Shown here piece after piece: positions 1 through 34,644 of a stretch of 34,644 bases of DNA. The notes under the pieces were generated by a model. The model made no database searches, had not been told where the DNA came from, and saw nothing but the letters and a program-made list of their open reading frames with translations. Each line of letters opens with the position of its first letter. Positions within the stretch are counted from its first letter, which is position 1. Source of the DNA: Ignavibacteriota bacterium (GTDB taxonomy: Bacteria > Bacteroidota > Ignavibacteria > Kapaibacteriales > UBA2268); assembly GCA_024636855.1 (NCBI GenBank), contig JAGXGG010000061.1, positions 1 through 34,644 of the forward strand, in the 5' to 3' direction. The position numbers were made by a program, and so were the translations under genes.

Positions 1-2
1 CG

Positions 3-1283
3 ATTGAATTAGAAAGATCAGAAATGGATAAGACTAGATATGAAAATTTCATTAAAGATTTAAAGGATTTGAAAATATTAGTTTGTGATGATAACGAAAC
101 ATTCAGAACAATAATTGAAACTACCCTTCAATCATTTTCTTTAAATGTAAAAACAGTTGAGTCTGGTTTTGATGCTATCGAAGAATTAATTACAAATAAC
201 GATGATCCTTATGACTTAGTATTGATGGATTGGAATATGCCTGAATTAGATGGTATTGAAACGTCAAAATTGATTAAAAACAACAAATCAATTTCTAAAG
301 TCCCAATTATTATTATGGTTTCAGCTTATTCGAGAGATGATTTGATCGCATCTGCCGAACAAGCAGGAATTGATTCTTTTTTAATTAAACCTATTAATCA
401 CTCTACTTTATTCGATTCTATTATAAGTACAATGGGTTATAGCAGAAGTGTTAGTTCTAATGGAGGTAAATCTAGCCATGAATATGATAAAACAAACTTG
501 TTGCAAGATAAGCGTATATTATTAGTAGAGGATAATGAGATTAATCAATTAGTGGCTACTGATATATTAGAAAGTTATGGTGTTAAAGTTGACATAGCAG
601 ATAATGGCTTAAAAGCAATTGAAAAGATTAAAGAAAATGGTGCCAATTTTTACAACCTAGTACTTATGGATCTGCACATGCCAGTAATGGATGGCTATAA
701 AGCTACAAAAGAATTAAGAAAGGAATATACGGAAGGAGAATTAATAATATTAGCTATGACCGCTGATGCAATGTCCGGTATTTATGAGAAATGTATTGAA
801 GTTGGTATGCAAGATTATATTACAAAACCTATAGACCCTCAGAAATTTGTTTTAACACTAAGTCGATGGTTAAATAATAATGTAAAAAATACTAGATATT
901 TTGAAAAATCACTATCAATAAATAACCGAAGTAATATTCCTAATTTTGAGACACTTAATGCTGAAATCAGTATTAAGAAACTAGGTGGAAATATTACATT
1001 ATATAAAAAACTACTCAGTAAGTTTTATAATTCATATTCTAATTTCGATTTAGAATACATCAAATCGTTAAAACACAAAGAAGATAATGAATACATAAGA
1101 TATTTTCATACTTTAAAAGGAGTTAGTGGTACTATTGGGTCTGATCCTTTATACAGAATTGCTAGAAATATAGAGACCTCTTTGTTAGAAAATATTGAAT
1201 TAAATATTGACTCACAATTAGAATTAATGAAAAACTGTCTACATAAAATTATATCAGAATTACAAGTATTTTTAGAGCATTAG
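3..1283 (+). CDS. Hybrid sensor histidine kinase, C-terminal part (REC-REC-HPt), 5' end outside window
   Basis: The reading frame is open to the window's first bases, and the residues before the first ATG (position 24) resemble the end of a histidine kinase ATPase domain (IELERSE). I therefore read this as the tail of a hybrid kinase and not a gene starting at 24. Numbering from the ATG, receiver 1 covers about 15-135 (acidic pair D22/D23, phospho-acceptor D69 in LVLMDWNMP, lysine in FLIKP). Receiver 2 covers about 160-285 (EDNEINQ, D216 in LVLMDLHMP, lysine in YITKP). A C-terminal HPt domain carries H362 in the FHTLKGVSG motif. The family passes phosphate His-Asp-His-Asp. The same receiver-receiver-HPt order and similar motifs recur in the convergent kinase at 1361-5920, so the two are probably paralogues. 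Its sensory part cannot be seen. Confidence 0.85.
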   Translation: MELERSEMDKTRYENFIKDLKDLKILVCDDNETFRTIIETTLQSFSLNVKTVESGFDAIEELITNNDDPYDLVLMDWNMPELDGIETSKLIKNNKSISKVPIIIMVSAYSRDDLIASAEQAGIDSFLIKPINHSTLFDSIISTMGYSRSVSSNGGKSSHEYDKTNLLQDKRILLVEDNEINQLVATDILESYGVKVDIADNGLKAIEKIKENGANFYNLVLMDLHMPVMDGYKATKELRKEYTEGELIILAMTADAMSGIYEKCIEVGMQDYITKPIDPQKFVLTLSRWLNNNVKNTRYFEKSLSINNRSNIPNFETLNAEISIKKLGGNITLYKKLLSKFYNSYSNFDLEYIKSLKHKEDNEYIRYFHTLKGVSGTIGSDPLYRIARNIETSLLENIELNIDSQLELMKNCLHKIISELQVFLEH

Positions 1284-1360
1284 TTAAGATATTAAAAATT
1301 TTTATTCAAGCATTCGTTATTTCTGAAATGATTGTCCATCAATTAATGGCATCTATTATT

Positions 1361-4300
1361 CTATATTAATTTTTTTAATTCCAACAATGCTTTATCAAAC
1401 TCATATTCAGTAATATGTTTATGTATAAGCTTAAACTCTTTTTCATATTTAAGATGTTCTGAAGATTTAAGTATATCCTTTATTACTTTTATGGAGTTAT
1501 AATCATTAGCCTTTAAAAGACTTTCTAGTTCATTCTTCTTCTCCAAGATTGATCCGGAAATATTAGTCGATAAGTTGCTCTCACTTAACGTATTTATATA
1601 TTCAGAAGTTGACTTAAGTACTTTATCTAATTCCAGTTTTAGATCTTTCATGTTTTCTTGGTCTGGTATGAAACCTTCATTCAATAAATTATTATATTTA
1701 TCAGCTAGCTCATATAGTTTCTTAGCTCCTATATTACCAGAAACAGCTTTTAGTGTATGTATTTGTCTGATAGTATGAGTTATATCTATATCGGAGTGTG
1801 ATAAGAAATCTTCGAAGAAATCATGATAAATCTGATTAAATTTTCTTAGTAATTGAATATATAATTTTTCATTACCTCCTACTATGTTAAGTCCAAATTC
1901 TAAATCAATTCCATCTATTTCATTATTGATATCTAATTTATTATTCTTTTTATTATCTAAGTTTATTTCTTTATTCAATCCTGATGACAACCAATTTGAT
2001 AAAACGTCAAATAACTTGCTGGGGTTAATTGGTTTTGCTAAAAAGTCATCCATACCCACTTTAAGACATTCTTCTTTAACACCTGACATTGCATCTGCTG
2101 TCATGGCAATGATAGGGAGCTCCGTTGAATTATAAAGCTTCCTAATTTCTTTAGTAGCTTCATAACCATCTTTCACGGGCATATGCAGATCCATAAGAAC
2201 AATATCATAACTTTTTATCCTTAACATTTGGATTGCCTCTTCTCCGTTGTTTGCTATTTCTACCAACATACCAGTATTAGATAATAATTCATTAGCTACT
2301 AACTGATTAATTTCATTGTCCTCTGCTAATAGAACCTTTTTGCCTACAAATCTATCAAAGATAGTATCGTCATTTACTTGATTTTTAAAATCTAATATTT
2401 TTCCATTTTTTTCTGGTTTAAATAGTTTAATTATTGTATCAAACAAAACGGAAGACTTAATTGGTTTCAATAAAAATGCATCAAGTTTTAATTCAGTCGC
2501 CTTTTCTAAAAAATCTTCCTTTTTATGAGCTGTTAGCATAATGATGGTTGGGATTTTAGTCAAATTTAATTCATTTATTTCTGTTGCAGTATCTATACCA
2601 TCCATCCCTGGCATTTCCCAATCCAATATTACAAGGTCGTATGGTTTTATTTTTGCATTTTTAATTTCTTCAATCGCATCAAAACCATTATCTACTGTGG
2701 TTACTTCAAATGTAAATGAGGTAAGAATTTCTCGTAGAACAGATCTTAAAGACTTATTATCATCACATACGAGCACTTTCATACCTATCATACCATTTTG
2801 AGGTATTTGCTTCTTATTACTTTCTACATTACTTACCTTACACTTAAATGTAAAGAAAAATTTCGAACCTTTCCCGTATTTAGATTCTACACCAATTTTT
2901 CCTCCTAATAGCTGAACCAAGTTTTTAGAAATTGCTAAACCTAATCCTGAACCACCATACTTTCTTGTAGTAGAGTTATCTGCTTGAGAGAAAGACTTGA
3001 ATAATTTTTTAATCTGTTCTTCCTTCATTCCAATACCTGTATCTGTAACAATTACTTTCAACTCTAAATTGTCAGATTTTGTATCAACTTTTTCAATTTC
3101 AACTAGAATTTCACCATTTTCAGTAAATTTCAAGGCATTAGAACAAAGATTTAAAAGTATCTGCTTTATACGTAAAGGGTCACTAATAATATGCCTAGGT
3201 ACATCTTGGTTTACCGAAAAGATTACTTCTAATCCTTTTTCATCTGCTTTATGCGTAATAATATCAGAAACAGATTCTAAAATATCTTCCAATTCAAACT
3301 CAATCTTCTCCAGTTCTAATTTTCCTGCTTCTACTTTCGAAAAATCTAATATGTCATTTAATATTCCAAGTAGTGATGCAGATGATTTTTGAATTTTATT
3401 CAAATAGTCTTTCTGCTTATTATCCAAATCAGTTTTAAGAGTTAAATAAGTTAAGCCCATAATAGCATTCATGGGTGTCCGAATCTCATGGCTCATGTTA
3501 GCTAAGAACTCAGATTTAGACTTATTAGCTGCTTCAGCTTCCTCTTTCGCTTCTACTAATTGCAATTCAGACTCTTTAATATTAGTATTATCAAGGTGAA
3601 TGCCGTATATTCTTAATAAATTACCCTTTTCATCTTTCTCATTATTTGTAATAGATTTTAAGTGCTTAATTGAACCACTGGGAGTGACTATTCTAATTTC
3701 AGATTCAAAATGAGCAATATTTCCACTTATAATTTTTTCCATATTACTCTTTAAGAGCTCTTTATCATCTGGATGTATTTTTTCCTCAAATCTACTAAAT
3801 GAAGTTTCAAAAGAATCATCCGCATTCTCTTGTATTTCAAATAACTCAAAAATTGTTTTACTCCTTGTAATTTTATTATTCTTTACATCCCAATCCCAAA
3901 CCCCTATTTGGGTGCTATTGAGTATCAATTCATATTTTTCTATTAGTTCTTTCCTTTCTTCAGTTTGCTGTATTTCTTTCGTTACATCCCAGTTTAATCC
4001 GACCATTCTAGTTGCTATACCATCTTCATTTCTATAAGCTCGCGAAATGGCACGTATATATATTATATCTCCCTTGTTTTTAATTATTCTGTAAGTGCTG
4101 TCAAATTCTTTATTAGGTGTGTTTATAACAAAATCAATTTCACTATTGACTCTTTCTAAATCCTCTGGGTGTACAACTGATTGAAAGTAATACATATTGC
4201 TGAATTTATTATTAACTTCAAATCCATGAATCCCAAACATTGTATCATTCCAATTCATAATATCGGGCTTTATATCCCAATCCCAAATACCAACCTCAAT

Positions 4301-5920
4301 TGAATTAAGAATGAAGTCGTATCTTTCTGTTAGTTCTTTCCTTTCCTCTTTATGCTGTATTTCTTTCGTTACATCCCTGTTTAATCCAACCATTCTAGTT
4401 GCTATACCATCTTCATTTCTATAAGCTCGCGAAATAGCATGAATGTACCTTATTTCTTTATCTTTAATTATTCTAAAAGTACTCTCAAATTCTTTATTAG
4501 GTGTATTTATAGAAAGATCAACTTCACTTTTGACTCTTTCTAAATCCTCTTGGTGCAAGACTGATTGAAAGTAATACATATTACTGAATTTATCATTAAC
4601 TTCAAATCCATAAATCCCGTACATTGTATCACTCCATTTCATAATATCGGGCTTTATATCCCAATCCCAAACACCTATTTTTAATGAGCTAAGTATAAAA
4701 TTATACTTTTCTGCTTGTTCTTTACTTTCCTCTTTTTGCTGTATTTCTCTCGTTATATCCCAATTTAGACCAATCATTCTTCTTGCGACCCCATGTTCAT
4801 CTCTATAGGATTTAGAAATTGAACGGATGTACTTTAAAGTACCATCATTTATAATAATTCTGAAAGTACTCTCATACTCTTTATCTGGTGACTTTATTAC
4901 ATTTGATAATTTATCTTTCATTGATTCTATATCATCTGGATGCAAGAGTTCTGCCATCTTTTCAAAGCTGCTAACTTTATTATTAATATTAAAGCCCAAA
5001 ATCTCATTCATTTTATCATTCAATATCAATTTGTCTGAATTGATATCCCAATCCCATACACCCATATTTAATGAATCAAGAATAAACTTATAATCTTTTT
5101 CTATTTTATCTTTTTGACTATTGAGTGCTTCTTCTTCGGTTACATCCCAATTTAAACCAATCATTTTGACTAATTTACCTTCTTCATCTCTATAAGCCTT
5201 TGCAACTGCTTTTATTTTCTTTATTGTACCATCTTTTAACACAACTCTGAAACTGTTGTTGAATTCTTCGATTGAGTTATTTAAAACATAATTCAAATCA
5301 TCTGTCATTGCTTCTATATCATCGGGGTGCAATCTATCTTTATAATCATCATATTTACTGACTACGCCAACTTCCTCGAAACCATATATTTCATACATAT
5401 TATTGTTCCAAGTTAGTTTATCATCTTCAATAACCCATTCCCATAAACCAATCTTGCTGAAATCCAATAACTGATTAAATTCTTGACTAATCCCGTCCTT
5501 TTCTTCTCTTGCTTTATAAAGCTCAGTTTTATCCTTTAGTCCCCATATCTCACCGATAGGAGTTATCTTGTCCTTGAAAGCAATTTTCCTGATTTGTCCA
5601 GACTTTGTGACTACATCTACTATTACTTCAGATTCAAAATTATTTCCTCTGTTCCCAAGGTATGTATTTTTGACCGTCTCAGCATCTTTCTTATATAAAA
5701 TTTTGAACCACTCGTCTATGTCTTTTATCTCATCATTGGTGTAACCAATCATTTCTTCAACAGCTTTGTTGAAATAAATTCCATCTTTATGATTTAGCAC
5801 TGTACCATAGGGTAAATCATCAATTAAAGATATGAATTGATTAATCCTTAGAGATATATCTTCATTGTTTTCTGAATCATTCTGATTGAGTTTGGATTTA
5901 TCTGGTTTATTTTTTGACAT
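1361..5920 (-). CDS. Multi-PAS hybrid sensor histidine kinase (6xPAS-HisKA-HATPase-REC-REC-HPt)
   Basis: A 1519-residue soluble hybrid kinase; I see no signal peptide or membrane helix, so it should sense a cytoplasmic signal. Six PAS units lie one after another in about residues 25-770. Five carry the hallmark G-x-W-x-W-D/V near their start, and most have HPDD or a related motif in the middle and end in G-L-N-W-D-V-T. The kinase core follows: H-box NMSHEIRTPM with phospho-acceptor H811, then an ATPase domain with N-box, DTGIGM and GGSGLGLAIS. Receiver 1 has CDDN and LDWEMPGMDG, receiver 2 has EDNEINQ and LMDLHMPVKDG, and the HPt domain has H1388 in IHTLKAVSG. All phosphorelay residues look intact. 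PAS units 3-5 are unusually alike at DNA level, which points to recent internal duplication. The gene converges on the partial kinase at 3-1283 with 77 bp between stops. Confidence 0.95.
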   Translation of the reverse strand: MSKNKPDKSKLNQNDSENNEDISLRINQFISLIDDLPYGTVLNHKDGIYFNKAVEEMIGYTNDEIKDIDEWFKILYKKDAETVKNTYLGNRGNNFESEVIVDVVTKSGQIRKIAFKDKITPIGEIWGLKDKTELYKAREEKDGISQEFNQLLDFSKIGLWEWVIEDDKLTWNNNMYEIYGFEEVGVVSKYDDYKDRLHPDDIEAMTDDLNYVLNNSIEEFNNSFRVVLKDGTIKKIKAVAKAYRDEEGKLVKMIGLNWDVTEEEALNSQKDKIEKDYKFILDSLNMGVWDWDINSDKLILNDKMNEILGFNINNKVSSFEKMAELLHPDDIESMKDKLSNVIKSPDKEYESTFRIIINDGTLKYIRSISKSYRDEHGVARRMIGLNWDITREIQQKEESKEQAEKYNFILSSLKIGVWDWDIKPDIMKWSDTMYGIYGFEVNDKFSNMYYFQSVLHQEDLERVKSEVDLSINTPNKEFESTFRIIKDKEIRYIHAISRAYRNEDGIATRMVGLNRDVTKEIQHKEERKELTERYDFILNSIEVGIWDWDIKPDIMNWNDTMFGIHGFEVNNKFSNMYYFQSVVHPEDLERVNSEIDFVINTPNKEFDSTYRIIKNKGDIIYIRAISRAYRNEDGIATRMVGLNWDVTKEIQQTEERKELIEKYELILNSTQIGVWDWDVKNNKITRSKTIFELFEIQENADDSFETSFSRFEEKIHPDDKELLKSNMEKIISGNIAHFESEIRIVTPSGSIKHLKSITNNEKDEKGNLLRIYGIHLDNTNIKESELQLVEAKEEAEAANKSKSEFLANMSHEIRTPMNAIMGLTYLTLKTDLDNKQKDYLNKIQKSSASLLGILNDILDFSKVEAGKLELEKIEFELEDILESVSDIITHKADEKGLEVIFSVNQDVPRHIISDPLRIKQILLNLCSNALKFTENGEILVEIEKVDTKSDNLELKVIVTDTGIGMKEEQIKKLFKSFSQADNSTTRKYGGSGLGLAISKNLVQLLGGKIGVESKYGKGSKFFFTFKCKVSNVESNKKQIPQNGMIGMKVLVCDDNKSLRSVLREILTSFTFEVTTVDNGFDAIEEIKNAKIKPYDLVILDWEMPGMDGIDTATEINELNLTKIPTIIMLTAHKKEDFLEKATELKLDAFLLKPIKSSVLFDTIIKLFKPEKNGKILDFKNQVNDDTIFDRFVGKKVLLAEDNEINQLVANELLSNTGMLVEIANNGEEAIQMLRIKSYDIVLMDLHMPVKDGYEATKEIRKLYNSTELPIIAMTADAMSGVKEECLKVGMDDFLAKPINPSKLFDVLSNWLSSGLNKEINLDNKKNNKLDINNEIDGIDLEFGLNIVGGNEKLYIQLLRKFNQIYHDFFEDFLSHSDIDITHTIRQIHTLKAVSGNIGAKKLYELADKYNNLLNEGFIPDQENMKDLKLELDKVLKSTSEYINTLSESNLSTNISGSILEKKNELESLLKANDYNSIKVIKDILKSSEHLKYEKEFKLIHKHITEYEFDKALLELKKLI
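3944..4713 (-). repeat. Intragenic tandem duplication of a PAS-coding unit
   Basis: Two consecutive units of about 387 and 383 bp (3944-4330 and 4331-4713) are strongly alike. The segment from the coiled linker through the G-L-N-W/R-D-V-T end is nearly identical over long runs. A third, more diverged unit continues to about 5100. They encode PAS domains 5, 4 and 3 of the kinase. The near-identity at DNA level suggests recent unequal recombination or gene conversion. Confidence 0.8.
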
Positions 5921-6268
5921 TACTATACCGCATTATTTTTTGTTATTAAGGATAGATTATTAATTGAGAGTAGTAACTGTCACTTTACTTATTTCAATTT
6001 TACTTTAAGTATTTAAATCTTTATTAACTATAACTACAAGTCAAACTAATAATAAAATAATTAAATCATAAAAATTGATTTTAACATAACTAGCATCCAT
6101 AAATAACTTACATAAAGCTTCACACTTTTCCAAATAATTGCTGTTTTCAGAGAATATTTATAATGTAGTAGACGTTCCAATTTGAAAATTACAATGTTTG
6201 GAAATAACTTCTTTTTTTGCTAGCTTCTAATTGATATATAATATTAATTATATTATTATAGGTAAATA
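5921..6268. other. Divergent intergenic region, no gene seen
   Basis: This AT-rich gap of 348 bp separates the minus-strand multi-PAS kinase from the plus-strand signalling genes, so it must hold promoters in both directions. I could not find a convincing Bacteroidota-type promoter, operator palindrome, small RNA or small ORF in it. Confidence 0.5.
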
Positions 6269-7669
6269 ATGGAAAATAAAACCAGCATATTAATAGTCGA
6301 TGATGTTTCATCTAATATTGATGTACTAGCCAATATATTAATGGAATATAAGGTACTAGTTGCAAAAAATGGTATTAGAGCAATTGAAATAGCTAAAGAA
6401 CAAAAACCAGATCTAATATTACTTGATATAATGATGCCAGAAATGGATGGTTTTGAGGTATGTAGGTTGTTGAAGTTAGATGATTCCACTGCTGATATAC
6501 CTGTTATATTTATTACTGCAAAAGATCAGGTACAAGATGAAGTAAAAGGGTTAGAATTGGGTGCAGTTGATTTCATTCATAAACCAATATCACCTCCAAT
6601 AGTGCAAGCAAGAATTGAGACCCAAATTAAGCTAATAGAGATTCAAAAGAATTTAATTAAAAAAAATAAAAAAATAAAAAAAGCTCTACATGAGTTAAGA
6701 GAAACTCAAAGCAGACTTATACAAAACGAGAAACTTGTTGCATTAGGAGAGATAGTAGCTGGAGTAGCTCATGAAATAAATACACCATTGGGAGCAATTA
6801 AGTCAACTAATGAGAGCCAAAAAATTAGTTTGAATTACTTTCTTGAAAATTTATTGAATTTAGTAACCTTGTTGAATAAAGAACAATTGCATGCCTTCAT
6901 GAAAATTGCAAATAGCATTGATTCTGGTTCATCAAACCTAACAACAAAAGAAGAAAGAGAGAAAAGAAGAATATTAGAAGATGATTTGAAATTAAATCAT
7001 AGTACAGTGTATATTCCTTATATAGGTGAACTAATTGGTATTGGTATATACAGCTATAACAATGATCTTAAAATTCTTAAAGATAGTGAAGATTTAAAAG
7101 ATCTAATTAATTTACTAAGTGAATTATCAGTAATATATAAATCACAGATGATTATGAATATAGCAACTAAAAAAGTTCATCATATAGTTAAATCACTTCA
7201 GAATTATTCTAGGAACAATCAATTTGGAACTAAAACATCAACTAATTTATCAATCGGGATAGACACAGTTCTGGCTATTTATCAATACAAACTAAAAAAC
7301 TCAATTGAGGTAATTAAATATTATATTGATGATGATTTGGTCAATATATATGAAGATGAACTCAGCCAAGTATGGACTAACCTAATTACTAATTCATTAC
7401 AAGCAATGGATGGTAAAGGAATTCTCGAGATTACTATTAAGAAGATCCCTCTCTTTGTTAAGGTTTCAATCAGAGATACCGGTAAAGGAATACCAGATGA
7501 GTTCAAAGACAGAATATTTGACCCCTTTTTTACAACAAAACCAAAAGATGAAGGAACAGGTATAGGTCTAGATATTGTCAAAAGAATCATAGAGAAGCAC
7601 AAAGGATCCATAAATTTTGAATCAGAAGTTGGAAAAGGTACTTGTTTTAACATTTTAATTCCGAGATAA
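6269..7669 (+). CDS. Receiver-histidine kinase (REC-coiled coil-HisKA-HATPase)
   Basis: A 466-residue cytoplasmic kinase. An N-terminal receiver (about 5-125) has the acidic pair in LIVDDVSSN, phospho-acceptor D53 in LLDIMMPEMDG and lysine in FIHKPIS. A lysine-rich coiled linker (about 126-150) leads to the kinase core. The H-box has H168 in GVAHEINTPLG, and the ATPase domain at the C-terminus shows an N-box (NLITNSLQAM), DTGKGIP, an F-box (DPFFTTKP) and GTGIGLDI. This layout and the short H-box class (AHEINTPL) are typical of kinases that take phosphate at the receiver and signal to separate response regulators. The next gene starts 3 bp after the stop, so it is probably the first gene of an operon with the regulators at 7673 and perhaps 9135. 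The ATG is preceded by a weak AGG only. Confidence 0.93.
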   Translation: MENKTSILIVDDVSSNIDVLANILMEYKVLVAKNGIRAIEIAKEQKPDLILLDIMMPEMDGFEVCRLLKLDDSTADIPVIFITAKDQVQDEVKGLELGAVDFIHKPISPPIVQARIETQIKLIEIQKNLIKKNKKIKKALHELRETQSRLIQNEKLVALGEIVAGVAHEINTPLGAIKSTNESQKISLNYFLENLLNLVTLLNKEQLHAFMKIANSIDSGSSNLTTKEEREKRRILEDDLKLNHSTVYIPYIGELIGIGIYSYNNDLKILKDSEDLKDLINLLSELSVIYKSQMIMNIATKKVHHIVKSLQNYSRNNQFGTKTSTNLSIGIDTVLAIYQYKLKNSIEVIKYYIDDDLVNIYEDELSQVWTNLITNSLQAMDGKGILEITIKKIPLFVKVSIRDTGKGIPDEFKDRIFDPFFTTKPKDEGTGIGLDIVKRIIEKHKGSINFESEVGKGTCFNILIPR

Positions 7670-7672
7670 CTA

Positions 7673-8932
7673 ATGAAAAAATCAATTATACTATGTGTAG
7701 ATGATGAGAGAATTCTACTAGAGAGCCTTAGGAATGAAATAAAATTTATCTTTAGAGGAATGCTTACAGTCGAACTAGCTGAATCTGGAGAAGAAGCCAT
7801 AGAATTGTTAAATCAGTTTAAAAAAGAAAAAATTGATGTACCAATTATAATTTCAGATTATATAATGCCTGAAATGACAGGGGACAAATTTCTAATTGAA
7901 TCCAAAAAGATAATGCCGAATTCAAAAAGAATTATGTTAACTGGTCAAGCTTCGAATGAAGGAGTAGGAAATGCAATGATTAATGCAGGTTTATATAGAT
8001 TTCTAACCAAACCATGGGATAAAGATGATCTGGAGTTAACACTAACCGAAGCATTCAAAAGCTTTTATAAAGAAAAATCAATCCTAGTTCAAGAATCAAA
8101 ATTTGAGGAGTTAATTCGTATATTAAGTTTGAGACTTGAAGAAAAGACTGATGAATTGAATAATACAAACAAAAAGCTTAAATCAGTTTTGAATGATACC
8201 CTAAAAGGTCTTTTATTAATATTAATCAATTTTATATCTAATTCGGATACTAGAATTGCGGAAAGAATAAAAAGAATAAATGAACTCGGATCTCAAGTGT
8301 GTAAGATTCTTTTTCCAGAGTTAAAATGGCAATTTGAAATATCAAACATTTTGTCACACATTAATATTATTAACAATAATAAGGAATTAGTTGAGAGGTT
8401 TTTAAGTGGTGAAGATATTACACAAATAGAAATTAATTCTATAAGAAATCAAATGGCTTCATCATCAGAACTTTTGGTTAAGCTAGAGTTTTTAGATGAC
8501 ATTACTGATGGAATTAGAAATATGTTCTTTTCTTTTAAATTAATAGATTCAGTTTCTAAATCTGAAACAAGTAATAAATTAAGTAAATTATTAAAGATAA
8601 TAAATGAATATGATGATATTATTTCTAGGGGTTTATCAAAACAACAAGCTTTTGATGAATTAGAAGAAATGTATAATTTACAAGAAGAAGATATAATAGA
8701 TTTAATTAAAAGTCTCGAATTAAAAAAACATATTTCTAAAGACAATTATAAAACAATTGATGTGAATGAATTGAAAGTCGGTATGACACTTTTCGCTGAT
8801 ATTATAGACACTTCGAATGTAGTTGTAATTGAAAAGAATGAGATAATTGATGTTCAAACAATAACTTATATATCTAAACTATCAAATAAAGATAAAATAA
8901 TAGAACCTATATTCATTCAAGTAAATGAATAA
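7673..8932 (+). CDS. Response regulator with degenerate HD-type (RpfG-like) output domain
   Basis: A 419-residue protein. The receiver (about 3-125) is intact: CVDDE, phospho-acceptor D62 in IISDYIMPEMTG, and the KPWD motif common in RpfG/HD-type regulators. A coiled linker follows (about 135-170). Residues about 175-300 keep the helical pattern of an HD domain, but where HD-GYP proteins have a metal-binding His-Asp in LLHDIG this one has S-H229-I230-N, and I see no GYP motif. The C-terminal 55 residues (VNELKVGMTLFADIID) match the beta-rich tail often found after such domains. I infer a catalytically dead relative of cyclic-di-GMP phosphodiesterases that acts by binding. It starts 3 bp after the kinase gene and has the cyclase regulator downstream. 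Confidence 0.85.
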   Translation: MKKSIILCVDDERILLESLRNEIKFIFRGMLTVELAESGEEAIELLNQFKKEKIDVPIIISDYIMPEMTGDKFLIESKKIMPNSKRIMLTGQASNEGVGNAMINAGLYRFLTKPWDKDDLELTLTEAFKSFYKEKSILVQESKFEELIRILSLRLEEKTDELNNTNKKLKSVLNDTLKGLLLILINFISNSDTRIAERIKRINELGSQVCKILFPELKWQFEISNILSHINIINNNKELVERFLSGEDITQIEINSIRNQMASSSELLVKLEFLDDITDGIRNMFFSFKLIDSVSKSETSNKLSKLLKIINEYDDIISRGLSKQQAFDELEEMYNLQEEDIIDLIKSLELKKHISKDNYKTIDVNELKVGMTLFADIIDTSNVVVIEKNEIIDVQTITYISKLSNKDKIIEPIFIQVNE

Positions 8933-8934
8933 AT

Positions 8935-9141
8935 TTACGAAATGTGCTCTGGTACCATTATGAATTCTATAAATTGTTTATGCTTTTCGTTGAATTCTTC
9001 TTGGTATAGTTTGAGCATCTCTTGGTTTTCATGGTTTTTCTCAATCTCACTTAATACCGCATTATTTATAACCTTATTTAATAAAACAATTGAGCTTAAT
9101 ATGTTCCAAATAAAATTATACCCCCTAAATAAAAATGTCTG
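8935..9141 (-). pseudogene. Probable gene remnant or tiny ORF, antisense, unknown
   Basis: Between two plus-strand regulator genes the minus strand holds an open frame of 68 codons that reads like real protein: a hydrophobic stretch (NFIWNILSSIVLLNKV) followed by a charged helix rich in Glu, Lys and Gln (EIEKNHENQEML...EEFNEKHKQFIEFIM). It ends at TAA 2 bp past the stop of the preceding plus-strand gene. There is no ATG, GTG or TTG until an internal Met that would leave only 28 residues, so I read it as a decayed gene end. I do not recognise the family. Confidence 0.35.
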
Positions 9142-10295
9142 CTAAATCAGTTATACTTTGTGTCGATGATGACAGAATAATTCTTCGAAGTATTCAAACT
9201 CAACTTAATCGAGAATTTGGGGAATATTATACTATAGAAACCTCAGAAAGCGGTGAAGAAGCGATTGATTTAATAGAAGATTTAGTTAGAAATGGAATTA
9301 GTATTCCAATCTTAATTTCCGATCAACTTATGCCAGGAATGAATGGGGATGAACTTCTAAGAAAGGTTCATTATATTCTTCCAGAGACTCTGAATATTTT
9401 ACTTACTGGTCATGCAGATATAAGTGCAATTACATCAGCAGTTAATAATGCAAATCTATATAGGTATATGGAAAAGCCATGGGACAGTCAAGACTTACAT
9501 CTAACTGTAAAAGAAGCTATTCGAATTTACACCACTGATAGAGAGCTAGAACAAAAGAATATATTATTAGAAAGACATAATAATGAATTGGAAGAATTAG
9601 TACTAGAAAGGACTTCCGAACTAAGCCAAGAAAAAGAAAAGAGTGATAAATTATTACTAAATATTCTTCCAAAAGAAATTGCAACTGAGTTAAAAGATAA
9701 AGGTAGGGCAGTTCCAAGACATTACAAAGAAGTGACTATTCTTTTCACAGATTTCAGCTCATTTACTGAACACTCAACGAAAATGACTCCTCACCAATTA
9801 GTTGAAACTCTCAATGAATGTTTCAGTTCATTTGATGAGATTATTGAAAGACATAACTTAGAAAAAATTAAGACAATCGGAGATTCTTATATGTGTGCCG
9901 GAGGCTTACCCATTGAGAACAAAACGAACCCAGTTGATGCAATAAATGCAGCCATTGATATAAGACAATGGGTTTTTGAATGGAATAAGATTAGACAAAA
10001 AGAAAAAAAAGATCAATGGCAAATTCGAATTGGGCTACATACAGGAGAATTAATTGCCGGTGTGATTGGAAAAAGGAAATTTGTTTATGATATCTGGGGT
10101 GACACTGTAAATATAGCTGCTCGAATGGAATCTACCTGTGAGCCAGGAATGATCCAAATAAGCTCAGTATTGAAAAATCTATTATCAGAATCATATAGAT
10201 TTACTCTAAGGAACGATATTTTCGTAAAAGGCAAAGGTAAAATGAATACTTATTATGTAAATGAAATAGAAAGTAAAAACAAAATTTATATATAA
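9135..10295 (+). CDS. Response regulator with class III adenylate/guanylate cyclase domain
   Basis: A 386-residue protein. The receiver (about 5-130) carries CVDDD, phospho-acceptor D63 in LISDQLMPGMNG, and KPWD like the preceding regulator. A coiled linker (about 135-180) leads into a class III nucleotide cyclase domain (about 193-375). Metal-binding aspartates are visible in LFTDFSSF (D206) and TIGDSYM (D250). A lysine just before the second motif (KIKTIGD) and the aspartate in YDIWGDTVN (about D319) are the pair that selects ATP in this class, and the Asn/Arg of VNIAARM complete the active site. Adenylate cyclase is therefore more likely than guanylate cyclase. The preceding kinase and HD-like regulator are probably its partners, although a gap of about 200 bp separates it from them. 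The ATG at 9135 fits the start of the receiver fold. Confidence 0.93.
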   Translation: MSAKSVILCVDDDRIILRSIQTQLNREFGEYYTIETSESGEEAIDLIEDLVRNGISIPILISDQLMPGMNGDELLRKVHYILPETLNILLTGHADISAITSAVNNANLYRYMEKPWDSQDLHLTVKEAIRIYTTDRELEQKNILLERHNNELEELVLERTSELSQEKEKSDKLLLNILPKEIATELKDKGRAVPRHYKEVTILFTDFSSFTEHSTKMTPHQLVETLNECFSSFDEIIERHNLEKIKTIGDSYMCAGGLPIENKTNPVDAINAAIDIRQWVFEWNKIRQKEKKDQWQIRIGLHTGELIAGVIGKRKFVYDIWGDTVNIAARMESTCEPGMIQISSVLKNLLSESYRFTLRNDIFVKGKGKMNTYYVNEIESKNKIYI

Positions 10296-10369
10296 CGTAC
10301 TTACTAGTGACAAATGTAATTTGAAATATATAATAATTGTGGAACTAAAAAATTAGTATAAACCTATTT

Positions 10370-10627
10370 ATGACAATGAATGATAAAAATAAATTATTCT
10401 ACTCTGACTATAATTGGGAAAATGATTGTAGTGATTTTGATGAATTGAAAATTATTGATAGATACAATGGTCATCAAATGTTATTGTTTATAAATTATAT
10501 TATGAATCAATGGGAATTTAAAAAGATTGAAACATTTCATAGAATAGAAAGAATGATAAGAGAAGATGTACCGATTCACTTAAACAGTAGAGAAATAATA
10601 TTCAAATGGATTGTCGATAATTGGTGA
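10370..10627 (+). CDS. Small hypothetical protein (85 aa)
   Basis: I do not recognise this protein. It is 85 residues long with an acidic, aromatic N-terminus (YSDYNWENDCSDFDE) and a predicted helical remainder containing NYIMNQWEFKKIETFHRIER. It has no signal peptide or membrane segment. It follows the cyclase gene by 74 bp on the same strand. A second ATG two codons in (MTM) is an equal candidate start; no clear ribosome site helps to choose. The amino-acid make-up looks like a real protein, but with no family match it remains tentative. Confidence 0.5.
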   Translation: MTMNDKNKLFYSDYNWENDCSDFDELKIIDRYNGHQMLLFINYIMNQWEFKKIETFHRIERMIREDVPIHLNSREIIFKWIVDNW

Positions 10628-10868
10628 AAAGAGAATAACTTTCTTTCAAATAAATCACAACGTTCAAATTCAAATTATGCTTAACACAAGGTTAAACAAA
10701 TATGATAAATGCAAAGGAAGAAGATTAAATTAGTTGGAATGCTATGAAACATTTAACTAGTATATAAATATGAAGATAAATTTATATTGAATTAATTTGG
10801 AGCGTATTGAAACAAGCTGAATTACTGAAAAAACGCTTCGCTCAGTATGACGGGAATGTCCTCCGCTG

Positions 10869-10978
10869 GGGGAGGTGGCTGACACCGAAGGTGTCAGACG
10901 GAGGTGGACAAACGAAGAAGGTCGTTATTATTTATCCTCCTCAGTCAGAACAAGTTCTGACAGCTCCTCCGAAGGAGC
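10869..10978. repeat. GC-rich palindromic repeat element with paired arms
   Basis: Two hairpins stand about 46 bp apart. The left one has an 8-bp perfect stem CTGACACC/GGTGTCAG with a GAA loop (10879-10897). The right one has an 8-bp perfect stem GTCAGAAC/GTTCTGAC (10944-10961). Each is flanked by purine-rich (left) or pyrimidine-rich (right) GGAGG/CCTCC sequence, so the two arms are also imperfect inverted repeats of each other. Similar elements occur between genes in many bacteria; function unknown. Confidence 0.7.
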
Positions 10979-11080
10979 ATAGTTCGTGGCTTTTCCTTGA
11001 TGTGACAAATATAAGAACTATCATAATATTCTGTATCATCCTGAAATCTTGTTCAGAATAATGTAATCAGGACTACCACT

Positions 11081-11118
11081 CCTAGACTCTTCTAACGCCT
11101 GCCGCGTTATCAGAGTGA
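11081..11118 (-). repeat. Dispersed hairpin repeat, copy 1
   Basis: On the minus strand this reads TCACTCTGA, then stem TAACGC, loop GGCAG, stem GCGTTA, then GAAGAGTCTAGG. The two outer flanks are identical to those of the copy at 34158-34193, while the stem sequence is different but again perfectly self-complementary. Confidence 0.7.
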
Positions 11119-11138
11119 CGCTATTACAAAGGTTTGGG

Positions 11139-11174
11139 GGATTAGAGATTGCCACCTCCCTTCGGTCGTCGCAA
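11139..11174. repeat. Short dispersed repeat of the ATTGC...GCAAT type
   Basis: A segment of about 36 bp bounded by GATTGCCAC and GCAATGACA, whose ends pair as ATTGC/GCAAT. It lies next to the hairpin repeats above. I recognise the pattern as one that recurs between genes in various genomes; no other copy is in this window. Confidence 0.45.
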
Positions 11175-11210
11175 TGACACAATTGGAAAGGGAGGGGAAT
11201 CTAAATATCT

Positions 11211-12398
11211 TTAATGTGAATGACCGACAGAGCCTTTGTCCATCTCAGCTTGGAGGAAGTAAGCTTGAGTTTGAGCTATTTTCATTACTTTTTCGTTGCT
11301 CAATATACTCTTCACTTCTACCCAGCCGTCTTTGATTAGCCCTGCTATTACCTTTACTTTTCTTAGCTGGACATGGCCTTCATCTTTACCTTCGTAAACG
11401 AAAGCGTAGAAGTCTTTACCGTCTCGGACTAATGCAGTTTCAGGCAAGGCAGTTACTTTTGTCGAATCGATAAGTATAGTACCTTTGATATATATTCCAG
11501 GGATTAGTCCATCTTTGTTATCTTTTATCTCTGCGTGTATGTGCACAGCTTTGGGGTTCTCTTCGAATACTTTCCCTACGGAATATATAACAGCATTCAA
11601 CTCTTTATCAGGGATAAATTCGCTGGTGAATCTGACCTGTTGACCTTTCTTTACTTTCATCGCGTCTTTCTCGAATATCATCAGGTCTGCATGTATATGA
11701 TCATTGTTGACTATGCTGAGTATCTCATCATTAGGGTTTATGTACTGACCAGACCTAATAGCTACATTTGTTACGTATCCAGGGATTGGACTTTTGATAG
11801 CAATACTCTCAGTTATTTCACCTTTCAGTACATTTTCTATATTAATGCTCAACATTTGGAGCTTTTTCTTTTCACCATTGTACCTTGCCTTTTTCGAGAG
11901 ATATTCGGATTTCACTTTTTGGAATGATTTACCCGAATTTGCATCCATTTCGAATAGTTTTTTCTGTCTTTCGAACTCCGTCTCTAGGTATTCTAGCTCG
12001 CTTGCTAACTCTATAAAGTTAGTTTGCAGCTCTATTAGATTTGGGTGGTGCATAACAACTAATGTCTGCCCTTTAGCTACCTTATCGCCTTCTATTACTT
12101 TTATGTCTTTTATATTAGCACCAACCATTGCCGTTACAGTCGCTTCATTACTAGGAGGTAATCGCAAATGACCCGTAGCATAAACAGCCTCATTGAGATT
12201 TCTCTTAGTCAATGAATCAAATACAATATTCATCGAATCGAATACTTTTTTGTCTATTTCAAGCGCGTTATCATCGTGTGGTTGATCGGTATTTTCTTCT
12301 TCACCGTGACCGTGGTCAGCGTGTGGGTCTTGGCTGCTCTTATCATTAGAACATGATACAAGTACTATTGCCAATAATATCAAAATTAATTTTTTCAT
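11211..12398 (-). CDS. czcB: Efflux RND transporter periplasmic adaptor lipoprotein, CzcB/CusB-like
   Basis: A 395-residue membrane-fusion protein that bridges the inner-membrane pump and outer-membrane channel. The N-terminus is a lipoprotein signal (LAIVLVSC, lipid on Cys16). A His/Asp/Glu-rich stretch follows (about 24-45, with DPHADHGHGEEE), a likely metal-binding segment at the mature N-terminus. Then come the usual parts: barrel-sandwich beta strands (GANIKDIKVIEGDKVAKGQ), an alpha-helical hairpin (about 120-185), the second lipoyl half (IKSPIPGYVTNVAIRSGQYI) and beta-barrel and membrane-proximal parts. It ends on HSH. It lies 11 bp downstream of the pump gene in the same operon. The metal is not certain; divalent cations or copper fit. 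Confidence 0.93.
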   Translation of the reverse strand: MKKLILILLAIVLVSCSNDKSSQDPHADHGHGEEENTDQPHDDNALEIDKKVFDSMNIVFDSLTKRNLNEAVYATGHLRLPPSNEATVTAMVGANIKDIKVIEGDKVAKGQTLVVMHHPNLIELQTNFIELASELEYLETEFERQKKLFEMDANSGKSFQKVKSEYLSKKARYNGEKKKLQMLSINIENVLKGEITESIAIKSPIPGYVTNVAIRSGQYINPNDEILSIVNNDHIHADLMIFEKDAMKVKKGQQVRFTSEFIPDKELNAVIYSVGKVFEENPKAVHIHAEIKDNKDGLIPGIYIKGTILIDSTKVTALPETALVRDGKDFYAFVYEGKDEGHVQLRKVKVIAGLIKDGWVEVKSILSNEKVMKIAQTQAYFLQAEMDKGSVGHSH

Positions 12399-12409
12399 TT
12401 CTATTTCTC

Positions 12410-15400
12410 TTACTTATTTGTGTAATATTTTAGATTGAGGTACGAATTGTAATAATTCTTCATCGCATTTATGTAGTTTGCTTCTATATCTATGACTTCT
12501 CTTATACTTTGTACGAAATCCATATAGTCTATCTCACCGTTTTTGTATCGCAGAAAAGATTTCTCTTTTATATCTGTCACCAATGGCATAGCCTCAGTTT
12601 CATAATATTTGTAAGAGCTTTCCCATTTTTTCATTTCTAGTAATTGAGATTTGTAGTTCGCATTAAACTCCATTTCTTTCATTTCCAGAGTTTGCTCGGC
12701 AATCATATATTCTTGCTCGGCAGCTCCTATATCACCCGATACAGAGTTGAAGATAAGGGGAAATGAAATACCTACCTGATAAGAGTAGAATCCCGATTGC
12801 CCTTGTATCTCTTGTATAGAATAGTTCCCAGAGATTTTGGGATACAGCTCACTATAGCTCACATCTAGCTGCGATTGGCTAACTTCTATGTTCTGCTTAT
12901 AATACTCTAGATAAGGATGAGATTGGTTTATCTCCAACTCAGATGATTCCATATAATCTAAGTTAGCATTAGCATTAGCAATATACATATTATCATCTGG
13001 CAACCACTTATTTAATTGAATAATAGATTGCTCTACTTCAGTTTTTGAGATTTGTAGCTGATTAGCTATTTCGTTAGACTTTGATTTAGTAATAGAATAC
13101 TCTAGTCCCGAAATGTCTTGCACTTCGTATCTTGCAGAATTCGCATTACGAATACCAACAAAAAGCGAATCAAACTGACGGTAGAAATCATAATGCCTGA
13201 TAGCAGCCGCTACTTTCATCCAAGCGCTTGATACCTGTTGTGATAGTTGCAGCTCAGTCAGATTATAGTCTATCTGTGCTAGCTGTTCTTGCGATTCATA
13301 GTAATCACTTTTTGCAAAAGAGCTGAATATGTCAATATTATTCTGACCTAATCCAATAATACTCCGAACACCAGAGCCACCATTACCAGCCTCTTCTACA
13401 CTTGTAAATATTTGTGTTTGTCCGAAATCTAAGCTCTTTTTACTTTGTTTATTAGCTTTGGTTATAGAATGCTCTTTTATCTTGAGTTGAGGATAATAGT
13501 TCTTAGCTAACTTTACAGCTTCTTCCATAGTAATTGCCTTTGCGTCATAGCTCTGAGCATATATACTATTACTTCCGAAAATAATTAGAACTATTAAAGC
13601 AATAGCTGTAGTCGTAATTTTAGGACTTGGTCTCATATTTCTATTCTCCACCCATCTGTACATGATTGGTAATAGGAACAAAGTTAGCAAAGTAGAAGTA
13701 AATAGTCCACCAATTACTACAGTAGCTAATGGCCTCTGAACTTCTGCACCTGATGACATACTCACTGCCATAGGGAAGAATCCCAATATATCTGTCAGTG
13801 CAGTTAGTAGGATAGGTCTTACTCTTCGCTTAGTTCCTTTCATTATTCGTTTGTTTATATCATCACTGTATTCTTCTTTTAGTTCTTCGAAACCATTGAG
13901 CAGAACTAATCCATTGAGGACAGCTACACCGAATAGGACTATGAATCCAACTCCAGCCGAGATACTAAATGGTAAATCTCTAGACCAAAGTGAGAGTACT
14001 CCACCAATAGCAGCAAATGGAATAGCGAAGAAAATGAGTGAAGTATATTTGAAAGATTTCAGTGCAATATATATTAGAATAAAGATTAGTAATAGCACTA
14101 CTGGTATTACTATTTTCAATCTTGACATAGCTCTATCTAGATTTTCGAATGCGCCACCATAGTATATATTATAACCAGCTGGTAATTCTAACTCAGCATC
14201 TAACTTTACTTTTATCTCTCTTACTAGAGATTCTATATCTCTATCACGGACATTGATACCCACATAGACACGTCTATTCGTATTGTCACGGCTTATTTGC
14301 ATAGGACCATTATTGTATTCTATTTCTGCTACTTCTGAAAGCGGTACTTGTGTACCGTCTGGTGTATTCACATATAAGTATCGGATATCATCTATATTAG
14401 TTCTTACGCTCTTGTCCAATCTGACTACCATATCATATCTCTTCTCACCTTCGAAAATAACCCCAGCGGTACCTCCAGCGAATGCTGTTTTCAGCGTATT
14501 ATTCAGATCAGAAATATCCAAATCATATCGAGCCATTTTTTGACGATTGTACTTCACGGAAATCTGTGATAGTCCAGTAGTTGCTTCTACTGACATATCC
14601 CCAATACCATCTATACCTTGTATTAGGTCACTTACTTCTTGTGCTTTTTTAGCAAGAACATCTAGATCTTCTCCGAATATCTTGATAGCTATATCTTGCC
14701 GAACACCTGTCAGTAAATCATTGAAACGCATTTCTATTGGTTGAGTAAACTCATAGTTGATACCTGGGATAGACTCTAACTCAGCTTTCATCTTCGTTAT
14801 AAGTTCATCTTTTGAACTAGCAGAGGTCCACTCCTCTTTTGGCTTTAGCTTAACTATACAATCACCAATTTCCATTGGCATTGGATCAGTAGGTATTTCT
14901 GAAACTCCGAACTTAGTAAATATGTCATTTACTTCAGGGAATTTTTCCAGCATCAGATTCTCAACTTTCGTCGAAGCTTTTATTGCTTCTTCGAGTGAAG
15001 ACCCGGGCTTGAGTATAACGTGGAAAGCTAAATCACCTTCGTCTAATTGAGGCATGAACTCTCCTCCTAGTTGGCTAAATATATAGATAGATAAGCCCAA
15101 ACTAGCAAGTACTATTACCACAAATATTTTTGCTTTCTTCAGTACAAAGCTTAGCATATAACCGTACCAATCTTCTAATTTCTTGACTACCTTATCACCA
15201 AAGCTGACCTTGTCATTTGACTTCAAGAAAGTAGCAGACATCATTGGTACATAAGTCAAACAGAGTATCATAGCACCAAGCATAGCAAAACCAAATGTTA
15301 ATGCCATCGGCTTGAACATCTTACCCTCTACACCCTCCAAAGATAGAATCGGGATGAAAACAATTAGTATAATCAATTGTCCAAAAAATGCCGAGTTCAT

Positions 15401-16738
15401 CATCTTCTTAGATGAATCCTTAGCTATGGCTTTCATCTCATTAGAGGTGACTTCTACTTTCGATTGTTTGATTTTTTGGGTAATACCGAAGACCGTACTC
15501 TCGACTATTATCACAGCTCCATCTACTATGATACCAAAGTCAATCGCACCCAAACTCATCAGATTAGCCCATACTCCGAACCAATCCATAAGTATAAATG
15601 CAAAGAGTAATGAAAGTGGAATAGTAGAAGCTACTATCAGACCACCACGCCAATTACCTAGGAAGATAACCAACACGAAGATTACAATCAAACCACCTTC
15701 GATTAGGTTAGTGAACACAGTAGAAGTAGTATCTTCTATTAGTTCGCTTCTATCTAAGAAAGGGACTATTCTAATTCCCTTTGGTAATGAAGATTGAATC
15801 TGTTCTATTCGATTCTTTACATTTACTATTACGTCGTTGGAATTAGCACCCTTTAACATCAGCGCCATTCCACCTACGGCTTCACCTTGACCATTTTTAG
15901 TGAAAGCTCCATAGCGAACTGCTCTCCCTATATGTACATCAGCTACATCACTCATGTAAATAGGTATATCATTCATGTTTTTAATTCGGATAGAGCGAAT
16001 ATCATCAAGACTACGGATTAGCCCCTCTCCACGAATGAAATTAGCTTGATGATTCTTAACTATGTAAGCACCACCAGTATTCTCATTATTTTTCTCCAAA
16101 GAGGTGAATACATCGGCTATAGTCAAGCCCATAGATTTCAACTTTTCAGGATGAATAGCTATCTCATATTGCTTTATATTCCCACCAAATCCGTTGACCT
16201 CCACCACTCCTGGCACCATAGCCATTTGACGACTGACTATCCAATCTTGGTAACTACGCAAATCTGTAAGGGAATATTTGTCTTTATACTCTGGGTCCAC
16301 TTCTAATGTGTATTGGTATATTTCACCAAGACCAGTTGTTATAGGCCCCATAACTGGTGACCCAAAATCTTTAGGTATTTCAGCCCTTACCGTTTCTAAT
16401 TTTTCTTGAACTAATTGACGAGGGAGATATGTTCCCAAATCATCTTCGAATACCACAGTAACTACTGAGAGTCCAAATCTGGAAATAGACCTAATCTCAA
16501 CTACTCCTGGTAGATTAGATAATTGCAATTCGACTGGATATGTCACGAATTGCTCTATATCTACTGTCCCCAAATTAGGGGCTTGTGTTATTATTTGAAC
16601 TTGATTGTTTGTTATATCGGGTACAGCATCTATTGGAACTCTGTTCATGCTCCAAATACCAGCCACTATTAGGACTATTGTCAATACACCGATAGCAATG
16701 CGATTCTCGATTGAGAAATCAATAATTTTGTTAATCAT
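12410..16738 (-). CDS. czcA: CzcA/CusA-family heavy-metal RND pump fused to a TolC-like outer-membrane factor
   Basis: A 1442-residue fusion. Residues 1 to about 1030 are a complete HME-type RND proton antiporter: first helix with PIDAVPDITNNQVQI, two large periplasmic loops, and twelve membrane helices. Helix 4 carries the proton-relay motif DFGIIVDGAVIIVE with D400, D406 and E413. This is the DFG-DG-E pattern known from CzcA-type pumps for divalent cations (Co, Zn, Ni, Cd), not the copper/silver CusA pattern. From about 1035 (MRPSPKI) a hydrophobic segment ending in IYAQ acts like a signal peptide or linker helix, and residues about 1065-1440 are an outer-membrane factor with the AVKLAKNYYPQL start of CzcC proteins. 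Such fusions are known in Bacteroidota. The OMF part must cross into the periplasm after the last pump helix. No frameshift or in-frame stop lies between the parts. Confidence 0.95.
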   Translation of the reverse strand: MINKIIDFSIENRIAIGVLTIVLIVAGIWSMNRVPIDAVPDITNNQVQIITQAPNLGTVDIEQFVTYPVELQLSNLPGVVEIRSISRFGLSVVTVVFEDDLGTYLPRQLVQEKLETVRAEIPKDFGSPVMGPITTGLGEIYQYTLEVDPEYKDKYSLTDLRSYQDWIVSRQMAMVPGVVEVNGFGGNIKQYEIAIHPEKLKSMGLTIADVFTSLEKNNENTGGAYIVKNHQANFIRGEGLIRSLDDIRSIRIKNMNDIPIYMSDVADVHIGRAVRYGAFTKNGQGEAVGGMALMLKGANSNDVIVNVKNRIEQIQSSLPKGIRIVPFLDRSELIEDTTSTVFTNLIEGGLIVIFVLVIFLGNWRGGLIVASTIPLSLLFAFILMDWFGVWANLMSLGAIDFGIIVDGAVIIVESTVFGITQKIKQSKVEVTSNEMKAIAKDSSKKMMNSAFFGQLIILIVFIPILSLEGVEGKMFKPMALTFGFAMLGAMILCLTYVPMMSATFLKSNDKVSFGDKVVKKLEDWYGYMLSFVLKKAKIFVVIVLASLGLSIYIFSQLGGEFMPQLDEGDLAFHVILKPGSSLEEAIKASTKVENLMLEKFPEVNDIFTKFGVSEIPTDPMPMEIGDCIVKLKPKEEWTSASSKDELITKMKAELESIPGINYEFTQPIEMRFNDLLTGVRQDIAIKIFGEDLDVLAKKAQEVSDLIQGIDGIGDMSVEATTGLSQISVKYNRQKMARYDLDISDLNNTLKTAFAGGTAGVIFEGEKRYDMVVRLDKSVRTNIDDIRYLYVNTPDGTQVPLSEVAEIEYNNGPMQISRDNTNRRVYVGINVRDRDIESLVREIKVKLDAELELPAGYNIYYGGAFENLDRAMSRLKIVIPVVLLLIFILIYIALKSFKYTSLIFFAIPFAAIGGVLSLWSRDLPFSISAGVGFIVLFGVAVLNGLVLLNGFEELKEEYSDDINKRIMKGTKRRVRPILLTALTDILGFFPMAVSMSSGAEVQRPLATVVIGGLFTSTLLTLFLLPIMYRWVENRNMRPSPKITTTAIALIVLIIFGSNSIYAQSYDAKAITMEEAVKLAKNYYPQLKIKEHSITKANKQSKKSLDFGQTQIFTSVEEAGNGGSGVRSIIGLGQNNIDIFSSFAKSDYYESQEQLAQIDYNLTELQLSQQVSSAWMKVAAAIRHYDFYRQFDSLFVGIRNANSARYEVQDISGLEYSITKSKSNEIANQLQISKTEVEQSIIQLNKWLPDDNMYIANANANLDYMESSELEINQSHPYLEYYKQNIEVSQSQLDVSYSELYPKISGNYSIQEIQGQSGFYSYQVGISFPLIFNSVSGDIGAAEQEYMIAEQTLEMKEMEFNANYKSQLLEMKKWESSYKYYETEAMPLVTDIKEKSFLRYKNGEIDYMDFVQSIREVIDIEANYINAMKNYYNSYLNLKYYTNK

Positions 16739-16821
16739 ATAACTAACCTATTGCTATGAATAAATTTGTGAATTATTATATCAGCTAAAGCATCGCTATA
16801 AAGCGATATCAAGGAGTTGTA

Positions 16822-17163
16822 CTATGATTTGGGAGGTGTAACTTTTGGTTGTATATATTGGTCGATTGTAGCGAATGTATGCTCTTGGCATTCAGCAATT
16901 GTATATTCTAGAATCAAATCAATTTGAGTATGGTCTTCTACAAGCTGTGTGCTACAACAGCTGCACATACAAAATGGGGTACAAGTTTCCTCATGCGGAA
17001 CTTCATCTGATTGAAAATCATTGCAGTCCACTACACTATATTCCGAGTGATTATCGGAAGCATCATCATGACTATCTGTACATGGAAATGCAACAAATGT
17101 ATTAATCAAGATTAGTAGTAAGAGAGAAACTATTTTCAAAAGTAAATTCTGTTGTTTGAGCAA
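16822..17163 (-). CDS. Small exported Cys/His-rich protein upstream of efflux pump (DUF6660-like)
   Basis: A 113-residue protein with a hydrophobic signal segment (IVSLLLLILINTFVAF), so it is exported to the periplasm or outer membrane. The mature part is rich in Asp, His and Cys: PCTDSHDD, then a C-T-P-F-C-M-C-S-C-C cluster, and a later C-x-E-H. This suggests metal binding. Small proteins with this cysteine cluster usually sit directly before CzcA-type pump genes in Bacteroidota, as here (83 bp upstream, same strand). The family name is from memory and not certain. The only usable start is TTG at 17163; no ATG is available before the signal segment. Confidence 0.7.
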   Translation of the reverse strand: MLKQQNLLLKIVSLLLLILINTFVAFPCTDSHDDASDNHSEYSVVDCNDFQSDEVPHEETCTPFCMCSCCSTQLVEDHTQIDLILEYTIAECQEHTFATIDQYIQPKVTPPKS

Positions 17164-17306
17164 AAGACTCAGAAGTCTGCTATTTATTACTGCAATTTAG
17201 TAAAAAAAGAAATGAATAAGAAAAATATTCTGGCTGAGTTGTTTTGAAAGGAGCTGTGTCCTTATAATGAGAAATAAACAGTCCCACTAATATAAAAAAT
17301 AAATAA

Positions 17307-17336
17307 AAAGCCATCTCGAATTAACAAGATGGCTTT
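17307..17336 (-). terminator. Rho-independent terminator of the azurin gene
   Basis: A 10-bp perfect stem AAAGCCATCT/AGATGGCTTT with a 10-nt loop, followed on the minus strand by TTATTTATT. It lies 26 bp past the azurin stop. Upstream on the minus strand the azurin operon ends here, separating it from the efflux-pump genes. Confidence 0.85.
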
Positions 17337-17361
17337 CTAATTTCTGATTGATAATCGAATA

Positions 17362-17847
17362 TTATTCTACTATCAATGTTCCTCTCATCATAGCCCAGTG
17401 GCCAGGGTAAGAACAAATAAACTCATAAGAACCAGCTACAGGTGCCGTGAATTCTACAGTAGCAGATTCGCCACCGCCAATAAGTTTAGTATGTGCTATT
17501 ACTGCATCGCCTTCAGATGGGATATAATCGTTAGCTTCGCCTGCAGCGACTGCTTTCTCTGCGAAAGTAGCAACATCTGTTCCAGGAGTTAACAATACCC
17601 AATTGTGACCCATAACCGATTTAGCCATTGTACCAGTATGATTCAAAATTAAAGTTACTTTTTGACCTGCTTTTACAGTCAATTCTTTTTTGTCGAATTG
17701 CATCTGATCGTTACCAGCTATAGATAATGTCGCTTCGCTGCTTTCTTCAGCCATAATTTCTGGCTCTTTTTCTGCTTCACTGTTTCCGCCGCCACACGCT
17801 GTTAATAGAGACAGCCCAAATAGTATTGCAATTATTGATTTTAACAT
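17362..17847 (-). CDS. azu: Azurin-type blue copper lipoprotein
   Basis: A periplasmic electron carrier of the cupredoxin fold, about 161 residues. The signal ends in a lipobox (SLLTAC, followed by GGG), so the protein is lipid-anchored. An acidic spacer rich in Glu and Ser leads into the azurin domain, which has the copper ligands in order: His in MGHNWVL, Cys in FICSYPGHW, the His of PGHW and the Met in AMMRG. The disulfide-like Cys of classical azurin near the N-terminus is absent. I chose ATG at 17847 (MLKSIIAIL) over a GTG four codons upstream because it gives a normal lipoprotein signal. The gene has its own terminator. Likely partners are cytochrome c peroxidase or oxidases, none of which is in view. 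Confidence 0.93.
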   Translation of the reverse strand: MLKSIIAILFGLSLLTACGGGNSEAEKEPEIMAEESSEATLSIAGNDQMQFDKKELTVKAGQKVTLILNHTGTMAKSVMGHNWVLLTPGTDVATFAEKAVAAGEANDYIPSEGDAVIAHTKLIGGGESATVEFTAPVAGSYEFICSYPGHWAMMRGTLIVE

Positions 17848-17889
17848 AATACTTATCACTTAATTTAATGATTAAAAATAAACTGAATT

Positions 17890-17921
17890 CAAATTTAACT
17901 AATTAGATTACTATCTTAAAA
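17890..17921 (-). promoter_or_regulatory. Possible Bacteroidota-type promoter for the azurin gene
   Basis: On the minus strand TAAATTTG (17897-17890) matches the Bacteroidota -7 consensus TAnnTTTG, with a poor TTTT about 20 nt upstream in place of TTTG. It lies about 43 bp before the azurin ATG, between the thioredoxin and azurin genes. Confidence 0.35.
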
Positions 17922-17941
17922 TCTAAAAGTAGACTTTAATC

Positions 17942-18256
17942 TTAGACTGCACTAATTCTTTCTTCTATTTCGGTTTTCCAACCATTAGGTGCGTATTCTG
18001 TTATTCTATCGAACTCTTTGCCGTCTTTTAATAATATCACTGTTGGTACTCTGTTTATATTATACTCAGCTATTCTATCTGCCGGCTTTGATTTAAATAA
18101 ATTAACATTTATAATTTCTATCGCGTTCTCATCTACATCATTTGATGAGACAAAATGTGCTATCTGTGGCATTGCCGAGACACACATAGGACACCAGCTA
18201 CCTTGGAATACTATAGCTTTTATATTATTGCTTTCTATTTTATCTTTTATACTCAT
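17942..18256 (-). CDS. Thioredoxin-family protein with WCPMC active site
   Basis: A 104-residue single-domain thioredoxin fold without a signal peptide, so it is cytoplasmic. The redox motif is C-P-M-C in FQGSWCPMCVSAMPQI, the cis-proline is in RVPTVILLKDGKE, and the final helix is present. The CPMC dipeptide differs from the CGPC of housekeeping thioredoxin, suggesting a special partner. It starts 20 bp after the methyltransferase gene and is followed by azurin, all on the minus strand. Its role might be in redox handling of the metal or thiol proteins encoded nearby, but that is only inferred from position. Confidence 0.85.
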   Translation of the reverse strand: MSIKDKIESNNIKAIVFQGSWCPMCVSAMPQIAHFVSSNDVDENAIEIINVNLFKSKPADRIAEYNINRVPTVILLKDGKEFDRITEYAPNGWKTEIEERISAV

Positions 18257-18276
18257 ATCTATCTATCTCTAGTCTA

Positions 18277-19017
18277 TTATGATAATTTACCAGACTTTTG
18301 GACGATTTTTACTATCGAATAGTATATAACAGCCCCAATCAAAGCCCAAGTCCACATATTCTGATCAATAGAAAATTCATCAAAAAGCGCATAACCAGCT
18401 ATAACCTTGAATAGGAAAATGGTTAGAAAAATATTCAGAATACCAGATTTCTCTTGTTTTATTACTTTCCATAGACTGAAAGTACCATCAGGCTTTATCC
18501 ATTTCTTTAAAGATGGAATAATTGCAGGTGTTTTCTCTGCCCATACTACGTAAGTATTTCCATATTTCTCACGTAGGAATTCTTCTTCTGCGTACATTAT
18601 TCGCTCGTAGTAGAGCCAATACATAAATAAGAATGCGATTATAAACCAAAAATTAGCAGTAAACAAAGCTATACCTAGCCACATAAAGAAATTACCTAAG
18701 TATAAGGGATGTCGGATGATAGAGTAAACCCCTGTACTATTGAGAGAATCTGCAACTTGTCCTACGGAAGTATTTCTGCCTGAAGTATTTTTGGCAGCGA
18801 AGCCAACAGAATATGCTCTAATAAACTGCCCAATAAAAGCGACTAACAAGAAAATCAATTCTATACTATAATTATTGAACTGCTCAAGTGTCGTTCCCTT
18901 TGAGTTTAACGTATATATATATACAGCCAAGCCCACAGCTACTATTATAAGCGGTAAGTAGCTTCTATTTTTGAATAGAAAATTCCCTTGTATTCGAAAT
19001 TCTTCTTTTAATGGCAT
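18277..19017 (-). CDS. Membrane methyltransferase of the isoprenylcysteine/PEMT type
   Basis: A 246-residue integral membrane protein. The conserved core is clear: an internal helix pair, then GVYSIIRHPLYLGNFFMWLG (SAM-binding R-H-P-x-Y-x-G), a helix rich in Phe/Trp, and the Y-E-R...E-E-x-F-L-R-E-K-Y-G-x-x-Y motif. This is the family that methylates lipid or prenyl-cysteine carboxylates and phosphatidylethanolamine; bacterial members often have unknown small or lipid substrates. Two more hydrophobic stretches lie at the C-terminus. It sits between the TonB receptor (185 bp upstream) and the thioredoxin (20 bp downstream). The substrate cannot be read from sequence. Confidence 0.8.
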   Translation of the reverse strand: MPLKEEFRIQGNFLFKNRSYLPLIIVAVGLAVYIYTLNSKGTTLEQFNNYSIELIFLLVAFIGQFIRAYSVGFAAKNTSGRNTSVGQVADSLNSTGVYSIIRHPLYLGNFFMWLGIALFTANFWFIIAFLFMYWLYYERIMYAEEEFLREKYGNTYVVWAEKTPAIIPSLKKWIKPDGTFSLWKVIKQEKSGILNIFLTIFLFKVIAGYALFDEFSIDQNMWTWALIGAVIYYSIVKIVQKSGKLS

Positions 19018-19202
19018 ATTATCCTTCTGAAGAGTGTATCAAAGAAGTAAACTACAAAATTTTGAGGTAATTATAAATTGCTGTGGGAAATGTATGGTAT
19101 GGAATTTTCGCTTACACATTTATTCATTTCTCAGTGATAACGTAGTTAACAAAAAGTCTTCTCTGTTCATTTGTATTTTGTAAGAAGATAGGTTCTCAAA
19201 TA

Positions 19203-21191
19203 TTAAAATGCTACGTTTACACCGCCGTAGACCATCCTTCCTGGTGCCGATATACCTATTTTATCCTTTCTAGCTTGGTCTAGCAAGTTATTTGCCCGTA
19301 AGAATATTGTGTAAAAATTCTCATTATAAACAGTTTTATAGCTTAGTCTAAGATTGAACAATGTAGTGGCATCTATTGGCACCAAACCGCCTTCTAAATC
19401 TGATATTCCATATTGATTGCCTATTAGGTCAGCTTCTGCTAAGAAATCTATACCACCATATATTCTCCAATCGGCTTGTAGAAATGCTATTATCTCAGGT
19501 CTGTATTCTAGATTTTGTGTTATCCCGTCGACTGTGCCATTACTGTTCATATATGTAAAATGACCAGTCAAATCGAAATTATTCGCAACATAGTATTTCA
19601 CCAATACCTCAGCACCCATTATAGTTGCTTCATCTAAGTTTACTCTTTGCTTTCTATTTAGGCTATCGCCGGGTACTGTTTCTCTTGTGATTAGGTCATT
19701 GTAATTATTAGCAAATACTGACAGAGTTGCATCTAAATCTATTCCATGGTAATCTACTCCAACTTCAGATAGCAGACCTGATTCTGGTTTCAAATCTGGA
19801 TTAATAACAAATTTGCCCAATGCCGCAGAATATGATTCGCGAAGAGTGGGGAACCTGCTTTTCTTACCAAAGTTTATAAACAAATCAGTTGACTCATTCA
19901 GTCTATAAGTTGCACCCAATATACCTGCTATATCATCGAATGAGTTACCTTCAGCTTCTGTGAATACTCCAGCTTTACTAATATCAAATCTGTCATAAGA
20001 ACTACCAACTGTGAATACCCAATCACCAAGGAATCGCTTATACTCTAAGCCAAAACTACTAGTCATTTGTGAATATTCATTGATTACACTATTCCCTTGC
20101 AAATCATCTATTTCTTCGGTGTGTGTAGTGTTGAAGCCATTTATTGCAAAGTTCAACTTATCTTTCTCAGACAAGTCAGCACTGAAGTTGACTCTAATCC
20201 CAGTTGTTATATCTTCATCATATTGCTTCTCGTTCAATTCTTGGAAATCTATAGCTTTGTAGTCCTCTATAGTTTGGTCGAATTTATCTATCCATATAGC
20301 CCCTTTTACAGAGAGTATTTCAGATAATTTGAATTCACCATTCAAAGTTGCTATACTTCTTAACCACTCAGGGTATTTCCAAAACCGATTTGTTATTCCA
20401 TCAGGATAGTTCTCAGGAATAGCACCCTGCTGACCATCTATATGATTGAAAGAAGCTCCAATTTTATTCTCATCATCTATTTCATATTCACCACGCAGGT
20501 AAGCAGTGATTCTTTCGCTATAGCTGTTAGTGATAAGTACTTGTTCTTTGTCTAAATTAAAATCAAACTTATCATTTTTGGGTGCTTTTAGTCCATCTCG
20601 AGTTAGGAAAGATAGATTACCAATATAGTTGAATTTGCCATCTTTGCCTTCTAGCTTTACACTACTATACTTGCGCCCACCTTCACCCAATTGTAGACCA
20701 ACATTACCACCAATACCATCCTGATCACGTTCAGTTGTAGTGATATTAACAGCTCCACCCAATACATTAGCGCCGTATAGCACAGAGTTAGCTCCTGTAC
20801 TTATCTTCAAATTACCAATGATATCTGTAGGTATCATACTCAAATCGACTCTGTTGTCCCATGGTATATTAAAATACATACCATCGAAGAATAGTGCTAT
20901 TGACCTCTCACCTGCACCACGTAGATAAAGTAATGATTCTCCTCGAGAGTTAGTTTGTATAAAACCACCAGGTATTATTGCATTCAGGTCTTCCATATTG
21001 ACCGCATCTTGCTCCTTTATTTCGTGGTATTTTACTTCTTTGATTTTTGTTGGTTGGATTTTTTGTGAGCCTCTTGCTCCTTCTGTAACTATCTCACCGA
21101 GCTTATAGACTCTGATAGTATCTTTGTCTGTTTGTGATACAGCAACTGAAAATGCAAATAATAATAAAAATAGGACTAAAGCTTTTTTCAT
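19203..21191 (-). CDS. TonB-dependent outer-membrane receptor, possibly for a metal
   Basis: A 662-residue receptor. A signal peptide (FLLLFAFSVAVSQ) is followed by a short TonB-box region, the plug domain (about 50-150, with LLYLRGAGERSIALFFDG and GANSVLYGANVLGGAVNITT) and a beta-barrel that ends in the usual aromatic C-terminus (GRMVYGGVNVAF). There is no CarboxypepD-like extension. It is smaller than polysaccharide SusC proteins and fits the siderophore/metal/vitamin class. Its neighbours (azurin, thioredoxin, methyltransferase on the same strand) suggest copper or another metal, but I see no motif that decides the ligand. It starts 69 bp downstream of the ClC gene. Confidence 0.9.
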   Translation of the reverse strand: MKKALVLFLLLFAFSVAVSQTDKDTIRVYKLGEIVTEGARGSQKIQPTKIKEVKYHEIKEQDAVNMEDLNAIIPGGFIQTNSRGESLLYLRGAGERSIALFFDGMYFNIPWDNRVDLSMIPTDIIGNLKISTGANSVLYGANVLGGAVNITTTERDQDGIGGNVGLQLGEGGRKYSSVKLEGKDGKFNYIGNLSFLTRDGLKAPKNDKFDFNLDKEQVLITNSYSERITAYLRGEYEIDDENKIGASFNHIDGQQGAIPENYPDGITNRFWKYPEWLRSIATLNGEFKLSEILSVKGAIWIDKFDQTIEDYKAIDFQELNEKQYDEDITTGIRVNFSADLSEKDKLNFAINGFNTTHTEEIDDLQGNSVINEYSQMTSSFGLEYKRFLGDWVFTVGSSYDRFDISKAGVFTEAEGNSFDDIAGILGATYRLNESTDLFINFGKKSRFPTLRESYSAALGKFVINPDLKPESGLLSEVGVDYHGIDLDATLSVFANNYNDLITRETVPGDSLNRKQRVNLDEATIMGAEVLVKYYVANNFDLTGHFTYMNSNGTVDGITQNLEYRPEIIAFLQADWRIYGGIDFLAEADLIGNQYGISDLEGGLVPIDATTLFNLRLSYKTVYNENFYTIFLRANNLLDQARKDKIGISAPGRMVYGGVNVAF

Positions 21192-21260
21192 GTTTTAATT
21201 GTAATAATAATAAATATAGTAAAGGCGTTAAGACAAACTAAAAAAAAACATATTTTACGC

Positions 21261-23111
21261 TTATTCGGAATATTCTTTTAGTAACATCCTGTACCGAGAT
21301 AATATTTTGGAGCGACTTATAAACCCGAGGAATTCTTTCTTTTCACTAACAAGTGGCAATTGCCATACATCAGACTCATCGAACATTTTTATAACATCTA
21401 CAATCCTATCTTTCATACTTATCTCAAAATTAGGACTAATTGTCAGTTCTGTTAGGTTTGCCTCTTCCGGAGGTCTGGCACCAAGTAAAAACGGACGCAG
21501 TTGCTCTCTATTCAATATACCCCAAAAACGATAGTTCTCATCAACCACTGCAAAAGTGTTTTGATTACTATTTCTGCACATATCTAATACTTTATGTATA
21601 TCCGAATTAGTTTGAATTACTTCACTTGCTTCGTTTATACATTCCATTATTTTTATTTGATTTAGTATATTTTGGTCATGACGAGTGGTGAATATTTTAC
21701 CTTCTGCTGCCAGTGTTTTTAATGTAGGGTTTATTGATGAGAAGAATTTATTAATCAAAAAGGCAATAACAGAGACTATCATCAGAGGGATAAACAAATC
21801 ATAACCCGAGCTAGATTCAGCAATCAAAAATATAGCAGTGAGAGGCGCATATAGCACACCGGACATTACTCCTGCCATCCCAACCAACATCAAATTGGCT
21901 ATAGGTACATCCACAACACCAACTATAGTTAGTATAAATCCAAATAGAAATCCTATCAACCCACCAGATATAAGAGAAGGAGCAAAGTTTCCTCCATTAC
22001 CTCCTGAATTTAGAGTAACGCTAGTAGCTACAGCTTTGAAAAGAAGCGTAAGTATTAGGAATCCAATAATTACTAAATCGGGTGAATTGAAGAAACTAAA
22101 TATTTCTTTGTGTATAAGATAATTGATATTACCTTGGTGGAGCATTTTTATATTCATATATCCCTCACCAAAAAGTGGAGGGAAAGCAACGCAAAGTACG
22201 GAGAGTATAACCCCTCCAATTACGGCCTTGGTGATAGGGCCACCCTTATATCTATCGAAGAAGGTCTTCACTTTTTCACTAACTACCAAGAAATAACGAG
22301 CATAGAACCCAGTTACTATACCTAAAGCAATATAGAGGAAAGTATTAGCATAATCGAAAGACTGTCGCGCAGTCAGAATAAATAAAATATCTTCTTGGAG
22401 CATAATACGAGAGAGTAAACTCCCACAAATAGCAGCTATCACGAGAGGAATAAAATCTGAAAAAACTAGACCTGTCAGTAGTATCTCAAAGGCAAACATA
22501 ACACCTGCTATAGGTGCATTAAATGCGGAGGCAATACCAGCGGCAGCCCCAGCAGCGAGGAGTAGTGTTCTTTCTTTGTAACCTAGTCTATACCTTTGCG
22601 CATAGTTAGAGCCAATAGCTGATCCAGTAATAGCTATCGGAGTTTCCAGACCTGCGGAACCACCGAACCCAACTGTAATAGCACTTTGTATAACCTGTGA
22701 GTGCATCTTCCTTGAATTGACTTTGCTCTCATTTTGGGCTATATCATTGAGTACGAATGATATTTCTTTCTTTTGGTCATTATCATAGAAGAATTTAACT
22801 ACTAACGCTGTGATAACTAAACCTGCAAAAGGAAAGACAGCATAAGCAATCATACGTTCATTAATAGGCAAATCATTATTGAGAAACTCTTGGATAGAAT
22901 GTACAAAAGTTTTAAGTACAACTCCCGCCAAACCTGCCGAGAAACCAACCAAAATACCAGAAAGGACTAGAAATTGGGAACGAGACAATCTACTTTTAAT
23001 CCAAAAAAGTAGTATTTCTACGATATTAAACTTTTGAAAAGGGTAATTGACAAACGCCCTTTTGAAGAGTAAAAAGTTAATATATAGTTTTTTTAATCCG
23101 AACTTTTTCAT
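21261..23111 (-). CDS. ClC-family chloride channel/antiporter with C-terminal CBS pair
   Basis: A 616-residue protein with ClC membrane domain (about 40-440) and two CBS domains (about 490-610). The anion-path motifs are GSAGLETPI (in place of the classical GREGP, with the gating Glu kept) and GGNFAPSLI, both typical of the Bacteroidota branch. Helices rich in Gly/Ala and a GVLYAPLTAIFLIAE stretch near the end of the domain complete the fold. It moves chloride, perhaps with proton exchange or with fluoride; which one is unclear. I chose ATG at 23111 over a TTG six codons upstream because the ATG has AGAAG just before it. It is transcribed divergently from the B12 operon. Confidence 0.92.
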   Translation of the reverse strand: MKKFGLKKLYINFLLFKRAFVNYPFQKFNIVEILLFWIKSRLSRSQFLVLSGILVGFSAGLAGVVLKTFVHSIQEFLNNDLPINERMIAYAVFPFAGLVITALVVKFFYDNDQKKEISFVLNDIAQNESKVNSRKMHSQVIQSAITVGFGGSAGLETPIAITGSAIGSNYAQRYRLGYKERTLLLAAGAAAGIASAFNAPIAGVMFAFEILLTGLVFSDFIPLVIAAICGSLLSRIMLQEDILFILTARQSFDYANTFLYIALGIVTGFYARYFLVVSEKVKTFFDRYKGGPITKAVIGGVILSVLCVAFPPLFGEGYMNIKMLHQGNINYLIHKEIFSFFNSPDLVIIGFLILTLLFKAVATSVTLNSGGNGGNFAPSLISGGLIGFLFGFILTIVGVVDVPIANLMLVGMAGVMSGVLYAPLTAIFLIAESSSGYDLFIPLMIVSVIAFLINKFFSSINPTLKTLAAEGKIFTTRHDQNILNQIKIMECINEASEVIQTNSDIHKVLDMCRNSNQNTFAVVDENYRFWGILNREQLRPFLLGARPPEEANLTELTISPNFEISMKDRIVDVIKMFDESDVWQLPLVSEKKEFLGFISRSKILSRYRMLLKEYSE

Positions 23112-23209
23112 GCTTCTAGAAAGACTCAATTTAGATGTGTTACAAAACTATGTTATTTTGAAGTCTATATCAAAATAGAACAACATATTTCAAATAAATA
23201 AAATACGAT

Positions 23210-23240
23210 TTTGATTATTAATCAGATTAAGTTAGTTTTG
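23210..23240 (+). promoter_or_regulatory. Bacteroidota-type promoter of the B12 operon
   Basis: TTTG at 23210-23213, a 19-nt spacer, and TAGTTTTG at 23233-23240 match the known Bacteroidota sigma-A consensus TTTG-N19-TAnnTTTG. The expected transcript start, a few bases downstream, falls just before the riboswitch P1 stem at 23254, which supports both calls. Confidence 0.7.
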
Positions 23241-23253
23241 AATAATTGAAATT

Positions 23254-23457
23254 TCAATGGTGTGTGGGAATTCCGTGTAATTCGGAAACGGTTCCGCCGC
23301 TGTAACAAGTTACGACCGTGTCAAGCAAAACTGCAGTCACTGCTATCACTAGTGGGAAGGCGACACGGAAGGTCTGATACTTGGAGTCAGAATACCAGCC
23401 ATTGATACTCATTGGTATATTCGTGAAAACGAATAGAACATCTGCGGACAACAGATG
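23254..23457 (+). promoter_or_regulatory. Cobalamin riboswitch
   Basis: The conserved core is easy to read: GTGTGGGAATTCCGTG, AATTCGGAAACGGTTCCGCC, GCTGTAAC, CACTAGTGGGAAGGCGACAC and AGTCAGAATACCAGCC (B12 box). P1 is closed by TCAATGG (23254-23260) and CCATTGA (23399-23405), 7 bp and perfect. A downstream hairpin CATCTG/CAGATG with loop CGGACAA (23439-23457) may be P13, whose loop could pair with the CCGCC of L5. It binds cobalamin and should switch off the genes downstream when B12 is plentiful. Confidence 0.92.
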
Positions 23458-23574
23458 CTTTGAGGTGAACCGCTTCTCGACTGGATTTCTCATCCATGAC
23501 TGTGCCTTTTACCTCTGCTAAGTGTTTATTACTTAGAAACTAAAACATATATTTAAAATTATTAGGAGTCAATT
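23458..23574 (+). promoter_or_regulatory. Riboswitch leader / expression platform and ribosome binding site
   Basis: No gene. A long-range pairing GAGGTGAA (23461-23468) with TTTTACCTC (23509-23517), an inner GGAT/ATCC hairpin, and a CTAAGT/ACTTAG hairpin (23519-23536) could form the switching platform. AGGAG at 23564-23568 lies 6 nt before the ATG and is an unusually clear ribosome site for this genome. No T-run follows a stem, so control at translation is more likely than by termination. Confidence 0.5.
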
Positions 23575-25902
23575 ATGAAAAAGTTAATACTAACTTTGAC
23601 ATTAATTCTGTGTGGATATGCTGTATCACAAGCATCTATCCTCACTAAGCAATCAGTAGAGCTAGCAGTAGGAAGCAACCCAGTAAGCATATTAGAAAAC
23701 CCAAATGACGGTATGATTCATATATTCTGTGCTGGTGTGGATGCCAACGATAATAACATATACGATGAAGGCGAAGACGAAAAGCCAAGTTGGTGGCAAT
23801 ACAACCCAACTGGTAGTAGTGTAGAACCGACTATGGTCATGGAATTTGACAATTACTTTGTTAGTCCGTTTAAGCCGAGTATTGGAACTGGTCTTATAAA
23901 CATTACTTTTAAAAGTGATAAAATGAACAATGAATTTGTCGGAGATACAAAATTTGAGGTTTATAGTATTGCAAATTTTAGCTTACTCTATGATGGTGTT
24001 GTAAGTCAATCTGAAGTATTGACAACAAATTATTATACTGGCTATGCCATAACACTAACTAGATTGAATGGCAAGGATTTATTATCTTATACTGATATAA
24101 CAACAAATGAAACTAATAGTGTTTCTGTGGATGGTGATATTATTGATTTCACTTTCGTTGATTTGAATAAAGATGGAATAGATGAAGTTGCAATTCTAGT
24201 TGATGGTGAAAGATTACAGTTATTTGAAACTAATGGTAACATTAGTAAAATAAGTGAAATTGAATTTGATGATAATACAGGAAATAATTCCACTATGGGT
24301 AATTTATATACTTATAAAGGTAATATTTATACTACTTACAAAGAGAGTCTTTGGTTTGCTGAAATTGAAGCAGATATTGAAGGAAATATTGAATTAAAAA
24401 ACTTTGCAATTCCATCACTAACAACATTAAATAATCCAACGACTTACTTACCACTAAGTGATAAAATAAGTGTAATAACTAATGAAAATAATGATTTAAT
24501 AATCCATAGTGATTTTAATTATGGTACCGTTGAGTATCATAGGACATCTACCTCTACTGATAGAGTTAGCCTTATTGGAAGTAATCTATATGTTACAGGA
24601 AAGGGCAAGGTATATATTTATGATTTTAAAAATTCAGTGATTCAAGAGCCAAGTTATATTACTGAAGATTATTTTGATTACCAACCACTAGATATTTTAC
24701 CTTTTGAAGATAATTTTTATACCATCAATTTAGGTGTTGATTTTAATTATGATGGAACAATAGATGAAGTAAAAGGAGACCAAAAACCTTCTATTTATAG
24801 TTTTACATTACGAGGGAATGGTACACCTTTTGAAAACCCTACTAGGGAAATAAATTTTGACTTCCCATTAAACTACCCACTATACACAAACATTTCATCA
24901 GATGGCGATATACCATTACCTTCGGGTAACATGGTGCATTTCTATAATGTAACAGATAACGAAGTATATGATACTTTTGATGCTGAAAAATATGTTGCTT
25001 CTGTAAATAGTATATTTACTTATCTAGTTATGGGTCTTCGTGACTATGAAACTGGTAAGAGCTATATCAGAATTAGAAAAGACGACCAAAGAGACTTTAG
25101 TGTTGAAGTAGGTACTAATGTTGCTGATTTCATAGTTTACGGTAAAGGTAATGGTTTCAATGTGCTTTCAGTTTCAGAAGGTAACTTTGGTCAACCTGAT
25201 GCTAAAATTAGTTTAGTTGAATCGAATATAATGACTGGGAAAATAACAACTACCGAATTCGATGCTGGTACTACAGGTAGTGCTGTAGTAGCTAATAGTG
25301 ATAATTCTAAAGCAGCAATAGTGATGAACGGAAGCCACGAGATTCATATTTTTGATATGAACACAAATGAGATTATACTAACTTTCTCGACTGGAACGAC
25401 AGGCTATGGCGGACCAAGAGATGCTAAGTTCCAAGGTGATAAGCTTTATGTTTCTACTTATAGTAACAAGATTCTAATGTTTGATTCTAATACTGGTACT
25501 CAACTTTCTTCCATTTTAATTGATGGAAATAGTGAGGGGCTTGCTTTAGCTGGCAACTATTTACTAGCAACAAATATCCAATATAGTAACTATCAACCAA
25601 GTAATAGAGTTTTTGCTTATGACCTTGATAGAATATCAAGTGTAGAAGGGACTACTCCTACTCAACAAACAATCCGAGTTTACCCACACCCTGTTTCTAA
25701 TGACTTTCACTTAGTGTCAGATGATTTGGCTGGTACTAATGACATAGCAATCATTAACAATCAAGGTAAGATAGTTGCTACATATATTGGCAGCTCGAAC
25801 GGTGCAATAGCTCTAAACGCTGATGCTCTTGGATTAGTATCTGGTAACTACACAGCTGTTATAAACGGAACTAGAGCTGTTAGATTTGTTGTGATAAAGT
25901 AA
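23575..25902 (+). CDS. T9SS-secreted protein A of the B12 operon, candidate corrinoid-binding surface protein
   Basis: A 775-residue secreted protein, first gene behind the cobalamin riboswitch. A signal peptide (TLTLILCGYAVSQA) is followed by a beta-rich body without Cys clusters. Two similar segments carry calcium-loop-like sequences: D56-ANDNNIYDE followed by EKPSWW, and D389-FNYDGTIDE followed by QKPSIY. Each follows a hydrophobic strand, so the body seems built from two related halves, possibly propeller-like. The last about 80 residues (IRVYPHPVSNDFHL ... GNYTAVINGTRAVRFVVIK) are a type A T9SS sorting domain, so it is exported and probably anchored on the surface. It has a close paralogue 31 bp downstream. 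Function in B12 capture is inferred from the riboswitch and the neighbours; no family name is known to me. Confidence 0.85.
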   Translation: MKKLILTLTLILCGYAVSQASILTKQSVELAVGSNPVSILENPNDGMIHIFCAGVDANDNNIYDEGEDEKPSWWQYNPTGSSVEPTMVMEFDNYFVSPFKPSIGTGLINITFKSDKMNNEFVGDTKFEVYSIANFSLLYDGVVSQSEVLTTNYYTGYAITLTRLNGKDLLSYTDITTNETNSVSVDGDIIDFTFVDLNKDGIDEVAILVDGERLQLFETNGNISKISEIEFDDNTGNNSTMGNLYTYKGNIYTTYKESLWFAEIEADIEGNIELKNFAIPSLTTLNNPTTYLPLSDKISVITNENNDLIIHSDFNYGTVEYHRTSTSTDRVSLIGSNLYVTGKGKVYIYDFKNSVIQEPSYITEDYFDYQPLDILPFEDNFYTINLGVDFNYDGTIDEVKGDQKPSIYSFTLRGNGTPFENPTREINFDFPLNYPLYTNISSDGDIPLPSGNMVHFYNVTDNEVYDTFDAEKYVASVNSIFTYLVMGLRDYETGKSYIRIRKDDQRDFSVEVGTNVADFIVYGKGNGFNVLSVSEGNFGQPDAKISLVESNIMTGKITTTEFDAGTTGSAVVANSDNSKAAIVMNGSHEIHIFDMNTNEIILTFSTGTTGYGGPRDAKFQGDKLYVSTYSNKILMFDSNTGTQLSSILIDGNSEGLALAGNYLLATNIQYSNYQPSNRVFAYDLDRISSVEGTTPTQQTIRVYPHPVSNDFHLVSDDLAGTNDIAIINNQGKIVATYIGSSNGAIALNADALGLVSGNYTAVINGTRAVRFVVIK

Positions 25903-25933
25903 AAATATAAAATAATAATTATTGAGGAACCTC

Positions 25934-28330
25934 ATGAAAAAACTTAATTTATTAATAATTCTGCTACTGTGCGGATACGCTGTATCACAAGCATCTATCC
26001 TCACTAAACAATCAGTAGAGCTAACAGTAGGTAGCAACCCAGTAAGCATATTAGAAAACCCAAGCGATGGAATGATACATATATTCTGTGCTGGTGTGGA
26101 TGCCAACGACAATAACGTTTATGACGAAGGCGAAGATGAAAAACCAAGTTGGTGGACGTATAATCCAGCAGGTAGTAGCGTAGAACCAACAAAGATAAAT
26201 GAGTTTGACAACTACTTTGTTAGTCCGTTTAAGCCGACTGTTGATACTATCAAGGGATATTCGACAGTAATTCTACCATTCGCTGCATCAAAAACTGATG
26301 GTGAGTTCACTGGGAATGGATTTGTACAGGGGTTTCAAATGAAAAGTACAGCTCCTGCATTCAAAGTTGAAGTTACAAATGGCGAGTATCTATATTACGA
26401 AAGACAATTAGCAAATACTATCAGTGTTATTAGAGTAAATGGCAATGATTCACTTATTGTTAAGAATGATCTTAATAATCAAGTAGATGCTTTTGAGTTA
26501 AAAGGGGATGTGATTGAATATGTCACTTTCTTCGATGAAGATGATAGTCAGTATTTCGCTCCACTTTATTTTGATGGAGATAGCTCAAGCGTTGCGGTTT
26601 ACGAGCTTGATAAAGATTTGAATATCGAATTTTTATTTGAAAATGATAAAAGCATATGGTATTTAAATAAAGATTCAATTTCAAGTTACACAACTGACGG
26701 TAAAAAAATATATGCTTCAACTCATACAAGCTTATTTGTCCTTATGTTAGAGATTAATCCTGAAAAAGATGGATTCAAGACATGGCCACAATACGTTGGT
26801 TACGAAAGTGGAAGAATCAATAACTATGTGATAGGAATAAAAGATGATGTTCATTTAATTAGCACTTCTGAAAGGGATCTAATAGCAATTAATTTGGGCT
26901 ATAATGTCCCACATCCAATTAACGAGATGCATCATTCTCAATTTGAAATTGGATATATTCAATTCATTGGGAATCAAGTTTATTGTGCAAGCTCATTTAG
27001 CAATGATATAAATGGAGGGAGAATTTCTATTTACGATTTGACTAATGAATCAAATCAAGATCAAGCAATAGCTGGTCAAGAATATGTAGGCTATCAACCA
27101 GTTGCCTTGTTTGATCTTGGTACTCACCCCAGAGAAAATTTATATACTTTAGCTATTGGTATTGATTACAATTCCGATGGGATTATTAATGAAAAGGAAG
27201 GTGATATACCAGCGACCCTTAGTACTAATTTCTTTGTTGGAACATTTGAAAAATGGGATTCTGTGAAAGAATTTTATTTCCCATTAAATTACCCAGTTAA
27301 TAGTAATATCAGTAATAATGGTGATATCATTTTGCCATCTGGCAACATAGCGTATATTTATAATGTAGAAGCCCAAAACCTTGTTGATTCATTAGTTACT
27401 GATATGTATGTCGCTTGTGCCTTTAGTGGGTTCAAATATTCACCTTTAGAATATAAATTCTTAGGTTTGCGTGATTATGAATCGGGTAAAAGCTATATCA
27501 AAATCTATAAGGAAGATATAATTGACGTAAATACTGAAGTAGGAGCAAATGTAGTTGATGTAAAAGTTTACCAAAACGCTTCTGGTCCTAGTATTATCTC
27601 ACTTTCAGAGGGTAACTTTGGTACTTCAGACTCTAAAATTAACTTAATAAAATTAAGTGGATTAGAAATAACTGATAACTTAGAAATAGTAGTAGGAGAA
27701 GGTGGTAATTCGATAGAAATTGATAGCTCCCAAACAAGAGCAGCTGTAGTAATGAACGGGAGTCACGAAATTCATATTCTTAATTTACTTACTGGCGAGA
27801 TAGACTTGACTTTCTCGACTGGTACAACTGGATATGGTGGACCAAGAGAAGCTGCATTTAATAATGATAAATTATTTGTTACTACATACAGCAACCAGAT
27901 AATGATGTTTGATTCCAATACTGGTGAAAAATTATCCTCAATAAACATAGACGGAAACTCTGAAGGACTTTTAATAGAAAGAAATTATTTAGTTGTTGCG
28001 AATAATCAATATAGCAACTACGAAGCAAGTAACAGAATTTTCATGTATTACTTGGACAAAATCACGGGCGTTGAAGAGACAACTCCGACTCAGCAAACAA
28101 TCAGAGTTTACCCGCATCCTGTTTCTAATGATTTCCACTTAGTGTCAGATGATTTGGCTGGGACTAATGATGTAGCAATCATTAATAGTCAAGGTAAGAT
28201 AGTAGCTACTTATAGTGGCAGCTCAAACGGTGCAATAGCTCTAAACGCTGATGCTCTTGGATTAATATCAGGTAACTACACTGCCGTGATAAATGGCACT
28301 AGAGCAGTTAGATTTGTTGTGATAAAGTGA
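25934..28330 (+). CDS. T9SS-secreted protein B of the B12 operon, paralogue of the preceding gene
   Basis: A 798-residue secreted protein. The first about 90 residues (signal peptide, GSNPVSILENP, D56-ANDNNVYDE, EKPSWW) and the last 80 (VYPHPVSNDFHL sorting domain) are nearly identical to those of the preceding protein, also at DNA level. The middle has clearly diverged, although scattered blocks (LNYPVNSNIS, SEGNFGTSDSKI, STGTTGYGGPREA, SIDIDGNSEG-like) are kept. A second calcium-loop-like segment (DYNSDGIINE) is weaker than in the paralogue. I chose ATG at 25934 over TTG at 25922 because GAGGA lies 5 nt before it. The stop overlaps the GTG start of the next gene (GTGA), so they are translationally coupled. 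Role as in the preceding gene, inferred. Confidence 0.85.
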   Translation: MKKLNLLIILLLCGYAVSQASILTKQSVELTVGSNPVSILENPSDGMIHIFCAGVDANDNNVYDEGEDEKPSWWTYNPAGSSVEPTKINEFDNYFVSPFKPTVDTIKGYSTVILPFAASKTDGEFTGNGFVQGFQMKSTAPAFKVEVTNGEYLYYERQLANTISVIRVNGNDSLIVKNDLNNQVDAFELKGDVIEYVTFFDEDDSQYFAPLYFDGDSSSVAVYELDKDLNIEFLFENDKSIWYLNKDSISSYTTDGKKIYASTHTSLFVLMLEINPEKDGFKTWPQYVGYESGRINNYVIGIKDDVHLISTSERDLIAINLGYNVPHPINEMHHSQFEIGYIQFIGNQVYCASSFSNDINGGRISIYDLTNESNQDQAIAGQEYVGYQPVALFDLGTHPRENLYTLAIGIDYNSDGIINEKEGDIPATLSTNFFVGTFEKWDSVKEFYFPLNYPVNSNISNNGDIILPSGNIAYIYNVEAQNLVDSLVTDMYVACAFSGFKYSPLEYKFLGLRDYESGKSYIKIYKEDIIDVNTEVGANVVDVKVYQNASGPSIISLSEGNFGTSDSKINLIKLSGLEITDNLEIVVGEGGNSIEIDSSQTRAAVVMNGSHEIHILNLLTGEIDLTFSTGTTGYGGPREAAFNNDKLFVTTYSNQIMMFDSNTGEKLSSINIDGNSEGLLIERNYLVVANNQYSNYEASNRIFMYYLDKITGVEETTPTQQTIRVYPHPVSNDFHLVSDDLAGTNDVAIINSQGKIVATYSGSSNGAIALNADALGLISGNYTAVINGTRAVRFVVIK

Positions 28331-30237
28331 TAAAATTACTCGGATATATAGTTGTTTTCTTGATAGCTTTTGGATTCTTGTATTCTGAAACTGATTCGGT
28401 AGCAAAACGCTTCCCAGAGGTGACAATCGAAGCCAAAAATGAGCTAACAAACCAAGGATTCAACTATATATCCAGTCAATTAATTGATAGCAAAACCATA
28501 GCTAGAATCAATCCTATACTAGTCAGCGATGTACTGCAATATGCCGCAGGTGTGAACATTCGTGACTATGGGGGACTTAGCTCTATCAAAACGGTTTCAC
28601 TTAGAGGTATGCCCTCTAACCAAACGCTTATACTAATGGATGGTCTTCGTGTCACAAACTCACAGACAGGTATAGCAGATGTTAGTAAGCTTTTTATTAG
28701 CTCTGTTGATAGAATCGAAGTTGCCAAAGGCGGTGCTTCATCGCAATACGGTAGTAACGCTATGGCTGGGGTTGTGAATATGATTAGCAAAACCGAGTTA
28801 TTTGATGAATACAGATTAACAGCTAGTTACGATAGCTTTACTAATCGAATATTGGAGGCTGATATTACTCAGAATATAGATTCCTTTCCATTTACTTTGA
28901 AACTACGAAAGACAGATTCGGAGGGTACTTACAGTTTCCGTATCGGCGACAATGACTACGAAAGACAGAACAGCCAAGTCGATAATATTGATCTATATTT
29001 GGGTACTGTTTTGGGGTGGGGGAATTTTAATATAAAGCCAAGAGTTATACTTCGCAGTTCCGAGCGAGGGAACCCAGAGCCGTTGATAGCTGGAGTACAG
29101 AGACCGAGTAATGCTTTCCTAAAAGAATCAGATATGACAGCTATTGTCTCAGCAGATAATTACATAAATGATAGCACGGTTTTCAAGATTGGTGCAGTCT
29201 ATAATTACAGTGATTTGCAATTCAAAAATGAACAAGCTATCGAGTTCGGTGCAGGTGGACTGGACAATGATTTTTATAATAACGCTATGCAAATCAGATC
29301 GGAATATGCTACCAAATATAAGAACCTTCGCTACGGTTTTGTAGCAGATGGAACTCTCAATAAGCTCGCAGGAGATATGCTGCAAGATGTGAATGAGGAC
29401 ATAGCCCGTAACGATATTGGCATCTCTGCTAATATGAATTACACTAAGAAAAGCGTAGTAATTGAGTACGGATTTTACAGTAGTTTTAGAGCAGATTATA
29501 GTTCTGATTTCTCAGGTAATTATTCGCCTATGATTGGTGCTTCAGCAAGAGTAGTCCAAGCAAATTTGGTTACAAAAGCATCACTGAGCACTGGCTATCG
29601 TTTGCCATCCTTCAATGAAATGTATTACCTTAACTATGGTAATCAGGATCTTCGACCAGAGCGGTCAATTACTTACAATTTGGGGTTTGATTATGACCCA
29701 CCGAAGTTTGGGAAATTTGGAGTCAATTTATTCTACACAAATACTCGTGACCAAATCGCCGCAGTACCTACTGGGCCTATCACTTGGCAATCGCAGAATA
29801 TCGACAAAGTCAATTCACAAGGGATTGAGTTTTTTAGTATTCTGACTCCAATTGAGGGACTGAACATAGTATATAATTACATATACCAGCAGCCGCTAAT
29901 CAAGTCAGGTGTTGGGGAAGATGAGAGAGTGTTACTTCCCTATACCCCAGAGGAGATAGTGTCAGCTCTCGTTACTTATGATTTTAGTGATGTTCAAGTT
30001 GGTTCTTCACTGCAACATAAGAGCTATATATTCACAACTATCGACAATGACATGGGTCTTATAATCGAAGATTATACGCTACTCGATGTATTCGCTTCTT
30101 ATAAATTGGATGTATTTGCTAATAAGCTATTAATCAGGTTAGATGTACAGAATCTACTAGACGAACAGTATCAAGTTTTTTTAAATTACCCTATGCCGGG
30201 TCGTAATATCCGAGGAACAATCAGCTATGAAATATAG
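28327..30237 (+). CDS. btuB: BtuB-like TonB-dependent cobalamin receptor
   Basis: A 636-residue outer-membrane receptor behind a cobalamin riboswitch. A signal peptide (IVVFLIAFGFLYS) is followed by a short TonB-box region, the plug domain (about 45-150, with LQYAAGVNIRDYG, SLRGMPSNQTLILMDG, SSQYGSNAMAGVVNMIS) and a 22-strand-type barrel with a C-terminal GRNIRGTISYEI. The size and plug motifs fit the vitamin B12 group (BtuB) and not SusC. The role is import of corrinoids into the periplasm with TonB energy. The start is GTG at 28327, overlapping the upstream stop by 4 bp. Downstream the next gene overlaps by 11 bp. Identification of the ligand rests on the riboswitch and gene context. Confidence 0.88.
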   Translation: MIKLLGYIVVFLIAFGFLYSETDSVAKRFPEVTIEAKNELTNQGFNYISSQLIDSKTIARINPILVSDVLQYAAGVNIRDYGGLSSIKTVSLRGMPSNQTLILMDGLRVTNSQTGIADVSKLFISSVDRIEVAKGGASSQYGSNAMAGVVNMISKTELFDEYRLTASYDSFTNRILEADITQNIDSFPFTLKLRKTDSEGTYSFRIGDNDYERQNSQVDNIDLYLGTVLGWGNFNIKPRVILRSSERGNPEPLIAGVQRPSNAFLKESDMTAIVSADNYINDSTVFKIGAVYNYSDLQFKNEQAIEFGAGGLDNDFYNNAMQIRSEYATKYKNLRYGFVADGTLNKLAGDMLQDVNEDIARNDIGISANMNYTKKSVVIEYGFYSSFRADYSSDFSGNYSPMIGASARVVQANLVTKASLSTGYRLPSFNEMYYLNYGNQDLRPERSITYNLGFDYDPPKFGKFGVNLFYTNTRDQIAAVPTGPITWQSQNIDKVNSQGIEFFSILTPIEGLNIVYNYIYQQPLIKSGVGEDERVLLPYTPEEIVSALVTYDFSDVQVGSSLQHKSYIFTTIDNDMGLIIEDYTLLDVFASYKLDVFANKLLIRLDVQNLLDEQYQVFLNYPMPGRNIRGTISYEI

Positions 30238-31090
30238 CATTTTAATATTTATGATGGCTGCGAATTTGTATTCGCAAGATTGTATTACTATCAATCACGT
30301 ATTCTCATTCACTCCTGGAGTGGGTCAAAAACTTGGTCAGAGTGAAGAATTCTACCCTGCTAATATATTTGGGATACCGTCTCGCATAGCTAGTGAGGAC
30401 GTTGCAGAGGCAACTGAAAGCGAAGTCCTTTCTCTTGGCTTTGGTGGCGAGATAATAGTCGGCAACTCAGATAATCTGATAATAGATGGCGATGGAGCCG
30501 ATTTCACTATCTTCGAAAATGTATTCAAGAACCCTATTAATGGTCGTCTATTCAAAGAACCGGCAATAGTTTCAGTAAGCAAAGACGGTATTAGTTATAC
30601 CGAATTCCCTTATGTGTTTGCCTCTCTTGAGGGCTGTGCAGGGACTCACCCTACTTATGGTGCTGCCGATTATTGCGATTCTGATGTGAGTGGTGGCGAC
30701 AGTTTTGATTTGGCTGATTTAGGATTAGACTCAATTCGATATATTAAAATCAAAGACATTACTGACCAAGTCTTTGCAAATCAGAATCACAAATACTTCG
30801 ATTACTCACTTAGTGGCTTCGACTTAGATGCATTGGTAATACATAACTTTGTGGTAGACGTAATGTCATCTGTAGAATCTGATATATCCGAGTTTTATAC
30901 TCTTAGTTCTGATGAAATAACAAGCTATAATGCGAGTAACTCAATTCAGATTTATAATATAAATGGTATATTGGTATCTGAGTATTCGGGCATTGGTTTA
31001 TTCCAATTTCGAGAATTACAGAACGGAATTTATATAATGAAAATTAGTAATAGCAAGGGAACTGCAATTGAGAAGATCATTAATCTATAG
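30227..31090 (+). CDS. Secreted protein with T9SS-type C-terminus, B12 operon
   Basis: A 287-residue exported protein, starting inside the end of the receptor gene (11-bp overlap). A short signal peptide (ILIFMMAANLYSQ) precedes a domain rich in Gly, Asp and Phe with SLGFGGEIIVGNSDNL, GDGADFTIFENVF, SVSKDGISYTEFPY and a pair of Cys (GCAGTHP and YCDSD), which resembles secreted beta-sandwich domains found next to BtuB in other Bacteroidota. The end (IYNINGILVSEYSG ... NGIYIMKISN) is a T9SS sorting domain. I cannot name the domain; it could bind corrinoid or scaffold the receptor. The following gene overlaps its end by 23 bp. Confidence 0.75.
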   Translation: MKYSILIFMMAANLYSQDCITINHVFSFTPGVGQKLGQSEEFYPANIFGIPSRIASEDVAEATESEVLSLGFGGEIIVGNSDNLIIDGDGADFTIFENVFKNPINGRLFKEPAIVSVSKDGISYTEFPYVFASLEGCAGTHPTYGAADYCDSDVSGGDSFDLADLGLDSIRYIKIKDITDQVFANQNHKYFDYSLSGFDLDALVIHNFVVDVMSSVESDISEFYTLSSDEITSYNASNSIQIYNINGILVSEYSGIGLFQFRELQNGIYIMKISNSKGTAIEKIINL

Positions 31091-32180
31091 CATATTTTAC
31101 AGCATATTATTATCATTGCTTTTCATCGGGTGTGTGGAAACCCCTAACACTCCAACTGGTGAAGCGAAGCTATACGACACTCTCGCTACTCCATTCCCAG
31201 AGTCAGGAATAATAGTGCTTTGCGAGGGATTGTGGAACTACAATAACTCTGATATCTATGTACATGATAATATGACTGGAAAAACGTTAAATTCGTATTT
31301 CAAAACTGCGACTGGTGAATATCTTGGAGATATAGTCTCGGATATGAGAGTACTCGAAAATGGCAGAATAATATTCACAGCAACAGGCACGAAACAGCTG
31401 ATATTACTCGGCTACAAAGTGCCAGCTATCACAAGCAAAATCGACATCACTTACGACAGAGCAGCGCCGCGCTCGCTAACCACTATCGGCAATAGATACT
31501 ATTACACCGATTTATATAGAGACGAAGTTAGAAGCGGAACAATCAGCGACACACTTTCACCACCAAATCAAGTCTTTCCAACAGGCCCAGCACCAGAAGA
31601 TATAATAGCACACAATGGCAAACTGTACATAGCCAATTCGGGTTTCGGTGACTATCGGCAAAAAGAAAAGAACGCTGGTACACTTCAAATACTAGACCCC
31701 ACAACGGGTACAAGCGAGTACATATACATAGGTCCCAATCTAGTCCAAATAGCAATTAACCGAACAGAGAACTATATAGCTTGTGGATACCTAAACACTC
31801 CATCGCAAGTTGTAAAAGGAGAGTTGGGAGGAATAAAGTTTGTTGATTTATCGACTAATAATATACTCAGAGAAATGCCCCTCAAAGATTTTTCGGATGT
31901 AGTGCTAAACGAAAGTACAGGAGCAATTTATTACCTGGCTGAAGGTGGGCTATATGTATTCCCACATATAAACAGCAGAGCAATACCGCAGCTAATATAC
32001 GAGAACACTACCAAAGACGTGTGGCCTTCGCTATCCATAGACGACGCTAATGGTGAGTTATGGATAGGAAATGCCCGCAATTTCCAACGCGACGGTGAAG
32101 TAATAGTAGTTAGACCAGACGGCACTATCCTCCACAAGATACAGGTCGGCAAGAATCCACGGAAGGTGGTGGGGTATTAG
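31068..32180 (+). CDS. btuG: YncE/BtuG-like beta-propeller lipoprotein
   Basis: A 370-residue lipoprotein; signal LLSLLFIGC gives a lipid-anchored Cys near residue 22. The mature part has repeated beta-propeller blades: GIIVLCEGLWNYNNSDIYVHD, MRVLENGRIIFTATGTKQL, GNRYYYTDLYRDEV, APEDIIAHNGKLYIANSG, PNLVQIAINRTENYIACGY, WPSLSIDDANGELWIGNA and GTILHKIQVGKNPRKVVGY. This is the fold of BtuG, a very tight surface B12-binding protein paired with BtuB in Bacteroides. Position as the last gene of a riboswitch operon with a BtuB-like receptor supports that role, although specificity is inferred. The start is TTG at 31068, overlapping the preceding gene; no ATG is nearby. Short copies of its 3' end lie downstream (33240 and 34063). 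Confidence 0.82.
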   Translation: MRRSLIYSIFYSILLSLLFIGCVETPNTPTGEAKLYDTLATPFPESGIIVLCEGLWNYNNSDIYVHDNMTGKTLNSYFKTATGEYLGDIVSDMRVLENGRIIFTATGTKQLILLGYKVPAITSKIDITYDRAAPRSLTTIGNRYYYTDLYRDEVRSGTISDTLSPPNQVFPTGPAPEDIIAHNGKLYIANSGFGDYRQKEKNAGTLQILDPTTGTSEYIYIGPNLVQIAINRTENYIACGYLNTPSQVVKGELGGIKFVDLSTNNILREMPLKDFSDVVLNESTGAIYYLAEGGLYVFPHINSRAIPQLIYENTTKDVWPSLSIDDANGELWIGNARNFQRDGEVIVVRPDGTILHKIQVGKNPRKVVGY

Positions 32181-32191
32181 AATTTGACGTA

Positions 32192-32236
32192 GAGACGTAT
32201 TGTTTATGCTGAGCGAAGCCGAAGTGCATACGTCTC
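32192..32236. repeat. Inverted repeat just after the B12 operon
   Basis: GAGACGTAT (32192-32200) and ATACGTCTC (32228-32236) form a 9-bp perfect inverted repeat around 27 nt that contains GCTGAGCGAAGCCGAAG. It lies 11 bp past the propeller gene stop. No T-run follows, so a terminator is not clearly indicated; the pattern is one of the dispersed intergenic repeats. Confidence 0.6.
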
Positions 32237-32274
32237 AGAAAATATGTTAATTAGAACTAAAGAAGTTAGCACTT

Positions 32275-32306
32275 GTACTGAGCTTCGTCGAAGTAAAGAG
32301 TCTAGG
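32275..32306 (+). repeat. Dispersed hairpin repeat, copy 2
   Basis: It carries ACTGA, a palindrome CTTCGTCGAAG, then AAAGAGTCTAGG. The right flank (AAGAGTCTAGG) is shared with the copies at 11081-11118 and 34158-34193, while the stem differs. Confidence 0.55.
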
Positions 32307-32552
32307 TGTTACTGCAGTCTTACTCTTTCTCCTTTCTTTTCTTCGTTTATAAAGTTCTCAAGTTAATTATTATTTCTAATATTATTGGACTTTACAAACA
32401 TAGGATGACGAAGATGTCCTAAGTAAGCAGTAGAAACAAAGAAATGCTTTCATTTAGTTTGCTTAATTTGAGAATGCAGTAATATTTTATTATCTTACAA
32501 TTACTTGCAGATTAGAATGTTAAGATTTTCTACAACTTGAGGCTCTGTTAGA

Positions 32553-33206
32553 ATGATAGATAATGATTTTAAAGTATTTTGGTTTGATTTGTTTAGCAAA
32601 CCGAAAATGTTTTTTACAAAGAATCTTACTGAAAGCACGAATAAACCCAGATTCTTTGTCCTTGCATTTATAATTTTCGGATTGGGGTATGGCATAAATC
32701 AAGTTGATAAACAAATTGCTAGGTATGAATTACAGGGCACCTTAGATAATATGTCCTTTATCAATAGTTGGATAAGTTATTGGTTCTCAGCAATAATTGT
32801 CGGATTATTAGTTGGAATGTTAAGTTATTATATTGGCGGATGGTTTTTCAATGTGAGAGTAAAATGGTCTAAAGGAACAAATGATATTGTTAAATCTAGA
32901 AATATCTTTGTCTATTCAGGTGTTATTTCAAGTGTAGTTATTATTTTTACAACTATTATCTCCTCCCTTTTAGGTGATAAGCCCTATGACCCTTACTATG
33001 ATAGTTATCAATGGGATATAATTGCAGCATTATTAGTATTAATATCTGTATATTATTCAATATATGTAAGTTATATTGGTGTTATTACACTCATGAATGC
33101 TGATAAATATAGAAGTAAACTTTGGTTTCTAATATTACCTATCATCTTTCATACAGCTCTGTACTTATCTATTATTCTTCTTGCAATTGAATTAATAAGT
33201 TTATAA
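32553..33206 (+). CDS. Five-helix integral membrane protein, Yip1-like
   Basis: A 217-residue membrane protein with a cytoplasmic start (FDLFSKPKMFFTKNLTES) and about five hydrophobic helices: near 34-52, 75-95, 119-140, 155-180 and 188-213. The second helix ends in a Gly-rich turn (SYYIGGWFFNVRVKW). Start-of-domain motif and helix layout resemble the Yip1 family of bacterial membrane proteins; no enzymatic motif is present. The match is by shape and not certain. It lies between the 3' end of the propeller gene and a partial copy of that 3' end (33240), so it seems to be an inserted accessory gene. No function can be stated. Confidence 0.65.
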   Translation: MIDNDFKVFWFDLFSKPKMFFTKNLTESTNKPRFFVLAFIIFGLGYGINQVDKQIARYELQGTLDNMSFINSWISYWFSAIIVGLLVGMLSYYIGGWFFNVRVKWSKGTNDIVKSRNIFVYSGVISSVVIIFTTIISSLLGDKPYDPYYDSYQWDIIAALLVLISVYYSIYVSYIGVITLMNADKYRSKLWFLILPIIFHTALYLSIILLAIELISL

Positions 33207-33239
33207 TAAAATACACAAAACTCATACTGTGATACTAGC

Positions 33240-33299
33240 GATATTATCCTCAGCACTATACAAGTCGGAAAGAACTCAAGGAAGGTGGTGTTTTATTGA
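33240..33299 (+). pseudogene. Fragment of propeller-gene 3' end, copy B
   Basis: Sixty bases read in frame as DIILSTIQVGKNSRKVVFY and a stop, against GTILHKIQVGKNPRKVVGY and a stop at the end of the btuG-like gene (32124-32180). About three quarters of the bases match. Nothing of the rest of the gene is present upstream; the preceding bases belong to the unrelated membrane-protein gene and a short spacer. Confidence 0.75.
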
Positions 33300-33341
33300 T
33301 AGTTTCTAATTTAGTATTAAACAGATAAGGAAGTTTAAGGA

Positions 33342-34046
33342 ATGGACAGTAGAAAAGTTACTAAAGAGATCAATTCTATAATTCGACCAATTTTAAAAGA
33401 AAATGGATTTAGTAAAAATTCTGGTAGAACTTATTGGAGGTATTTTGATGATAGAATTGATATATTAAATTTTCAATCATTTAATAGTTATCATTCAGAA
33501 GTTATGGGATGCTCAACATTTTCTTATTCTATAAATCTTTCTACGTTCTTAAGTTTTATTCCAGATAAAGACAATGTCAAAGAAAAAAATGGACTTAAAA
33601 GACCGCATGAAGCGAATGGACATTTTAGGAGACAACTAAAAAAAAGTATCGTCCAACCAAAATTAAGTATAGATACTGTTTGGTCAGTTGATGATTTAGG
33701 AAATAATCTTTCAGAATGTATATATGATTCTAAAAATCAGATTGTGAATATTGCGTTTGATTGGTACGAAAAATTCAATTCGAGGGAGAAAATACTCCAA
33801 ATTCTGCTCAATGATGAAGTTGATATGGAAAACACTTGGGGTTACGGGAACTTTGAAAGTGCAAATCGAAACGAACTAATTGCCTATACTGCACTCGAGC
33901 TGAATCAAAAGAAATTGGCTTTAGAAAAATTAAATAAATTGCTGGAATTCTATAAGGTTCAATTAGAATATTGGGGTTACGATGACTTTCGAGAAAGTAT
34001 AAAATTTACAGAATTAGAAATAGAACGAATAAAGAGATCTTTATAG
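33342..34046 (+). CDS. DUF4304-like hypothetical protein
   Basis: A 234-residue soluble protein without signal peptide. The start (EINSIIRPILKENGFSKNSG ... YWRYFDDRIDILNFQSF) has the pattern of DUF4304 proteins: a helix ending in L-K-x-x-G-F, then a beta strand with N-F-Q. The family is uncharacterised. The C-terminal third is helical with repeated Leu/Lys (ALELNQKKLALEKLNKLLEF), perhaps tetratricopeptide-like. AAGGAA lies 7 nt before the ATG. The gene is bounded on both sides by fragments of the propeller-gene 3' end, so it looks like an accessory insertion. The family sometimes occurs in polymorphic or defence-linked neighbourhoods, which I mention only as a possibility. Confidence 0.7.
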   Translation: MDSRKVTKEINSIIRPILKENGFSKNSGRTYWRYFDDRIDILNFQSFNSYHSEVMGCSTFSYSINLSTFLSFIPDKDNVKEKNGLKRPHEANGHFRRQLKKSIVQPKLSIDTVWSVDDLGNNLSECIYDSKNQIVNIAFDWYEKFNSREKILQILLNDEVDMENTWGYGNFESANRNELIAYTALELNQKKLALEKLNKLLEFYKVQLEYWGYDDFRESIKFTELEIERIKRSL

Positions 34047-34062
34047 CAACCACCAATCTTAC

Positions 34063-34149
34063 GGCGAAGTAATAGTAGTCAGTCCAAACGGTAATATCCT
34101 CAACAACTTACCAGTCGGCAAGAACCCACGTAAGGTGGTGGGGTATTAG
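34063..34149 (+). pseudogene. Fragment of propeller-gene 3' end, copy C
   Basis: Eighty-seven bases read in frame as GEVIVVSPNGNILNNLPVG and on to KNPRKVVGY and a stop, the same length as the end of the btuG-like gene (32094-32180). By eye 13 of 87 bases differ, and five of these are synonymous. The copy begins 16 bp after the stop of the DUF4304-like gene. A few more codons upstream (NHQ) may also be related (NFQ). Confidence 0.85.
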
Positions 34150-34157
34150 TCGAACAG

Positions 34158-34193
34158 TCACTCTGAGCTAACAAAGTTAGCGAAGAGTCTAGG
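34158..34193 (+). repeat. Dispersed hairpin repeat, copy 3
   Basis: TCACTCTGA, stem GCTAAC, loop AAA, stem GTTAGC, then GAAGAGTCTAGG. Both outer flanks are identical to the copy at 11081-11118 (there on the other strand), while the stem is a different perfect palindrome. It follows copy C of the propeller-gene end by 8 bp. Confidence 0.75.
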
Positions 34194-34213
34194 TAAATTA
34201 TTATATTTGTAAA

Positions 34214-34644
34214 ATGAAAAAGATTAATAACATACTGACATTAGGAATACAAATCACTTTGACATTCATTCTGATTTTTTTAGTTTATATGTTCTTTGCT
34301 TTGTTTGATAGTGACTTTGGATTTGATGGACTTTTCGGACTTATTATTTTTCAACCAATTATAGCCGTTGTGGTTTCGGGTTTAACGATTCTACTTTGCC
34401 TAATAGTTGGACTTCCAATTAGACTTCACAAAAAGTTAAACTATTGGTGGACTACAAATTTTTATATTTCAATATTGGGGGCAATTATAGGTTTGGCTCT
34501 ATTGTTTCTAGCCGTACTCCCTTACTTTAATGAAACTGTAACAGCCATAATTGATGGACAAGAAACTTTGAAACAAATTCCAAACCCTTTGCTTGCTATA
34601 ATTGGTTGGTTCTTGACATCTTTCTCTTTACTTCATATTTTTCC
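34214..34644 (+). CDS. Multi-pass membrane protein, 3' end outside window
   Basis: An open frame starts at ATG 34214 (MKKINNILTLGIQITLTFIL) and runs without a stop to the window end, giving at least 143 residues. It has about four hydrophobic helices: near 9-30, 43-68, 85-105 and 125-143. Between helices 2 and 3 lies a short basic loop (RLHKKLNYWW). No catalytic motif or named family is recognised. It follows the hairpin repeat and copy C of the propeller-gene end, so it may be the third accessory gene in the same arrangement. Confidence 0.65.
   Translation, partial: MKKINNILTLGIQITLTFILIFLVYMFFALFDSDFGFDGLFGLIIFQPIIAVVVSGLTILLCLIVGLPIRLHKKLNYWWTTNFYISILGAIIGLALLFLAVLPYFNETVTAIIDGQETLKQIPNPLLAIIGWFLTSFSLLHIF

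Follow-up and report, generated by a model that had tools for sequence, protein, structure and literature searches.

The two large genes directly behind a cobalamin riboswitch in this window, the whole 34,644-nucleotide stretch analysed here, probably encode B12-repressed, T9SS-delivered corrinoid-capture proteins serving BtuB, a reading to which we give a probability of about 0.72. By profile comparison the propeller of both proteins, P0001 and P0002, is homologous to BtuG and circularly permuted; corrinoid capture is the best fit for their role, and corrinoid binding is predicted. In the literature consulted, surface capture of B12 in Bacteroidota is the work of lipoproteins, studied in gut Bacteroides and, for DUF4465 proteins, more widely, and none of the open-access literature searched describes a T9SS-borne B12 protein or a permuted BtuG. 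Here, in an order with few cultured members, this capture job has apparently been given to T9SS substrates on a permuted BtuG scaffold. A family whose propeller, in P0001 and P0002, has no Pfam or NCBIfam model over cut-off thus gains a likely annotation, corrinoid capture, and B12 scavenging is indicated in these genomes.

The operon runs from the riboswitch through P0001, P0002, the BtuB-like receptor P0003 and the T9SS-tailed P0004 to the BtuG lipoprotein P0005; the sequence-only reading had given this order correctly except that it missed P0004 between P0003 and P0005. The features are as follows.

23241..23417, + strand: cobalamin riboswitch aptamer RF00174 (covariance model, full model 1-189)
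23418..23574, + strand: leader from the aptamer to the start codon of P0001; several hairpins are predicted in it
23575..25902, + strand: P0001, predicted first T9SS-tailed double-propeller protein, 775 aa (ORF and structure model)
23656..24645, + strand: P0001 propeller 1, residues ~28-357, predicted from structure model and motifs
24646..25632, + strand: P0001 propeller 2, residues ~358-686, predicted (structure model, fold alignment, motifs)
25165..25644, + strand: half of P0001 propeller 2 equivalent to the BtuG first half, residues 531-690 (profile alignment)
25666..25899, + strand: P0001 T9SS type A sorting-like tail, from about residue 698 (TIGR04183)
25934..28330, + strand: P0002, predicted second T9SS-tailed double-propeller protein, 798 aa (ORF and comparison with P0001; the mechanical ORF list uses an upstream TTG, giving 802 aa)
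27086..28075, + strand: P0002 propeller 2, residues 385-714, core motifs present (family profile, 180.4 bits)
28106..28327, + strand: P0002 T9SS type A sorting-like tail (TIGR04183)
28327..30237, + strand: P0003, BtuB-like TonB-dependent receptor (Pfam/NCBIfam)
30227..31090, + strand: P0004, T9SS-tailed BtuH-like protein (TIGR04183, BtuH comparison)
31068..32180, + strand: P0005, BtuG-type lipoprotein, colinear with solved BtuG (structure-sequence search)

Homology to BtuG, permutation in the sequence profiles, gene order and linkage to the riboswitch are shown directly; for regulation, export, corrinoid binding and hand-over we infer the following course. When corrinoid is scarce the riboswitch, recognised by its model match, would permit expression of P0001 and P0002. 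The C-terminal propeller of each protein holds the permuted BtuG-like domain, and the N-terminal propeller, without BtuG-like core motifs, is probably a spacer or a partner surface. As the tails and the T9SS genes suggest, T9SS would move both proteins over the outer membrane, to be tethered to the surface or released; outside the cell they would catch corrinoids, which may then pass to the BtuB-like receptor directly or via the BtuG lipoprotein and the BtuH-like P0004.

Kinship with BtuG emerges at the level of the family. A search of solved structures with the single sequence of P0001 gave nothing at E<=1, and only the family profile, A6, reached BtuG among solved proteins. With that profile BtuG structures lead (8blw_B, which is BtuG1, E 8.1e-22), and the order is swapped: A6 187-344 aligns to BtuG1 47-212, and A6 22-184 to BtuG1 218-374. 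In a 2x2 profile test, which set the halves of A6 against the halves of a profile from 13 BtuG homologues, the second half of A6 matched the first half of BtuG (probability 99.6%, 1.3e-23, 143 columns) and the first half of A6 matched the second half of BtuG (93.1%, 3.3e-7, 146 columns); the unswapped pairs gave 52.5% (26 columns) and 31.0% (92 columns). Rotating A6 lengthens the alignment to BtuG from 143 to 302 columns and takes it from 1.9e-20 to 5.5e-27. An earlier, cruder test, of single HMMs against the 13 BtuG homologues, distinguished the rotations mildly and in part spoke against permutation: mean best-domain scores were 52.7 bits for the rotation of interest versus 45.7 unrotated, with 28.0-52.3 for other cut points, and by mean full score rot1 was higher, 60.5 versus 58.5. 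Only the 2x2 profile test is clear on permutation. By structure the phase of the propeller is ambiguous, since many propellers that are not permuted align with the P0001 model from one end to the other, and for this reason permutation rests on sequence profiles.

Because the blade order is swapped and not colinear, we do not count P0001 and P0002 as BtuG proper. The profile tests equally replace the new class apart from BtuG, which had been proposed from the sequence, with a circularly permuted BtuG-type propeller. Like BtuG (BT1954 and relatives; PDB 3dsm, 8bmy, 8blw chain B), the family has a seven-bladed propeller, in which the equivalent of the BtuG first half aligns strongly, and is found behind cobalamin riboswitches with btuB. 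Unlike BtuG it is permuted, mostly carries a T9SS tail rather than a lipid anchor, is often doubled, has an opening D-x-N-x-[DN]-G...PSW module, and takes first place in the operon with an ordinary BtuG alongside.

Would the permuted propeller still bind corrinoid? PMC10404256 describes 13 hydrogen bonds from BtuG2 to cyanocobalamin, all from blades 1-4 and from highly conserved residues. Among 26 diverse family members, the half matching BtuG blades 1-4 has 20 of 162 columns at least 80% conserved and the opposite half 7 of 157, the match to the corrinoid-bonding blades being an alignment of halves and not of residues. P0001 and P0002 are paralogues (48% identity over 810 columns), near-identical in their first ~100 and last ~100 residues. 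In P0001, propeller 2 keeps the EGxFG, NGSH, GPRD and TYS motifs; propeller 1 keeps the opening D-x-N...PSWW module, and the BtuG-like core motifs are absent from it. This absence, and the rapid divergence of propeller 1 (in the host genus its two paralogue types are 18-23% identical), would also suit a B12-regulated surface protein that binds no corrinoid itself, a scaffold, cap or adhesin aiding BtuB/BtuG whose BtuG-like half is inherited and degenerate. The canonical BtuG lipoprotein P0005 in the same operon fits such a helper too, as do three doubled relatives (G044, G045, G046) in which two of the four motif patterns are all that even the better propeller retains. However, at least two of the four patterns are kept in the better-scoring propeller of all 13 doubles examined, and the 20 conserved columns of the BtuG-like half likewise speak for function in binding, so that we regard a non-binding helper as quite unlikely.

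The second line of evidence for corrinoid capture is the riboswitch. RF00174 matches on the + strand at 23241-23417 with 80.1 bits (gathering score 31.5, E 2.2e-18; covariance model); a riboswitch had been recognised here from the letters alone, its start being placed at 23254, 13 bases inside the aptamer. From the aptamer end to the first ORF there are 157 bases. Since a terminator scan found no intrinsic terminator on the + strand of this leader (23418..23574), control at the level of translation is our guess. The survey of genomes that had been suggested, in which homologues away from riboswitches would have spoken against a B12 role, came out in its favour: of 55 genomes with full-length relatives, drawn from 294 by a match from position <=30 to >=340 among the matches listed, 51 carry a cobalamin riboswitch, directly upstream and on the same strand in all 51. 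Of 42 riboswitches in the host family, 33 are followed first by the family gene and the other 9 by BtuB or BtuG; the 33 include one weak N-terminal match (G014, locus L068, E 2.8e-5) and several genes cut by contig ends. First place in the operon, already remarked in the sequence-only reading, is thus kept across the order, and in the genomes tested the family gene is the commonest gene directly behind a cobalamin riboswitch.

Both N-termini look by eye like ordinary signal peptides, with no lipobox Cys. At the C-termini TIGR04183 scores 21.2 bits against P0001 residues 702-772 and 22.1 bits against P0002 residues 725-795, just below the curated cut-off of 23, and neither protein has a Pfam tail match. 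The model matches at E<=0.01 in 23 of the 37 family members scanned, some relatives being over the cut-off. The host genome, a MAG of Kapabacteria/Ignavibacteria type, encodes SprA (769.8 bits) and a PorU-type T9SS sortase (807.8 bits, cut-off 420), and together with the tails these genes support the T9SS delivery first proposed. P0001 and P0002 would accordingly lie at the cell surface, exported probably by T9SS, a different route from that of BtuG. Lipoproteins and T9SS substrates had been cast as separate solutions; at least two relatives (L036, L038) are lipoproteins with a lipobox-like SAC and no tail, and therefore nature has swapped one anchor for the other, the sequences presenting tail and lipid as exchangeable anchors on one scaffold. 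The lipobox pattern also flags L080, L099 and L109, where the C-terminal regions are of the usual length. Such natural pairs (T9SS-tailed and lipid-anchored, single and double, permuted and colinear) suit the study of how anchor and topology affect hand-over to BtuB.

Compatible with the capture reading is a variant, the cobalophore, in which a T9SS-released protein gathers distant corrinoid and then docks on BtuB/BtuG. A T9SS tail in place of a lipid anchor is consistent with release, and in several genomes the family gene stands alone behind its riboswitch; yet substrates of T9SS type A may stay bound to the surface and two members are lipoproteins, and we think the variant decidedly unlikely. 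The proposal in PMC12751083 that B. theta vesicles serve for cobamides much as siderophores do is a further point for it. More speculative in scope, and in our judgement rather unlikely, is an order-wide protein 'cobalophore', the main and sometimes sole riboswitch-controlled product being a permuted BtuG propeller that T9SS places beyond the outer membrane, either loosely tethered or set free. Most relatives have a single propeller, doubled in the host genus, and there one propeller would hold corrinoid while the fast-evolving one docks on BtuB or repels competitors. Were this so, shifting the ends of the propeller chain would have adapted surface B12 capture to a second export route.

Structure prediction of P0001, recommended in the sequence-only reading, yielded the tandem propellers (mean pLDDT 84.2); it did not lead to BtuG, which is absent among the best 50 matches of both Foldseek and VIA-align. 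Tandem WD-type and other propellers top both lists (YncE in VIA-align, Z 29.9, rmsd 2.8, 287 aligned), and residues 357-686 align with seven-bladed propellers in VIA-align; as far as the model goes, the fold searches say tandem propellers, the second seven-bladed, and nothing further. A PorZ-type T9SS accessory, with tandem propellers and tail for surface attachment rather than nutrition, shares the general architecture, PorZ too having tandem propellers and a T9SS tail, and PorZ (5m11) ranks 36 in the Foldseek list, but it is very improbable given a different genomic context, the absence of PorZ among the best 60 of 72 solved matches to the family profile, which BtuG leads at 8e-22, the single propeller of most relatives and the riboswitch linkage in 51 of 55 genomes.

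Among the remaining genes of the operon, P0003 has as its best NCBIfam model TIGR01779, the B12 receptor, at 149 bits under an equivalog cut-off of 599.7. The T9SS tail of P0004 passes the TIGR04183 cut-off (28.9 bits against 23), and the protein resembles the B12-binding BtuH domain: it matches the part of BtuG1 beyond the propeller at E 1.3e-5 over ~100 residues, and BtuH2 itself at only E 0.096. With BtuH (BtuH2, PDB 7biz; BtuH domain of BtuG1, 8blw chain B) it shares the GGxIxVGF..DF...NAF..EP motif; unlike BtuH it is T9SS-tailed and shorter, and because its Pfam scan gives the T9SS tail only, with no N-terminal PKD/Ig domains, we call it BtuH-like and not BtuH. Its structure model (mean pLDDT 47.1) is too poor for use. 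P0005 has a lipobox Cys and its best solved match is 8blw_B (E 2.6e-13). PMC13398666 and PMC12751083 present BtuJ/DUF4465 as accessory B12-binding proteins of riboswitch-regulated loci, a likeness to the present proteins; their fold is an augmented jelly roll, and Pfam DUF4465 has no match at E<=1 in P0001-P0005. The host genome encodes two B12-dependent mutases, methylmalonyl-CoA mutase and an IcmF-like mutase; CbiC was not found in it.

At the 42 named loci of the family, 33 of which entered alignment A5 with the window sequence, a nucleotide profile (nhmmer) matches the riboswitch in 36. Seven of these matches are partial (47-61 bases) and all seven pass the covariance model, L103 barely (32.7 versus 31.5). 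Neither nhmmer nor the covariance model detects a riboswitch at the remaining six loci, of which four belong to relatives from genus g23 and another, L108, has its gene cut by the contig start; in all five g23 genomes the riboswitch went undetected although the gene stands before btuB. A btuB neighbour, present at the P0001/P0002 locus, does not accompany all relatives. The loci with no riboswitch tell against the capture reading, as do those where the gene stands alone and the make-up of twenty neighbour proteins scanned at relatives' loci, which are mostly not B12 genes and include sortilin/BNR, PAP2, RodA-like, spermidine synthase and arginase proteins. One of the twenty, a histidine phosphatase, proved to resemble CobC (alpha-ribazole phosphatase): at two stand-alone loci a CobC-like gene follows next, scoring 156.9 and 145.2 bits against a cut-off of 162.9. 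ORFs of 188-190 aa occupy the position of the CobC-like gene in four further loci.

The window, contig 106 of a 3.1-Mb assembly of 110 contigs, carries the only RF00174 match of its genome, and five genes (P0001-P0005) follow it in the same direction with small or no intergenic spacing.

Features of the riboswitch operon (coordinates, strand, description)
23241-23417, +, cobalamin riboswitch RF00174, 80.1 bits, one in the window
23575-25902, +, P0001, behind the riboswitch
25934-28330, +, P0002, behind P0001
28327-30237, +, P0003, BtuB-like receptor, behind P0002
30227-31090, +, P0004, between P0003 and P0005
31068-32180, +, P0005, ordinary BtuG, colinear with solved BtuG

The order described by the sequence-only reading, a riboswitch, two large proteins, then a BtuB-like receptor and a BtuG lipoprotein, is thus seen in the window. 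P0005 residues 11-368 align colinearly with residues 16-372 of 8blw_B (E 2.6e-13), the BtuG1 chain of BtuB1G1 (8BLW; PMC10404256), and its lipobox cysteine is invariant in an alignment of 13 homologues. Divergent from the operon and upstream of it lie the genes of another TonB-dependent receptor and of a CBS-domain channel of ClC type (19203-21191 and 21261-23129, minus strand), a pair retained in two sister genomes.

P0001 and P0002 are paralogues (48%) and the only P0001 matches in the genome. An AlphaFold model of P0001, built on 37 sequences (mean pLDDT 84.2, pTM 0.69), is nearly all beta. It is read as a tandem of propellers (about residues 28-357 and 358-686) with a small beta domain behind them. 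In Foldseek the model matches tandem-propeller proteins over most of its length, and VIA-align places residues 357-686 onto seven-bladed propellers (YncE, Z 29.9, rmsd 2.8). In other genera, most relatives have a single propeller and a length of about 420-530 aa.

We find by profile comparison that the propeller of this family is a circularly permuted BtuG. A profile of 26 single-propeller members (A6), searched against solved proteins, matches BtuG structures best (8blw_B, 8.1e-22), and does so in two swapped pieces: A6 187-344 falls on BtuG1 47-212 and A6 22-184 on BtuG1 218-374. The second piece alone is weak in the three best chains (i-E 0.066, 0.73 and 0.94) and reaches 0.0024 in BtuG2 (8bmy); it takes the same position in every chain. 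When halves of A6 were compared with halves of 13 BtuG homologues from these genomes, the swapped pairs gave probabilities of 99.6% (1.3e-23, 143 columns) and 93.1% (3.3e-7, 146 columns), against 52.5% (1.4e-4, 26 columns) and 31.0% (5.2e-4, 92 columns) for the unswapped pairs. When A6 is rotated, the alignment lengthens from 143 to 302 columns and improves from 1.9e-20 to 5.5e-27; single HMMs, used in a coarser preliminary test, gave only mild agreement. The permutation rests on profiles because a structural aligner cannot fix the phase in a pseudo-symmetric ring. The suggestion of a new class of surface corrinoid-binding proteins therefore holds in part: the profiles relate the propeller to BtuG, while the permuted order and the T9SS-type tail of most members scanned set it apart.

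All 13 hydrogen bonds of BtuG2 to cyanocobalamin come from blades 1-4, through highly conserved residues (PMC10404256). In A6, conservation of at least 80% is reached by 20 of 162 columns in the half that aligns with BtuG's first half and by 7 of 157 in the remaining half, with mean majority frequencies of 0.44 and 0.39; judged from the alignment, the half equivalent to the BtuG ligand half is the better conserved one. E208, G209, G240, N244, N259, S261, P288, R289, E328 and Y355 of A6 row 1 align with identical residues in BtuG1.

Is the propeller gene behind a cobalamin riboswitch by local accident? Among 54 genomes of the host family, 41 carry a riboswitch (42 in total), and the first gene behind it encodes a permuted propeller in 33 of 42 cases and BtuB or BtuG in the other 9. 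For the class (294 genomes), the matches listed show the permuted propeller at full length in at least 55 genomes, namely 50 of the 62 listed from the order plus 5 more, all of one family, f13; the other matches listed are a BtuG-like stretch, tail or fragment. The survey of genomes for the family behind cobalamin riboswitches, proposed from the sequence, finds a riboswitch in 51 of these 55, with the permuted gene directly behind it on the same strand in 51 of 51, about 47-305 bases from riboswitch to match start; the four without one all belong to genus g23. In a sample of 395 genomes of the phylum, 30 match at E<=1e-25; the order accounts for 28 of them and f13 for one, and the last (G125) matches in a BtuG-like stretch only. 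Of 42 named loci, which overlap with the host-family and class genomes, 36 have an upstream riboswitch. Taken together, these counts mark a lineage-level trait.

In six genomes (G090, G100, G109, G117, G143, G188) a riboswitch precedes the permuted gene and BtuB-P4-BtuG (P4, the P0004 family) lies elsewhere, with no riboswitch match there. Five of the 55 genomes have a second riboswitch elsewhere. Behind second riboswitches at G117:C3:130201 (L157), G243:C1:10850 (L158) and G216:C12:2291 (L159) no BtuB match occurs in the stretches examined; ORFs of about 780 aa lie near the first two, and a 317-aa ORF with a P4 match (E 7e-19) accompanies the third.

At two stand-alone loci tested, L079 (9327-9896) and L101 (2176-2739), a CobC-like gene directly follows the propeller gene (156.9 and 145.2 bits, below the cut-off of 162.9). 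CobC is alpha-ribazole phosphatase, an enzyme of cobalamin nucleotide-loop assembly. ORFs of equal size occur at L089, L094, L097 and L104. Several MAGs have an ORF of about 1058-1085 aa behind the stand-alone gene; the copy at L080 (8798-11971) is a sortilin/BNR-repeat protein. In sister genomes a 142-aa ORF separates the propeller genes from btuB (L072 14051-14476, without Pfam match; L032 9389-9814), for which the window has no room because the P0002 and P0003 genes overlap.

P0004 we call BtuH-like from its sequence. Its tail-less family profile matches BtuG1, a protein with a fused BtuH domain (PMC10404256), beyond the propeller (8blw_B 394-497, E 1.3e-5), and weakly BtuH2 (7BIZ, PMC8941943; 7biz 259-342, E 0.096), with GGxIxVGF, DF, NAF and EP in common. 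BtuH2 Asn399 binds the B12 phosphate and Phe401 touches the base (PMC8941943); allowing a chain offset of 100 from the construct, these would be the Asn and Phe of GNAFD. The Asn of P0004 that aligns there, Asn98, is invariant among 15 aligned members, and Phe100 nearly so. At E<=1e-15 the family occurs in 37 of the 395 phylum genomes, including 10 that do not belong to the class. The NCBIfam LIC_13355 family lipoprotein model matches 15 of 15 members at E<=0.01, P0004 itself at 27.4, far under the cut-off of 120, and that family may also be BtuH-like.

T9SS secretion, part of the sequence-only reading, is supported by the family's tails, 23 of 37 members matching TIGR04183 at E<=0.01 and 18 of 37 the Pfam tail model, with P0001 and P0002 themselves just below cut-off. 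Of the T9SS machinery, the genome has SprA (769.8 bits) and a sortase (807.8 bits against a cut-off of 420). In L036 (357 aa) and L038 (367 aa) the chain stops after the propeller and starts with a lipobox-like SAC; thus the same propeller has two kinds of anchor. Of the 42 named loci from the genome-contig scan, 30 are from Kapabacteria/Kapaibacterium (17) or Ignavibacteria/Ignavibacteriae (13) MAGs and 12 bear broader labels, one Bradyrhizobiaceae, which is taken to be a wrongly labelled MAG. Those of Ignavibacteriae bacterium HGW-Ignavibacteriae-4 and HKST-UBA125 come closest, with 69% identity across the C-terminal half. The genome encodes methylmalonyl-CoA mutase and an IcmF-like mutase, and has no CbiC; this single absent marker suggests, and does not prove, that the organism must scavenge corrinoids.

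From the models and family knowledge, low corrinoid would permit expression of the operon, T9SS would export P0001, P0002 and P0004, and the conserved propeller would capture corrinoid; by analogy with Bacteroides BtuB-BtuG (PMC10404256), the ligand could then pass to BtuG/BtuB for TonB-driven entry. DUF4465 proteins are reported to be lipoproteins in more than 70% of cases and otherwise to have periplasmic signals (PMC13398666). Nothing in the open-access literature searched describes B12-binding proteins borne by T9SS or a permuted BtuG. The T9SS-tailed, permuted propeller would be a variant on the known theme of BtuG-type B12 capture.

Double-propeller members retain one better propeller. 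Among 13 scored, it is the C-terminal one in the six of the window's genus and in G021 and the N-terminal one in G028, G029, G044, G045 and G046; in L087 both score high (290.5 and 231.5 bits). In propeller 1 of P0001 and P0002 only the opening DANDNN.YDEGEDEKPSWW module is present. Within the genus, propeller 1 bodies share 18-23% identity between paralogue types, versus 30-51% and 60-71% within them; the tails share 83-95%. The first 105 residues of P0001 (23575-23889) and P0002 (25934-26248) are 85% identical, whereas in this stretch P0001 shares just 64-66% with its probable G041 and G042 orthologues. Identical four-fold sites number 27 of 31 at the 5' end versus 35 of 68 mid-gene (Fisher p 0.0007; against the G041 and G042 orthologues, p 0.10 and 0.0014), and on this sequence pattern the 5' end looks like gene conversion. 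The sister genome G041 has three tandem copies (L033 7275-14456) with mosaic-looking propellers, two of them 94-97% identical in part of propeller 2 yet 10-35% in propeller 1.
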